Assembly: GCF_014196495.1 (NCBI RefSeq)
Contig: NZ_JACIDT010000001.1
Span: forward strand, 1 to 64,000
DNA: 64,000 nucleotides
Direction of reading: 5' to 3'
Source: Sphingobium jiangsuense
Lineage (GTDB): Bacteria > Pseudomonadota > Alphaproteobacteria > Sphingomonadales > Sphingomonadaceae
How positions within the stretch are numbered: position 1 is the first letter of the stretch; each line of letters opens with the position of its first letter. The position numbers and the translations under genes were made by a program. Of the stretch, positions 1 to 64,000 are shown in pieces. The notes under the pieces were generated by a model, which worked only from the letters and a program-made list of their open reading frames with translations, made no database searches and was not told the origin of the DNA.

Positions 1-41
1 TGGGCTTCATCTTCGTTCCTTCGTCACTACGACGAAGCCCA
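1..41. repeat. Imperfect inverted repeat at window edge
   Basis: The first 8 bases (TGGGCTTC) are complementary to the end of this stretch (GAAGCCCA). The intervening bases can extend the stem imperfectly. It may be the tail of a terminator or element lying to the left; no U-run follows on the plus strand. Confidence 0.3.
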
Positions 42-113
42 AATCCTCCTTAATTCACAACCTCAAATCTGTGCCATTGGCGCTGACGCCGGACAGTTGG
101 AAAATTTATCGAT

Positions 114-329
114 ATGGCTTTCACCCTCTACGATTATGGAGTTAATACTGATTCATGGGCCGAAAAGATTATCTCCTTACGGAGAAACGCGGAAGGTAAT
201 CAGGATATCGGAACTTGTGATGTGGAACCTTCCCCACGAGTCCGGCAAGCATTTATGGAATCTTCCATTATCAGCGTAATGATCGGCCGTGACATTCCAA
301 TTGGACCTTTTGATTGCGATAACTATTAA
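114..329 (+). CDS. Possible small hypothetical protein (71 aa)
   Basis: The ORF opens with ATG and has no close upstream Shine-Dalgarno. The protein has mixed composition, with an aromatic N-terminal stretch (FTLYDYGVNTDSW) and an acidic end. I do not recognise a family. It could be a genuine island protein or a chance ORF. The frame is closed by a stop at 84-86, so it is not simply the tail of a longer gene cut by the window. A short hairpin (CGGCTT/AAGCCG) follows at about 340-354. Confidence 0.3.
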   Translation: MAFTLYDYGVNTDSWAEKIISLRRNAEGNQDIGTCDVEPSPRVRQAFMESSIISVMIGRDIPIGPFDCDNY

Positions 330-400
330 AGAATACCGGCTTGCGAAGCCGCTATACGATGCATTCAAACAGCAACCAGACACGAGTAAATATCTGAACC

Positions 401-1510
401 ATGCCCATTCGTAACCACATCTGGACAATAGCACCACAACCGCAACCCCTCCCCGAAACGCGAATCGCCAGCGAACGCGCGCTTGAAGACATGATCGTCG
501 CCGCTCCGCGCATTCTCTCGGACGAGTGGATGTTGATCGGCCGACAGGAAACGACAACCGCCGGGCGGCTCGATTTGCTGGCACTTGCGCCGGATGGCGC
601 TCTGATCCTGATTGAACTGAAACGCGATCGCACACCCCGCGAAGTGGTTGCACAGGCGCTCGATTACGCTAGCTGGGTCGAGGAGCTTGAGGCCAGCGAC
701 ATTGCCGCAATCTATGGACGGTTCGCACCGGGTCGAGATCTCGCGGACGATTTTCTTCACCGCTTTGGCCAGCCGCTCGACGAGGATACGCTAAACGAGA
801 GCCATCAGATCGTAATAGTAGCGACACATCTTGATGACAGCAGCGAGCGCATCGTCAAATATCTTGGCGACAAGGGCATTCCCATCAACGTGCTGTGTTT
901 TCAGGTGTTCGCTAATGGGGAACAACAACTTCTTAGCCGTACCTGGCTCGTGGACCCCGTGCAAATACAGGTCAGCGCCGCTACGCCCGCCACGACGCGC
1001 GGGACGCGGGAACGCGAGCCATGGAACGGCGAGTTCTACGCTTGTTTCGGGCATAGCACGACGCGGAGCTGGGACGAGGGCCGACGTTACGGATTCATCA
1101 GCGGCGGAGGTGGGAGTTGGTATAGCAATACGCTCAATCTGCTTTCGGTCGGTGATCGCGTGTGGGTAAAGGCCCCCGGTTATGGCTTCGTCGGCGTTGG
1201 AGAGGTGATCGGTGCGAGGCAACCAATCACCGAGTTCAAAATCGCGACACCCGAGGGCGAACGCCCGGCACTCGAGGTATTGAAGGACGGGGTCTATCAT
1301 CGGGAGCATGCCGAAGATCCAGAGCACATGGAATATTTCGTGCCAGTTCGCTGGATACACACCGTGCCGCTCAGCGAGGCGGTCGATGAAATTGGGTTAT
1401 TCGGTAACCAAAATACGGTTTGTAAGCCGGTGACGCCAAAATGGCGGCACACAATCGAACGCCTGAAAGAGAGGTGGGGCATGAACAAGCCCCTGACGCA
1501 AGCCGCATAG
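401..1510 (+). CDS. NucS-like PD-(D/E)XK nuclease with C-terminal PUA/EVE-like domain
   Basis: This is a 369-aa protein. Residues about 25-190 carry a PD-(D/E)XK core: D58 in GRLDLL, then IELKR giving E72 and K74, then AQALDYA supplying Q85. This arrangement is typical of NucS/DUF91-type endonucleases. Residues about 205-345 form a separate segment with a GDRVWVKAPGYGFVGVGEV strand pattern like PUA/EVE-type base-recognising domains. The nuclease assignment rests on visible motifs; the second domain is an inference from pattern. The combination would suit recognition and cleavage of modified or damaged DNA, possibly in defence. No methyltransferase or helicase lies next to it. The gene is alone on the plus strand, with no obvious Shine-Dalgarno. 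Confidence 0.7.
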   Translation: MPIRNHIWTIAPQPQPLPETRIASERALEDMIVAAPRILSDEWMLIGRQETTTAGRLDLLALAPDGALILIELKRDRTPREVVAQALDYASWVEELEASDIAAIYGRFAPGRDLADDFLHRFGQPLDEDTLNESHQIVIVATHLDDSSERIVKYLGDKGIPINVLCFQVFANGEQQLLSRTWLVDPVQIQVSAATPATTRGTREREPWNGEFYACFGHSTTRSWDEGRRYGFISGGGGSWYSNTLNLLSVGDRVWVKAPGYGFVGVGEVIGARQPITEFKIATPEGERPALEVLKDGVYHREHAEDPEHMEYFVPVRWIHTVPLSEAVDEIGLFGNQNTVCKPVTPKWRHTIERLKERWGMNKPLTQAA

Positions 1511-1557
1511 TTTGCTGTGGGTGCGCCCCGCTCCTTGGATCGAAGCGCACCACACGC

Positions 1558-1695
1558 TTATCTTGCTTGGGGAACGATTACGCGCTCCTTTTCCGTCGTT
1601 TTCGGATGCCGTTCAGCATAGCGCTCAGTGACAAAACGCCCGTCTTCGGAATTACGATAGACGGTTTTACGCGGGCCTTTTAGATTACTCATCAT
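1558..1695 (-). CDS. Conserved small basic protein (45 aa)
   Basis: The minus-strand ORF starts at tandem ATGs (1695 or 1692) with AGGAG five bases upstream and ends in TAA. The protein has the pattern VYRNSEDGRFVTERYAERHP followed by KTTEKERV. It resembles a family of tiny proteobacterial proteins with the consensus YR.....GRFV...YA..HP.TT..E, seen in many genomes and usually unnamed (sometimes mislabelled as multidrug transporter). It has no membrane segment or signal peptide. Function is unknown. The clear ribosome binding site and family-like sequence make it a better candidate than its length suggests. Confidence 0.7.
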   Translation of the reverse strand: MMSNLKGPRKTVYRNSEDGRFVTERYAERHPKTTEKERVIVPQAR

Positions 1696-1744
1696 TATCT
1701 CCTGTCAAAGCAGTTTAACAATGAAACGCTGCATGGCTAACCTC

Positions 1745-1770
1745 CGACGGTGGGCCGAAGCCCACCGTCG
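1745..1770. repeat. Perfect 11-bp hairpin
   Basis: CGACGGTGGGC and GCCCACCGTCG form an uninterrupted 11-bp stem around a CGAA loop. No T-run follows on either strand. It lies upstream of the 45-aa gene and at the left edge of a structured non-coding stretch. Confidence 0.6.
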
Positions 1771-2062
1771 CCTTAGTCGCGGTTAAACCGGAATAAGGAT
1801 AGGCCACGCTTTCAGCCCGAAAGCCTTAGCGTAAAGCACCTTGCCGGTGTGCGCACACTTCCGCCAAGGGCGGAAGATGTAACGGTATCCGGGGGGCGCT
1901 GGCGGGAGGGTTCCCGTCGCCATACCACGTCTCCGAGGGGCGCTATTACCTTGACAAGTGAATCCAATCCCGCTAAGCGCGGCGTTGCGAAACGTTCGAT
2001 TCAGTGCTTGTCTTCGGCTTCCTCACCGGCAAGCCCCTGTGAGCCCGATGAGAAAATGGAGG
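1771..2062. other. Gene-free structured stretch, possible RNA gene
   Basis: No convincing coding frame is present. Short complementary segments are frequent: CCTTA...TAAGG near 1771-1799, CTTCCGCC around AAGGGCGGAAG at about 1858-1877, and GGTAT...ATACC enclosing GGCG...CGCC at about 1884-1928. The stretch ends in a terminator-like hairpin reading on the plus strand. I compared it mentally with tmRNA, SRP RNA, RNase P RNA and common riboswitches and saw none of their signature sequences. A plus-strand small RNA is possible but unproven. Confidence 0.3.
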
Positions 2063-2091
2063 CCTGAGCCCTGCTCAGGTCTTTATTTTAT
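2063..2091 (+). terminator. Terminator-like hairpin
   Basis: CCTGAG and CTCAGG form a 6-bp stem around a 5-nt loop, followed by the T-rich TCTTTATTTTAT. On the plus strand it would end transcription coming from the structured stretch at 1771-2062. It also overlaps the 3' side of the ImmA-like gene on the other strand. Confidence 0.45.
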
Positions 2092-2630
2092 CCGACGATT
2101 TTCCCTTTTTTGCGAAGATAGTCGAGGCGATTACTGGCGGCTTGATAGCTTACACCGTGCCGTTCCATGACATCGTGTTCGCAATCAAATCGCGTAAAAA
2201 ACTTTGCGGGCATCAACAACTCACTGGCAAACTGGTTTGCCTGCGGCTCGCTCAGCCGATAAGCGGGGAGCTTTTGGTTGGGCATCGCCCTTGCCAATGG
2301 AATATTCGTATGGATCGCCCAATGCGATAGCTCATGGGCGGCGGTGAAACGATGACGTCCTTCGCCGGCCCATGCGCCATAATACACGTCTTCTCGCAAC
2401 CAGATGAATTTACCATCAGGCTCGGTATAACCTTCTGCCGGACCCATTTCGGCCGCAGCCATCGGGATGAGCGTGAAGCAATTCAGCCGGTTGTCGAGAA
2501 CCTTCTCCATCATTTCCATGATGGGCGTATAGGGTGTGTCGGCGAGGCCAAACTTCGACCGCCAACCCTGAGCCACTTGCTCAATGTTGTCCCAGCTACG
2601 TGCCGGAACGATGAAGTCCTGACCACTCAT
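2088..2630 (-). CDS. ImmA/IrrE family metallopeptidase
   Basis: This is a 180-aa protein with the zinc-protease motif AAHELSHWAIH (HExxH) in the middle. It is followed by a helical region rich in Q/E (PQANQFASELLMPAKFF), which is typical of the ImmA/IrrE (COG2856) family. Such enzymes cleave or inactivate a partner Xre-type repressor, as ImmA does to ImmR in ICEBs1. The ATG at 2630 is preferred because AGGGG sits six bases before it; a TTG at 2636 is in frame. The gene lies immediately downstream of a Xre repressor gene (9-bp gap from the ATG), forming a regulator-protease operon likely to control the element or act as an antitoxin-toxin-like pair. Confidence 0.85.
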   Translation of the reverse strand: MSGQDFIVPARSWDNIEQVAQGWRSKFGLADTPYTPIMEMMEKVLDNRLNCFTLIPMAAAEMGPAEGYTEPDGKFIWLREDVYYGAWAGEGRHRFTAAHELSHWAIHTNIPLARAMPNQKLPAYRLSEPQANQFASELLMPAKFFTRFDCEHDVMERHGVSYQAASNRLDYLRKKGKIVG

Positions 2631-2639
2631 TCGCAACCC

Positions 2640-2987
2640 CTATTTCTTATTCAAAATCTCACGAATGTCCTTCAGTTGATCCTCCGAAAGATCGTTCATC
2701 CGGCGAGCCAACAGGCCTGCCGTGTCCCGTCCGAGCATTGAGTTCGGCTCGATCGTAAAAGCTTTCCGTGCCCTGTCGGCAGCTTGACGCAATCGTTCGG
2801 CAACGTCCGTGGCCAAACTGTATGCCTGTATGACGGCTTCCTCAAAGCCACTCGGTGGCGATTTTTTGCCAACCTCAACGGCCGACACAAACGCCGCCGA
2901 CTTCTCCAAGCGTTCCGCCATGTCCAGAAGTCGCTCGTCTTGATCAATCCTGATTTTCCGAAGCTCCTTTCCTAGCTCTGTGATCAT
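2640..2987 (-). CDS. Xre-family HTH regulator
   Basis: This is a 115-aa protein. Residues about 1-65 form a helix-turn-helix of Xre type, with LLDMAERLEKSAAFVSAVEV as the core and SPPSG before the next helix. The remaining half is helical and probably serves dimerisation. It is the first gene of a two-gene operon with the ImmA/IrrE peptidase. Upstream are a near-consensus promoter and two palindromes, so autoregulation is likely. By analogy with ImmR/ImmA it is the candidate master repressor of the element, but it could equally control only itself and its partner. Confidence 0.85.
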   Translation of the reverse strand: MITELGKELRKIRIDQDERLLDMAERLEKSAAFVSAVEVGKKSPPSGFEEAVIQAYSLATDVAERLRQAADRARKAFTIEPNSMLGRDTAGLLARRMNDLSEDQLKDIREILNKK

Positions 2988-3017
2988 GGCTTCTCCTTTC
3001 TACCCCTGTATATAAGC

Positions 3018-3077
3018 AGTATAGCCGAATTGGAGAATTCGTCAACCTAAACCTCATATTTATCAACCTATCAGGTT
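3018..3077 (-). promoter_or_regulatory. Promoter and operators of the Xre-ImmA operon
   Basis: On the minus strand TTGACG (3045-3040) and TATACT (3023-3018) are separated by 16 bp, a near-consensus sigma-70 promoter. A palindrome GAATT-4-AATTC fills the spacer (3027-3040). A second palindrome, AACCT-atc-AGGTT, lies just upstream at 3065-3077. The positions fit repression by the encoded Xre protein. Confidence 0.7.
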
Positions 3078-3502
3078 TATTTTCAAAACGCAAGGGGTTG
3101 TTGCGCCAGTGGCATGGTATGATCACCTAAGAATGTGTTCCCGGCAAAGTTTGGGTGTATGCGGCGCAATTGCAACGGCCGCTATCATACTACTTGCTAT
3201 CCAAAACGGACAATCCGCTATCGGCCAAATCCTGCCTTTACAGTGACATATATGACAAAAATGACAAAATTGCATTTTTGTCATAAGTGAATTAGTAAAC
3301 CAAGAGCGGCTGCTCTTCGACCAACTCAAGCCGTTCCGTTGCGGCCTCTGGAGCGTCGGCTTACACCGAAACCGGTCTTCCGGAAATTGAACTTCCGCCG
3401 GTCGGCTACGTGCCAAAAGTCGCTCGTTTCGTAGCCACAGGTGCGCACCACAAACAGGACATGTCGGAAAACACCAGTTTTTCGTGTAAGCTTCGGGCTA
3501 TC
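3078..3502. other. Gene-poor intergenic stretch
   Basis: I see no convincing gene. A 97-codon minus-strand frame exists, but its product has a biased composition and it crosses a palindrome, so I treat it as chance. The one clear feature is the palindrome at 3251-3285, listed separately. Confidence 0.5.
3251..3285. repeat. 13-bp perfect inverted repeat with TGACA motifs
   Basis: TATGACAAAAATG and CATTTTTGTCATA are exact inverted copies separated by 9 bp. The TGACA motif recurs directly (TGACATA, TGACAAAAA, TGACAAAA) within about 30 bp. The AT-rich, repeated layout looks like a protein-binding site (operator, partition or replication-type site) rather than a terminator. Confidence 0.6.
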
Positions 3503-4177
3503 CTAAGGTCCGCGAGGATTTATCAGTTCGATATTGTAGCGTTCGATGCGCGCCGTTCCGTTTTTCTGATCCAAGTGGATATAGAAGCAACGCATAGCAT
3601 CGTCGTCTCGACCAATTTCGATCTGAAGGTATGAAGTGTGATCCGATAAAAAAATTTGATGCGAGCGGACGAGATTCCAGAATCGCTCTGTAGCCTCGTA
3701 GATAGGTTTATAGTTCGCTGCAGGCGAATTTTTTATATATTTCTTTAGTGATGTTCGGTGAAGATAATCGCCAGATTGCTGCCAAAGCTTCTCAAGTTCT
3801 GTGCGCGTGATGCAGTTACCATGACCGACATCATCAAAGTGCCAAATATCGTCTGCCATTTTTCTCGGAATCGATGGCTTGGGGAAGAAATGCGGATAGG
3901 CAATTTCCAGTGCTTTAAATATTTCTACAGGACTATAATACTTAGTGAATGCTTTATGAGTTTTAAAATCGCCCTGTGCGGCCAGCATACCGATGGCAAA
4001 GCACTCGACAGAAAGGCGTAACTGCAAATAGCAACACTCTCCTTTAATTCTATCGGGCAAACTGCTGCTCGCGATGTCACTAATATATCTTAGCCGCATA
4101 CGAAGCTCAGTAAGGGCCAAGGCATAAAGCTCTATTTTCTCGGGATTTGTTCTAGGGTACCGGGCATTTGGTATCAT
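3503..4177 (-). CDS. Hypothetical protein (224 aa)
   Basis: The protein has an N-terminal helical region (LALTELRMRLRYISDIASS), a Cys-containing helix (GECCYLQLRLSVECFAIGML), then a basic, aromatic second half. There is no signal peptide; one helix around residues 45-65 is moderately hydrophobic. I recognise no family. It lies on the same strand as the nuclease-like gene at 4365-5075, with a 187-bp gap that holds nothing I can identify. Codon use is less GC-biased than in the core genome, consistent with transfer. Confidence 0.6.
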   Translation of the reverse strand: MIPNARYPRTNPEKIELYALALTELRMRLRYISDIASSSLPDRIKGECCYLQLRLSVECFAIGMLAAQGDFKTHKAFTKYYSPVEIFKALEIAYPHFFPKPSIPRKMADDIWHFDDVGHGNCITRTELEKLWQQSGDYLHRTSLKKYIKNSPAANYKPIYEATERFWNLVRSHQIFLSDHTSYLQIEIGRDDDAMRCFYIHLDQKNGTARIERYNIELINPRGP

Positions 4178-4364
4178 TCAACCTTGTCGGGGGCGTAAAA
4201 ATGACGCATCTCCATTCCTTCGTGCGGCAAGTTAGTTTGCATTTGAAAAAATTACAAAGCGGCCAGTCGGAAAACACTTGTTTGTCGTACATGGCGGGCT
4301 CGTCTAACCTCAGGCGAACATGTGGCCTAGAAACAGAAAGCCGCCGTGACCGCAACACCGCTAC

Positions 4365-5075
4365 TTAAAACACGGTCCAGACCAAAGCTTGCCAATAGTC
4401 AGACCGGCCCACGCGGTCGAAGACAGGTGCATAAGTGGTGCAAATTTCATCCGGGATCGTAGGGAGTTTCTCTGAATTGACGTCCTTAAACCTATCAAGC
4501 TCGGTTTGGTGAGTAGGATGACCGATCAGGGCGAACGTCTTCTTGCGGTCGCGCTTCCGCCCATTGACCTTCGCTCCAGGGCGAACGAGGCAACCGGTCC
4601 CATCCGCAAGAATGGGGCTCTCGAACAGTTTGTTCATCTTGTCCTGCCGACCTGCCAAGACGAAGAGACATAGCGCATCAGGGGCCGTCCGTTTGACGAG
4701 GTGTAGGCGGCATAGGTCCAAGAGGAGATTATGGGCAGTACAATGCCCAGAGCCGGCCCACTTGGCCTCAATGCAGAGCATGATGGAGCTATCGCCCTTA
4801 TCCTCAATGAGAAAGTCCAACTCGCGTTTCCGTCCTTTCGCTTCCTCAGTCTGAATGGCCGGATGCGGATAGCCCGAATGAACTCTGAACCTATCCGGGT
4901 CGATATTGGCGGAGAGAACCTCGTTTACCACGCCGTGAACGTGGTACTCGCCGAATGAATGACCCCGGTTGCAGGCGAAATCGAATTGAAGTTTGGCCGT
5001 CACGCCTACGGACAGCCTGCTGGCAAGCTTCTTCAGATTGAAGCCTTCAAGTCTATCGTGGTGCCATTCAGCCAT
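4365..5075 (-). CDS. PD-(D/E)XK nuclease-like hypothetical protein
   Basis: This is a 236-aa protein. The centre carries RELDFLIEDKGDSSIMLCIE followed by AKW: an acidic residue in the first strand, then the ExK signature (EAK) at the end of the second, the layout of PD-(D/E)XK nucleases. The following helix (HNLLLDLCRLHLV) fits the fold. The flanks are unlike any family I can name. It may be a stand-alone restriction or defence nuclease. No companion methyltransferase or ATPase is seen; the neighbouring 224-aa unknown is on the same strand. Confidence 0.55.
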   Translation of the reverse strand: MAEWHHDRLEGFNLKKLASRLSVGVTAKLQFDFACNRGHSFGEYHVHGVVNEVLSANIDPDRFRVHSGYPHPAIQTEEAKGRKRELDFLIEDKGDSSIMLCIEAKWAGSGHCTAHNLLLDLCRLHLVKRTAPDALCLFVLAGRQDKMNKLFESPILADGTGCLVRPGAKVNGRKRDRKKTFALIGHPTHQTELDRFKDVNSEKLPTIPDEICTTYAPVFDRVGRSDYWQALVWTVF

Positions 5076-5864
5076 GAAATCCCTTCGTCTCCCCCAATGC
5101 CCATAACATCAAAAGCTTGCGGTCGCGCCCATATAGCGGGCGTTACAATCAATGTCGCGCAAGATGGCTAGCTGGACCGCAACTTACCTTGTTGAGGCAA
5201 CGGGAGGACCCGCTACACGGAGTGCGCGGGATGCAATTGAATGGCAAGACCTGAACGCAAAGCCGCCTGTCGGCGATCACATGTTTTCCGACAGCAAAGC
5301 ACGCAGTCCCACCCGAAACATGCCGTGCGCACCGATTTTTGCCGCTGACGTGGCGACGATGTACGACAAACCCTGTCGGATTGGGGAAGGGTAGGAAACC
5401 GCTTCAGACGAGGTTTCGCAACATGACCTAGCGGCAGCAATCTACATCAGAAGGCGGAAACGCGACAGTACGCAACCGGTCAGGATTGCTCGCTCCCAAG
5501 ATCCGCAGAAGGCGGCTTTTGGCTTGAAACCCGTCATGCTGGACCGCATTGGGTACGGCAGTTTTGTCCCACACCAAGTCACTCAGGCCCACACATTGAT
5601 CGATGAACGTAGGGCAAGTTTTGAAGGCTCCAGCTTATGCCTCGAACGGCAGCTATACTAGCGGCAGCCGCCACTCAGCCACGGCTAAGAAGGGCAGCTA
5701 TCCACGTCGAGCACCCGTAAGCCGCCAGTCTCTTTTGTCATATGTGGCCGCCGCGGCGTCCCTCTGTTTCTAGCCCTGCATTCTGTTCCTCCACTTGCCC
5801 ACGCTGCGAGATTCTCCGGCCGCTGATTGGTACAATGCAAGATCGAACGAGCGGCGAAACCTGC
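5076..5864. other. 789-bp stretch without a convincing gene
   Basis: All frames are broken or give low-complexity products. The sequence has the look of decayed coding DNA. Nothing specific can be assigned. Confidence 0.5.
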
Positions 5865-6266
5865 TTAGTTGCTCGCGACAATATGCCTGGCTCTGAACCA
5901 GTCCGAGAGTTTCTCTTCATCGATTTCACCTGAGGCAAGACTCAGTACGATGCGTATCGCATCCTCCGCTATAAACTGAATCGCTACGCCATTCAGTGCA
6001 AGGAACAGGCGTGCCAGCACCCAAGCTGTACGCTTGTTTCCATCGATGAAAGGGTGATTGCGAGCGAGACCATAAGCATAAGCCGCCGCCAGAGCACAAA
6101 TATCCGTTTCTCCGTAAACCCAGCGATTGCGAGGACGGGCTAGCGCGGATTCCAGACCCGACGCATCGCGCAGACCCGTTGGCCCGCCATGTTCGGCCAA
6201 TTGGCGATCATGAATGGCAAGAGCCAGTTCGGTCTCTATCCAGACCGGCTCACTATTATCAGGCAT
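5865..6266 (-). CDS. doc: Doc-type (Fic domain) death-on-curing toxin
   Basis: This is a 133-aa protein with the Doc/Fic signature HPFIDGNKRTAW. Doc toxins phosphorylate elongation factor Tu and stop translation; related Fic proteins AMPylate targets. The N-terminal half (IHDRQLAEHGGPTGLRDASG followed by LESALARP) is typical of the Doc family, as is the length. The start codon follows the antitoxin stop after one base, so the two are translationally coupled. It is a type II toxin-antitoxin module and plausibly stabilises the island. Confidence 0.92.
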   Translation of the reverse strand: MPDNSEPVWIETELALAIHDRQLAEHGGPTGLRDASGLESALARPRNRWVYGETDICALAAAYAYGLARNHPFIDGNKRTAWVLARLFLALNGVAIQFIAEDAIRIVLSLASGEIDEEKLSDWFRARHIVASN

Positions 6267-6267
6267 G

Positions 6268-6495
6268 TTATTTCGCCAAGACCCTCAATATGTCCCGATC
6301 CTCGCGCATGATCTGTTCGGCCAGCGTCATCTTGGCTTCGAATTCGGGGTTGGAAACCGTGATACGAATGCCGTCTGGAGCTTCAGACACATAGAGGGTA
6401 TCCCCTACGCCTGCGCGCAGTTTGGCCAGAATTTCCTTGGGAAGCAAAACTCCCGCAGAATTCCCAACTTTGGTGATTTTGAGAGACATGTTCAT
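6268..6495 (-). CDS. AbrB/MazE-type antitoxin partner of Doc
   Basis: The start at 6495 gives 75 aa beginning MNMSLKITKVGNSAGVLLP, the swapped-hairpin AbrB/MazE/SpoVT DNA-binding fold. An in-frame extension to 6525 adds non-homologous residues and is not favoured. The C-terminal part (EAKMTLAEQIMREDRDILRV) should neutralise the toxin. It is the first gene of the antitoxin-toxin operon. A GTTATAAC palindrome at 6502-6509, immediately upstream, is a candidate autoregulatory operator. Confidence 0.88.
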   Translation of the reverse strand: MNMSLKITKVGNSAGVLLPKEILAKLRAGVGDTLYVSEAPDGIRITVSNPEFEAKMTLAEQIMREDRDILRVLAK

Positions 6496-6501
6496 ACCCA
6501 C

Positions 6502-6509
6502 GTTATAAC
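6502..6509. promoter_or_regulatory. Candidate operator of the Doc module
   Basis: The self-complementary octamer GTTATAAC lies 7 bp upstream of the antitoxin ATG, where AbrB-type antitoxins commonly bind their own promoters. It is short, so the call is tentative. Confidence 0.35.
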
Positions 6510-6843
6510 ATGAATGATACTCCAATCAAGTACCAAGCGCTTTCCATACTATCTGGCTATGGAATTCCATCCTCAATTTGGAAAGAGATGAAAGGATAGC
6601 GGAAATCGACGCTGAGTTTGCCATCAAACATAAAGCAAATGTTGACGGCAAACAAACAAGTGCGAAGACAGCGGCTTCGTTCATTCCAGTCAGATGGCGT
6701 CGCTAGAGATACTTAGGATTCAAGCATTGAAAACTAAATCCTAAAGGATTCATCTAGTAATTCCGATTAAATGCGTTCAATGCTGTTACCTGCGAGGTGG
6801 CGTCAGTATGGCATCGGCTATACTGTAAATGAGAGAGGGCATA
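6510..6843. other. Intergenic stretch with TTAGGATT inverted repeats
   Basis: No gene is seen. TTAGGATT (6714-6721) and AATCCTAA (about 6737-6744) are exact inverted copies, and a third AGGATT follows at once. They sit about 100 bp upstream of the gene at 6844 and could bind a regulator of it. Confidence 0.4.
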
Positions 6844-7593
6844 ATGCAGGACGAAGATAGACGCTCTGACGACTGGATTGAAGCTCGCGAGGCTCTGAAT
6901 TGGGCCAGAGTAGCATTCCGGAATTATGATATGGCCAAGTCCCTACTAGAAGAAGCACTTCGTAACGGCAAACTCTGCGCACTTGCCGATGATATCATCG
7001 TTGAACCAGATATGGGAAAAGTTGGATCTTGGAGAAAATCAAAAGAGATAAAGGTGAAGAGATGGTATTATGATGCCAGACCTGATCGTGTAAACATAAT
7101 AAAGGGATTTTGGCGCCAAAGAAGCGTATCTTTCTATGACGACAACTTATGGAATTGGGAAAAAAACACATTCGCTACAACAGACGAACCAGAAATATTA
7201 CTTATTTATGAAGAAGGAGAAGATTTTTACACAACAAAAGTTGGTAAAAGATATGTTGCATTTGGTGTTTCATTTTTACATGATGAGATAAAATATATAA
7301 TTGATAAAAATATTCGTTTTTCATTGATTAGACCGGGAAGTATATTAAGAAAACCAAAGTGGGACTGGGAAAAAATTTTATCTTCTTACAGGGCGATGAT
7401 CCTTGACAGGAAATTGGAGGAGGAATTTGGCCCTCTAGAGAGGGAAGGTACTCAAGCCAAGCTTGAAGCCGCCATCCTACAAAGAGCAGGCGAAATTGAT
7501 GGAAAACCGCCATCAGAGACAACTGTTCGGCGACAGGCTCAAAGGATCATCAAGGAGTATAAGGAACAAAAAAACTCCACTATTGAACCTTGA
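6844..7593 (+). CDS. AT-rich hypothetical protein (249 aa) of island type
   Basis: The start at 6844 is chosen because GAGAGGG lies just upstream; an earlier ATG at 6829 overlaps that site. The middle (residues about 60-180) is markedly AT-rich and aromatic, unlike flanking genes. The C-terminal about 50 residues carry LEREGTQAKLEAAILQRAG, then PSETTVRRQAQRIIKEY, a helical tail I have seen on uncharacterised proteins of phages and integrative elements. The tail may be a DNA-binding or recruitment module. The main domain is unassigned. The gene is followed by an excisionase-like gene on the same strand. Confidence 0.65.
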   Translation: MQDEDRRSDDWIEAREALNWARVAFRNYDMAKSLLEEALRNGKLCALADDIIVEPDMGKVGSWRKSKEIKVKRWYYDARPDRVNIIKGFWRQRSVSFYDDNLWNWEKNTFATTDEPEILLIYEEGEDFYTTKVGKRYVAFGVSFLHDEIKYIIDKNIRFSLIRPGSILRKPKWDWEKILSSYRAMILDRKLEEEFGPLEREGTQAKLEAAILQRAGEIDGKPPSETTVRRQAQRIIKEYKEQKNSTIEP

Positions 7594-7689
7594 ACCTCGT
7601 GGACCCGTTGGTTTTATCAACAGGATGAATTCAGGTTTGGTCGTTCTCACTCGCCAGCCACCGTGGCTCAGCGACGAAAGAGGAACGTT

Positions 7690-7860
7690 ATGGAACCATT
7701 GACTGTAACAATTGAAGGGACACGCCAGCTTACAGGTCTGGGCAACACCAAAATCTTTGAACTGCTCGCCTCCGGCCACTTGAAACGCGTGAAGGTGGGG
7801 CGCCGCACCCTTGTCACCATACAAAGCATCCGTGCCCTCATTGAGCGCGGGTACTCGTAG
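7690..7860 (+). CDS. Small HTH DNA-binding protein, excisionase-like
   Basis: The ATG at 7690 has AGAGGA five to six bases upstream, giving a 56-aa protein. An in-frame ATG at 7663 lacks such a site. The sequence GTRQLTGLGNTKIFELLASG, then LKRVKVGRRTLVTIQSIRAL, is the winged MerR/excisionase-type HTH. Near an integrase such proteins usually serve as recombination directionality factors or activators. Here it lies 1.3 kb from the integrase stop and reads towards it, which fits an excisionase role, though this is inferred from context. Confidence 0.8.
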   Translation: MEPLTVTIEGTRQLTGLGNTKIFELLASGHLKRVKVGRRTLVTIQSIRALIERGYS

Positions 7861-7937
7861 CCATTTAGGCAAATTCTCAAGCAACACCTACAGCAAAATC
7901 TCTCCGGAATCACAATGATTCCGGTGAAGGAGAATTT

Positions 7938-8042
7938 ATGCCTCTTGGAGACGAAATCCGAGGTGGGCACATGATACGACTTCCCCAAAGAACCGTTCCA
8001 GCCACACCCAATCGAGACACTAGGCATGAGTCTTGGGCGTGA
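7938..8042 (+). CDS. Possible 34-aa peptide
   Basis: The ATG has a strong AAGGAG six bases upstream and the frame runs to TGA after 34 codons (MPLGDEIRGGHMIRLPQRTV and 14 more residues). No family is recognised. The ribosome binding site is the only real support. Confidence 0.3.
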   Translation: MPLGDEIRGGHMIRLPQRTVPATPNRDTRHESWA

Positions 8043-8098
8043 CCGAAGTTATGTCTCTATAACAAAATCACGCCGAATGTCCTGATTTGCAAATGCTA

Positions 8099-8123
8099 GC
8101 GCTGGTCGAAACCTGACCAGCGC
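8099..8123. repeat. Perfect 9-bp hairpin
   Basis: GCGCTGGTC and GACCAGCGC are exact inverted copies around a 7-nt loop. A weaker hairpin (GGAAGC/GCTTCC) follows at about 8151-8166. Both lie in the leader before the HxHxH protein gene. No T-run follows, so a regulatory or origin-like role is as likely as termination. Confidence 0.5.
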
Positions 8124-8194
8124 CAATCCCAATCTTTCACTTCGCATGACGTGGAAGCGCTCGCTTCCGCATGCCTATCATTATGGAGAAAATC

Positions 8195-9076
8195 ATGGCT
8201 CGTCCCGGTATCAGCAAACTACGTCTGCCGCCGAAGAAATATCGTCCCGACCTTCGAACTAGGCGCCGGGATGGCCTCATCAAGTTTGAAACATTGGATG
8301 ATGCCCGTCGGGAAGATGAGCTTCGGATTGAACGGCTTCGGCGTATTGCCGACCAGTTCCCCGATATCATAGATGCACAAGCCGCCAGAAAATTGGCGAT
8401 ACGGCTCCGGAGAGCTACCGAATTCGATGAACGAGGAAATACGCCAGCCAGCAGCATCTATATGCGCGAACAGCGCATCCGCACTGTCGGATGGCTGTGG
8501 TCGCTATACGCTAATCCCGCCAACGCGCCGGTGACGACGGCTCATATCCTTCCAACAAAATGGATTATCCATCCTCAGGAACTGATGGGTACCGATCCAA
8601 GAAAGCTTCTCGCACAGTTGCGGGCTAATCTGATACGCATGGGCGCCACTGAGGCGGATGGCTTTCTGTTTGCCGGTCTTCACGGTGAATTCAATCCGAA
8701 CGATGAACGTTTTCACCTCCATGTGCATTGTCTGATTTCGAAGGGTATGATTGCGGTCGTGGAACGGTTGCGGAAGTTGGAAAATCGGCGGCTGAAAAAA
8801 ATTGCAAACTCGAAAATCAGGCGATCACCAGTTCTTATAAGGCGAAAGAAACTCAGAAATCTGCCCGAACCTATCAGCTATTGCTTCCAATCCTATTGGC
8901 CTAAAAAAGCCTATGACGATCCCGATACAGGAAATTGGAAGAGGGGAGAGAAGCACCGTATCCCGGAACCCTATCATAGCCTGTTTTTGCTCTGGGTTGA
9001 TCAGTGGCGAGTGGAGGATCTGACACTGCTTATGAAGCTCAGCGTGAAGGCAGGAAAATTGGAAATCAGCCACTAA
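8195..9076 (+). CDS. HxHxH-motif protein, possible HUH-type Rep/relaxase-like nuclease
   Basis: The ATG at 8195 has GGAG six bases upstream, giving 293 aa; two earlier in-frame ATGs (8171, 8183) lack one. Residues about 157-184 read GFLFAGLHGEFNPNDERFHL, then HVHCLISKGMI. The HLHVH triplet of histidines on a hydrophobic strand is what HUH endonucleases use to hold the catalytic metal. Tyrosines follow downstream (ISYCFQSYWPKKAYD), as needed for a Rep/relaxase. A basic N-terminus could bind DNA. I cannot place it in a named family. It lies between an excisionase-like gene and the integrase, where replication or mobilisation genes of integrative elements often sit. Confidence 0.55.
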   Translation: MARPGISKLRLPPKKYRPDLRTRRRDGLIKFETLDDARREDELRIERLRRIADQFPDIIDAQAARKLAIRLRRATEFDERGNTPASSIYMREQRIRTVGWLWSLYANPANAPVTTAHILPTKWIIHPQELMGTDPRKLLAQLRANLIRMGATEADGFLFAGLHGEFNPNDERFHLHVHCLISKGMIAVVERLRKLENRRLKKIANSKIRRSPVLIRRKKLRNLPEPISYCFQSYWPKKAYDDPDTGNWKRGEKHRIPEPYHSLFLLWVDQWRVEDLTLLMKLSVKAGKLEISH

Positions 9077-9207
9077 TTCTGTACATTAATTTTATGCGAG
9101 AATAGGTTCCGCAAGCACGTTTGAGATCAAGGATATATAGTGTAGAGATGTTGAATGGCTATATGTGTATACAACACACACACATGCCATCTCGCCAGCA
9201 GCATGCG

Positions 9208-10386
9208 CTATGCCGTTTTCCGACAATAATCTGCCCAAGAATCCATGATCGCCCGTCGTTTTGCAAGCGCATTGCCGCGACGATAAGCGCGTTCTGTCTT
9301 TGATGCTACAATGTGCGCGAGGGCCATCTCAACGTCCTCGCGCGCAAACTCCGTCATCTCCCCTGCCCAATCACGGAATGCCGACCGGAAGCCGTGAACG
9401 GTAATTTTATTATAGCCCATCCGGCGCAACAACATACTCATCGCCATGTTGGAAAGAGGTTGCCCCTGATTTCCGACGAAAACATTTCCATCCGCTTCAG
9501 CATTTTCCGGCCGGATTTTTTGGAGGATCGCCAGCGCCGCAGCACTCAGCGGCACCTGATGCTCCTTCCCTGCCTTCATACGGTCGGCGGGCACCGTCCA
9601 CACCGCGCTCTCCCTATCCAGTTCGCTCCATTTCATACCCAGCACCTCACCCGAACGTGCTGCCGTCAAAATAGCGAATTCCAAGGCTCGTGCCGCCGAT
9701 GCCGGGCGCTGCAAAAGCGATTTCATGAAATCCGCAATTTCCGTGAATGGAAGGGCGGCATGATGAACGGGAGCAGCTTTTGTCCTTTTGGGAAGCAGCA
9801 GTTCCAGATGGGCTTTCCAGCGCGCGGGATTGTCGCCCGAACGCAATCCTTTCGCTTTTGCCGCGTCTAACACCCGCTCGATTCGTCCGCGCACTCTTGA
9901 TGCCGTTTCGGGTAGTTTGTCCCAGACGGGTTTCAGCACCTCCAGCACAGCCGCCGTATCAATTTGATCGACGGGCTTGTCGCGTAAGCTGGCCGCATGA
10001 TTTTGCAACGTCGATCGCCACTGTTTGCGATGCTTTTCGTTGCGGAAGCCGCCTTCAATATCCTCGATCAGCGAATCGGCGAAGGCACCGAAAGTCGGAA
10101 TGGCATTTTCTCTCGCGGCTTTCATTCTGCGCTCAACCACCGGATCGCGTCCCATACGAAAGGCTGCACGCAATTCCGTCGCCTTCTCACGCGCAGTTGC
10201 CAGCGGCACGTCACGAACCGGGCCAAGCCCGATTTCGCGACGTTTGCCATTGAGCATGCCGATATAAAGCCACGACTTCGTACCGGAATCCCGCACGCGC
10301 ATATAAAGCCCATCGCCATCGGCATGGACGCCAGGTCGTTTTTCCGCCTGCACGGCTTTCACCGTGAGCCGCTTATATTGCCTCAT
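9208..10386 (-). CDS. int: P4-type tyrosine integrase
   Basis: This is a 392-aa protein starting at the ATG at 10386, which has GGAGG five bases upstream; an ATG four codons earlier is in frame. Residues about 1-90 form the arm-binding DUF4102 domain (KAVQAEKRPGVHADGDGLYM). The catalytic domain shows R244 (AARSGEVLGM), K274, H331 and R334 (HGFRSAFRDWAG), H358 (ALAHIV) and nucleophile Y368 (ERAYRRG), so all key residues are present. It reads away from the tRNA-Ser gene, the normal orientation for an integrase that inserted at the tRNA 3' end. Confidence 0.95.
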   Translation of the reverse strand: MRQYKRLTVKAVQAEKRPGVHADGDGLYMRVRDSGTKSWLYIGMLNGKRREIGLGPVRDVPLATAREKATELRAAFRMGRDPVVERRMKAARENAIPTFGAFADSLIEDIEGGFRNEKHRKQWRSTLQNHAASLRDKPVDQIDTAAVLEVLKPVWDKLPETASRVRGRIERVLDAAKAKGLRSGDNPARWKAHLELLLPKRTKAAPVHHAALPFTEIADFMKSLLQRPASAARALEFAILTAARSGEVLGMKWSELDRESAVWTVPADRMKAGKEHQVPLSAAALAILQKIRPENAEADGNVFVGNQGQPLSNMAMSMLLRRMGYNKITVHGFRSAFRDWAGEMTEFAREDVEMALAHIVASKTERAYRRGNALAKRRAIMDSWADYCRKTA

Positions 10387-10499
10387 ATCAGCCTCCATCG
10401 GCGGTGATAGCTAAGGGGAAAGGGAAGATACAGTCATAAGTTTCGTCATAAAATAATAAGCGGAAAACGACGATTTATGACGGCTCTTCGCGAACGATA

Positions 10500-10532
10500 A
10501 ACAAAGAAAAAGCGACGCAATTCCGCCGCTTT
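10500..10532 (-). terminator. Terminator of the tRNA-Ser gene
   Basis: On the minus strand AAAGCGGCG pairs with CGTCGCTTT (one G-U) around a 6-nt loop, followed by TTCTTTGTTT. It lies 35 bp beyond the tRNA 3' end. Confidence 0.7.
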
Positions 10533-10564
10533 CAGCGTTCGCAGTGGTTCGTAGGAAAGCGGGT

Positions 10565-10656
<92 letters not shown>

Positions 10657-10768
10657 GGGCCATTGCGAAGGGGGGGGCCGCGAAGGGCCGCCCTTCCCAC
10701 GTCAAGCGGGTCGAGCGGCGCCATTAACCGACCCGGAGGCATTTGCCAAGCCGCCTGATGGCATTTTT

Positions 10769-10796
10769 CTTGTATGCCGCCCGCGGCATCCTACAT
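10769..10796 (+). promoter_or_regulatory. hspQ promoter, leaderless type
   Basis: CTTGTA (10769-10774), 16-bp spacer, CTACAT (10791-10796), then 7 nt to the ATG at 10804. No Shine-Dalgarno is present. Confidence 0.55.
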
Positions 10797-10803
10797 TGGA
10801 CGC

Positions 10804-11187
10804 ATGAACCGCAGCATCACCCCCGCATCCGGCCCCACACCCTTTGCCGTCGAAGCCCCCGCCATCGCCCATGCCCGTTTCAGCGTGGGCGACGTGGTGC
10901 GCCACCGGCTGTTCGGCTTTCGCGGCGTCATCTTCGACATCGACCCGGTCTTCGCCAACAGCGAGGAATGGTATGAGTCAATCCCCGAGGACATGCGCCC
11001 GTCGAAGGACCAGCCCTTCTACCATCTGCTCGCCGAAAATGGCGAAAGCAGCTATATCGCCTATGTCAGCCAGCAGAATCTCGACCGGGACGACAGCGAC
11101 GAACCCGTGGACCACCCGGCCATATCCGGGCTGTTCGGCGCATATAGCGACGGCCGCTATGCGCTGCGGCCGCTCTACCGGCACTGA
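10804..11187 (+). CDS. hspQ: Heat shock protein HspQ (hemimethylated-DNA-binding YccV family)
   Basis: This is a 127-aa protein. The core ARFSVGDVVRHRLFGFRGVI is the signature of the YccV/HspQ family, followed by FDIDPVFANSEEWYESIPED and QPFYHLL. In enterobacteria HspQ is a cytoplasmic heat-shock protein that tunes Lon protease; binding to hemimethylated DNA has also been reported for the family. The ATG at 10804 is chosen over one at 10774 because a -10-like CTACAT sits seven bases before it. The about 20 residues ahead of the domain are Pro-rich and not conserved. The gene lies alone, divergent from the tRNA. Confidence 0.9.
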   Translation: MNRSITPASGPTPFAVEAPAIAHARFSVGDVVRHRLFGFRGVIFDIDPVFANSEEWYESIPEDMRPSKDQPFYHLLAENGESSYIAYVSQQNLDRDDSDEPVDHPAISGLFGAYSDGRYALRPLYRH

Positions 11188-11199
11188 GGCGAGTTCGAC

Positions 11200-12048
11200 C
11201 TAGGGCCTGATCTTCCAGCCCTTGCGCAGCAGCACATAGCAGAGCAGCGCCAGCGCGCCGTTCAGCACCAGCAGCACGGCGAGCCCGCGCAGCACCTCGG
11301 TATCGGCGGCGGACAGGAAGCCATAGCGGAAGCCGGAAATCGCGTAGAAGAACGGGTTGGCGTGGCTGATGCCCTGGAACAGCGGGGAAAGCCGCTCCAC
11401 CGAATAGAAGGTGCCGGACAGCAGCGACAGCGGCGCGATCACGAAATTGGTGACGGCCGCCGCATGGTCGAACTTCTCCGCCCAGATCGAGGTCAGCACG
11501 CCCAGAAAGGCGACGAACATCGTGCCCAGCACAGCGAAGGCGACGATCGCCCAGGGGTGCAGCGCGACGAGGCTCACCCCCGGCCACAGCGAGATGGCGG
11601 CGGAAATCGCTGCACCCACCATGAACGCCCGCGTCATCGACGCGCCGACCAGCGCGAACAGCAGTTCGGCGGTGGAGATCGGCGGCATCAGATAATCGAC
11701 GATGGTGCCCTGTATCTTGCCGGAGAGGAAGGAAAAGCTCGCATTGGCGAAGGCGTTCTGGATCATCCCCATCATGATGAGGCCCGGTGCGATGAAATCC
11801 GCAAAGGGCACGCCCAGCACCGTCCGCCGCTCGCCGCCCAGCGCCACGGTGAAGATGATCAGGAACAGCAGCGTCGTCAGCGACGGCGCCCAGATCGTCT
11901 GCAACTGCACCTTCAGGAAGCGCCGCACCTCCTTCATGTAGAGCGCGCGCATCCCCGCCCAGTTGATGTTGCGGATGCGCGGCACACCCGGTTCGGGCAG
12001 GACGAGCGGTCGGGACGGGCTCCGTGCGGATTTGCTCTGGTCGTTCAT
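11200..12048 (-). CDS. ABC-2 type transporter permease
   Basis: This is a 282-aa integral membrane protein with about six hydrophobic segments: LTTLLFLIIFTVALGG, an IAPGLIMMGMIQNAF region, and others at AFMVGAAISAAISLW, WAIVAFAVLGTMFVAFLGVL, FVIAPLSLLSGTFYSV and LAVLLVLNGALALLCYVLL. It matches the ABC2_membrane/YadH type that exports polysaccharide, drugs or lipids. The start ATG at 12048 follows from the cytoplasmic N-terminal tail; longer in-frame extensions are antisense to gcrA. The usual neighbouring ATPase gene is not here: hspQ and gcrA flank it. The substrate is unknown. Confidence 0.85.
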   Translation of the reverse strand: MNDQSKSARSPSRPLVLPEPGVPRIRNINWAGMRALYMKEVRRFLKVQLQTIWAPSLTTLLFLIIFTVALGGERRTVLGVPFADFIAPGLIMMGMIQNAFANASFSFLSGKIQGTIVDYLMPPISTAELLFALVGASMTRAFMVGAAISAAISLWPGVSLVALHPWAIVAFAVLGTMFVAFLGVLTSIWAEKFDHAAAVTNFVIAPLSLLSGTFYSVERLSPLFQGISHANPFFYAISGFRYGFLSAADTEVLRGLAVLLVLNGALALLCYVLLRKGWKIRP

Positions 12049-12133
12049 GCGCAGATCGACTATCGGCTGTCCCGGATGCGGGCAAGTGCAAATGGGCATG
12101 GCGCGGAATCGTTGGGTGGCGGCCGGGGCTCGG

Positions 12134-12162
12134 TTGAACTCCCGACTCGCGACGCCCATATT
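12134..12162 (+). promoter_or_regulatory. Candidate gcrA promoter
   Basis: TTGAAC (12134-12139) and CATATT (12157-12162) are spaced by 17 bp, about 48 bp upstream of the gcrA start. It overlaps the region upstream of the divergent ABC permease gene. Confidence 0.45.
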
Positions 12163-12210
12163 GCGCGGGCGGTTCTGCAAGACGATGGCCGCAAGATGAT
12201 GGAGTGAACT

Positions 12211-12888
12211 TTGTCCTGGACCGATGAACGGATAGATCAACTCAAGGCGATGTGGGAAAAGGGCATGACCGCCAGCCAGATCGCGGAAGAGCTGGGCGGC
12301 GTCAGCCGCAACGCGGTGATCGGCAAGGCGCACCGCCTCGGCCTCCAGTCGCGCCCGTCGCCGGTGAAGAGCAACGACGCCCCGCGCAAGAAGCCCGTCG
12401 CCGCCAAGAAGCCCGCCGCCGCGCCGGCCGCGAAGGAAAAGCCCGGCCAGCCGGCACCCTCGCCCGCCGCCGCCCCCGCGCCGCGCGCGCCCGCCGCTCC
12501 GGCGGCCCAGCCCGCCCCGGCCGCCGAGCCGCAGGCCCCGGCCGCGCCGCAACCGCGCATCGTCTCGGTGGGGCCGGGCGGCTTCCTCCGCCAGGGTCCG
12601 GGCGACCAGCAGGCGCCGATCCCCCCCGCGCCGCCGCGCCGCCTGGTGCCCGCCAAGCCCAGCCCGGAAATCGCCGACAAGACCAGCCTGCTCGATCTGA
12701 CCGAGAAGATCTGCAAATGGCCGATCGGCCATCCGGGCGAGCCGGATTTCCATTTCTGCGGCGAGAAGGTGAACCCCGGCTTCCCCTATTGCGTCGAGCA
12801 TTGCGGCCGCGCCTATCAGGCCCAACTGCCGCGCGGCACCCGCCGCCCGCCCCCGCCCATGCCTTTCGGCGGCCCCCGCGTCCGCTGA
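12211..12888 (+). CDS. gcrA: GcrA cell-cycle regulator
   Basis: This is a 225-aa protein. Residues 1-45 (WTDERIDQLKAMWEKGMTAS, then RNAVIGKAHRLGL) are the GcrA DNA-binding domain. A long Ala/Pro/Lys-rich linker (about 50-150) joins it to a C-terminal module with CKWPIGHPGEPDFHFCGEKV and CVEHCGRAY, the conserved segment that contacts sigma-70. GcrA is an alphaproteobacterial master regulator that works with CcrM methylation at GANTC sites. The start is TTG with GGAG eight bases before it, as no ATG precedes the domain. It is the reciprocal partner in the network of SciP, also found in this window at 45028. Confidence 0.95.
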   Translation: MSWTDERIDQLKAMWEKGMTASQIAEELGGVSRNAVIGKAHRLGLQSRPSPVKSNDAPRKKPVAAKKPAAAPAAKEKPGQPAPSPAAAPAPRAPAAPAAQPAPAAEPQAPAAPQPRIVSVGPGGFLRQGPGDQQAPIPPAPPRRLVPAKPSPEIADKTSLLDLTEKICKWPIGHPGEPDFHFCGEKVNPGFPYCVEHCGRAYQAQLPRGTRRPPPPMPFGGPRVR

Positions 12889-12915
12889 GACGCGGCTTGA
12901 TCGGATAGAGAAAGG

Positions 12916-12947
12916 GAGGTCGGTCCATTGGGTCGGCCTCTTTTTTA
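12916..12947 (+). terminator. gcrA terminator
   Basis: GAGGTCGGTCC pairs with GGGTCGGCCTC over 11 positions (G-U pairs included) around an ATT loop, followed by seven T residues after the arm. Confidence 0.85.
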
Positions 12948-13003
12948 TGGCTACAGGATTGCAGACATGTGCAGGTTTCCCGGTATTTCGGGGATCAGGA
13001 AAA

Positions 13004-13110
13004 CCGTTCGGGCTGAGCCTGTCGAAGCCCTGTCCTTGTTCTTGCCCCAGGAGAAAAGCAGCCGTTGGGCTTCGCCCGCCCTACGGGTCGACAAGCTCAG
13101 GGTGAACTGG
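13004..13110. repeat. REP-like extragenic palindrome (copy 1)
   Basis: The left part has GTTCGGGCTGAGCCTGTCGA and the right part GTCGACAAGCTCAGGGTGAA, roughly inverted relatives of each other. A second relative of the GTTCGGGCTGAGC unit occurs at 54846. Such GCTGAGC.TGTCGAAG units are common between genes in sphingomonad genomes. The rest of the 12948-13322 gap holds only the zwf promoter region. Confidence 0.7.
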
Positions 13111-13245
13111 GGCGGGAGCGTGACGGCCAGCCACCTCTGCTGGACTCTCCCGCCAGTTCCGATCCATCTCCCAGCCCTCCATCGCCCTACCTCGTCCCAA
13201 TCACCCCGCAAAAAGCGCTGATCGATTGCGCGTCGGTCTTGCCTG

Positions 13246-13274
13246 TTGCACAAACCGGACGGAGACGGTAGAGG
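13246..13274 (+). promoter_or_regulatory. Candidate zwf promoter
   Basis: TTGCAC (13246-13251) and TAGAGG (13269-13274) are spaced by 17 bp and lie 48 bp upstream of the zwf start. Confidence 0.4.
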
Positions 13275-13322
13275 CTGCCACCGTGCAGACATCGTCATAG
13301 TCCTTCTTCCGGGGAGCCAGTC

Positions 13323-14786
13323 TTGACCGACCGTTCTGCCACGCTCATTCTCTTTGGCGCCACCGGCGATCTTGCCGGGCGCATGCTCTTCCCCTCGCTC
13401 TACAATCTTCAGCAGGACGGCCTGTTGCCGCAGGACTTCCTGGTCGTCGCCTCCGGCCGGTCGGAGCGCAGCGACGCCGCCTTCCGCGAGGATGTCGACC
13501 TCGGCCTGCGCCGGTTCATCACCGACGGGCGCTATGAGGCGGAGGCGGCGAGGCGGCTGACCGACCGCATCGTCTATTGTGCGGCCGAGGCGGGCAACAG
13601 CGAGCAGTTCGCCGCCATCGCCGGGCGGGTGAAGGGGCGTGAGGACAATCTCTCCATCTACATGTCCACCCCGCCCGCGCTGTTCGCGCCCACGGCGGTC
13701 AGCCTGTCGGAGGCGGGCCTCGTCACCACCACCACCCGCATCGCGATGGAAAAGCCGATCGGCCACGACCTCGCCTCGTCGATCGAGGTGAACGACGCCA
13801 TCGGCGCGCTGTTCGCGGAAGAGCGCATCTATCGCGTCGACCATTATCTCGGCAAGGAAACCGTCCAGAACCTGATCGCGCTGCGCTTCGGCAACATGCT
13901 GTTCGAGCCGCTGTGGAACGCCGGGCATATCGACCATGTGCAGATCACGGTCGGCGAGACTGTCGGCCTTGAGGGGCGGGTTTCCTATTATGACGGCGTC
14001 GGCGCGCTGCGCGACATGGTGCAGAACCATGTGCTCCAGATCCTGTCGATCATCGCGATGGAGCCGCCCGCGCGCATGGACGCGACCGCCGTGCGCGACG
14101 AGAAGGTGAAGGTGCTGCGCTCGCTCCGCCCGATGAACGGCGAGATCGTCAGGCAGAACAGCGTGCGCGGCCAATATGGCCCCGGCGCGGTCAAGGGCGA
14201 GATCGTCCGGGGCTATGCCGACGAGCTGGGCCATGCGTCCGACACCGAAACCTTCGTCGCGCTGAAGGCGCATATCGACAATTGGCGCTGGTCGGGCGTG
14301 CCCTTCTACCTGCGCACCGGCAAGCGCATGCCCGCGCGGCACAGCGAAATCCTGATCCAGTTCAAGCCGGTCGCCCACTCCATCTTCGCACGCAACGGGC
14401 CGGGGTCGGCGCTGGAACCCAATACCCTCATCATTCGTCTTCAGCCGGAGGAGAATATCCGCCTGCTCATCATGACGAAGGAACCCAGCCTCGACCGGGG
14501 CGGCGCGCGACTGCGCGAGGTCGGCCTCGACGTGTCGCTGACCGCCGCCTTCGAGGGGCAGCGCCGCCGCATCGCCTATGAGCGGCTGCTGCTCGACCTG
14601 CTGGAGGGCGACCCCACATTGTTCGTCCGCCGCGACGAGGTGGAGGCGCAATGGCAATGGATCGATTCGATCATCGCCGGGTGGCGGGAGGCGGGGATGA
14701 AAATCTCTCCCTATGCGGCCGGGAACTGGGGGCCCTCCTCGGCCATCGCCCTGATCGAACGCGACGGAGCAAGCTGGTATGAATGA
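13323..14786 (+). CDS. zwf: Glucose-6-phosphate 1-dehydrogenase
   Basis: This is a 487-aa cytoplasmic enzyme oxidising glucose 6-phosphate to 6-phosphogluconolactone with NADP or NAD. The N-terminus has the dinucleotide fold [17 protein letters not shown], and the active-site signature is [13 protein letters not shown] (residues about 173-185). The full length is normal. The start is TTG, supported by GGGGAG just upstream; no suitable ATG exists. The gene heads an Entner-Doudoroff operon: its last codons overlap the edd start by 8 bp. The lactonase (pgl) that follows in the pathway is not in this operon. Confidence 0.97.
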
Positions 14787-16626
14787 TCTTCACCCCGTCA
14801 TCGCGGCGGTCACGCGGCGGATCGTCGAAAAGAGCGCGCCTTCGCGCCGCCGCTATCTCGACCTGATCGAGCGCGGGCGCGACGCGGGCACCAACCGCCA
14901 GCGCCTCTCCTGCGGCAACCTCGCCCATGCGTTCGCGGCGGCGGGCGAGGACAAGCCCGCGATCCGGTCGGCCACGGCGATGAACATCGGCATCGTCACC
15001 GCCTATAACGACATGCTCTCCGCGCATCAGCCTTATGGCCGCTATCCGGAGCAGATCAAGCTCGCTGCGCGCGAGGTCGGCGCGACCGCGCAGGTCGCGG
15101 GCGGCGTGCCGGCGATGTGCGACGGCGTGACGCAGGGACAGGCGGGTATGGACCTGTCGCTCTTCTCCCGCGACGTGATCGCGATGGCGACCGCCGTGTC
15201 GCTGTCCCACGCGATGTTCGAAGGGGTCGCGCTGCTGGGCATTTGCGACAAGATCGTGCCGGGGCTGCTGATTGGCGCGCTGCGCTTCGGCCATCTGCCG
15301 ACCATCCTCATTCCCGCCGGGCCGATGCCGTCCGGCCTGCCCAACAAGGAAAAGCAGCGCGTGCGCCAGCTTTATGCCGAGGGGAAGGTCGGCCAGGACG
15401 AGTTGCTGGATTCGGAGATCGCCTCCTATCACAGCCCCGGCACCTGCACCTTCTACGGCACCGCCAACAGCAACCAGATGATGATGGAAATGATGGGCCT
15501 GCACATGCCGGGCGCGTCCTTCATCAACCCCGGCACGAAGCTGCGCGCGGAGCTGACCCGCGCCGCCGTGCATCGGCTCGCCGCCATCGGCTGGACCAAA
15601 GACGGAAAACCCAATGATGATTATCGCCCGCTGGGCCATTGCGTCGATGAAAAGGCGATCGTCAACGCCGCCATCGGCCTGCTGGCGACGGGCGGCTCGA
15701 CCAATCATGCGATCCACCTGCCCGCCATCGCGCGGGCGGCGGGCATCCTGATCGACTGGACGGACCTGTCCGAACTGTCCGATGTGGTGCCGCTGCTCGC
15801 CCGCGTCTACCCGAACGGGTCGGGCGACGTGAACGATTTCCACGCGGCGGGCGGCATCGGCTATGTGATCGGCGAGCTGCTCGACAACGGGCTGCTCCAC
15901 CGCGACATCCTGACCGTCGCGCGGGCGGACATGACCGACTACGCCCGCACGCCCGAACTGGTGGACGACGCGCTGGTCTGGCCGGAGCGGCTCGCCGCCT
16001 CGCGCGATCCGGCGATGCTGCGCCCGGTCGCGGAGCCGTTCAGCGCCGATGGGGGGATGAAGCTGCTCCAGGGCAATCTGGGCCGCTGCGTCATCAAGAC
16101 GAGCGCGGTGGACCCGGCGCGCTGGACCATCGAGGCCCCGGCCCGCGTCTTTTCCGACCAGGACGATGTGCTGCGCGCCTTCAAGGCGGGCGAACTGGAC
16201 CGCGACGTGGTGGTGGTGGTCCGCTTCCAGGGGCCGCGCGCCAACGGCATGCCGGAACTGCACAAGCTCACCCCGCCGCTCGGCGTGTTGCAGGACAAGG
16301 GCTATCGCGTCGCGCTCGTCACCGACGGGCGCATGTCCGGCGCGAGCGGAAAGGTGCCCGCCGCCATCCATGTCTCGCCCGAGGCGCATGGCGGCGGCCC
16401 GCTCGCCCGGCTGCGCGATGGCGACATGGTGCGCGTCTGCGCCCGGCAGGGGATGCTGGAGGCACTGGTCGAGGATGCGGAGTGGAAGGCGCGCGAGATG
16501 CTGCCGCCGCCCCCGCCGCCTTACGACACCGGGCGCGAGCTGTTCGCGATGATGCGGCAGGGCTGCGACGAGGCCGAGCGCGGCGCCTCCGCGATGCTGG
16601 CCGCGATGGATGGAGAAATTGCATGA
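14779..16626 (+). CDS. edd: Phosphogluconate dehydratase
   Basis: This is a 615-aa [4Fe-4S] enzyme converting 6-phosphogluconate to 2-keto-3-deoxy-6-phosphogluconate. Signature segments are [20 protein letters not shown] and [20 protein letters not shown], which supply cluster cysteines, and [19 protein letters not shown] near the C-terminus. Length fits the IlvD/Edd family, and the position between zwf and eda separates it from dihydroxy-acid dehydratase. It overlaps zwf by 8 bp and eda by 4 bp, so the three are translationally coupled. Confidence 0.97.
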
Positions 16627-17246
16627 TGACGGTCGATGAGGTGATGGAGCTGGCCCCGGTGGTGCCGGTGCTGGTGGTGGAGCGGGTCGAGGACGCGCTG
16701 CCCATCGCCCGCGCGCTGGTGGCGGGCGGCCTGCGCGCGCTGGAGGTGACGCTGCGTACCCCCGCCGCGCTCGACGTGATGCGCGCCATGGCGCAGGTGG
16801 AGGGCGCGGTCGTCGGCGCCGGAACCGTGCTCAACCCGGCCCAGCTCGACGCCGCGCTGGCGGCGGGCGCGCGCTTCATCGTCAGCCCTGGCCTCACCGA
16901 CACCCTCGGCAAGGCGGCGGTCGCCAGCGGCGTGCCCTTCCTGCCCGGCGTGGCGACGGCAGCCGATATCATGCGCGGCATGGACCTTGGTCTTTCACGC
17001 TTCAAATTCTTCCCGGCGGAAACATCGGGCGGCCTGCCCGCCCTGAAGGCGCTGGCCGCGCCCTTTCACGAGGCGCGCTTCTGCCCGACCGGCGGCATCA
17101 GCGAGGCCAATGCCGCGCAATGGCTGGCCCAGCCCTTCGTCAAATGCGTGGGCGGCAGCTGGGTGGTGCCCAAGGGGCCAGCCGATCCTGCGGCGATCGA
17201 GGCGCTGGCCCGCGCCGCCTGCGCTCTGCGCCCGGCGGCGGGATAA
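16623..17246 (+). CDS. eda: KHG/KDPG aldolase
   Basis: This is a 207-aa aldolase that cleaves KDPG to pyruvate and glyceraldehyde 3-phosphate. It shows [13 protein letters not shown] with the catalytic Glu, [21 protein letters not shown], and [13 protein letters not shown] carrying the Schiff-base lysine. The two adjacent ATGs at 16623 and 16626 overlap the edd stop. It completes the zwf-edd-eda operon; glk, often inserted between edd and eda in related organisms, is absent here. The following minus-strand gene ends 4 bp downstream, with no visible terminator between. Confidence 0.96.
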
Positions 17247-17250
17247 TTCC

Positions 17251-18363
17251 TCAGCTTGCCATGCGCTGCGGGCGGGGCAGGACAGACTCCTCCACCGCCC
17301 GCATCGCATGGCGCAACCCATCCTCGAACTGGTCGGTGCAGGCATCCCAGCGGAAGCCGCAACCATAGCGCGCGGCGGCGGCACGGTCGAACGGCAGCGC
17401 GGCCGCGATGGCGGCGCCCAGATCCTCGTCCAGCCGCCCGACCGGCGCGGGCAGATCACCCTCCGGCCCCCGCCCTGCCGGGCCGATGATATCGAGCGGC
17501 CCCGGCACCGGGAAGGCGGCGACCGGCAGGCCGCAGGCCAACGCCTCTATCATCACCAGCCCGAAGGTGTCGGTCAGGCTGGGAAAGACGAACAGGTCGG
17601 CGGCGCGATAGACCGCCGCCAGCGCCTCGCCCGCCAGCGCGCCCGTGAACACCGCCTGCGGATAGCGCTGTTTCAGGCCGGCCAGCGCGGGGCCGTCGCC
17701 CACCACCAGCTTGCTGCCCGGCAGGTCGAGGCCGAGAAAGGCGTCCAGATTCTTCTCCGCCGCCACCCGGCCGACGCTGAGCAGGATCGGGCGGGGCAAG
17801 CGCGCCAGCCGCATATCGACCGGCCCATCGGGGCGGAACAGCCCGGTGTCGATGCCCCGCGACCAGAGCCGCGCCGGGCCTATGCCCCGCCCAGCCAGTT
17901 CGTCGCGCAGGCGCGGGGTCGATACGAACACGGCGGAGGACGGGCGGTGGAAGCGCCGCATCAGCGGCCAGAACCAGTCCGCCGACAGCCCCGTCCGCAC
18001 CGCCGCATAATCGGGAAATCGGGTGTGGAAAGCGGTGGTGAAGGCGATGTCCCGGTCGATGCACCAGCGCCGCGCCGCCCAGCCGATCGGCCCCTCGGTG
18101 ACGATATGCACGACATCGGGCGCGAAGCGATCCAGCAACCGCCGCGCCGCCGCGCGCGGCGCGACGGCGAGGCGAATCTCGCGATAGCCGGGCATCGGCA
18201 CGGTGAGGAAGCGGTCCGGCGTCACCAGCCCGACCGCATGGCCGCGCGCTTCCAGCTGCGCCACCGTCATGCGCAGCGTGCGCACCACGCCGTTGACCTG
18301 CGGTTCCCACGCATCGGTCGCGATGGCGATCCGCAGCGGCGGAGCGGGCGGCTGCCCCGTCAT
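17251..18363 (-). CDS. Glycosyltransferase family 4-type protein
   Basis: This is a 370-aa GT-B glycosyltransferase. The N-terminal domain begins LRIAIATDAWEPQVNGVVRT with the G-x-V motif typical of alpha-mannosyl/GDP-mannose-dependent enzymes. The C-terminal domain has LSVGRVAAEKNLDAFLGL and FPSLTDTFGLVMIEALACGL (the EX7E donor-binding motif). It probably adds a sugar to a membrane lipid at the inner leaflet. The start ATG overlaps the stop of the upstream phosphoesterase gene (ATGA). That coupling suggests a shared lipid-glycan role. Substrate is inferred only. Confidence 0.9.
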   Translation of the reverse strand: MTGQPPAPPLRIAIATDAWEPQVNGVVRTLRMTVAQLEARGHAVGLVTPDRFLTVPMPGYREIRLAVAPRAAARRLLDRFAPDVVHIVTEGPIGWAARRWCIDRDIAFTTAFHTRFPDYAAVRTGLSADWFWPLMRRFHRPSSAVFVSTPRLRDELAGRGIGPARLWSRGIDTGLFRPDGPVDMRLARLPRPILLSVGRVAAEKNLDAFLGLDLPGSKLVVGDGPALAGLKQRYPQAVFTGALAGEALAAVYRAADLFVFPSLTDTFGLVMIEALACGLPVAAFPVPGPLDIIGPAGRGPEGDLPAPVGRLDEDLGAAIAAALPFDRAAAARYGCGFRWDACTDQFEDGLRHAMRAVEESVLPRPQRMAS

Positions 18364-19247
18364 TCCGCCACCGCTTCCGCCTGCGCGCGGCCACCCTGCG
18401 CCTCCTCGCGCAGCCACTCGGCCCAGTCGAGGATCGCCATGCGCCCCTGCGCGTCCTCGGTCAGCGCGGTGCAGCTTTCGACCCAGTCGCCGTCATTATA
18501 ATAGACGATATCCCCGATCTCGCGGATTTCCGCGCTGTGGATATGGCCGCAGACCACGCCGTCGACGCCACGCCCCGCCGCCTCATGCGCGACGGCCTCC
18601 TCGAAGCTGCACACATAATGCACCGCATTCTTCACCCGGCGCTTGAGATAGGCGGAGAGCGACCAATAGGGCATGCCCATCGCCTTGCGGACACGGTTGA
18701 AGACCCGGTTCGCCTTCAGCAGCAGATAATAGGCCTGGTCCCCCAGGAAGGCGAGCCAGCGGGCATAAAGCACCACGCCGTCGAACGCGTCGCCATGGAT
18801 GACGAACAGGCGGCGGCCGTCGGCGGTAACGTGGATCGCCTCGTTCCGCAGGTCGATGCCGCCGAAGCCCAGCCCGGCATAGTCGCGCAGAATCTCGTCA
18901 TGATTGCCGGTGATGTAGACGACGCGCGTGCCCCGGTGCGCCATCTTCAGGATGCGGCGGATCACCTCATTATGGCTGTCGGGCCAGTACCAGCCCTTGC
19001 GCAGCCGCCAGCCGTCGATGATGTCGCCGACCAGATAGAGCGTCTCGCATTCGATCGAGCGCAGGAAATCGAGCAGCATCGCCGCATTGCAGCCCGCCGT
19101 GCCCAGATGGAGATCGGAGATCCAGACGGTGCGGTATCGGAGCTTGGGCCGGTAGCTTTTCGGCTCCGGCACGTCGAGCCAATCGGGAATGCGGGTTGCG
19201 GCTTCCACCGCGCTCGCCCAGTCGTTGCGCCTGAAAAGGGCCTCCAT
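18360..19247 (-). CDS. LpxH-like metallophosphoesterase
   Basis: This is a 295-aa protein with all calcineurin-type motifs: WISDLHLG (D, H), VGDIIDGW (GDxxD), TGNHDE (GNHD), VIHGDAFD and VCGHIHSAEI (GHxH). Its closest named relatives are UDP-2,3-diacylglucosamine diphosphatases (LpxH), which make lipid X in lipid A synthesis. The N-terminal about 45 residues are an extension. The ATG at 19247 has AGGGAGGG just upstream; nine earlier codons are discarded. Paired with the glycosyltransferase, it could act on outer-membrane glycolipids. It may also be a paralogue rather than the main LpxH. Confidence 0.82.
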   Translation of the reverse strand: MEALFRRNDWASAVEAATRIPDWLDVPEPKSYRPKLRYRTVWISDLHLGTAGCNAAMLLDFLRSIECETLYLVGDIIDGWRLRKGWYWPDSHNEVIRRILKMAHRGTRVVYITGNHDEILRDYAGLGFGGIDLRNEAIHVTADGRRLFVIHGDAFDGVVLYARWLAFLGDQAYYLLLKANRVFNRVRKAMGMPYWSLSAYLKRRVKNAVHYVCSFEEAVAHEAAGRGVDGVVCGHIHSAEIREIGDIVYYNDGDWVESCTALTEDAQGRMAILDWAEWLREEAQGGRAQAEAVAE

Positions 19248-19339
19248 TCGCCCTCCCTGTCCTTGCCCCTGCATGGGCGCGGATTAGCAGGCGGGCGTTA
19301 CAGGATGATGGCGTTTCCCTGACAGTTTTGTTGCAGCGC

Positions 19340-19376
19340 AACAAAGAAAACGGGCGCGCCCGAAGGCACGCCCGTT
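19340..19376 (-). terminator. Terminator of the rplS operon
   Basis: On the minus strand AACGGGCGTGCC pairs with GGCGCGCCCGTT over 12 bp (one G-U) around a TTCG tetraloop, followed by TTCTTTGTTG. Confidence 0.92.
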
Positions 19377-19404
19377 CCGAAACCGGTGATGCGGTAAGGC
19401 GCCG

Positions 19405-19773
19405 TCAGCCTTCGGTGCGGGTATCGCGGCGTTCGGCGATACGGGCGCGCTTGCCGGTGCGGCCACGCAGATAATAGAGCTTCGCGCGGCGCACGATGCC
19501 CTTGCGGACCACGGTGACGCTGTCGATGTTCGGCGAATAGAGCGGGAAGACGCGCTCCACGCCTTCGCCGAAGCTGATCTTGCGAACGGTGAAGTTGCTG
19601 CCCATGCCCTTGTTGGAACGGGCGATGCAGACGCCTTCGAAATTCTGAATACGGGTGCGTTCGCCTTCGACCACCTTCACACCGACGCGCAGCGTGTCGC
19701 CCGCGCGGAATTCCGGGATTTCCTTGCCGAGGGCGGCGATGTTCTCGGCCTCGATCTGCTGAATCAGGTTCAT
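19405..19773 (-). CDS. rplS: 50S ribosomal protein L19
   Basis: This is a 122-aa protein. The N-terminus [20 protein letters not shown] and the core [20 protein letters not shown] are typical L19, followed by [20 protein letters not shown] and [14 protein letters not shown]19 sits at the 30S-50S interface. It is the last gene of the rpsP-rimM-trmD-rplS operon, overlapping trmD by 4 bp, with a strong terminator 29 bp downstream. Confidence 0.97.
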
Positions 19774-20516
19774 GAACCTTCTTCCCTATCTGTTCGTCGC
19801 GCGCCAGAGGCAGGGCGGTCCCGAACGTCCCCATGACGTTCCCAAAGGTCCGGCCTGCGTAACCGTGTGTCATCCTCCGCCCGTTGTTTCCGCCAGGCGG
19901 CGATCTTCGCATGATCCCCCGATCGCAACACTTCAGGGATCGCGCGACCCTCCCACATTTGCGGTCGGGTATAATGCGGATATTCGAGGAGGCCGCTTTC
20001 GAAGCTTTCCTCGACTCCACTGGATGCCGCGCCCATTACACCGGGCAACAGCCGAACGCAAGCATCGAGCAGCATCAGCGCCGCCATTTCCCCGCCGGAC
20101 AGGATGATGTCGCCCATGCTGACCTGCTCTATGGGCCGGGCCTCGAAAATGCGCTCGTCAAAGCCTTCAAAGCGCCCGCAGAGGATGGTGACGCCCGGCC
20201 CCTCGGCCAGTTCGCGCACCCGCGCCTGCGTGATCGGGCGCCCGCGCGGCGTCATCGCGAGGACCGGCAGGCCGGGCCGCCGCTCGATCGCCGCATCCAC
20301 CGCCGCGCCCAGCACGTCGCAGCGCAGCACCATGCCTGCGCCGCCGCCCGCCGGGGTATCGTCGACGGTGCGATGCCTGTCGATCGCGAAATCGCGGATC
20401 TGGATAGGCTCGCACGCCCATTTCCCCTCGGCCAGCGCCCGCCCGGCAAGGCTGTGCCCCAGCGGCCCCGGAAACATCTCCGGATAAAGAGTGAGGATTT
20501 GCGCGGCGAAACTCAT
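19770..20516 (-). CDS. trmD: tRNA (guanine-N1)-methyltransferase
   Basis: This is a 248-aa SPOUT methyltransferase making m1G37 in tRNAs, which prevents frameshifting. It has the trefoil-knot segments [17 protein letters not shown] and [20 protein letters not shown], and a C-terminal [20 protein letters not shown]. Its ATG shares one base with the stop of vapC, so the essential enzyme is translated directly behind a toxin gene. The downstream gene is rplS. In relatives rimM normally precedes it. Confidence 0.97.
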
Positions 20517-20902
20517 CAGATCGTCCAGTTCTCAAGCCCCAGGCCGGGAATGTCGGCGAAGTCCGCTTCGTTGTCCGTCACCAGCGTCAGGCCGAGCGAC
20601 AGGGCATGGGCACCGATCAGGCGATCGAAGCTTTTGCGGCGGACACCCACTTCGCGCACGACGCGTCCGTAGCATTCCGCCGCCTTGTCATCGAACGGCA
20701 CCAGACCCACCAATGCGACAAAATTGTCGATCCGCTGTCCATCCCTTTGCGGATCGCTCGACGTGCGGCTGCCGACGCGCAATTCGGCAACGGTGATTGC
20801 CGAAACCGCAAGCGTGCCGAAATGCCGGCCTATCCGCTCACGCAGCGGCTCGCTGCGTCCCAGCAGAAAGTCGATGCAGGCATTGGTGTCGAGAAGATAC
20901 AT
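20516..20902 (-). CDS. vapC: VapC-type PIN-domain toxin
   Basis: This is a 128-aa PIN ribonuclease. It has [15 protein letters not shown] with the first acidic residue, [14 protein letters not shown] with the conserved Glu, [13 protein letters not shown] and [15 protein letters not shown] supplying the last acidic residues, so it looks catalytically intact. VapC toxins cleave tRNA or rRNA. It is encoded 6 bp after its antitoxin and ends exactly at the trmD start, inside the ribosomal operon. Confidence 0.92.
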
Positions 20903-20908
20903 AAGCGG

Positions 20909-21205
20909 TCAGGCGGCATCCGGCCCGGCGCCGCGCGGCGTCCAGTCGCGCTCCTCCTGCTCCACTTCCCCCCGCCCTTCGGCCATGAAGCCCGACGACA
21001 TGCTGCCGAACAGGTTCATCAATATCTTGCGGCCGTCATCCACCTTCCAGATAGAGAAGGTGCCGTCCTCATGATCGATGATGGTGACTTCATCGCCCTC
21101 GACAAAACCCATATCCTTGGGCAGGCGCACGGCGACGCTGTTGCCGGACTTGAAGGTGCGAGTGACCCTGCCGCCGTCTGCGGCGCGGGGATTGAGGGCG
21201 TTCAT
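20909..21205 (-). CDS. vapB: VapB-type AbrB-fold antitoxin
   Basis: This is a 98-aa protein. TRTFKSGNSVAVRLPKDMGF is the AbrB/VapB swapped-hairpin DNA-binding segment; the C-terminal acidic tail (MAEGRGEVEQEERDW) should wrap VapC. GGAG lies seven bases before the ATG. Upstream is a two-part GTATATAC operator adjoining the rimM stop, so the module carries its own control even though it lies within the rpsP-rplS operon. Confidence 0.9.
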   Translation of the reverse strand: MNALNPRAADGGRVTRTFKSGNSVAVRLPKDMGFVEGDEVTIIDHEDGTFSIWKVDDGRKILMNLFGSMSSGFMAEGRGEVEQEERDWTPRGAGPDAA

Positions 21206-21215
21206 GGCGATCTCC

Positions 21216-21236
21216 GTATATACCTTATGTATATAC
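21216..21236. promoter_or_regulatory. vapB operator
   Basis: Two copies of the self-complementary octamer GTATATAC are separated by CTTAT, 11 bp upstream of vapB. The right edge touches the rimM stop codon. This is a typical site for AbrB-type antitoxin binding. Confidence 0.75.
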
Positions 21237-21739
21237 TATTCCACGAAGGCAGCGTCAATGACGGCGCGCTCCGCCTCTATCGTCGCGGCGTGGATCGGCA
21301 CCATGAAGCGCCTGGGCTTCTTGCCTTCGACGGCGGGGCGTTCGATTTCGAGGATGTCGCCCGCGCCGAAATTCTCGACCGCGACGACGCGGCCCAGCTC
21401 CTCGCCCGTATCGGCGACGCAGGGCAGGTCGATCAGGTCGACATGATAATATTCGCCCTCCGCCAGGGGCGGCAGGGCGGAGCGCGGGACGGTCAGTTCC
21501 ACCCCGCGCAGCGCCTCGGCGTCATTGCGGTTCGTCAGTTCCGCGAACCGCGCCACCGCGCCATTGGGGCCGGGGCGCACCGACTTCAGCGTCAGCGCGC
21601 GCCCGCCCGCGTCGAAGCCCTTATAGGCGCGCAGGGCGTCCGCCCCCTCGCCGAAGAGCTTCAGGCGGACCTCGCCCGTCACGCCATGCGCGCCGATGAT
21701 CGCGGCGAGAACGACCGGGCGATCATCGGCAGGCGGCAT
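21236..21739 (-). CDS. rimM: 16S rRNA processing protein RimM
   Basis: This is a 167-aa protein from the ATG at 21739; an in-frame TTG at 21757, two codons' distance behind the rpsP stop, would add six residues. The N-terminal domain begins VVLAAIIGAHGVTGEVRLKL and the PRC-barrel half includes EGEYYHVDLIDLPCVADTGE. RimM binds S19 and helps mature the 30S head. It follows rpsP as usual, but trmD is displaced by the vapBC insertion. Confidence 0.95.
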   Translation of the reverse strand: MPPADDRPVVLAAIIGAHGVTGEVRLKLFGEGADALRAYKGFDAGGRALTLKSVRPGPNGAVARFAELTNRNDAEALRGVELTVPRSALPPLAEGEYYHVDLIDLPCVADTGEELGRVVAVENFGAGDILEIERPAVEGKKPRRFMVPIHAATIEAERAVIDAAFVE

Positions 21740-21763
21740 GACAGGCTGGTCCGGCAAAGGGGC

Positions 21764-22231
21764 TCAGCCTTCGGTCTGTTCCGGGGCCTGCTCTTCGCTC
21801 GCAACCGCTTCCTCGGCCGGAGCTTCGGCGGCGGCTTCTTCCACTGCCGGGGCGTTGGCGGCTTCGGCGGCAGCCTTGGCGGCTTCCTCGGCCTCGGCCA
21901 GCTTGGCGGCCTTGTCCTCGGCGCGGTCCTTGGCCTTCTGGCCCGGCTCGCCCTTGTTCGGGTTGTTGCGCGCGGCGCGTTCCTTCACGCCGGCGGCGTC
22001 GAGGAAGCGGGCGACGCGGTCGGTCGGCTGCGCACCGTTCTCGACCCAATATTTCGCGCGCTCGACGTCCAGCACGATACGCTTCTCGTCGGTCTTGGCG
22101 AGCAGCGGGTTGTAGCTGCCGATGCGCTCGATGAACTTGCCGTCACGCGGGGCGCGGCTGTCGGCGACGACGATGCGATAATAGGGACGCTTCTTCGAAC
22201 CACCGCGCGACAGACGAATGGAAGTTGCCAT
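21764..22231 (-). CDS. rpsP: 30S ribosomal protein S16 with long C-terminal extension
   Basis: Residues 1-85 are standard S16 ([20 protein letters not shown], then [20 protein letters not shown]). The protein then runs to 155 aa, with a Lys/Ala then Ala/Glu-rich tail ([20 protein letters not shown]). Longer S16 tails occur in alphaproteobacteria, but this is about twice the bacterial core length. The tail is probably disordered and acidic. It is the first gene of the rpsP-rimM-(vapBC)-trmD-rplS operon, 55 bp after ffh on the same strand. Confidence 0.96.
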
Positions 22232-22286
22232 AAAACCTGACCTTACCTTTCTGAACCAGTCAAAATGTTGAAAATAAAACCGAAAA

Positions 22287-23759
22287 TCACTTCTTCATGA
22301 ACTTGTCGAAACCGGGAGGCAACTGCGGCATGCCGCCGCCCAGACCGGGCAGCCCCCCCGCGCCGCCGGCGCCGCCGAGCAGGCCGCCAAGGCCGGCGCC
22401 GCCGCCCTTGCCGCCCCCAAGACCACCAGCAAACATCTTGGCGAGACCGCCCAGACCGCCCATCTTGCGGATCTTCTTCATCGCCGTTTCCATCTCCTGA
22501 TGCATCTTCAGCAAACGGTTGACCTCCTGCACCGTGGTGCCGGAGCCCTTGGCGATGCGGATCTTGCGCTTGGCGTTGATCAGCGCGGGCTTCTCCCGCT
22601 CCTTGGGCGTCATCGACCCGATGATCGCGTCGAGGTGCACCAGCGTCTTTTCATTGGCGCCGCTCTGCGCCATCGCCGCCTGCGCCTTCTTGAGGCCGGG
22701 GATCATCCCGGCGAGCGCGCCGAGGCCGCCCATCTGCTGCATCTGGCGAAGCTGCATGCGCAGGTCGTTCAGGTCGAACTTGCCCTTCGCCATTTTCTTG
22801 GCAAGCTTGTCGGCCTCTTCCGCGTCGATGACCTCGGCGGCCTTCTCGACCAGCGACACCACGTCGCCCATGCCGAGAATGCGGTTGGCGACGCGCGAGG
22901 GGTGGAACGGCTCGATCGCGTCGAGCTTTTCGCCGGTGCCCGCGAACTTGATCGGCGTGCCGGTGACGAAGCGCATCGACAGCGCCGCACCGCCGCGCGC
23001 ATCGCCGTCCATGCGGGTCAGCACCACGCCGGTCAGCGGCACCTGCTGGGTGAAGCTGGTCGCGACGTTGATCGCGTCCTGACCGGTCAGGCTGTCCACC
23101 ACCAGCAGGATTTCCTGCGGCGTGGCGACGTCCGCGACGGCCTTCATCTCATCCATCAGCGCCTGATCGACATGGAGGCGACCCGCCGTGTCGAGCATCA
23201 GCACGTCGAAGCCCTGCAGCTTCGCCGCCTGCATCGCGCGCTTCGCGATATCGACCGGCTGTTGCCCCGCGATGATCGGCAGCGTCGCGACATCGGCCTG
23301 CTGACCGAGCACGGCAAGCTGCTCCTGCGCCGCCGGGCGGTTGACGTCGAGCGACGCCATCAGCACCTTCTTGCGCTCCTTGTCCTTCAGCCGCTTGGCG
23401 ATCTTCGCGGTGGAGGTGGTCTTGCCGGAGCCTTGCAGACCCACCATCATGATGACGGCGGGCGGCGTCACGTCGATCATCAGATCGCTGCTCTCGGCGC
23501 CGAGGAATTCGGTCAGCGTGTCGGAAACGATCTTGACGACCATCTGCCCCGGCGTGACGGAACGCAGCACGTCGCTGCCCACCGCGCGATCGGTGGCGCG
23601 ATCCACGAATTCGCGCACCACGGGAAGCGAGACGTCGGCTTCGAGCAGCGCGATTCGCACCTCGCGCATCGCGGCGCGGACGTCATCCTCCGTCAGCGCG
23701 CCACGTCCGCGAAGCTTGTCGAACACGCCTGTCAGGCGATCGCTCAGGGACTCGAACAT
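22287..23759 (-). CDS. ffh: Signal recognition particle protein Ffh
   Basis: This is a 490-aa SRP GTPase. The N domain starts [20 protein letters not shown]. The G domain has [35 protein letters not shown] and [10 protein letters not shown]. The M domain contains the methionine-rich, SRP-RNA-binding part ([20 protein letters not shown]) and ends in a Gly-rich tail with GGLGG repeats. GAGG sits before the ATG at 23759; the 44-codon upstream extension is rejected. It partners FtsY, encoded at 26210 in this window. Confidence 0.97.
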
Positions 23760-23991
23760 CGACACCTCTTGTCGCGGGAAACCCGCAGGAAAGCTTGAGC
23801 ATGCCCCAAACGACGAACACGCCGGCGGGCGAAACCTCGCCGGCCAGCGTCGATCCTTGGACCATCTCACCGCGCCCTGTGGAGCGGCCAACCCATGGAT
23901 GTCATCGGGGCACCGAACGGCGCAAGCCGCCCGGTTGCTGTGGCGCGCTTAGGGGAAAATGCGCGGGAAGGCAAGTGAAAGGCGGCAGGCC

Positions 23992-24020
23992 GTGGACTTT
24001 CGCGCGCCTCGCGCCTACAT
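23992..24020 (+). promoter_or_regulatory. dapF promoter, leaderless type
   Basis: GTGGAC (23992-23997), 17-bp spacer, CTACAT (24015-24020), then 7 nt to the ATG at 24028. The ATG at 24019 lies inside the -10 element, which argues against it as start. Confidence 0.55.
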
Positions 24021-24027
24021 GGCGGCC

Positions 24028-24834
24028 ATGGGCATATTCAGGAAAATGCACGGCCTCGGCAATGATTTCGTGGTGATCGACACGCGGGAAAGCCCGGTCG
24101 AGATGACGGAGGCCCGCGCGCGCGCCATCGCCGACCGGCATACCGGCATAGGCTGCGATCAGTTGATCGTCATCGGCCCGTCGGATCGCGCCGACGTGTC
24201 GATGCGCATCTTCAACGCCGATGGCTCGGAGGTCGCGGCCTGCGGCAATGCGACGCGCTGCATCCCGCTGTTCGTCGGGCGGGACGTGCTGATCGAGACG
24301 CAGGCCGGTCTGCTCGACGCGAGCCTCACCGACACGGGCGCCAGCGTCGACATGGGCGCGCCGCGCTTCGATTGGGCGGCGATCCCGCTCGCCTATGCGA
24401 TGGACACGCTGGCGATGCCGGCCAGCTGGGAGGATTTGCCGCCGCCCTCCTGCGTCAATGTCGGCAACCCGCATGTGATCTTCTTCGTCGACGATCTGGA
24501 CGCGGTGGACACCGCCCGGCTCGGCGCGCTGATCGAGCAGGACCCGCTGTTCCCGGAGCGGGTGAACGTCAATTTCGCGCAGCTCCTCGATCCCCGCAAT
24601 ATCCGCCTGATCGTGTGGGAACGCGGGGCGGGCCTCACCCGCGCCTGCGGCACCGGCGCCTGCGCCACCGCCGTCGCCGCGATCCGGCGCGGGCTGGCGA
24701 CAGGCCCGGTGACGGTGACGCTGCCCGGCGGCGATCTCGTCATCGATTGGGCGCCGGGCGGCACCATCCGGATGACCGGACCCGCCACCTCCGTTTTCGC
24801 GGGCGAGGCCGACTGGGAAAGTTTCGATGTTTGA
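24028..24834 (+). CDS. dapF: Diaminopimelate epimerase
   Basis: This is a 268-aa PLP-independent epimerase converting LL- to meso-diaminopimelate for lysine and peptidoglycan. The active-site cysteines are in ACGNATRC and ACGTGACATAV. The N-terminus KMHGLGNDFVVID is classic. The start at 24028 is chosen from promoter geometry; no Shine-Dalgarno is visible. It stops 135 bp before mtaB, and the gap is filled by a remarkable inverted-repeat element. Confidence 0.96.
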   Translation: MGIFRKMHGLGNDFVVIDTRESPVEMTEARARAIADRHTGIGCDQLIVIGPSDRADVSMRIFNADGSEVAACGNATRCIPLFVGRDVLIETQAGLLDASLTDTGASVDMGAPRFDWAAIPLAYAMDTLAMPASWEDLPPPSCVNVGNPHVIFFVDDLDAVDTARLGALIEQDPLFPERVNVNFAQLLDPRNIRLIVWERGAGLTRACGTGACATAVAAIRRGLATGPVTVTLPGGDLVIDWAPGGTIRMTGPATSVFAGEADWESFDV

Positions 24835-24837
24835 ACG

Positions 24838-24956
24838 GCACCAGCCCGCTCCCCGTCAGTTTGAAACGAAACATCCGGGGGATGTTTCGTGGATACTGGC
24901 CGGCCTCCCAATAGGATACCATGTCTGGGTGGCCGGGTGGGGGAGCGGGCTGGTGC
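24838..24956. repeat. 119-bp element with 17-bp perfect inverted ends and two internal hairpins
   Basis: The outer arms 24838-24854 and 24940-24956 are exact inverted copies (GCACCAGCCCGCTCCCC and its complement). Inside, CGAAACATCC/GGATGTTTCG (24867-24889) forms a perfect 10-bp hairpin with a GGG loop. CCGGCCTCCCA/TGGGTGGCCGG (24900-24936) forms an 11-bp stem with one mismatch. The whole folds as a three-way junction. It fills almost exactly the dapF-mtaB gap. It is probably a mobile or REP-like extragenic element, which would also give a stable RNA structure if transcribed. Confidence 0.85.
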
Positions 24957-24969
24957 GGAACCCTGACTT

Positions 24970-26217
24970 ATGACCGACCCGACGCTCATCACCTTCGGCT
25001 GCCGCCTCAACATTGCGGAAAGCGAAGCGATGCGCGGCCTTGCGCAGGGGCAGGACGATCTCGTCATCGTCAACAGCTGCGCGGTGACGGGCGAGGCGGT
25101 GCGGCAGGCGCGGCAGGCGATCCGCCGCGCGAAGCGGGAGCGCCCGGACGCGCGCATCGTCGTCACCGGCTGCGCCGCGCAGACCGATCCCGCGATGTTC
25201 GCGGCGATGCCGGAGGTGGACAGCGTTCTGGGAAATCGGGAAAAGCTGAAAGCGGAAAGCTTCGCGCCCGAACCGCAGAAAGTGCGCGTCTCCGACATCA
25301 TGGGCGTGCGCGACACCGCGCCGCATCTCATCACCGCCTTTGCCGAGCGCGCCCGCGCCTTTGTCGAGGTGCAGAATGGCTGCGACCATCGCTGCACCTT
25401 CTGCATCATCCCCTATGGCCGGGGGAACAGCCGCTCCGTGCCCGCGGGCGCGGTGATCGACCGGGTGAAGGCGCTGGTGGACGAAGGCTATAAGGAAATC
25501 GTCCTCACCGGCGTCGACGTGACCAGCTATGGCGCGGACCTGCCCGGCGCGCCTACCCTTGGCAGCCTTGTCGAGCGCCTGCTGACCCATGTGCCGGACC
25601 TGCCGCGCCTGCGCCTCTCCTCGCTCGACAGCGTGGAGATAGACGACCGCCTCTTCGCGCTCGTCACGCAGGAAAAACGGGTAATGCCGCATCTGCACCT
25701 CTCGCTTCAGGCAGGCGACGACATGATCCTCAAGCGCATGAAGCGCCGCCACAGCCGCGCCGACGCCGTCCGCATGGTCGAGAGGCTGAAGGCGATCCGG
25801 CCGGAAATCAGCATCGGCGCCGACATCATCGCCGGTTTCCCGACCGAGACCGAAGCCATGTTCGCCAACAGCCTCTCGCTCGTCGCCGACTGCACCATCG
25901 TCCACGGCCATATCTTCCCCTACAGCCCGCGAGCAGGCACGCCCGCCGCGAAGATGCCACAAGTGGACAAGGCCGTCATCAAGGACCGCGCCGCCCGCCT
26001 GCGCGCGGCCTGCGCCGCCAACCGCGCCCGCTGGCTCGCCTCGCTGGTGGGGACGGAGCAGCAGGTGGTGGCCGAGGGCGACGGCTCCTGTGGCCATGCC
26101 GAGAATTTCGCGCCCGTCCGCCTGCCGCGCGTGCTGGAACGCGGAGAAATCGCCCGCGTCGCCATCAGCGGGGTTGAGAAAGACCGGCTGATCGCGCAAG
26201 AGGCCAGATATGAGTGA
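24970..26217 (+). CDS. mtaB: Radical SAM methylthiotransferase MtaB
   Basis: This is a 415-aa enzyme that converts t6A37 of tRNA to ms2t6A. The N-terminal UPF0004 domain has cysteines in FGCRLNIAESEAM, VNSCAVTGEA and VVTGCAAQ. The radical-SAM cluster is in CDHRCTFCIIPYGRGNSRSV. A C-terminal TRAM-like stretch follows about residue 360. MiaB/RimO relatives were considered; the short N-terminus and the QNGCDHRCTFCIIPYGRG form favour MtaB. It overlaps the ftsY start by 8 bp. Confidence 0.9.
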   Translation: MTDPTLITFGCRLNIAESEAMRGLAQGQDDLVIVNSCAVTGEAVRQARQAIRRAKRERPDARIVVTGCAAQTDPAMFAAMPEVDSVLGNREKLKAESFAPEPQKVRVSDIMGVRDTAPHLITAFAERARAFVEVQNGCDHRCTFCIIPYGRGNSRSVPAGAVIDRVKALVDEGYKEIVLTGVDVTSYGADLPGAPTLGSLVERLLTHVPDLPRLRLSSLDSVEIDDRLFALVTQEKRVMPHLHLSLQAGDDMILKRMKRRHSRADAVRMVERLKAIRPEISIGADIIAGFPTETEAMFANSLSLVADCTIVHGHIFPYSPRAGTPAAKMPQVDKAVIKDRAARLRAACAANRARWLASLVGTEQQVVAEGDGSCGHAENFAPVRLPRVLERGEIARVAISGVEKDRLIAQEARYE

Positions 26218-27145
26218 TTCCGCACCCAAGAGCTGGCGCGACAAGCTGTTCGGCGGCCTGAAGCGCACATCCGAGAAGCTGGGCACCAACCTCACCAGCG
26301 TCTTTACCAAGGCCGCGCTGGACGAGCAGACACTGGACGAGATCGAGGAGGCGCTGATCGTCTCCGACCTCGGCCCGGCGATGGCGCTGCGCATCCGCGA
26401 CCGGCTGGCCGAGGGCAAGTTCAACAAGGTGCTGACCGAGGAATATATCCGCGAGATCATCGCAGAGGAGATCGAGAAGGTACTGACCCCGGTGGCGCGG
26501 CCGCTGGAATTCAGGGCCGCGCGGCCGCAGGTGATCCTCGTCATCGGCGTCAACGGATCGGGCAAGACGACGACCATCGCCAAGCTCGCCAAGCGCTTTC
26601 AGGAACAGGGCCGCTCGGTCATGCTGGCGGCGGGCGATACCTTCCGCGCCGCCGCGATCGGGCAATTGAAGGTCTGGGCGGAACGCATCGGCGTCCCCAT
26701 CGTCGCGGGCAAGGAAGGCGGCGATGCGGCCGGTCTCGCCTTCGAGGCGGTTCGCCAAGCGACCGAGCAGAATATCGATATCCTGATCGTCGATACGGCG
26801 GGCCGCCTCCAGAACCGCAGCGAGCTGATGGACGAGCTGGCGAAAATCCGCCGCGTGCTCGGCCGCCTCGACCCGGCCAGCCCGCATGACGTGGTGCTGG
26901 TGCTCGACGCCACCACCGGCAACAACGCGCTGTCCCAGATCGAGGTTTTCAAGGAGGTCGCGCAGGTGACGGGCCTCGTGATGACCAAGCTCGACGGCAC
27001 CGCGCGCGGCGGCATGCTGGTCGCCGCGGCGGAGAAATACGGCCTGCCCATCCATGCGATCGGCGTGGGCGAGACGATCGACGACCTGCGCCCGTTCGAC
27101 CCGGCCGACATGGCGAAGGCGATCGCGGGGAGCGCCTATGCCTGA
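26210..27145 (+). CDS. ftsY: Signal recognition particle receptor FtsY
   Basis: This is a 311-aa SRP receptor GTPase. The NG domain shows GVNGSGKTTTIAKLAKRF, DTFRAAAIGQL, DTAGRLQNRSELMDELAKI and TKLDGTARGGM. The acidic A domain found in enterobacterial FtsY is absent, leaving a short basic N-terminus as in most alphaproteobacteria. It docks SRP-ribosome complexes at the inner membrane. The stop overlaps the next gene by 8 bp. Confidence 0.97.
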   Translation: MSDSAPKSWRDKLFGGLKRTSEKLGTNLTSVFTKAALDEQTLDEIEEALIVSDLGPAMALRIRDRLAEGKFNKVLTEEYIREIIAEEIEKVLTPVARPLEFRAARPQVILVIGVNGSGKTTTIAKLAKRFQEQGRSVMLAAGDTFRAAAIGQLKVWAERIGVPIVAGKEGGDAAGLAFEAVRQATEQNIDILIVDTAGRLQNRSELMDELAKIRRVLGRLDPASPHDVVLVLDATTGNNALSQIEVFKEVAQVTGLVMTKLDGTARGGMLVAAAEKYGLPIHAIGVGETIDDLRPFDPADMAKAIAGSAYA

Positions 27146-27779
27146 CGCCGCCCCCCCTTCCGCGCCCGCCGGCAAGCCCGCGCATAGCGGCAATCTCAGC
27201 CTCGCGCTCGATTTCGGGCCGCTGCTGATATTCTTCGTCGCCTATAAATTCTGGGGAATGATCGTCGGCACGGGCGCCTTCATGGCCGCCATCGCCATCG
27301 CGGTGGTGGTGTCGAAGGTGAAGCTGGGCCGCGTGTCGCCTATGCTGTGGCTGTCGGCGGTGCTGATCCTGTTCTTCGGCAGCCTCACCATCTATTTCCA
27401 CGACGAGCGTTTCATCCAGATCAAGCCGACGATCATCTACGGCTTTTTCGCCGCGATGCTGCTCATCGGCCTCGCGCGCGGCAAGCCGCTGCTCAAATAT
27501 CTGCTGCAGGCGGCCTATGACGGGTTGAGCGAGGAAGGCTGGCGCAAGCTGTCGCGCAACTGGGCGATCTTCTTCATCGCCATGGCGGTGGCGAACGAGA
27601 TCATGCGCGCGGCGCTGAGCTTCGACACCTGGCTGGCGGTGAAGGTGTGGGGGGTGACGATCGTGTCCTTCCTCTTCGCCGCCGCCAACATCCCGATGCT
27701 GATGAAATATGGGCTGAAGCTCGACAAGGGCGAAACGGTCGAGGAAGCCGCCGCGCAAGGCGACCCGCCGCAGGGGTAA
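27138..27779 (+). CDS. yciB: Inner-membrane septation protein A (YciB)
   Basis: This is a 213-aa membrane protein with about five hydrophobic segments (LDFGPLLIFFVAYKFWGMIV; AFMAAIAIAVVVSKVKLG; MLWLSAVLILFFGSLTIYFH; IYGFFAAMLLIGLARG; WAIFFIAMAVANEIMRAALS). This is the YciB/IspZ family linked to septation and cell-envelope integrity. It is coupled to ftsY by an 8-bp overlap, an arrangement common in alphaproteobacteria. Confidence 0.93.
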   Translation: MPDAAPPSAPAGKPAHSGNLSLALDFGPLLIFFVAYKFWGMIVGTGAFMAAIAIAVVVSKVKLGRVSPMLWLSAVLILFFGSLTIYFHDERFIQIKPTIIYGFFAAMLLIGLARGKPLLKYLLQAAYDGLSEEGWRKLSRNWAIFFIAMAVANEIMRAALSFDTWLAVKVWGVTIVSFLFAAANIPMLMKYGLKLDKGETVEEAAAQGDPPQG

Positions 27780-27805
27780 GGGCCGCCAGGTTCCGAGTCC
27801 CGATT

Positions 27806-28236
27806 TCAAGCGGCGTTGGCGACCGCCGCACCGATGCCCCGCCATCCGACGGGCGCGCGCGGATAAAGCTCCTCATTCTCGCGCCGGATGCGGTCGGTCA
27901 GCGCGTTCAGCAGCCGCTGCGTATCCTCGCGGAAGATCGCCCATGGCGCGCGATACCCTGATCGGTCCAGCGGCGGAGATAGGCGGTGAACTCCTTCGCC
28001 AGCCCGCCCATCTCGCCCCGGAACCGTTCCGCCACCGGCATTGCCGGGCCAGCCTGGGCGATCATCGCCGGGTAGAGATAGCGATCCTCCACCGACAGAT
28101 GGGCGATCAGCAGTCGCGCCAGCCGCCAGCGCAGCGCGGCGACCTTTTGCGGCTGTTCCCGCGCGATCACGGCCAGCAGCTGATGGGCCAGTTCCGCCAG
28201 TTCATTATGTTGCGCGCGCAGTGCGTCGATATCCAC
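27806..28236 (-). pseudogene. Hemerythrin/HHE-domain protein, frameshifted
   Basis: The frame from GTG 28236 (GGGGA upstream) encodes MDIDALRAQHNELAELAHQL and HLSVEDRYLYPAM, which are the first HHE helices. It then leaves the expected sequence near 27945 and stops at 27907. Shifting by one base there continues a sensible protein (WAIFREDTQRLLNALTDRIR then RENEELYPRAPVGW) to a stop at 27806. The last metal-binding helix is in this second frame. One missing base explains both halves. It may be a real inactivation or a sequencing error. The intact protein would bind iron or oxygen/NO and serve in stress response. Confidence 0.75.
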
Positions 28237-28359
28237 CGATAGTCCCCATGATCCTTGCCAGCAGGGAGATAACGGAATGAATCCTAATATTTATTTTCGC
28301 CAAGGCGGGAAATGGCAGGCCGTCACGCCCCTGCGCGCCCCGCCCCCGCGTCACAAAGG

Positions 28360-28569
28360 TCAATCCTCGCTGCCGACCACGGCGCGAATCTTGTCGCGCA
28401 CCGCCTTGATCCGCTCCGCCGCTTCCGAGAAGGTCGCCACGTCGGTGCGGCTGCCATTGGCGCGCGCGTCGCGGACCGATTCCTCATAGCCTTCCAGATC
28501 GGCCTCCAGCGCGTCGATCAGGATTTCCGCCTCGTCCGCCGTGAAGGTGAAGCTGTAGCTGTCGTTCAT
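28360..28569 (-). CDS. Small conserved hypothetical protein (69 aa)
   Basis: The protein is acidic and helical (FTFTADEAEILIDALEADLE, then EGYEESVRDARANGSRTDVA), with no membrane segment. GGAAGG precedes the ATG by several bases. It looks real by codon usage, but I know no function. It lies between the hemerythrin remnant and sodB on the same strand, 79 bp downstream of sodB, and might share its transcript. Confidence 0.7.
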   Translation of the reverse strand: MNDSYSFTFTADEAEILIDALEADLEGYEESVRDARANGSRTDVATFSEAAERIKAVRDKIRAVVGSED

Positions 28570-28648
28570 GAGACTTTCCTTCCAATGAGGAAGGCCGCCC
28601 CCTGCGGAAGCGGCCTTGCCATGATGATCCGTGTCGGCCTGAAGGCGA

Positions 28649-29263
28649 TCAGGCGGGCTGATCGGCGCGCGAAACGCCCTGGCCGTCCAGATTCTGCGAC
28701 ACGAAATCCCAGTTCACCGCATTCTTCAGCAGCATTTCCGCATAGGTCGGGCGCGCGTTGCGGTAATCGATATAATAGGCATGCTCCCACACGTCGAAGA
28801 TGAAGAGCGGCTGCACGCCGTCATGGGCGACCGGCGTGTCGGCGTCGTGGTAGGAGGTCACCTCCAGCTTGCCGTCCTTAAGGTTCAGCGCGGCCCAGCC
28901 GCTGGCGAAATGGCCGACGGCCTCGGCCTGCAGCTTCTTGATCAGTTCGTCGGTGCTGCCGAAGGCCTCGTCGATCTTCGCCTGCAATTCGGCGCTCGGC
29001 GTGGTCGGCGTGGGCGACAGGCACTGCCAGTAGAAGCTGTGGTTCCAGATCTGGCCGACCTGGTTGAACAGGCCGCCCTTGGAGGAGCGGATCAGCTCGA
29101 CCAGCGACTTGCCCTGCAACGCCGGGTCGGCCGCCACCAGTTCGTTCGCCTTCACCACATAGGCGTTGTGATGCTTGCCGTGATGATAGTCGAAGGTCTC
29201 GACCGAGATCAGGTCGCCAAAGGCGTCCTTGGCATAGGGAAGGGCGGGAAGTTCAAAAGCCAT
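28649..29263 (-). CDS. sodB: Superoxide dismutase [Fe]
   Basis: This is a 204-aa cytoplasmic enzyme that dismutates superoxide. It has FDYHHGKHHNAYV (first His ligands), IWNHSFYWQCLSP (His), and FDVWEHAYYIDYRNARPTY (Asp and His ligands). The AYYIDYRNARPTY form with a glutamine in the N-terminal half is typical of Fe rather than Mn enzymes. The ATG at 29263 has GGAG upstream; the longer in-frame ORF is rejected. Confidence 0.95.
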   Translation of the reverse strand: MAFELPALPYAKDAFGDLISVETFDYHHGKHHNAYVVKANELVAADPALQGKSLVELIRSSKGGLFNQVGQIWNHSFYWQCLSPTPTTPSAELQAKIDEAFGSTDELIKKLQAEAVGHFASGWAALNLKDGKLEVTSYHDADTPVAHDGVQPLFIFDVWEHAYYIDYRNARPTYAEMLLKNAVNWDFVSQNLDGQGVSRADQPA

Positions 29264-29424
29264 GTGACGTTCTCCTCTTTTTTCCGTGCATCCCCCCGCC
29301 AACGCGGGAGAGGACGCAAGGTTCAAGACTCTTATGCCCCTGCGTAATCGACATGCTCAGGCTAATTTGCAAGCCGCAATTGGGCAAAGTTTTCGTTTAC
29401 TGTGATCGAGTACGGCTATGGCGA

Positions 29425-30459
29425 TCAGCCCAGCCCATATTTGCGCATGCAATGGCGCAACTGGTCGTAGCTCAGGCCCAGCGCCTTCGCCGTCGCGCGC
29501 TGGTTGTGGCGATGGCGGGCCAGCGCCTGCTCGATGAGGCCGCGCTCATAGGCGGCGACCGCCGCGCGCACCCCCCCGGACGGGAGGGCGGCGGGCGACT
29601 CGGCGGTGGGCGGGGCGTCGGGCGCGGACTTGGCCGACGACGGGGACGGGGACGGGGCCTGCGCACTCCCCTTCCCTCCGGCGGGCGCCCAGGGGGAGGC
29701 GAAGGGATCGAGCGCGATCGCGCCGACCGGCCGCTCCTCGTCGGGCCAGCGATAGACGGCGCGTTCCACCACATTGCGCAATTCGCGGACATTGCCCGGC
29801 CAGTCATGCGCCTCCAGCAGCGCCATCATCTCCACCGAAAAGCCGGGCCAGCCCTGCCAGCCCAGTTCCGCCGCCATGCGCCGCCCGAAATGCTCGGTCA
29901 GCACCGCGACATCCCCGTCGCGTGCGCGCAGCGGCGGCAGCGTAATGACCTCGAACGACAGCCGGTCGAGCAGGTCGGCGCGAAAGCGCTGCGCGGCGGC
30001 GGCGCGCGGCAGATTCTCGTTGGTCGCGCCGACGATCCGCACATCGACCGAAATCGGCCGCGACGCGCCGATGCGCGTCACCTCGCCATATTCGACCACG
30101 CGCAGCAGCCTTTCCTGCGCCGCCATCGACAGCGTGCCCAGTTCGTCGAGGAACAGCGTGCCGCCGTCCGCTTCCTCAAATCGTCCCGCCCGCGCCCGCG
30201 TCGCGCCGGTGAAGGCGCCCGCCTCATGACCGAACAGCTCCGCCTCGATCAGCGTTTCGGGCAGCGCCGCACAGTTCATCGTCACCAGCGGCCGGTCCCA
30301 GCGGTGGGACAGATGGTGCAGCCGCTGCGCGATCAGTTCCTTGCCGGTGCCGCGCTCGCCGATCACCAGCACCGGCCGGTCGAGCATCGCCGCCCGCCCA
30401 GCCTGTTCTATCGCATCCAGAAAGGGAAGGGACTGGCCGATGAAGGAAGGTCGATCCAT
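29425..30459 (-). CDS. pspF: Phage shock operon activator PspF
   Basis: This is a 344-aa sigma-54 enhancer-binding AAA+ protein without a receiver domain. The Walker A is GERGTGKELIA, the sigma-54 loop GAFTGATRARAGRFEEA, Walker B LFLDELGTL, and the C-terminal Fis-type HTH RHRHNQRATAKALGLSYDQL. Residues about 240-290 carry an Ala/Pro/Ser-rich linker that is unusually long. It is transcribed divergently from the psp genes, whose promoter has a sigma-54 signature. In E. coli PspA holds PspF inactive until membrane stress. Confidence 0.94.
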   Translation of the reverse strand: MDRPSFIGQSLPFLDAIEQAGRAAMLDRPVLVIGERGTGKELIAQRLHHLSHRWDRPLVTMNCAALPETLIEAELFGHEAGAFTGATRARAGRFEEADGGTLFLDELGTLSMAAQERLLRVVEYGEVTRIGASRPISVDVRIVGATNENLPRAAAAQRFRADLLDRLSFEVITLPPLRARDGDVAVLTEHFGRRMAAELGWQGWPGFSVEMMALLEAHDWPGNVRELRNVVERAVYRWPDEERPVGAIALDPFASPWAPAGGKGSAQAPSPSPSSAKSAPDAPPTAESPAALPSGGVRAAVAAYERGLIEQALARHRHNQRATAKALGLSYDQLRHCMRKYGLG

Positions 30460-30561
30460 AATGCCGAATATTGGCATTTTTCGCCAACTATTGGCAAATA
30501 TTATTTCCCTGTTTTCCGCCTCACCGACCGAAAATGGCGGAAATCCGCCGCTTCCTGAAAT
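30460..30561. promoter_or_regulatory. Region between pspF and psp promoter, likely PspF enhancer sites
   Basis: The stretch from 30468 holds AT-rich repeats of TTGGCA/TTGGCAA (AATATTGGCATTTTTCGCCA, then ACTATTGGCAAATATTATT). They lie 60-100 bp before the -24/-12 element, the right distance for enhancer binding, and also adjoin pspF, which allows autoregulation. PspF binding is inferred. Confidence 0.5.
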
Positions 30562-30577
30562 TGGCACGCCTCATGCA
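30562..30577 (+). promoter_or_regulatory. Sigma-54 promoter of the psp operon
   Basis: TGGCACG (30562-30568), CCTC, ATGCA (30573-30577) match the -24/-12 consensus TGGCACG-N4-TTGCA with one mismatch and the exact 10-bp GG-to-GC spacing. It lies 65 bp upstream of the first gene and downstream of the divergent pspF. Confidence 0.85.
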
Positions 30578-30641
30578 ACTTCATGGGCATGACCCGTGGC
30601 GGAACGCAGCGGGTCGAAAATTCAGGATCAGGGGAAGACAG

Positions 30642-31118
30642 ATGAGCACCACCAGCATTTTCCACAACACCGGCCGCCACCTCGTCGCGAGTGCGCTGGC
30701 CCTCTCGCTTGGCCTCGGCCTCGCCGGCGCCGCGCAGGCCAGGGACGATGGCGCCGATTTCCGCGCCCGCGTCGAAAAGGGCATCGACCGCACGATGCGG
30801 CTGCCCAATGCGCCCGACGAGCGCCGCCGCGATGTCGTCACCGTTGCCGTCACCCTCGACCCCGCCGGGAAGATACTGGCCACCGATATCGTGCAATCGG
30901 CCGGCTGGAAGGATTTCGACCAGGAAGCGCTGCGCACCGCGCGCGCCATTGCCTACCCCGCTCCCGGCCGCACCGTCACCGTCGCGATGGTGCTCGGCTT
31001 CAACCGCACGGTGACCGCCGACATGCAGAAGAAGGCGGAGCGCAAGGTCCTGGCCTGGCGCGAGGAACAGCGCGTGATGCTCGCCAACAAGACCGGTGCC
31101 CGGCAACCCGACAGCTGA
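30642..31118 (+). CDS. Secreted TonB C-terminal-like protein, first gene of the psp transcript
   Basis: This is a 158-aa protein. Residues 1-about 35 are a signal peptide (LVASALALSLGLGLAGAAQA). The mature part has VVTVAVTLDPAGKILATDIV, then GWKDFDQEALRTARAIAYPA, the beta-alpha-beta layout of TonB C-terminal domains. It lacks a TonB transmembrane anchor and Pro-rich span. It lies between the sigma-54 promoter and pspA, followed by a strong hairpin. It is not part of the classical Psp system; a periplasmic role in envelope stress is my inference. Confidence 0.75.
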   Translation: MSTTSIFHNTGRHLVASALALSLGLGLAGAAQARDDGADFRARVEKGIDRTMRLPNAPDERRRDVVTVAVTLDPAGKILATDIVQSAGWKDFDQEALRTARAIAYPAPGRTVTVAMVLGFNRTVTADMQKKAERKVLAWREEQRVMLANKTGARQPDS

Positions 31119-31126
31119 GCATCGCC

Positions 31127-31169
31127 GCCGGGGCGGAGGGTATAACCGTCCCTTGCGCTCCGCCCCGGC
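31127..31169 (+). repeat. 12-bp hairpin between the TonB-like gene and pspA
   Basis: GCCGGGGCGGAG and CTCCGCCCCGGC are exact inverted copies around a 19-nt loop. No T-run follows. It may cap or attenuate the upstream transcript, setting different levels for the TonB-like protein and PspA. Confidence 0.7.
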
Positions 31170-31207
31170 AAACGGGATTATAGAGACGTTGAAGGAGTGA
31201 ACCGACC

Positions 31208-31927
31208 ATGGGTATTTTTTCCCGCACCCGCGACATCATCGCCGCCAATGTGACCGACATGCTCGATCGCGCGGAAGACCCGGCGAAGATGATCCGCATG
31301 ATCATCCTCGAAATGGAGGAAACCCTCGTGGAGGTGCGGGCCTCCGCCGCGCGCACCATCGCCGACCAGAAGGAGATGCGCCGTGCCATCGCCAAGCTGG
31401 AGGTGGCGCAGGCGGGCTGGACCGAAAAGGCCGCGCTCGCGCTGTCGAAGGACCGCGAGGATCTGGCCAAGGCCGCGCTGGTCGAGAAGCAGAAGGCCGC
31501 CGACATGGCCGCGCAGCTGGCAGGCGAGATCGCCGAGCTGGACGAGGCGCTGACCGCCGCCGAGGACGATATCTCCAAGCTGCAGATGAAGTTGCAGGAG
31601 GCGCGCGCGCGGCAGAACAGCCTCGTCAAGCGCATGGAAGGCGCGCAGAACCGCATCCGCCTGCGCGAAATGTATGCGGGCGAGCGCACCCGCGAGGCCT
31701 TTGCCCGGTTCGAGCTGCTCGAACGCCGGGTCGACCTGGCCGAGGGCCATGCCGAGTCGCTCAGCTTGGGCGCCCGGCCCAGGACGCTGGAGGAGGAGAT
31801 CGCCGAGTTGCGCATGAACGACAAGGTCGAGGCGGAACTGGCCGCGCTGAAGGCCCGTTCCTCCGGCACGGCGGACGCCCCGGCGGCCCCTGCGCCGCAG
31901 GATGGCGCCGACAGGACGGAAGGCTGA
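31208..31927 (+). CDS. pspA: Phage shock protein PspA
   Basis: This is a 239-aa peripheral membrane protein of the PspA/IM30/ESCRT-III family. MGIFSRTRDIIAANVTDMLD is the conserved N-terminal helix, followed by MIRMIILEMEETLVEVRASA and long coiled-coil helices to about residue 215. It binds stressed inner membrane and inhibits PspF. GAAGGAG precedes the ATG. The last about 25 residues are a Pro/Ala-rich tail not found in E. coli PspA. Confidence 0.95.
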   Translation: MGIFSRTRDIIAANVTDMLDRAEDPAKMIRMIILEMEETLVEVRASAARTIADQKEMRRAIAKLEVAQAGWTEKAALALSKDREDLAKAALVEKQKAADMAAQLAGEIAELDEALTAAEDDISKLQMKLQEARARQNSLVKRMEGAQNRIRLREMYAGERTREAFARFELLERRVDLAEGHAESLSLGARPRTLEEEIAELRMNDKVEAELAALKARSSGTADAPAAPAPQDGADRTEG

Positions 31928-31931
31928 TCCG

Positions 31932-32234
31932 ATGGAGGATTTCCTGCTTCCCGTCATCATCGTGGGGATGCTGTTCATCGGCCTGCCGTGGATCGTCCTC
32001 CACCACCTCACCAAATGGCGCGCCGCCTCCAGCCTCACCCGCGACGACGAGATGATGCTGGACGCGCTGCACGACACCGCCCGGCGGCTGGAGGAACGCC
32101 TCATCACCGTGGAGCGCATCATCGCCGCCGATTACCCGGACTTCAAAGGGCCCGACTTCACGCCGAGGCGCGCCCCGTCCCCGCTCGACGCCGGGCCGGA
32201 CGCCGACCCGAACACCTATCGCAGGAGCAACTGA
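31932..32234 (+). CDS. pspB: Phage shock protein PspB
   Basis: This is a 100-aa protein with one N-terminal membrane helix (FLLPVIIVGMLFIGLPWIVL), then a leucine-rich amphipathic coil (DDEMMLDALHDTARRLEERL and ITVERIIAAD), as in PspB. The start at 31932 has GGAAGG upstream. PspB with PspC senses envelope stress and binds PspA. The C-terminal about 30 residues are Pro-rich and extra. It ends one base before pspC. Confidence 0.92.
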   Translation: MEDFLLPVIIVGMLFIGLPWIVLHHLTKWRAASSLTRDDEMMLDALHDTARRLEERLITVERIIAADYPDFKGPDFTPRRAPSPLDAGPDADPNTYRRSN

Positions 32235-32235
32235 C

Positions 32236-32616
32236 ATGAGCGCGAGCCGCACCAAATTCTACCTCGACAAGCAGAACGGCAAATGGCTGGGCGTCTGCTC
32301 CGGCATCGCCGACTATACCGGCCTCGACGTCACCTGGGTCCGCGTCGGCGCGATCGTGCTGACGGTGCTGGGCGGGTTTCCGTGGACGCTGATCGCCTAT
32401 TTCGTCGCCGCATGGCTGGCCTCGCCCAAGCCGCTCGACCTCTACGACACCAGCGAGGACGCTCAATTCTGGCAGGGCGTGCGCACCAACCCCCGCCGCA
32501 GCGCAAAGGAAGTGCGCGCCCGCTTCCGCGACATCGACCGGCGCCTGTCGGATATCGAGCTGCACTATACCAGCGCCAACGCCCGCCTCGCGCGGGAGAT
32601 CGACTCGCTGCGCTGA
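32236..32616 (+). CDS. pspC: Phage shock protein PspC
   Basis: This is a 126-aa protein. KFYLDKQNGKWLGVCSGIAD and YTGLDVTWVRVGAIVLTVLG are the PspC domain, with hydrophobic segments VRVGAIVLTVLGGFPWTLIA. The C-terminal part is a helical cytoplasmic or periplasmic tail (EVRARFRDIDRRLSDIELHY). It ends the sigma-54-driven psp group. Extragenic palindromes follow. Confidence 0.93.
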   Translation: MSASRTKFYLDKQNGKWLGVCSGIADYTGLDVTWVRVGAIVLTVLGGFPWTLIAYFVAAWLASPKPLDLYDTSEDAQFWQGVRTNPRRSAKEVRARFRDIDRRLSDIELHYTSANARLAREIDSLR

Positions 32617-32623
32617 CGGCAGG

Positions 32624-32720
32624 AGCGGTGGACCTCCGCTCCACCGTCGCCCCGGCGCAGGCCGGGGCCGCCGGCCATGGTGCGCGCCGTCTCCACCGAT
32701 GCCAGCCTGCGCTGGCATGA
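32624..32720. repeat. Cluster of extragenic palindromes after pspC
   Basis: Three stems occur in a row: GGAGCGG/CCGCTCC at about 32622-32642, CCCCGG-cgcagg-CCGGGG (32650-32667), and ATGCCAGC-ctgc-GCTGGCAT (32699-32718). The middle unit is a common extragenic motif in sphingomonads as I recall it. They may end or stabilise the psp transcript. Confidence 0.65.
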
Positions 32721-32760
32721 CGCGATGGGAAGGCAAGCATGATTCCCTGCCATTAGGGGG

Positions 32761-32788
32761 CTTACGCCGCGCGATTTTCCGCCTATAT
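32761..32788 (+). promoter_or_regulatory. sufE promoter, leaderless type
   Basis: CTTACG (32761-32766), 16-bp spacer, CTATAT (32783-32788), then 7 nt to the ATG at 32796. No Shine-Dalgarno. Confidence 0.55.
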
Positions 32789-32795
32789 CGCCGCC

Positions 32796-33212
32796 ATGTC
32801 CGACACAGTCTCGCCCCTTGCCGACCTCTATGAGGAATATGAGTTTCTCGACGCCGATGATCGCTATCGGCTGCTGATCGACCTCGGCAAGGCGCTGGAG
32901 CCGATGCCCGACGCGCTCAAGACCGATGCGACGCTGGTGCGGGGTTGCTCGGCGGCGGTGTGGGTCTACCCCACGCTGCTGGACGACGGGCGGCTCCATT
33001 TCCTCGCCGACAGCAATGCGGCGATCACCAAGGGCATCATCGCGCTGGTGTTGCAGACGGTGCAGGACCGCCTGCCCGCGGAGATCGGCGCGGTCGACAT
33101 AGAGGGCGCGCTCGCGCCGTTCGACCTGCGCAACCAGCTTTCCTCCAACCGCACGCAGGGCATCCCCAACATGATCGCCCTGATCCGCCAGACGGCGGCG
33201 CGCTACGCGTGA
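32796..33212 (+). CDS. sufE: SufE-type sulfur acceptor
   Basis: This is a 138-aa protein. The catalytic cysteine lies in VRGCSAAVWV (residue about 51), preceded by YEEYEFLDADDRYRLLIDLG. SufE accepts persulfide from SufS and passes it to Fe-S assembly or thiolation. The C-terminal LRNQLSSNRTQGIPNMIALI is the family signature. No suf genes adjoin, as is common for detached sufE. The upstream region looks leaderless. Confidence 0.95.
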   Translation: MSDTVSPLADLYEEYEFLDADDRYRLLIDLGKALEPMPDALKTDATLVRGCSAAVWVYPTLLDDGRLHFLADSNAAITKGIIALVLQTVQDRLPAEIGAVDIEGALAPFDLRNQLSSNRTQGIPNMIALIRQTAARYA

Positions 33213-33233
33213 GGGGATCTAGTCCGGTTTGGA

Positions 33234-33430
33234 TGGTTAGCGGACATATCGTGCTGGAGTAGAAAGTTCACGCGGAGACGCGGAGGCGCGGAGAAGGACG
33301 TTCCGGGCCGCAGGCCCCATTTCATTCTCCTTGCGTCGGTTGCCGGCGTGAATGACGAGGGAAAGCGCTTCGCGCTACTATCTCTCCGCGTCTCCGCGCC
33401 TCCGCGTGAAACCAATCTTCTACGTCCGCT
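33234..33430. mobile_element. 197-bp inverted-repeat element, copy 1
   Basis: Nearly identical in length and sequence to 55821-56017; I count four differences. It carries inverted segments: TTCACGCGGAGACGCGGAGG continuing to CGCGGAGA near one end, and a complementary 28-bp segment near the other, with two mismatches made by an exchange of GAC and GGC units. The arms surround about 95 bp with no convincing gene. It looks like a MITE or bulky REP element between sufE and the LLM gene. Confidence 0.85.
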
Positions 33431-33487
33431 CCCGGCCGAAATCAGCCATGCCGCCAGCGCCTTTTTCCGAAGTTTCGAACCAATCGA

Positions 33488-33515
33488 ATTGACCCTCGGC
33501 CCGCGCACCCCATAT
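33488..33515 (+). promoter_or_regulatory. Promoter of the LLM oxidoreductase, leaderless type
   Basis: ATTGAC (33488-33493), 16-bp spacer, CCATAT (33510-33515), then 7 nt to the ATG at 33523. Confidence 0.5.
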
Positions 33516-33522
33516 GGGCGCG

Positions 33523-34524
33523 ATGGTAAAGCTCTCCGTTCTCGATCTGGTGCCCGTCGTCGAAGGTGGCACCGTGTCCCAGGCCCTGGCCAACGCCGCC
33601 GACCTCGCCGTCCATGCCGAGGCGCTGGGCTATCACCGCTACTGGACGGCGGAGCATCACGGCATGCCCGGTATCGCGTCGGCCGCCACCTCGGTGGTGC
33701 TCGCCCATATCGGCGCAGCGACGAAGAGCATCCGCATCGGCGCGGGCGGCATCATGCTGCCCAATCATGCGCCGCTCGCCATCGCCGAGCAGTTCGGCAC
33801 GCTCGACGCGCTGTTCCCCGGCCGCGTCGATCTCGGCCTCGGCCGCGCGCCGGGCACCGACCAGCATATCGTCCGCGCGCTGCGCCGGACCCTTGCGGGC
33901 GGGGCGGAACGTTTCCCGCAGGATGTGCTGGAATTGCAGGCCTATCTGGCGGGCGACCCCAGCCCCGGCTTCGAGGCGGTGCCCGGTGCGGGCAGCCATG
34001 TGCCGATCTGGATATTGGGATCGAGCCTCTTCGGCGCGCAGCTCGCCGCCCATCTCGGCCTGCCCTATGCCTTCGCCTCCCACTTCGCGCCCGACGCGCT
34101 GGACGAGGCGCTGCACGTCTATCGCCGCGACTTCAAACCTTCCGCGCAACAGCGCGAACCGCTGGTGATGGCGGGCTTCAACGTCTTCGCCGCCGATACG
34201 AAGGAGGAAGCGGACCTCATCGCCTCTTCGATGATGCAGAGCTTCGTCGCGCTGCGCAGCGGCCAGCCCGCACGGATCAGGCCGCCGGTGCCGGGCTATT
34301 ATGACAGCCTGCCGGAGCCCTTCCGCGCGATGCTCGCCCATATGATGCAGACATGGAGCATCGGCACGGTGGAGGATGTGGCGCGCGACCTCGCCGCCTT
34401 CGTCCGCCGCACGCGGATGGACGAGATCATCCTGGGCGGCATGATCCACGATCCCGCCGCGCGGCGCCGCTCCCTCACCCTCGCGATGGAGGCGGCGCGG
34501 CAGGCGGATATTCTCTCCGCGTGA
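33523..34524 (+). CDS. LLM-class flavin-dependent oxidoreductase
   Basis: This is a 333-aa luciferase-like monooxygenase-fold protein. It has [35 protein letters not shown] (typical of the MsnO8 subgroup), [20 protein letters not shown] and [13 protein letters not shown]. Such proteins use FMN or F420; the substrate here is unknown. The ATG at 33523 is favoured over one at 33514, which overlaps the -10-like hexamer. It ends 48 bp before murA, which has its own promoter. Confidence 0.9.
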
Positions 34525-34536
34525 CCGCTCGCCCCC

Positions 34537-34565
34537 CTTGCGCGCACCGCATTAACCGGTAATAG
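34537..34565 (+). promoter_or_regulatory. murA promoter, leaderless type
   Basis: CTTGCG (34537-34542), 17-bp spacer, TAATAG (34560-34565), then 7 nt to the ATG at 34573. No Shine-Dalgarno. Confidence 0.6.
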
Positions 34566-34572
34566 CCGGACG

Positions 34573-35856
34573 ATGGACCGCATCATCATCCGCGGCGGCA
34601 ATCGCCTGACCGGCCGCCTTCCCATCTCCGGCGCCAAGAACAGCGCGCTGACCCTGCTGCCCTGCGCGCTGCTGACCGATGAGCCGGTGACGCTGCGCAA
34701 CCTGCCGCGCCTCGCCGATGTGGACAGCTTCGGCCATCTGCTCAACCAGCTCGGCGCCTCGACGATGATCGAGGGCGCGCGGCCGGAGGATTTCGGCCGG
34801 GTGATGACGCTGCGCGCCGGGCGGATCACCTCGACCGTCGCCCCCTATGACATCGTGCGCAAGATGCGCGCGTCGATCCTCGTGCTCGGCCCGCTGCTCG
34901 CCCGCGCGGGCGAGGCGACCGTGTCGCTGCCCGGCGGCTGCGCGATCGGCAACCGGCCGATCGACCTGCACCTGAAGGCACTGGAGGCGTTCGGCGCGAT
35001 CATCGAGATCGCGGCGGGCTATGTGAAGGCGACCGCGCCCGACGGCGGCCTGCCCGGCGGCGACTTCACCTTCCCGGTGGTGTCGGTCGGCGCGACCGAG
35101 AATGCGCTGATGGCCGCCGTGCTGGCGAACGGCACCTGCGTGATGCAGAAAGCTGCGCGGGAGCCGGAGATCGTCGACCTGTGCAAGCTGCTCGTCGCGA
35201 TGGGCGCGGATATCGAGGGCATCGGCACCGACCGCCTGGTCGTTCACGGCAAGCCGCGCCTGCACGGCGCCACCTATGCGGTGATGCCCGACCGCATCGA
35301 GGCGGGCAGCTATGCCTGCGCGGCGGCGATCACCGGCGGCGATGTCGAACTGGTCGGCGCCCATGCCGACGACATGCAGGCGGTGCTCGCCGCGCTGCGC
35401 GACTGCGGCGTCGAGGTCGAGGCGAAGCGCGATTCGATCCGCGTCGCCGCCCATGGCCGGCTGAAGCCGCTGACCCTCTCCACCGCGCCCTTTCCTGCCT
35501 TCCCCACCGACATGCAGGCGCAGTTCATGGCGATGCTCTGCCTCGCCGACGGCGCGAGCGTGCTGACCGAGACGATCTTCGAGAACCGCTACATGCACGT
35601 GCCCGAACTGGCGCGCATGGGCGCGGACATCAGCGTCAACGGCCGCACGGCGGTGGTGCGCGGGGTCGAGAGGCTGACCGGCGCGCCGGTGATGGCGACC
35701 GACCTGCGCGCGTCGATGAGCCTCATTCTCGCCGGGCTGGCGGCCGAGGGGGAAACGCAGGTCAACCGCGTCTATCATCTCGATCGCGGCTATGAGCGGC
35801 TGGAGGAAAAGCTCTCCGCCGCCGGCGCGGATATCGAGCGCAGCAGCGACGGCTGA
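34573..35856 (+). CDS. murA: UDP-N-acetylglucosamine 1-carboxyvinyltransferase
   Basis: This is a 427-aa enzyme catalysing the first committed step of peptidoglycan synthesis. It has [20 protein letters not shown] (Lys-Asn pair) and [20 protein letters not shown] with the catalytic Cys that fosfomycin attacks. The C-terminal part has [20 protein letters not shown] and [17 protein letters not shown], as in full-length MurA. The stop is 12 bp before the convergent repressor-like gene. Confidence 0.97.
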
Positions 35857-35868
35857 TCCCCCTGCGGC

Positions 35869-36507
35869 CTATCCCGCCTTGTGCAGGACGACGGCCAGCA
35901 GACGCGCGATCGGCGCCGCATAGCCATCGCCCGAGCCGATCACCTGTTGCGTGACATAGCGCTCGCCGGCGCGATCCCCCACCTGCTCCAGCGCAGAGAG
36001 CGGCTGATAGCGGGCGACGAAGAGCGAGCGGTCCGCCTGCCAGATATAGAGCGCGTGGGCGACAAGCTCCTCGATCCGCGCATCCCGGCACAGGATGATG
36101 TCCCCTTCGCGCAGGTCGGCCGCCGCATAATCGGACGGCAGGCTGGTCAGCCATCCGGCGTCGGGCTGGCACTGCATCCGCCCCAGCCAGTCCCGGCGAA
36201 AGGGATGCCGGTAGAGGGGCTGCCCCTTTCCGGCGATGGCGACGGTCCGCACCTCGAAAAAGGGTATCTGCTCCCATTCCGCGTGGTCGTCCGGCGACAG
36301 CGGCGCCGGGACGGCGCCGTTGTCCATTCTGCCGGTCACCAGATGATCGACCGTCACCCCCAGCGCCGCGGCTATACGGACGGCATTGTCCGTCTTGGAG
36401 ATGCCTCGATGCACATAATCGCTCAGGGTGCTGACCGGAATTCCGGTTTCCCGCGCCAGCCATCCGAAATCTCGATTTCCGAGCAATCCGATCAGTCTCA
36501 ATCCCAT
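35869..36507 (-). CDS. S24-type phage-repressor-like regulator
   Basis: This is a 212-aa protein. The N-terminal HTH is NRDFGWLARETGIPVSTLSD, then ALGVTVDHLVTG. The C-terminal half resembles the LexA/CI peptidase fold (LPSDYAAADLREGDIILCRD, then ALYIWQADRSLFVARYQPLS). The usual GDSM serine motif is not clear and no obvious catalytic Lys is seen, so self-cleavage may be lost. The ATG at 36507 gives the compact form; an ATG at 36588 is in frame but adds a low-conservation stretch. It faces a Ner-like gene across a shared control region. Confidence 0.8.
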   Translation of the reverse strand: MGLRLIGLLGNRDFGWLARETGIPVSTLSDYVHRGISKTDNAVRIAAALGVTVDHLVTGRMDNGAVPAPLSPDDHAEWEQIPFFEVRTVAIAGKGQPLYRHPFRRDWLGRMQCQPDAGWLTSLPSDYAAADLREGDIILCRDARIEELVAHALYIWQADRSLFVARYQPLSALEQVGDRAGERYVTQQVIGSGDGYAAPIARLLAVVLHKAG

Positions 36508-36588
36508 CGGATTTTGGGTTGTATGCGATTGACGCCTTTTGTTTTTCGGAATATCCGATTTATCGTTACGATATTTCGGAATGATCAT
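36508..36588. promoter_or_regulatory. Control region between repressor and Ner-like genes
   Basis: This AT-rich divergent region has a perfect TCGGA-ATA-TCCGA palindrome at 36546-36558 and a TTTCGGAAT at about 36574-36582. Related TCCGA/TCGGA motifs recur in both coding ends (for example about 36460-36490, and CCGAA-ca-TTCGG at about 36785-36796). They are candidate operators for either protein. Confidence 0.6.
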
Positions 36589-36849
36589 ATGAAACTTTCC
36601 AAGATGCACCCAGAGGATATCAAGGCCGCGATCCGCAAGCGGTTCATGTCGGTCTCCGCCTTCGAACGCCGGTTCAATCTGCCCGCCAAGTCCGTCCACG
36701 ACCTGCTGCGGGGGCGCCACAGCGCAAGGGTCGAGGAAGCCATTAAATCCGTCATATCGCAGCCTGTTTCCGAATTTTCGAAATCCGAACATTCGGAATA
36801 TAGTCAAAAGGATGGCGATGCACACCGCCTAAATAACAAGACCCGCTGA
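36589..36849 (+). CDS. Ner/Nlp-type transcriptional regulator
   Basis: This is an 86-aa protein beginning MKLSKMHPEDIKAAIRKRFM and continuing with RFNLPAKSVHDLLRGRHSAR. The MHPEDIKAAIRKR opening is the hallmark of Mu-type Ner and bacterial Nlp proteins. In phage Mu, Ner represses the early operon opposite the c repressor. Here the partner divergent gene is an S24-like repressor, but no transposase or phage structural genes follow. It appears to be a domesticated or orphan switch. The last about 25 residues are Ser/Glu-rich. Confidence 0.85.
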   Translation: MKLSKMHPEDIKAAIRKRFMSVSAFERRFNLPAKSVHDLLRGRHSARVEEAIKSVISQPVSEFSKSEHSEYSQKDGDAHRLNNKTR

Positions 36850-37222
36850 TGGAGGTTTTCAACAAAGGGGGAAGGGCGAAACGCCCGGTCGCAATTCACG
36901 CCATTTCATATCGTTCCGGTTTCGAGGTGCGCGAAGCGCGATCCGCCTCTCCAACGCCGCCGCGCCCGTCCCGTTCCCGTGCCGCGCCCCTTGCCCCACG
37001 AGGTCGTCATGCGCGTTCCTGACATGAAGCCTCTGCCGGGGGAGAATTTCAGGCTGGCTGCGCGGTCCTGCTGATTGGCGGCGCCCTGTGCTGGGTTCCG
37101 ATCCTGATGCTGTTGCTGTGGCTGCTGCTGCCGGAATAACCGCATCCGATCGCACGGCATATTGCCAGCCGGGCGGGATCGCCTATCCTCGGGGTTTCGC
37201 TACCCTCCGAGGAGAACAGACC
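36850..37222. other. Intergenic stretch before gpx
   Basis: No convincing complete gene is seen. At 37042-37138 one frame encodes a strongly hydrophobic segment (AVLLIGGALCWVPILMLLLW) that ends in a stop, but it lacks a start codon. An ATG-led short frame upstream (from about 37009) is out of phase with it. It may be a frameshifted small membrane protein or chance. Confidence 0.4.
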
Positions 37223-37771
37223 ATGCCCCAGAATCTCGCCGACATTCCGCTGAAGACGATCAACGGCAAGGAGAGTTCGCTCGCCGATTATCGCGGCAAG
37301 GTGCTGCTGGTCGTCAATGTGGCGTCCAAATGCGGCCTTACCCCGCAATATGAAGGGCTGGAGGCGCTGCACCGCGCCTATCGCGACCGGGGCTTTGCCG
37401 TGCTCGGCTTTCCCGCCAATGATTTCGCCGGGCAGGAACCGGGGACGGACGAGGAAATCAGCGCCTTCTGCACCACCAATTTCGGCGTGGATTTCCCGAT
37501 GTTCTCCAAGATCGCGGTGACCGGCGAGGGCAAGCATCCCTTTTATGCGGCGCTGACGCAGGCGCAGCCGGACAAGCAGGGCGACGCCGACAGCTTCCGC
37601 GAGAAGCTGCGCGGCTTCGGCATGACGCCGACCGAGGATCCGGAGGTGCTGTGGAATTTCGAGAAGTTCCTGATCGCCCGCGACGGCAGCGTCGCCGCGC
37701 GCTTCACCCCCGGCACCACGCCCGACGACCCGGAACTGGTCGCCGCGATCGAGGCGGAACTGGCGAAATAG
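37223..37771 (+). CDS. gpx: Glutathione peroxidase (cysteine type)
   Basis: This is a 182-aa thioredoxin-fold peroxidase. The active site is VVNVASKCGLTPQYEGLEAL, with cysteine instead of selenocysteine. LGFPANDFAGQEPGTDEEI carries the conserved Gln, and the Trp is in VLWNFEKFLIARDG. Such Cys enzymes usually take electrons from thioredoxin. GGAG lies nine bases before the ATG. A monocistronic gene, it ends 102 bp before the convergent DUF445 gene. Confidence 0.93.
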   Translation: MPQNLADIPLKTINGKESSLADYRGKVLLVVNVASKCGLTPQYEGLEALHRAYRDRGFAVLGFPANDFAGQEPGTDEEISAFCTTNFGVDFPMFSKIAVTGEGKHPFYAALTQAQPDKQGDADSFREKLRGFGMTPTEDPEVLWNFEKFLIARDGSVAARFTPGTTPDDPELVAAIEAELAK

Positions 37772-37873
37772 TGTAATTCGCTTCTGGCAGTTTGACCGAG
37801 AAGCCTGAGGGCCGCCCGCCATTTCGTTCAGGTGGAGCGCCGTTCGCAGGCCCGCATGGAGTTGCGGGCGGCC

Positions 37874-39139
37874 CTATTCCAGCAGCAGATCGACCAGATG
37901 GATGGCAAGGCCCACCAGCCCGCCGACCAGCGTGCCGTTGATGCGGATATATTGCAGGTCGCGCCCGACCGTGCGTTCCAGCCGGTCGGTCACGGTCCGC
38001 GCGTCCCAGCCGCGCACCGTTTCGCTCACCAGCTTGACGATGGTGTCGCCATAGCTGGCGGTCATGCCCACCACCGCGCGCCGGGCGAAGCGGTTGACGA
38101 CGCGCTTGCGCTCCTCGTCCCGTTCCAGCTCGGTACCGATCTGCACCAGCAATTCGCCGAACTTGCCCGCCAGCACCGCCTGCGGATCGCGCGCGGCCTT
38201 CAGCATCGCGGCGCGCGCCTGCTCCCACAGCCCGTCGATCCAGCGCTGCATCGCGGGGTTGGCGATGATCTCGTCGCGGATGCGGGCGACGCGCGCCTGC
38301 ATCTCCGCCTCATGCTGCAAGCGCCCGGCGAGGCTGTCCAGCCCTGCCAGCGCGCGCAGCCGCACCGGATGCTCCGGGTCGTCCTCCATCTCGGCGAGCA
38401 GCTTCATCAGCCCGTCGAGGATCGCATTGGCCAGCTTTTCGTCCAGCCCGGTCCAGCGCAATATCGCCCCGGCGCGCTCATGCACCATCGCGCGGATCAT
38501 GTCGGCATGGGCGTCGAGCGTGCGCAGCGCCCAGCGTATCCCTGCGTCCAGCACCGGCTCGTGCCGCCCCTCGCGCATCGCCGCCTCCAGCGCCTGCCCC
38601 AGCAGCGGCGCGAGGTTGAGCGCGGAGAGGCGCTGCACCAGCACGCCCTTCATCATGCCGCCCAAGCGTTCCTGATCCATCGCCTCCAGCATGTCGGCGG
38701 CAAGGCGGGACGCGCCCTGCCGGATGCGCGCGCCTTCGAGGCCGCCCTGCGGTTGCGCGAGGAAGCGCCCCACAGCGCCCGCGACATCGAACCGCCCCAT
38801 GCGCCGCGCGACCACGGTGGGCGTCAGGAAGTTGCTGCGCAGGAAAGCGGCGAGCGCGTCGCCGATGCGGTCCTTGTTGCGGGGAATGATCGCCGTATGG
38901 GGAATGGGCAGGCGCAGCGGATGGCGGAACAGCGCGGTCACCGCGAACCAGTCGGCCAGCCCGCCCACCATCGCCGCCTCCGCGAACGCCTGGACGAAGC
39001 CCATCGCCGGATGCACATCGGCGAACCACCGCGCGACCAGAAACAGTGCGGCCATCGCCAGCAACAGGCCGGTCGCGACCCTGTAGAGGCGCCGGTCCAT
39101 CTCCGCGCCGCCATTCGCCGTTGTCGTTATGGCGTTCAT
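37874..39139 (-). CDS. DUF445 family membrane protein (YjiN-like)
   Basis: This is a 421-aa protein. One N-terminal membrane helix (LYRVATGLLLAMAALFLVAR) is followed by WFADVHPAMGFVQAFAEAAM, GGLADWFAVTALFRHPLRLP and IPHTAIIPRNKDRIGDALAA, the DUF445 signature. The long middle part is helical. A second hydrophobic stretch closes the C-terminus (INGTLVGGLVGLAIHLVDLL). Function is unknown. The ATG at 39139 is chosen because TGTTAT lies exactly seven bases before it; ATGs at 39148 and 39100 are alternatives. Confidence 0.85.
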   Translation of the reverse strand: MNAITTTANGGAEMDRRLYRVATGLLLAMAALFLVARWFADVHPAMGFVQAFAEAAMVGGLADWFAVTALFRHPLRLPIPHTAIIPRNKDRIGDALAAFLRSNFLTPTVVARRMGRFDVAGAVGRFLAQPQGGLEGARIRQGASRLAADMLEAMDQERLGGMMKGVLVQRLSALNLAPLLGQALEAAMREGRHEPVLDAGIRWALRTLDAHADMIRAMVHERAGAILRWTGLDEKLANAILDGLMKLLAEMEDDPEHPVRLRALAGLDSLAGRLQHEAEMQARVARIRDEIIANPAMQRWIDGLWEQARAAMLKAARDPQAVLAGKFGELLVQIGTELERDEERKRVVNRFARRAVVGMTASYGDTIVKLVSETVRGWDARTVTDRLERTVGRDLQYIRINGTLVGGLVGLAIHLVDLLLE

Positions 39140-39146
39140 CCCTTCC

Positions 39147-39176
39147 ATAACAGCCGAGCTTTCGTCCGGTTGCAAG
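39147..39176 (-). promoter_or_regulatory. Promoter of the DUF445 gene, leaderless type
   Basis: On the minus strand CTTGCA (39176-39171), 18-bp spacer, TGTTAT (39152-39147), then 7 nt to the ATG at 39139. Confidence 0.5.
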
Positions 39177-39233
39177 CCGGAAGCGCAGGCCGGACCACTG
39201 GATGGCGTCGCGCCGCAGGGTCGAACGCGGCCT

Positions 39234-39665
39234 TCAGACGATGCCATGCGCCCGCAGGAGCGCCTCTTCGTCGCCCGACACCCAGCCGAAAACCTTCGGT
39301 TCCCCGCGCAGCGTCTGGACGAGATAATGGACGTCGAACTCTATCGCCACGTCCGCCCCGTCCTTGCGCGCATAGCTGGCCGTCCAGCCGACATGGGCCA
39401 CGCAATGCTGTTCGTCCATCGGGGTGAGGCGGAAGCTGCGTATCCGCATCGCTTTGGTGCCGATCGCGCGATAGCGCGCATATCCCTCGGCCATGACCTG
39501 CCTCAGCCGGTCGTCGTTCCGGCCGGTCGCAACCCCGGCGGGCGAGGCCGCGACGAACTCGCTCGCGTAGAGCGCGGCGACCTCCTCCATATCCATGCCG
39601 CCGCCGAGTGCGCGGTTGAAGACGCTCTCATACCGGTCGAAGAACGCCCTTGTTTCGGCTTCCAT
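39234..39665 (-). CDS. NTF2-like/SnoaL-like protein
   Basis: This is a 143-aa protein with the cone-shaped NTF2-like layout: an N-terminal helix (AFFDRYESVFNRALGG), VAALYASEFVAASPAG, then beta strands (SFRLTPMDEQHCVAHVGWTA, VAIEFDVHYLVQTL). GGAGGG stands before the ATG. No catalytic residues can be named. It may bind a small ligand. It lies between the RND operon and the DUF445 gene on the same strand. Confidence 0.75.
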   Translation of the reverse strand: MEAETRAFFDRYESVFNRALGGGMDMEEVAALYASEFVAASPAGVATGRNDDRLRQVMAEGYARYRAIGTKAMRIRSFRLTPMDEQHCVAHVGWTASYARKDGADVAIEFDVHYLVQTLRGEPKVFGWVSGDEEALLRAHGIV

Positions 39666-39710
39666 CCTTCGCCCTCCTTTCAGCCATATCCCTGGCGGGC
39701 GGGCAGCACC

Positions 39711-42700
39711 CTATTCGGCGGGCTGCTGCCCCGGTTCCCCGCCCTGCGACGCCTCCCTTTCCTTGTGCGGATCATAGGTCAGCAGGCGGCGCAGGCGCGG
39801 CGCCAGCTTCTCTTCCGCACCGATGGCGAGGCTGAAGGCGGAGGGCACGATGATGAGGGTCAGCAGCGTCGAGAGGATCAGGCCGCCGATCACCGTCACG
39901 CCCATCGGCGCGCGCCATGCCGCGTCGCCGGTCAGCGACAGCGCGGTGGGCACCATGCCCGCGACCATCGCCACGGTGGTCATCACGATCGGCTGGGCGC
40001 GCTTGTGCCCGGCATCGAGGATCGCCGCGCGCCTCGGCACGCCGTTCGCCATCTCCTCCAGCGCGAAGTCGATCAGCAGGATCGAATTCTTGGCGACGAT
40101 GCCCAGCAGCATCAATATGCCGATCATCACCGGCATCGACACCGGCATGCCCGCCAGATGCAGCGCCAGCGCCCCGCCCAGCGGCGCGAGGATCAGCGAA
40201 CCGAGGTTGATGAACGGCGGCATCACCCGCTTGTAGAGCAGCACCAGCACCGCCAGCACCAGCAGCACGCCGGAAATGACGGCGATCACAAAATTGGTGA
40301 TCATCTCGCGCTGCCATTTGGAATCGCCCACGTCCAGCCTGCGCACGCCGTTGGGCAGATCGTTGTAGAGCGGCAGCTTCTCGATCTGCGCCATCGCCTG
40401 GCTGCTGACCACGCCGGGCGCGAGGTCGGCGCCGATGACGACGCGGCGCACCTGGTTGTAGCGGCGGATCTCGGTCGGCCCCGCGCCGAAGCTGATGTCC
40501 GCGACCAGCTTGAGCGGCACCGACGCGCCGCTGTCGGTCGGCACCGGCATGTTCTGGATCGTCGCTATGTCGCGCCGCGCATCCTCGGCGATCGACACGC
40601 GGATCGGCACCTGCCGGTCGGACAGCGAGAATTTGGCGCTGTTCTGGTCGATATCGCCCAGCGTCGCGATCCGCACCGCCTCGCTCAGCGCCACCGTCGT
40701 CACGCCCAGCTCGGCGGCGAGGTCCATGCGCGGCTTGATGATGATCTCCGGCCGCTGGATATCGCCGTCGACGCGGGGCGCGCGGATTTCCTTCACCCGG
40801 ACCATCTGGCCGACCAGTTCCTGCGCGGTCCTTTCCAGCAGTGCCGGGTCGTCGCCGCCCAGCATGATGGTGATGTCGCGGCCGCTGCCGCCGCCGCCGG
40901 ACTGCGACTGGAAATAGATGCGCGCGTCGGCGACCTGCGCCAGCTTCGGCGCTGTCTGGCGTTCCCAGTCCACGCTGCTGACCTTGCGGTCCTTCCTCAG
41001 CGTCAGGTAGATGTTCGCCTCGGTCGGCTCTATGTCGCTGAACGCGGCCTCGACCACATCCTTGTCGGCGGCCAATATGTCGGCCACTTTCTGCGTCACA
41101 TGGCGCGCCTGATCGAGCGTGGTGCCGGGCACCAGCTCTATCTTCACCTGGCTGTAATCGGCGTTGATCGTCGGCTGGAAAGTGAAGGGCAGGGTCGCGA
41201 AGGCGAGGAAGGTCGCCGCCAGCGCGCCGCCGCCGCCCAGCAGCACGACCTTCCACCGATGGTCGAGCGACCAGCGCAGAATGTCCATATAGCGGTCCAT
41301 CAGCCAGCCTTCGCCATGGCTCGCCTCGCCATGGGCCTCCAGGAAATAGGCGGCGATCATCGGCGTGATCATGCGCGCGACGAGCAGGCTGAGCAGCACC
41401 GCGATCACGATGGTCATGCCGAACTGGATGAAGAACTGCCCCGACACGCCCGGCATCAGCGCCACCGGCAGGAACACCGCGACGATCGACATGGTGGTGG
41501 CGAGCACCGCGAGGCCGATCTCGTCCGCCGCGTCGAGCGCGGCCTGATAGGCGGATTTGCCCATGCGCATATGACGCACGATATTCTCGATCTCGACGAT
41601 CGCGTCATCGACCAGCACGCCCGCGACGAGGCTGAGCGCCAGCAGCGAGATGCCGTTGAGCGTGAAGCCCATCATGTCCATGAACCAGAAGGCCGGTATC
41701 GCCGACAGCGGAATGGCCAGCGCGGAAATCAGCGTCGCCCGCCAGTCGCGCAGGAACAGGAACACGATGATGACGGCGAGCACCGCGCCCTCGATCATCG
41801 CGGTCAATGCCGAATGATATTGCCCCTTGGTGTAATCGACGCTGGTGAACAGCTGCTTGAACCGGACCTTGGGATATTCCTGCTGGATCTTCTCCAGCTC
41901 CGCCGTGGCCGCGTCGAAGACGCCGACATCGGACGACCCCTTGGACTTTTCGAGCGCGATGCTCGTCACCTGCCGCCCGTTCATCAGCGACAGGCTGCGC
42001 TGCTCGGCATACATGTCGCGCACGTCGGCCAGCTCATCCAGCCGCACCGAGCGGTTGCCCGGCAGCTGGATCTGCGTCTGCCCCAGCGTGAAGGCGGTCT
42101 GCGCATTGCCCAGCACGCGAACCGACTGCTCGGCCCCGGCGATCTCGGTGCGGCCGCCGGCGGCGTTGATGTTGGTCTGGCGCAGCTGCTGGTTGATCTG
42201 CGCGGCGCTGACGCCCAGCGCCTGCAACCGCTCCGGCTTCAGGATCACGCGGATTTCCCGCGTCACGCCGCCACCCCGGCGGGCCGCCGCCATGCCGGGA
42301 ATGCCCAGCAGCCGCTTGGCCACCGTATTGTCGACGAACCAGCTCAGCTGCTCCAGCGTCATGTCGGTCGCCTCGACGCTGAAATAGGCGATCGGCCCGC
42401 CGTCGATGTCGACGCGGGTCACCTGCGGTTCCAATATGCCGTCGGGCAGGTCGGAGCGGATCTGCGACACCGCATTGCGCACGTCGTTCACCGCGCGGTC
42501 GACCGGCGTGCCGATCATGAACTGCACATTGGTGACGCTGACGCCCTCGCTGGCATAGGAGGTGATCTCATCGACGCCGCTGATGCCGCGCACCGCCGCC
42601 TCGACCCGCTGCGTCACCTGCGTTTCCAGCTCCGACGGCGCGGCGCCGGGCTGCGACACCTGCACGTTCACCATCGGGAAGCTGACGTCCGGGTTGTTGT

Positions 42701-42812
42701 TCACGTCCATGCGCATGAACGAGACCAGCCCGGCGAGCAGCAGCGCGGCGAACAAGACGAGCGGCGGGATCGGGTTGCGGATCGACCAGCTCGAAATATT
42801 ACGGAAGTTCAT
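39711..42812 (-). CDS. RND efflux pump inner-membrane permease (HAE1-like)
   Basis: This is a 1033-aa trimeric-type proton antiporter with 12 expected membrane helices, two large periplasmic loops and an N-terminal [20 protein letters not shown]. The helix-4 proton-relay motif is [20 protein letters not shown]. The C-terminal repeat has [23 protein letters not shown]1-type features favour hydrophobic or amphiphilic substrates rather than metals. It pairs with the upstream adaptor gene after 75 bp. No outer-membrane channel gene adjoins, so it must use a TolC encoded elsewhere. Confidence 0.95.
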
Positions 42813-42887
42813 CCTGAAACCTTTCCGCCGGAACGCAAGCGGCGCCGCGCCACGCCAGAAAGCGCGTCACGCCCGCCTGCCCGGCCT

Positions 42888-44090
42888 TCAGCCACGCGGG
42901 CCGCCCGGCGTTGCCGTTCCGGCCGCATCCGCCGCCTTTTGCAACTCCGGCTGCACCTTCTGCCCCGGATTGAGGAAGCCGCCGGCGAGGATCACCACCT
43001 TTTCCCGGCCGGTCAGCCCTTCGGTCACCGGCACGCCCGCCGCCGACACCTGGCCGACGCGCACGTCGCGCCGTTCGACGACATTGTTGCCGTTGACGAT
43101 GTAGACATAGCTGCCCTTGCCGTCGTTCTGGATCGCGGATTCGGGCAGCAGCGGCGCCTGCCCCGCGCCGCTGACGATCCGCGCGGAGGCGAAGCCGCCC
43201 GGCCGCAGATCCTTGTGATAGGAGAGCAGGATGCGCGCATCGCCCTGCCGCGATTGGGGATCGACCACCGAAGCGATCTGCCAGACGTGCCCCTCATAGC
43301 TGCGATTGCCGCCCACCGGCGTCACGGTCGCGGGGATGCCGACCGAAAGGCGCGCCAGATCGGCCTCGCCCACGCGCGCGAGCAATTCCATCTCTCCCCC
43401 CTGCGCCATGCGGAAGAGCACGCCGCTGCCGGGGGTGACGACCTGCCCCTTTTCCACCGCGCGCGTCAGCACCAGCCCGGCGGCGGGCGCGCGGATGTCG
43501 AGGCGGCCGATGCGCGCCTGCTGCTCGCCCAGTTGCGCGCGCGCCACATTGACGCGGGCGACCGCCGCGTCGCGGGCGGCGGTTTTCTGGTCCAGCGTCG
43601 CCTTGCTGATGAAACCGCGCGACACCAGCGCCTGCGCGCGGTCCAGCTCGTTCTGGGCCAGCCGCGCATCGGCCTCGGCCACCCGGACCGAAGCGGCGAG
43701 CGAGGCGCGCTGCTCGACCTGCACGGACCGCTCCACCCGTGCGAGCACCTGCCCGGCGGTCACCCAGTCCCCGGCCTCGACCAGCACCGCGCTGACCTCT
43801 CCGCCCTCGCCGACCACGCCGACCGGCATTTCGCGCCGCGCCGCGATCGTCCCGACCGCGTTCACCACGGTCGCGACATCGCTGGCGCCGGGCACGATCA
43901 CGGTGACACGCGGAACCATCATGTCGGGATCGACGGGCGCTGGGCTGCCCGACCCTGATTTCCAATATGCGATCGCGGCAACCAGCAGCAGCAGTCCCGC
44001 GCCGATCAGCGCGATCCGCCGCCTGCTCCAGCGCAGCCGGGGGCGATCGGCCGTCAGGCCATCCCCCGTAAACCCGGACTCGAAATTCAT
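42888..44090 (-). CDS. RND efflux periplasmic adaptor
   Basis: This is a 400-aa membrane-fusion protein. One N-terminal membrane anchor (RRIALIGAGLLLLVAAIAYW) is followed by beta-barrel and lipoyl halves (GEGGEVSAVLVEAGDWVTAG) and a coiled-coil hairpin (EADARLAQNELDRAQALVSR) around residues 120-190. The Pro/Gly end (GTATPGGPRG) is short. The ATG at 44090 has AAAGG upstream. It forms an operon with the RND permease. No regulator gene is adjacent. Confidence 0.93.
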   Translation of the reverse strand: MNFESGFTGDGLTADRPRLRWSRRRIALIGAGLLLLVAAIAYWKSGSGSPAPVDPDMMVPRVTVIVPGASDVATVVNAVGTIAARREMPVGVVGEGGEVSAVLVEAGDWVTAGQVLARVERSVQVEQRASLAASVRVAEADARLAQNELDRAQALVSRGFISKATLDQKTAARDAAVARVNVARAQLGEQQARIGRLDIRAPAAGLVLTRAVEKGQVVTPGSGVLFRMAQGGEMELLARVGEADLARLSVGIPATVTPVGGNRSYEGHVWQIASVVDPQSRQGDARILLSYHKDLRPGGFASARIVSGAGQAPLLPESAIQNDGKGSYVYIVNGNNVVERRDVRVGQVSAAGVPVTEGLTGREKVVILAGGFLNPGQKVQPELQKAADAAGTATPGGPRG

Positions 44091-44505
44091 GTCAGCCTTT
44101 CCCGCACGGGCCACATGCCCGCGATGACGCCCCTGTCATATGATAAGCTGCCTGATGCACGGTCCCGACGCGATGCGACAGCGGGCGGTAAAATGGATCG
44201 GGACGCCCGCTAAATCAAGACCGCAAATGCACAGTCGCGCGCCGGATGGCGAATATAATTCGCGCGCGCCTGCCGCGGCAAAGCCGTGTAGCGTCGGCTA
44301 CACGCGTCCGGCAGGATTGCCGCGTTATTTCCGCGCGGGACGGAAATTCCTGTTTCCCGCCGCGCTACTCCTCGCTTTCCACGAAAAAGGGGCCGGCCAC
44401 GAAAAAGGGTTCGGCAAGCCGAACCCTTCCCCGCGCATCCGCGGATGCGCTTTATCTTCTACAGCAAGGCGGTCCCCCGTTGGCCCGACAGCAACAGGGA
44501 TTGCC
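44091..44505. other. Intergenic stretch before the RND operon
   Basis: No gene is seen. It carries the RND promoter region near 44100-44160, a hairpin GTGTAGC-gtcg-GCTACAC (44285-44303 area) and the terminator of the GlsB-like gene. The sequence CACGAAAAAGGG occurs twice in a row at about 44380-44410. Confidence 0.6.
44401..44428 (-). terminator. Terminator of the GlsB-like gene
   Basis: AGGGTTCGGC and GCCGAACCCT form a perfect 10-bp stem with a 2-nt loop; reading on the minus strand it is followed by TTTTTC. Confidence 0.85.
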
Positions 44506-44763
44506 TTAGCGCACCGACCCGCGGCGGATCAGGTTGACGATCGCCAGCAGGATGATCGCGCCGACCAGCGACACCAGGAAGCTGGTGAGCGAAAGCCCGG
44601 CATTGTTGATCGAGCCGCCCGAAAAGATCATGCCGCCGATGAACGCCCCGACGATGCCGACGATGATATTCATCAAAATGCCCTGCTGGGCGTCGGTCCT
44701 CATGATGATGCTGGCCAGCCAGCCGATGACGCCACCGATAATGAGCCAGAGTATCAATCCCAT
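44506..44763 (-). CDS. GlsB/YeaQ/YmgE family membrane protein
   Basis: This is an 85-aa protein with three short hydrophobic helices, Gly-rich: GLILWLIIGGVIGWLASIIM, ILMNIIVGIVGAFIGGMIFS and SFLVSLVGAIILLAIVNLIR. The family (transglycosylase-associated protein) is stress-induced and found widely. AGGAGG stands just before the ATG. Exact function is unknown. Confidence 0.92.
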   Translation of the reverse strand: MGLILWLIIGGVIGWLASIIMRTDAQQGILMNIIVGIVGAFIGGMIFSGGSINNAGLSLTSFLVSLVGAIILLAIVNLIRRGSVR

Positions 44764-44883
44764 CTTGGCATCCTCCTTCCCAGATATGGATCCGTTGCTT
44801 CAGAACAGGGATGAAACGGTCGAGCGGAACGATAAGTTCCACGCAGGGCCCTCCGCGCGCGTGGAGGGCGCGGGAAGCGGGCA

Positions 44884-44915
44884 AGAAAAAACCGCCTGCC
44901 GCAGGGCAGACGGTT
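44884..44915 (-). terminator. sciP terminator
   Basis: On the minus strand AACCG-t-CTGCC pairs with GGCAG-g-CGGTT through an 11-position stem with one mismatch, followed by TTTTCTT. Confidence 0.75.
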
Positions 44916-45027
44916 GTTATTGCAGCCTGAACGCGGGCGGAGGCGGGCGCGGCGATTTTCGGCGCGCCGGACCGTGCGGGCGGCGGCGCGCCCGCCGCTC
45001 CCGCCACGCCCGTCTTCCGCCGTCGCC

Positions 45028-45327
45028 TCAGAAGCGCTGCTGCCGCTCGTAGAGCGACTTGTAGTGCTGGAGACGGGTGACGCGCAGACCGGGCATGCCC
45101 GACCGATCGACCGCCCGCTGCCAGCTGGCGAATTCCTCCAGCGTCAGCGAATAGCGCTCGCACGCTTCGTCAACCGTGAGCAATCCTCCGTTGACGGCGG
45201 CGACCACCTCGGCCTTGCGGCGGACGACCCAGCGGGTCGTGCCGGGCGACGGCAGCGATTCCAGCGTCAGGGGTTCTCCCAATGGGCCGACGACCTGTGC
45301 CGGTCGAATTTTCTGGTTCTCGATCAT
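45028..45327 (-). CDS. sciP: CtrA inhibitor SciP (DUF1153)
   Basis: This is a 99-aa protein: MIENQKIRPAQVVGPLGEPL, TLESLPSPGTTRWVVRRKAE, then VNGGLLTVDEACERYSLTLE as the DNA-binding helix-turn-helix, and LRVTRLQHY. In Caulobacter SciP binds CtrA-activated promoters in G1 and blocks transcription. The internal ATG at 45327 with GAGG upstream is chosen; the in-frame ATG at 45402 adds a non-conserved leader. Together with gcrA it gives two parts of the alphaproteobacterial cell-cycle circuit in this window. Confidence 0.93.
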   Translation of the reverse strand: MIENQKIRPAQVVGPLGEPLTLESLPSPGTTRWVVRRKAEVVAAVNGGLLTVDEACERYSLTLEEFASWQRAVDRSGMPGLRVTRLQHYKSLYERQQRF

Positions 45328-45405
45328 TCCTACCTCAATCAACAGCGCGGAGCCTTGTTCAAGTTCCTTGGCAGCTCTCTTTTCGACCCAAGCCTTTGAC
45401 ATCGG

Positions 45406-45714
45406 CTAAAGCCGCGGAGTTAACGCCGCCTTCACTCTATCCCCCACCATTAATTGCCTGGCGACGGCCGGATTGAAGCTGCCGCCAAGAGGTGCGGCAT
45501 CGACCGGGCCGCAATGGCCCGGCGCGATCGCGCACGCCAGAATATGAACCCAGTCGACAGCCTGCTGCCGGTCCTTCCCGACCGGCAGTCCCTCGGCGAA
45601 CCATCCAGAGGCGTTGCCCAGACGCCGCTGATCCGCCGCTGCCTTGATATCCGCGAAGGAAACGCGCTCGAAAGGCGCCCACCCGCACGGGCTCAGAGAG
45701 AAACCCAGATCCAT
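45406..45714 (-). CDS. Hypothetical protein (102 aa)
   Basis: The ORF has normal core-genome codon choice and a non-shadow position between sciP and mnmA. The product starts MDLGFSLSPCGWAPFERVSF and includes CAIAPGHCGPVDAAPLGGSF. TAGCAT lies seven bases before the ATG, like several neighbours. No family is recognised. A much longer in-frame extension is antisense to mnmA and rejected. Confidence 0.5.
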   Translation of the reverse strand: MDLGFSLSPCGWAPFERVSFADIKAAADQRRLGNASGWFAEGLPVGKDRQQAVDWVHILACAIAPGHCGPVDAAPLGGSFNPAVARQLMVGDRVKAALTPRL

Positions 45715-45836
45715 GAAAGCAATGCTATCTTCAAATGGATAAGGTAAGGTAAACCGGCGAAGGAAAATTTCGCCTCTCGCCCTTTTCGCGCTGCCGCAGG
45801 CGCAATATTTGGGGGTGCATCCGCCGCACCGGCGCA

Positions 45837-45842
45837 TTATAT
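45837..45842 (+). promoter_or_regulatory. Candidate mnmA -10 element, leaderless type
   Basis: TTATAT lies 7 nt before the ATG at 45850. The matching -35 is weak. An earlier ATG at 45841 overlaps this hexamer. Confidence 0.4.
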
Positions 45843-45849
45843 GCGCGCC

Positions 45850-47001
45850 ATGAACGATCCCCTTTCCCTCGCCGATTTCCAGCTGCCGGGACCGATGAGC
45901 GCGCGCAAGATCGTCGTCGCCATGTCCGGCGGGGTCGATTCCAGCGTGGTGGCCGCGCTCGCCGCGCGCACCGGCGCGGAGGTGATCGGCGTCACCTTGC
46001 AGCTTTACGACCATGGCGCGGCGGTGGGCCGCACCGGCAGCTGCTGCGCGGGACAGGACATCAGGGACGCGCGCGCCGTCGCCGACCGCATCGGCATCGC
46101 CCATTATGTGTTCGATTATGAAAGCCGCTTCCGGGAATCGGTGATCGAGGATTTCGCCGCCGAATATATGGCGGGCCGCACGCCCATTCCCTGCGTCAAA
46201 TGCAATATGGGGGTGAAGTTCACCGACCTGTTCACGCTCGCCCGCGATCTGGGTGCCGACTGCCTCGCCACCGGCCATTATGTGCGCCGCGTCGTCGGCG
46301 CGGACGGGCGTGCGCAGCTGCACCGCGCGGCGGACCCGGCCCGCGACCAGAGCTATTTCCTGTTCGCGACGACGCAGGACCAGCTCGATTATCTGCGCTT
46401 CCCGCTCGGCGGGCTGCCCAAGGGGCAGGTGCGCGAAATCGCGGCGGAACTGGGCCTTGCCGTGGCGATGAAGCCCGACAGCCAGGACATCTGCTTCGTG
46501 CCCGACGGCGATTATGCGAAGGTGGTGCGCAAGCTGCACCCCGATGCCGACGCGGACGGGGAGATCGTCCATCTCGACGGGCGGGTGCTGGGACGGCACA
46601 AGGGCCTCATCCATTACACGGTCGGCCAGCGCAAGGGGCTGGAGATCGGCGGCCAGCCGGAGCCGCTCTATGTGGTGAAGATCGACGCCCCCCGCCGCTG
46701 CGTGATCGTCGGGCCGAGGGAAGCGCTCGCGGTGGATGCGGCGCGGCTGACCGACATCAACTGGCTGGGCGGGGATTTTTCAGGGCCGGAACCGATATCG
46801 GTGCAGGCGAAGGTGCGCTCGCTCGCCAAGCCCGTGCCCGCGCGGCTGGACGGCGACCGGCTGCTGTTCGACCGCCCCGAATATGGCGTCGCGCCGGGTC
46901 AGGCCGCCGTGCTTTATGACGGTGACCGGGTGCTGGGCGGCGGCTGGCTGGCCGAGACGACAAGCGTCGCGGATATCGCCCACGCCTGTTCAAGCTTGTA
47001 A
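45850..47001 (+). CDS. mnmA: tRNA-specific 2-thiouridylase MnmA
   Basis: This is a 383-aa enzyme that thiolates U34 in tRNA-Lys, -Glu and -Gln. The PP-loop is [17 protein letters not shown]. Catalytic cysteines are in [13 protein letters not shown] and [12 protein letters not shown]. The C-terminal substrate-binding part has [20 protein letters not shown]. Starting at 45850 fits a -10-like hexamer; the 45841 ATG adds MRA. Confidence 0.96.
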
Positions 47002-47020
47002 ATTATACTATCGATCGGCC

Positions 47021-47338
47021 CTATCGAGGCTCCATCAGGCATCCATAACCATCCCTGAACCGCGCCTCCGCATGGCCGAACAGCGCGATGCGGGCGGTGA
47101 CGCGCTTTTCCTCCGGCCGGTCGGTCACGCTGGCCCACCCCGCCTCGCCCGCGACATCCCGCGCGCAGCTTTCCGCGCTGCGTCCGGCGACATAGCGACA
47201 GGAGCAGACATGGCGCGCCGCATAGGCCGAGGACGCCTGCGCCCCGGCCCGCCAGTCGTCCCATTTCCAGATCGCCAGCGCCACCAAAGCGACCAGCAGC
47301 AGCGCCGCGCCCGGCTTCGCCCATGCGCTGCGCCTCAT
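47021..47338 (-). CDS. Small cysteine-rich anchored or secreted protein
   Basis: This is a 105-aa protein. Residues about 8-25 are one hydrophobic segment (GAALLLVALVALAIWKW), either a signal or an anchor. The rest holds five cysteines (HVCSCRYVAGRSAESCARDV, then GYGCLMEPR is the last), which suggests periplasmic disulfides. Sequence gives no family. It is divergent from the serine-hydrolase-like gene, with starts only about 70 bp apart; a shared function is plausible but inferred. Confidence 0.65.
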   Translation of the reverse strand: MRRSAWAKPGAALLLVALVALAIWKWDDWRAGAQASSAYAARHVCSCRYVAGRSAESCARDVAGEAGWASVTDRPEEKRVTARIALFGHAEARFRDGYGCLMEPR

Positions 47339-47409
47339 GCCGCCGGTGCCCCGATTTCTTCCGCGCAGCGCTGTTTCATTTTCCCCAAATTCCCGTTACA
47401 CGACCGGCG

Positions 47410-48543
47410 ATGATGGGGAGCATCAACAGCAAAAGCAGGCTCTGTGCAAGCGCCATGCTCATCATCCTGCTGATGCTGAGCGCGGTGGGGCTGCGCGGCC
47501 ATGCCTGGTCGCGCCCGCCCGCCACCTATGTCACGCTCAAGGGCGGCGAAGGGGTGAGCCGCGTCGCGCTCGCCAAGGCGGTCGAGCCGCTGTTCGACGC
47601 GCGCAAGGTCGGCACGACGCAGGCGCTGCTGGTGATGCAGGGCGGCAAGCTGATCGTGGAGCGCTATGGCGAGGGCATCGGCCCGGAAACGAAGCTTTTG
47701 TCGCGCGGCATCGGCAAGACGGTGACGGCGGCGCTGGTCGGCCTGATGGTGTCGGACGGACGGCTGGCGCTCGACACGCCGGTCCCGGTCGAGGCGTGGA
47801 GCCAGCCGGGCGACCCGCGCGGCACCATAACGCTGCGCAACCTGTTGCAGATGACGTCGGGCCTCGAACATCGGAAAGAGGCCGGCCGACCGCAGGAAAG
47901 CGACACGGTGCGCATGCTCTACACCGACGGCGCGCAGGACATGGCCGCCTTCGCCGAGGCCAAGCCGATCGCCGACCCGCCGGGCAGCCATTTCCTCTAT
48001 TCGACCGGCGACACCCTCATCATCGCCGACCTGATGACGCGGATGCTGACCGACAGCAAGCGGCCGGACGCGCGCCGCGACGCGATGATGGAATTCGTCC
48101 GGGGGCGGCTGATGGCCCCGGTCGGCCTCGACAGCCTGACGCCGGAATTCGACGCGCGCGGCACGATGATCGGCGGCGCGATGATGCACATGACCGCGCG
48201 CGACTATGCCCGCTTCGGCGAGTTCCTGCGCCACCGGGGCCGGGTCAACGGCCATCAGGTGCTCTCCGCCCGCTGGGTCGGCTTCATGACCACGCCCTCG
48301 CCGCGCAACCCCGCCTATGGCGGCCAGCTCTGGCTCAACCGCGAGGGCAGGGACAATCCGCTGTTCCCCGGCCGGGGATCGAAGCGGATCTTCGCCGCGG
48401 TCGGGCAGCAGGGCCAGTATCTGCTGGTCGCGCCCGGACAGGGACTGGTAGTGCTGCGCCTCGGCCTAACCCATGGCGAGGACCGGACGGAGGCGCTGCG
48501 CGATGCGCTGGCGCGGTTGGTGGAGCTGTTCCCCAGCGCCTAG
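47410..48543 (+). CDS. Serine-hydrolase-like (beta-lactamase fold) protein with altered SxxK
   Basis: This is a 377-aa protein. A signal peptide (CASAMLIILLMLSAVGL) precedes a beta-lactamase-like domain similar to the NylB/class C group. The expected SxxK motif reads GIGK in SRGIGKTVTAALVGLM: aligned on the lysine, the nucleophile position is Gly. The codon is GGC, one change from the Ser codon AGC. The second motif is YST in FLYSTGDTLIIADLM, and QQGQYLLVAPGQGL closes the fold. If this alignment is right it is a pseudo-enzyme; otherwise the Ser two residues earlier might be used. The start may be 47410 or 47413. Confidence 0.8.
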   Translation: MMGSINSKSRLCASAMLIILLMLSAVGLRGHAWSRPPATYVTLKGGEGVSRVALAKAVEPLFDARKVGTTQALLVMQGGKLIVERYGEGIGPETKLLSRGIGKTVTAALVGLMVSDGRLALDTPVPVEAWSQPGDPRGTITLRNLLQMTSGLEHRKEAGRPQESDTVRMLYTDGAQDMAAFAEAKPIADPPGSHFLYSTGDTLIIADLMTRMLTDSKRPDARRDAMMEFVRGRLMAPVGLDSLTPEFDARGTMIGGAMMHMTARDYARFGEFLRHRGRVNGHQVLSARWVGFMTTPSPRNPAYGGQLWLNREGRDNPLFPGRGSKRIFAAVGQQGQYLLVAPGQGLVVLRLGLTHGEDRTEALRDALARLVELFPSA

Positions 48544-48602
48544 CCAGTGCTCGAAATCCACCACTTTCGCTCCGCCCTGAACGGAATACTCACACAGCTT
48601 AT

Positions 48603-49577
48603 CTAACCCGGCCCTTCCTCCAGCAGCTTGCGCGCCTCGGCTGCGCGCAGCGGGTCGCCCCCGTGCTCGCCTTGGCCGTCGCGCCCGTCATAGCCATAGG
48701 GATCGGGGTGGATCAGGATATCGACGCCCGGAAACTCGCGCCGCAGCGCCTCCTCTATCTGGTCCATCACCTGATGGGCGTGGCGCACCGTCATGTCGGG
48801 GTCGACCGAGACATGGAACTGCACGAACCGCTCCGGCCCGCTGGTGCGCGTGCGCATGTCATGGATGCCGCGCAGTTCCGGGTGGCGCAGCGCGACGTCG
48901 AGGAAATGGCGCCGTTCCTCCACCGACCATTCCCGGTCCATCAGATGATCGACCGCCTGCCCGGCCGCCCGCCACGCGCCCCAGCCCAGCCACAGCGCGA
49001 TGCCGAGCCCCAGCAGCGGGTCCGCGCCGCGAAAGGAGGGATATTGATCCAGCACCAGCGCGGCGATGACCGACAGGTTGAGCAGCAGGTCGGATTGATA
49101 GTGCAGCGCATCGGTGCCGATCGCCAGCGATCCGGTGCGGGCGACGATGCGCTTCTGATAGGCGACCAGCGCGAGGCTGAGCAGGATCGCGATCAGCGAT
49201 ACACCTATGCCCAGTTCCGGCGCGGCGGGCGCGCGGTCCGTCCCCAGCCGGCGGATCGCCTGCATCGCGATGCCGACCGCCGCCATGGAGATCAGCGTCA
49301 CCTGAAACAGCGCCGCCAGCGCCTCCGCCTTGCCATGGCCGAAGCGATGGTCATGGTCGGCGGGCATCGCCGCCCAGCGCACGCCGAGCAGCGTCACCAG
49401 GCTGGCGATCAGGTCGAGCGTGGAATCGGCCAGCGAGCCCAGCAGCGAAACCGAGCCGCTGCGCCAGACGGCGGCGGCCTTGAGCAGCATCAGCGCCAGC
49501 GCCACGCTCATGCTGGCTATGGCCGCGCGGCGTGTCAGCTGACCGCGCAGGCGCGGATCAGCCGGGGCGCCGGTCAT
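48603..49577 (-). CDS. Cation diffusion facilitator (FieF/CzcD-like)
   Basis: This is a 324-aa membrane transporter with six helices and a C-terminal cytoplasmic domain. Metal-binding residues are seen in [13 protein letters not shown] and [18 protein letters not shown], and [13 protein letters not shown] in helix V. It exports divalent metals such as zinc or iron by proton antiport. The ATG overlaps the pdxH stop by 4 bp, so they are co-translated. Metal identity is not certain. Confidence 0.93.
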
Positions 49578-50158
49578 GGATAGAGCATCCCCATGCTCCA
49601 GCCGCCGCCCGCGCCGTCGCGGCTGTAGACCCGGCGCTCGTGCAGGCGATGTTCGCGATCCTGCCAGAATTCGATGCGGTCCGGCACGACGCGGAATCCC
49701 GACCAGTGCGGCGGGCGCGGCACCTCGCCCCCTTCGTAGCGGAGGCGCGCCGCTTCATAGCGCGCCATGAAGAGGTCGCGGCTTGCCAGCGGGCGGGACT
49801 GGTCGGATGCCCATGCGCCGAGCTGGCTGTCGCGGCTGCGCGTGGCGAAATAGGCGTCGGCGGTCGCATCGTCGACGCGCTCGACCGCGCCCTCGATGCG
49901 GATCTGCCGCCGCAGCGACTTCCAGTGGAACAGCAGCGCCGCATAAGGATTGGCGAGCAGCTCGCCCGCCTTGCGCCCCTCGAAATTGGTGTAGAAGATG
50001 AACCCGCCCGGCCCATGCCCCTTGAGCAGCACCATGCGGACGGACGGCCGCCCGCGCGCGTCGGCGGTGGCCAGCGCCATCGCGTTGCTGTCGTTGAGTT
50101 CGGTTTCGCGGGCCTGCCCGTACCAGTCGTCGAACAGGCTGAAGGGATCGTCGTTCAT
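49574..50158 (-). CDS. pdxH: Pyridoxamine 5'-phosphate oxidase
   Basis: This is a 194-aa FMN enzyme making pyridoxal phosphate. It has [60 protein letters not shown] and a C-terminal [20 protein letters not shown] then LHERRVYSR, which are the FMN and PLP contacts. The start has no Shine-Dalgarno but an ideal leaderless-type promoter upstream. It heads a two-gene operon with the cation transporter. Confidence 0.95.
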
Positions 50159-50165
50159 GCGCCGC

Positions 50166-50194
50166 TTCTAGAACGCGCGGCAAATTCTGTCGAG
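50166..50194 (-). promoter_or_regulatory. pdxH promoter, leaderless type
   Basis: On the minus strand CTCGAC (50194-50189), 17-bp spacer, CTAGAA (50171-50166), then 7 nt to the ATG at 50158. Confidence 0.6.
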
Positions 50195-50319
50195 ATCATG
50201 CGCTGTTCCCGTTGTTATTTACGACTTGAAGCAAAGGGCGCGGCACGCCACATGTCAGACAGGTTTTCGACTTTCGAATTTGGCAGGAACAACGACTTTG
50301 TCAGGAACGACTGGGCAAG

Positions 50320-51258
50320 ATGGCTGATCCCTACAGCATATTGGGCGTTTCCCGCAACGCGAGCGAGAAGGAAATCAAATCCGCCTATCGCAAGCTGGCG
50401 AAGGAACTGCATCCCGATCGCAACGCGGACAATCCCAAGGCGGCGGAACGCTTTTCGCAGGTGACGGGCGCCTATGACCTTCTTTCCGACAAGGACAAGC
50501 GCGCGCAGTTCGACCGGGGCGAGATAGACGGCGACGGCAATCCGACCGCGCCCTTCGGCTTCGGCGGCGGGGGCGGCTATTCCGCCCATGGCCAGCCCGG
50601 CGCGGGCGGCTTCGAGTTCCGCAGCGGCGAGGGCGGCGCCGATTTCAGCGATATTTTCGAGGGGCTGTTCGGCGGCGGCGGGGCGCGTCAGGCGGGCGGC
50701 TTCGGCGGCGGTTTCGGCCGGCGCAACGCCCCGCCCCCGCGCGGCGCCAATGTGACCTACCGGCTGGCGGTCGATTTCGTCGATGCCGCCACCCGCGCGA
50801 CCCAGCGCATCACCTTGCAGGACGGCAAGACGATCGACGTCCGGCTGCCCGCCGGGGTCGAGGACGGCACGCAGATGCGCCTCAAGGGCAAGGGCCAGCC
50901 CGGCCCCGGCGGCGCAGGCGACGCGATCCTCACCATAGAGGTGCGCAAGCACCCCTTCTTCACCCGCGACGGCGACGATGTGCGGCTCGATCTGCCGATC
51001 ACCCTTGCCGAGGCGGTGCGAGGCGGCAAGGTCAAGGTGCCGACGGTCGACGGCCCGGTGATGCTCTCCATCCCGGCGGGCAGCACGTCGGGCAAGACGC
51101 TGCGCCTCAAGGGCAAGGGCTTCACGACCAAGGACGACCGGCGCGGCGACCAGTTCGTGACGCTGGTGATCGACATCCCCGCCGACGACGCGCGCCTCAG
51201 GGAGTTCGTCGAAAGCTGGCAGGACGATCGCAACCCGCGCGCATCGCTGGGCGTTTGA
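50320..51258 (+). CDS. CbpA-type DnaJ-domain co-chaperone
   Basis: This is a 312-aa protein. Residues 1-70 are a J domain ([23 protein letters not shown] in LHPDRNADN). A Gly/Phe-rich region follows ([18 protein letters not shown]). It then goes straight to the DnaJ C-terminal beta domains ([20 protein letters not shown]) without the CxxCxGxG zinc centre, so it is CbpA/type II rather than DnaJ. It stimulates DnaK. Expression is likely its own, with a 160-bp upstream gap shared with pdxH. Confidence 0.9.
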
Positions 51259-51316
51259 CGGGTGGAATAGAGGCGAAAGGGCTGTTCTGATGGCCCTCCC
51301 GTGAAAAGGAGAGCGA

Positions 51317-52264
51317 ATGGACCGATCCCCTCTCACCCCCGAAGCGCGGCGCAAGCTGGGTTTCGTCCGCCTGCCCTGGCGCGACGCCGCCGGGCGCACG
51401 CGCTGCTTCGCCTATGTGTGGGAAGTGACGAAGCGGGTTGCGATCGGCGTCTACAATGACGGGTTCATCCATGCGGGCAACCTCGCCTATCTCTCGCTCC
51501 TCTCGCTGTTCCCCTTCTTCATCGTCGCAGCGTCGATCGCCAGCATATTGGGCCGGACGCAGGACGGCATCGCGGCCGTCAACGCCTTTCTGATGACCGT
51601 GCCCACCAACGTCGCGGACGTGCTGCGCGGGCCCATAGAGGCGGTCATCAGCGCGCGGACCGGCTCCGGCATCCTCTGGCTCGGCCTGCTGGTCGCGCTG
51701 TGGTCGACCGCCAGCCTGATCGAGACCATCCGCGACATATTGCGCCGCGCCTATGGCACGCAGAGCGGGACGCCCTTCTGGAAGCACCGGCTGCGCGCGA
51801 TCGGCCTGATCGTCGCCAGCGTGCTCCTCACCATGCTGGCCTTTTCGGCGCAGGTCGCGCTGACCGGGGCGGACGAGTTCCTCACCCGCATCCTGCCCTT
51901 CGCCGACAACGCCATCGCCATCGTCAAGGCGACCAAGCTGGTGCCGCTGGTCATCCTGACCATGGCGCTCTACGGGCTTTTCTATTCCCTCACGCCCTCG
52001 CGCTATCGCGGTCGGCAATTCCCGAAATGGCCGGGCGCGATCCTCACCGCGCTCTGGTGGTACGGCACGCTGCTGCTGCTGCCCTGGGTGCTTTCGCACC
52101 TGGCGAGCTACGATCTCACCTATGGCAGCCTCGCCGGGGTGATGGTAACGCTCATTTTTTTCTTTCTCGTTGGGCTGGGCGTGGTAATTGGCGCGGAACT
52201 CAATGCGGCGTTGACGGAATTTCCGCAGGAAGCGGAACCGGAACATAATAATCACAAAGGGTAA
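51317..52264 (+). CDS. YihY/BrkB family inner-membrane protein
   Basis: This is a 315-aa membrane protein with about six helices: LAYLSLLSLFPFFIVAASIA, GILWLGLLVALWSTASLIET, AIGLIVASVLLTMLAFSAQ, LVPLVILTMALYGLFYSLTP, WYGTLLLLPWVLS and GVMVTLIFFFLVGLGVVIGA. It matches the YihY/BrkB family, once misnamed RNase BN. Function is unclear. GGAGAG stands before the ATG. Confidence 0.92.
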   Translation: MDRSPLTPEARRKLGFVRLPWRDAAGRTRCFAYVWEVTKRVAIGVYNDGFIHAGNLAYLSLLSLFPFFIVAASIASILGRTQDGIAAVNAFLMTVPTNVADVLRGPIEAVISARTGSGILWLGLLVALWSTASLIETIRDILRRAYGTQSGTPFWKHRLRAIGLIVASVLLTMLAFSAQVALTGADEFLTRILPFADNAIAIVKATKLVPLVILTMALYGLFYSLTPSRYRGRQFPKWPGAILTALWWYGTLLLLPWVLSHLASYDLTYGSLAGVMVTLIFFFLVGLGVVIGAELNAALTEFPQEAEPEHNNHKG

Positions 52265-52276
52265 GGGAACGATCGG

Positions 52277-53083
52277 ATGACGGGTTTGATGACCGGGAAA
52301 CGGGGCCTCATCATGGGGCTGGCCAATGACAAGTCGCTGGCCTGGGGCATAGCCAAGGCCCTCCATGCGCAGGGTGCCGAACTCGCCTTCTCCTATCAGG
52401 GCGAGGCGCTGGAAAAGCGCGTGCGCCCGCTCGCCGCCGAACTCGGATCCGATTTCCTGATCCCGTGCGACGTCACCGACATGGACAATCTGGACGCCGC
52501 CTTCGGCGAGATCGAGAAGCGCTGGGGCAGGCTCGACTTCCTCGTCCACGCGATCGGCTTTTCCGACAAGAACGAGCTGCGCGGCAAATATGTCGACACC
52601 AGCCTCGACAATTTCCTGCTGACGATGAACGTCTCGGCCTACAGCCTGGTCGCGGTGACGAAGCGCGCCCGGCCGCTGATGGCGCAGGGCGGCAGCATCC
52701 TGACGCTGAGCTATTATGGCGCGGAAAAGGTGATCCCGCATTACAATGTGATGGGCGTCGCCAAGGCGGCGCTGGAAACCAGCGTCAAATATCTGGCGAT
52801 GGACCTGGGGCCGGAAAATATCCGCGTCAACGCGATCTCCGCCGGGCCGATCAAGACGCTGGCGGCGAGCGGTATCGGCGATTTCCGCTACATCATGAAG
52901 TGGAACGAATATAATTCGCCGCTGCGCCGCAATGTGACGATCGAGGATGTCGGCGGCGCGGGCCTCTATCTCCTCTCCGATCTGGCGTCGGGCGTCACCG
53001 GCGAGATTCACCATGTCGATGCGGGCTACAACGTCATCGGCATGAAGGCCGAGGACGCGCCCGACATCGCGCTCGACAAATAG
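52277..53083 (+). CDS. fabI: Enoyl-[acyl-carrier-protein] reductase (NADH)
   Basis: This is a 268-aa SDR enzyme of fatty-acid elongation, the triclosan target. It has [20 protein letters not shown] at the cofactor site, [12 protein letters not shown], and the catalytic [20 protein letters not shown] (Tyr and Lys in Y-x6-K style). The tail ends with [15 protein letters not shown]. It lies between the YihY gene (12-bp gap) and aroC (16-bp gap) in one probable transcript. Confidence 0.96.
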
Positions 53084-53099
53084 AAACGAGAGAAAAAGG

Positions 53100-54185
53100 G
53101 TGAGTTTCAACAGCTTCGGCCATCTGTTCCGCTTCTCCACCTGGGGGGAGAGCCACGGCCCCGCCATCGGCGCGCTGGTCGACGGCTGCCCGCCGGGGCT
53201 GCCGCTCTGCGAGGCGGATATCCAGCCCTTCCTCGACAAGCGGCGGCCGGGCACGTCGAAATTCACCACCCAGCGGCGCGAGCCGGACGAGGTGCGCATC
53301 CTCTCCGGCGTGTTCGAAGGGCGCACCACCGGCACGCCGATCAGCCTGATGATCGAGAATGTCGACCAGCGCTCGAAGGATTATTCGGAGGTCGCCAAGG
53401 CCTATCGCCCCGGCCATGCCGACTATGCCTATGACGCCAAATACGGCTTTCGCGACTATCGCGGCGGCGGCCGCTCCTCCGCGCGCGAGACGGCGAGCCG
53501 GGTGGCGGCGGGCGCGGTGGCGCGGCTGGTGATCCCGGAGGTGGCGATCCTCGGCTATGTCAGCGCGATCGGCGGCGACGCCATCGACCCGGCGAATTTC
53601 GACGCGGCGGAAATCGGCAACAACCCCTTCTTCTGCCCCGATGCGGCGGCGGCGGCGCGATGGGAGAAGATCGTCGACGAGGCGCGGCTGGACGGCTCCT
53701 CGGTCGGCGCGGTCGTCGAATGCATCGCGACCGGCGTTCCGGCGGGCTGGGGCGCGCCGCTCTATGCGAAGCTCGACGCGGAACTGGCCAGCGCGATGAT
53801 GTCGATCAACGCGGTCAAGGGCGTGGAGATCGGCGACGGCTTCGCGGCGGCGGCGTTGCGCGGCGAGCAGAATGCCGACCCGATGCGGCCCGGCGCCGAT
53901 GGCGTGCCCGAATTCCTCGCCAATCATGCAGGCGGCATCGCCGGAGGCATTGCCACCGGCCAGCCCGTCCATGTGCGCGTCGCATTCAAGCCGACCAGTT
54001 CGATCCTGATCCCGGTCGAAACGGTGACGCGCGCCGACGAGCAGAGGCGGCGCGAGGCGACCGAGATCGTCACCAAGGGGCGGCATGATCCCTGCGTCGG
54101 CATTCGCGGCGTACCGGTGGTCGAAGCAATGATGGCGCTGGTGCTGGCCGATCAAAAGCTGATGCATCGCGGGCAGTGCGGCTGA
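53100..54185 (+). CDS. aroC: Chorismate synthase
   Basis: This is a 361-aa FMN-dependent last enzyme of the shikimate pathway. It has [60 protein letters not shown] and [23 protein letters not shown] is the start, supported by AAAGG and the frame; FabI lies 16 bp upstream. Confidence 0.97.
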
Positions 54186-54305
54186 TCTTCACTAATATCT
54201 GAATATTCGTTCATGTAATTGCGGCAAACCGTTGACCGCAATTGCAGGAACCCTTTGCCGATGCCTCTCGTTACTTTCCCCGGATATCGTTCGAGGAGAG
54301 TAGAT

Positions 54306-54701
54306 ATGCTGAAAACGACCCTTTCGATTGCCGCCCTTCTTGTGGCGATGCCCGCCGCCCACGCCCAGCTTGGAGGTACCGTTGGCGGCACTGTCGGCGG
54401 AACCGTCGATGGCGTGACAGGACAGGCGGGCGGCACCGTTGGCGGCAGCGTCACCGGACAGCCGGTGGGCGACACGGTCGGCGACACCGTCGATCGCGCC
54501 CGCGACACGACCGGCAGGGCGGTCGACAAGGTCAAGGACGCGACGCCCGATCAGGGCTCTGTTACGGTGGGCGGCCATGCGGCAGGCCATGCCGGAAGCC
54601 ATGGCGCCGATGCGCAAGGCGGCCTGACCGCCGGTGCGGGCGCGGGCGGCGCAGCCGCGCAGGGCGGCGCGTCCGCCGACGTCAAGACGCCCGGCCGCTA
54701 A
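54306..54701 (+). CDS. Secreted Gly/Val/Thr-repeat protein
   Basis: This is a 131-aa protein. A signal peptide (LKTTLSIAALLVAMPAAHAQ) is followed by TVGGTVGGTVGGTVDG-type repeats, TVGGSVTGQPVGDTVGDTVD, then an Ala/Gly/His-rich end. GGAGAG stands seven bases before the ATG. Short repeats may form a fibrous or loosely structured periplasmic or surface chain. No known enzyme motif. Confidence 0.75.
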   Translation: MLKTTLSIAALLVAMPAAHAQLGGTVGGTVGGTVDGVTGQAGGTVGGSVTGQPVGDTVGDTVDRARDTTGRAVDKVKDATPDQGSVTVGGHAAGHAGSHGADAQGGLTAGAGAGGAAAQGGASADVKTPGR

Positions 54702-54747
54702 TAGCTGCCCGGCCGGGCAACATCGCCCGGACCATTCGACCCACCGG

Positions 54748-54785
54748 AAAGGGAGCGTCCTTCCCCGCGCTCCCTTTCTTTTTTT
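54748..54785 (+). terminator. Terminator of the repeat protein gene
   Basis: AAAGGGAGCG and CGCTCCCTTT pair perfectly over 10 bp, followed by CTTTTTTT. Confidence 0.9.
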
Positions 54786-54845
54786 GCGGGACAGGTTTGC
54801 AACCGGATTTGCGGAACGGCTGGGTGGAAAGGGCCGCTCCAATCC

Positions 54846-54892
54846 CCGTTCGGGCTGAGCTTGTCGAAGGGGTCAGGGCGAACGGTTTTTTC
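54846..54892. repeat. REP-like extragenic palindrome (copy 2)
   Basis: CCGTTCG and CGAACGG enclose the same GGCTGAGC.TGTCGAAG unit found at 13004. On the plus strand a T-run (TTTTTT) follows, so it may double as a terminator. Confidence 0.7.
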
Positions 54893-54930
54893 GTCAGGAA
54901 ATGGCCAAAAATCGCTCCTGCGATCCGCCT

Positions 54931-55752
54931 TCACCCCTGCCCTTCCTCCACCACCACCCTGTCGCCCACCGCCACGCGGCCGGTGCGTCGGGGGATGGCG
55001 TTTTCGCCGAAGAGCACACCGCTGCCGTCGAAGCGCCCCAGCGCTCGCAACGCCTTCAGCGGGGACGCGCCATCCGGCCGCTCGCCGGTGCGGTGGTCCT
55101 GCGTGATGACGATGCAGCGCGAGCAGGGCTTGATCAGATCGAGCAGCACATCGCCCGCCCGCACCCGGCGCCAGCGCGTTTCCGCCCACGCCTCCAGCCC
55201 CGCGCCGCTCACCACCAGACTGGGGCGGAAGCGGTCCATCGGCACCGGTTGCTCCAGCGCGGCGTTGAGCGCATCGAGCGACGCCCCGGACGCCAGCAGG
55301 ATCGGATAGCCATCGGCGAAGCTCACCATATCGCCGTTCCGCCCATAGCGCGGATCGACGGGGCGGCGGACGTCGTCGGGCATATAGGCCAGCCGCAACG
55401 GGCGGCCCGCGATCGCGGAGATCAGGCGACTGGCGTCATTGTCGAACAGCCGCGCGGGCACGATGTCGCGCCAGACCCGCACTTCGCCCGGCAGGCCGCC
55501 CTCCGGAACGAAAGGCAGGCGGGCGGCCATGCCCGCTTCCGGCCCGGTCAGATGGAAATCCCCCGCGTCGCCGGGGCAGATGCCGATCCGCGCCAGCGCC
55601 GGACATTCCCGCCGCGTGACGAAGCGCCCGCCCGCATCGACGATCATCCAGCGACGATCCCCCGCCATGCCGCGCGGGCCGACCTCGACCGAAGACAGAG
55701 CTATCGCCCCCAGGCTCTTGACCGGATAGATGGCGATGGCGCTGATCTGCAT
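54931..55752 (-). CDS. MOSC domain protein (YcbX/mARC-like)
   Basis: This is a 273-aa protein. The N-terminal beta-barrel has ISAIAIYPVKSLGAIALSSV and RGMAGDRRWMIVDAGGRFVT; the MOSC part includes FRPSLVVSGAGLEAWAETRW and the Cys motif LIKPCSRCIVITQDH (the probable Moco-ligand Cys). These proteins bind molybdenum cofactor and reduce N-hydroxylated compounds. The ferredoxin domain of E. coli YcbX is absent. Confidence 0.92.
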   Translation of the reverse strand: MQISAIAIYPVKSLGAIALSSVEVGPRGMAGDRRWMIVDAGGRFVTRRECPALARIGICPGDAGDFHLTGPEAGMAARLPFVPEGGLPGEVRVWRDIVPARLFDNDASRLISAIAGRPLRLAYMPDDVRRPVDPRYGRNGDMVSFADGYPILLASGASLDALNAALEQPVPMDRFRPSLVVSGAGLEAWAETRWRRVRAGDVLLDLIKPCSRCIVITQDHRTGERPDGASPLKALRALGRFDGSGVLFGENAIPRRTGRVAVGDRVVVEEGQG

Positions 55753-55820
55753 GGGGAGTGCCGCCCTTTTGGGATAACGATTATGGAGTGCAGGCCTGCT
55801 TGCGGAAGGACTGCTTTGAG

Positions 55821-56017
55821 TGGTTAGCGGACATATCGTGCTGGAGTAGAAAGTTCACGCGGAGACGCGGAGGCGCGGAGAAGGACGTTCCGGGCCGCAG
55901 GCCCCATTTCATTCTCCTTGCGTTGGTTGCCGGGGTAAATGACGAAGGAAAGCGCTTCGCGCTACTATCTCTCCGCGTCTCCGCGCCTCCGCGTGAAACC
56001 AATCTTCTACGTCCGCT
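55821..56017. mobile_element. 197-bp inverted-repeat element, copy 2
   Basis: This is the second copy of the element at 33234-33430, in the same orientation, with the same ends and inverted segments. It lies between the MOSC gene and the rpoC terminator, so it flanks the rpo operon. The few differences fall between the arms. Confidence 0.85.
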
Positions 56018-56070
56018 TTTGATCGCAATCTGCCCGTCAACAGGCGACAGGTTTTCAAACCCCATACCGC

Positions 56071-56101
56071 AAAGAGAAAGGGCGGGGAAATCCCCGCCCT
56101 T
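56071..56101 (-). terminator. rpoC terminator
   Basis: AAGGGCGGGGA and TCCCCGCCCTT form a perfect 11-bp stem with a 2-nt loop, followed on the minus strand by TCTCTTTG. It begins 9 bp after the rpoC stop. Confidence 0.9.
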
Positions 56102-56109
56102 CCATCAGA

Positions 56110-60363
<4,254 letters not shown>

Positions 60364-60415
60364 GTCTTCATTTCCTCAGAACAGAGGCAAAATTCGGGGC
60401 GAAGCAGCGGGGGCG

Positions 60416-60448
60416 GAAGGGCGCGGCCCGGCAAGGCCGCCGCCCTTC
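60416..60448 (-). promoter_or_regulatory. GC hairpin between rpoB and rpoC
   Basis: GAAGGGCG-c-GGCC and GGCC-gc-CGCCCTTC make an interrupted 12-bp stem with a CGGCAA loop. There is no T-run. It could slow or attenuate transcription into rpoC or be a processing site. Confidence 0.45.
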
Positions 60449-60455
60449 GCATCCC

Positions 60456-64000
<3,545 letters not shown>

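Follow-up and report, generated by a model that had tools for sequence, protein, structure and literature searches.

A 119-bp palindrome at the dapF/mtaB junction of Sphingobium jiangsuense is probably an old copy of a dispersed alphaproteobacterial mobile element

Our analysis of a 64,000-nucleotide stretch of Sphingobium jiangsuense DNA, called here the window, indicates that the 119 bp at 24838-24956 are probably (probability about 0.7) an old copy, inserted between dapF and mtaB, of a non-coding palindromic mobile element that is dispersed among Alphaproteobacteria and linked to IS5-type MITEs, with the window copy itself probably immobile. An insertion is the most likely origin of this sequence, rather than a gene-specific regulatory device. 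The basic unit would be a palindrome of about 76 bp with a 31-bp stem, often serving as the centre of a MITE in congeners, and an IS5-type transposase would move, or would have moved, the composite in trans. The names dapF and mtaB are those of the initial annotation, which was made from the sequence alone and placed the element at the right coordinates.

The dapF stop codon occupies 24832-24834 and the element starts 3 bp on, as had been described; the mtaB ATG at 24970 lies 13 bp past the element end. The features are as follows.

24838 to 24956, no strand assigned: whole palindromic element in its three-way-junction form (fold, perfect arms and BLAST matches)
24838 to 24854, plus strand: left outer arm GCACCAGCCCGCTCCCC, the perfect complement of 24940-24956 and equal to the outer arm of the family consensus
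24940 to 24956, plus strand: right outer arm GGGGAGCGGGCTGGTGC, pairing with the left outer arm
24855 to 24899, plus strand: extra hairpin segment in the left arm, replacing a few bases of the simple element (fold and alignment of three-way forms)
24900 to 24936, plus strand: inner stem of the palindrome with the family loop (GGATACCATGTCT) (fold, BLAST matches and consensus)
24927 to 24949, plus strand: G-quadruplex motif GGGTGGCCGGGTGGGGGAGCGGG; the minus strand of the window copy has no such motif
24826 to 24837, plus strand: bases ahead of the element that end dapF (GAT GTT TGA, then ACG) (dapF ends in relatives)
24957 to 24969, plus strand: bases separating the element from the mtaB ATG, with no clear target duplication (sequence reading)

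RNA folding of the 119 bp gave the three-way junction that the initial annotation had proposed, at -82 kcal/mol against -47.8 +/- 3.7 for shuffled sequences (z -9.2), none of 200 shuffles was as stable, and the DNA fold of the minus strand gave z -9.7. The outer arms are fully complementary, in agreement with the perfect 17-bp inverted ends claimed earlier, and the stem described as 11 bp with one mismatch consists of 10 pairs and one T-T mismatch (24900-24910 with 24926-24936). The perfect hairpin reported as 10 bp is present, with a stem that proved one pair longer, 11 bp around a 3-base loop (24866-24876 with 24880-24890). Three sites in the window have perfect inverted repeats whose 17-bp arms are no more than 100 bases apart; two of the sites lie inside another repeat family, and none of 40 Markov-1 resamples contained such a site. 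No Rfam family scored above its gathering threshold within 24838-24956, and an Rfam structured RNA was rejected for the element on this ground.

Two further observations concern other parts of the window. The Rfam ffh sRNA (RF01793) matched with 44.8 bits at 23812-23864 on the minus strand, at the start of an Ffh-like open frame at 22287-23891. Another repeat, of 171 bp with 28-bp inverted ends (TTCACGCGGAGACGCGGAGGCGCGGAGA), is present at 33255-33425 and 55842-56012; among the matches listed, 10 places in the own genome have at least 94% identity over its full length, and matches, often to end pieces only, are found in 14 of 41 genomes, the own one counted. It looks like a young, separate MITE-like family.

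A BLAST search with the 119 bp found matches in 51 of 94 genus genomes, own genome counted, and those listed fall mostly on part 63-119 of the element. The search for copies that the initial annotation had suggested thus shows that the sequence, and not the shape alone, recurs among relatives. The 3' half and the outer arms of the window element are part of a dispersed palindrome of about 76 bp, with a 31-bp stem and a loop of up to 17. The simple element, 75-77 bp long, is composed of GCACCAGCCCGCTCCCCCACCCGGCCnCCCA, a loop that is usually GATAC or a near form, and then the complement; this description comes from 20 sequences (alignment A1), which are the 29 best-match loci L002-L030 minus seven three-way forms, the truncated L007 and the irregular L012. 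A covariance model built from A1 detected the palindrome in 57 of 94 genus genomes and in 125 of 298 family genomes (58 of 96 genera), own genome counted in both, and in 19 of 289 genomes of a class sample, namely the own one plus 18 from other families. In a phylum sample 11 of 299 genomes matched, with one weak match (40 bits) outside the class. Copy numbers from these searches are rough, since limited candidates were scored and both strands of the palindrome were counted. The model found two copies in the own genome, the window copy and a diverged simple copy that apparently lies between hisA and hisF (genes read by eye). An accidental palindrome, which the initial annotation expected to appear as a single unconserved copy without covariation, was rejected because of the family of copies in the genus and beyond; the own genome has its second copy and the family covaries.

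Among 18 sequences of other families, the core CnCCCCCnCCCRRCCnCCC is present on at least one arm in all and on both arms in 15. Loci L031-L110, 526,065 bases in all, gave no match to this pattern, and the window gave one, on the minus strand. The likeness of the core across families is closer than a hairpin needs, though the model favours long hairpins. Named copies were found on plasmids of Sphingobium, Sphingomonas, Novosphingobium and Sphingopyxis (6 of 72,556 records). In three annotated plasmid contexts, a small sample from which two further regions without annotation were left out, the palindrome match lies between genes, 20-32 bp from a stop codon, a placement like that of the window copy behind dapF. 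Many similar copies occupy unrelated intergenic sites, with the intergenic position taken from these three contexts. A phage origin was rejected, as 50,697 phage records gave no match to the palindrome; the core pattern occurs in 29 stretches of viral contigs, which may be proviral ends with host flanks. In one genome (G364, loci L235-L244), short units ending in GCACCGG adjoin the palindrome, in tandem in L244, and some of them have small hairpins of differing stem sequence, in a mosaic-like arrangement.

The compensatory stem changes that the initial annotation had proposed to look for among copies were found in two alignments. In A1, 97.7% of cells were paired, a percentage that, as in A4, is inflated because the covariance model selects well-paired sequences; 8 of 31 pairs had changed on both sides, in 46 cells, and none of 500 shuffles was as high in cells or in score. 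Alignment A4 holds 18 sequences and covers 15 of the 18 other-family genomes (G440, G508 and G531 are absent and three genomes give two sequences each), and here 12 of 31 pairs and 60 cells had changed on both sides, again with 0/500 shuffles as high by either measure.

Some copies of the palindrome carry a second hairpin beside the outer stem, TTCAAACGAGgcacgtgaCTCGTTTGAA (L002, L006, L013, L021, L022, L025, L233 and L234), and L023 is similar to these three-way forms. The small hairpin covaries at 3 of 10 pairs in the alignment of the eight forms (A3, which does not include L023 and has the L233 and L234 ends out of register). When the copies are oriented by the loop, so that it reads GATAC, the extra hairpin belongs to the 5' arm in the window copy and in six of the eight forms; L233 and L234 have it in the opposite arm. 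The extra hairpin in the left arm of the window copy, which gives rise to its three-way junction, has a different sequence and is deeper, and the outer stem is 17 bp versus 9 in the other three-way forms. In an exact search, the core pattern of this inner hairpin was found in one of 94 genus genomes, its own, with no exact match elsewhere among them. The three-way shape is most likely a variant of the dispersed palindrome family.

The G-rich arm of the palindrome reads GGG-n5-GGG-n-GGGGG-n3-GGG, a G-quadruplex motif that is present on both strands in 18 of 20 simple copies of A1 and 17 of 18 of A4, compared with 0.31 and 0.25 per arm in shuffled arms. Seven of the eight three-way forms have the motif on one strand and none has it on the other; the diverged second copy of the own genome has it on one strand, and the window-copy motif at 24927-24949 is the sole plus-strand G-quadruplex motif in the 64 kb. 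The motif is a lead only, because the long hairpin should win in single strands. It bears on the proposal, unlikely in our view and compatible with the mobile element, that the copies are selected functional sites (a binding site, or a G-quadruplex/cruciform switch) that were spread by transposition and kept for their effect. The excess of the motif over shuffled arms speaks for such selection, and so does the core that 18 sequences from other families (15 genomes) have in common. A further point in favour is that none of the five positions of A4 that covary between columns 8 and 30 falls in a G-tract, a separation that is suggestive only, since G-tracts and variable positions partly define one another. 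Recent spread, however, would likewise keep sequences alike, three tract columns include single unpaired cells, a quadruplex would be expected to face competition from the long hairpin in one strand, and the family is patchy even in the genus (57 of 94), with only two copies in the own genome, both diverged. Somewhat more doubtful is the idea that the conserved feature is a G-quadruplex motif for each strand of the 31-bp hairpin, that is, a portable DNA or mRNA structural site kept by host lineages and adopted as cargo of an IS5-type transposon; the three-way forms, window copy included, would then be one-sided, the extra hairpin removing the motif from one strand.

Insertion of a mobile palindrome copy at the dapF/mtaB junction, the reading that we prefer, agrees with the state of this junction in relatives. 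The element is absent from all 80 other dapF-mtaB loci, which are not all independent because the species behind the two locus sets overlap. In 77 of these loci the aligned proteins are 2-53 bp apart, with 2-8 bp in many relatives; the distance is 89 bp in one locus and 105 bp in two. In the latter, the congeners L134 and L150, the gap is filled by another palindrome, CGTCATTGCGAGCG..AGCGAAGCAATCC, and the presence of one palindrome family here and another in two congeners suggests that the junction may be insertion-tolerant. The 53-bp gap of L125 has a short GCACCGGC stretch, possibly a remnant. The window dapF ends in FDV and most relatives end in F or FG, which suggests that the insertion, or a change that accompanied it, rewrote the dapF stop; the closest relatives of this DapF in the named collection are the Sphingomonadales MAG M0605 (86%) and Sphingobium strains (77-81%). 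The bases at 24826-24837 are possibly part of the insertion or were altered by it, and by eye they weakly resemble the composite ends GAGTCTGTTTGGAAA. The GAAC that flanks the element on either side (TGAACG..GGAACC) may represent a 4-bp duplication, which would place the boundary elsewhere.

Other copies of the palindrome have ends like those of insertion sequences. Outward reading from 85 palindromes (from 100 loci, about four being likely chance pairs) showed that many, mainly in G066 and G081, are flanked on each side by a small hairpin and then by CCAAACAGACTC. Three were dropped for short flanks, and among the 82 scored the end motif, with up to three mismatches, was present on both sides in 26 (a raw count that would include any chance ends), on one side in 26 and on neither in 30, a few of which are chance pairs. 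These composites of congeners end in GAGTC..GACTC and are bordered by 3-bp TNA duplications: identical 3-bp flanks were found in 17 of the 26 two-ended copies, including L015 and L020, which look like one orthologous insertion in two genomes, versus a mean of 4.7 and a maximum of 14 in 10,000 rounds of shuffled partners. The flanks are unequal in the other nine, and TNA is present on the left side in 24 and on the right side in 20 of the 26. Among the matches listed, end pairs also occur 905 bp apart, two in G074 and one in G080; all three units have equal flanks (TAA/TAA, TTA/TTA and TTA/TTA) and an open frame, and the protein of one of them, L225, matches DDE_Tnp_1, DUF4096 and the IS5-family model NF033580. 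Minimal 48-bp versions with a single hairpin (L228, L230) have TTA on both sides.

The ends, the TNA duplications and the 905-bp elements read as the signature of an IS5-type MITE, and the IS5 group with TNA targets is presumably that named IS1031. Since the composite ends and duplications match the 905-bp IS5-family elements, a transposase of that type most likely mobilises the composites in trans. Copies in other genera have other flanking hairpins, which suggests that an IS5-type element may have captured a palindrome spreading by another route, and the IS5 link may not extend to the whole palindrome family. The window copy has neither the terminal inverted repeats nor the fixed-length target duplication of an IS5-type MITE: GAGTC ends, flanking hairpins, a clean target duplication and a convincing direct flank are all lacking, and a search of the own genome for the end motif, allowing up to one mismatch, found none. 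Having no recognisable outer ends, the window copy is probably immobile. The composite ends GAGTC/GACTC (e.g. L160, L187) and the three-way inner hairpin (GTGACTCG) contain GANTC, the CcrM methylation site, and methylation there could gate transposition of the composites.

It is improbable that the palindrome is REP/BIME-like and that a REP-associated tyrosine transposase (RAYT) moves it in the form of a single-stranded hairpin. The mosaic with small hairpins in inverted order and the position near gene 3' ends in the three annotated contexts would suit such an element, but Y1_Tnp is present in 23 of 94 genus genomes, is absent from the own genome and occurs in only 2 of the 10 genomes with at least 40 palindrome matches. 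Over the 94 genomes, the palindrome is found in 13 of 23 with Y1_Tnp versus 44 of 71 without (Fisher p 0.81), and RAYT mobilisation was rejected for this lack of association. The consensus ends also carry neither a GTAG nor a CGTC tag (the roughly 76-bp palindrome begins with GCACC), and the composites, with their TNA duplications, point to a DDE enzyme. The suggestion in the initial annotation of a mobile REP/MITE unit is therefore retained in part: the palindrome is dispersed, covaries, is absent from the junction in relatives and has transposon-like ends in congeners, but neither a REP tag nor a Y1 link accompanies it.

Comparison with known systems gives a similar picture. IS5-family MITEs resemble the congener composites, which have IS5-like terminal repeats and 3-bp TNA duplications and share their ends with a full-length IS, but the window copy lacks ends and duplication, and copies of the central palindrome exist in other families and between other flanks. 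Rhizobium intergenic mosaic elements (RIME) are palindromes in an intergenic mosaic, and ERIC elements are imperfect intergenic palindromes of about 127 bp; by description alone, our palindrome is like both, although ERIC elements are enterobacterial. According to PMC3733652, a GTAG or CGTC tag marks one end of the REP hairpin, which is 20-40 bp long, and the CGTC repeats, most frequent in Alphaproteobacteria, reportedly have no transposase of their own. The GTAG and CGTC super-families of REP/BIME described there are likewise dispersed palindromes in mosaics, but the palindrome studied here has a 31-bp stem, an unrelated sequence and no such tag. By eye, it is the junction palindrome of L134 and L150 that resembles the CGTC repeats described in PMC3733652. 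Caulobacter CcrM-associated intergenic repeats (CIR), named in PMC10969869, are similar by description alone in being alphaproteobacterial and intergenic, with the composite ends GAGTC/GACTC fitting GANTC, but the window copy, read by eye, has no GANTC. The palindrome is undescribed in the literature that we searched on sphingomonad repeats, RAYTs, IS5 MITEs, and mosaic and CcrM-linked repeats (mainly open texts without supplements), and the accessible parts of PMC3733652, PMC10969869, PMC4666352 and PMC12306157 make no mention of it. This widespread palindromic element is apparently undescribed in the literature searched.

It is highly improbable, despite its position and predicted stability, that the element is a regulatory RNA or terminator dedicated to keeping dapF apart from mtaB-ftsY, given that 24500-25300 has no terminator-like or promoter-like site, that the other 80 junctions lack the element, that the palindrome family occurs at unrelated sites and that Rfam has no match at the element. 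The binding platform and the stable separating RNA suggested in the initial annotation stay putative; the findings that bear on them are the predicted stability and the lack of a terminator-like site. As an inserted mobile palindrome, the element would place a very stable hairpin behind the dapF stop in a dapF-mtaB transcript, where it would be tolerated at the gene 3' end and could possibly slow 3' decay or loosen mtaB coupling.

With this explanation, a puzzling gene junction becomes a case of a widespread element whose core is common to several alphaproteobacterial families. The presence of a G-quadruplex motif on both strands offers a testable reason for that conserved core. The composites found in congeners tie such palindromes to a specific type of transposase, a link that PMC3733652 describes as missing for the CGTC repeats.
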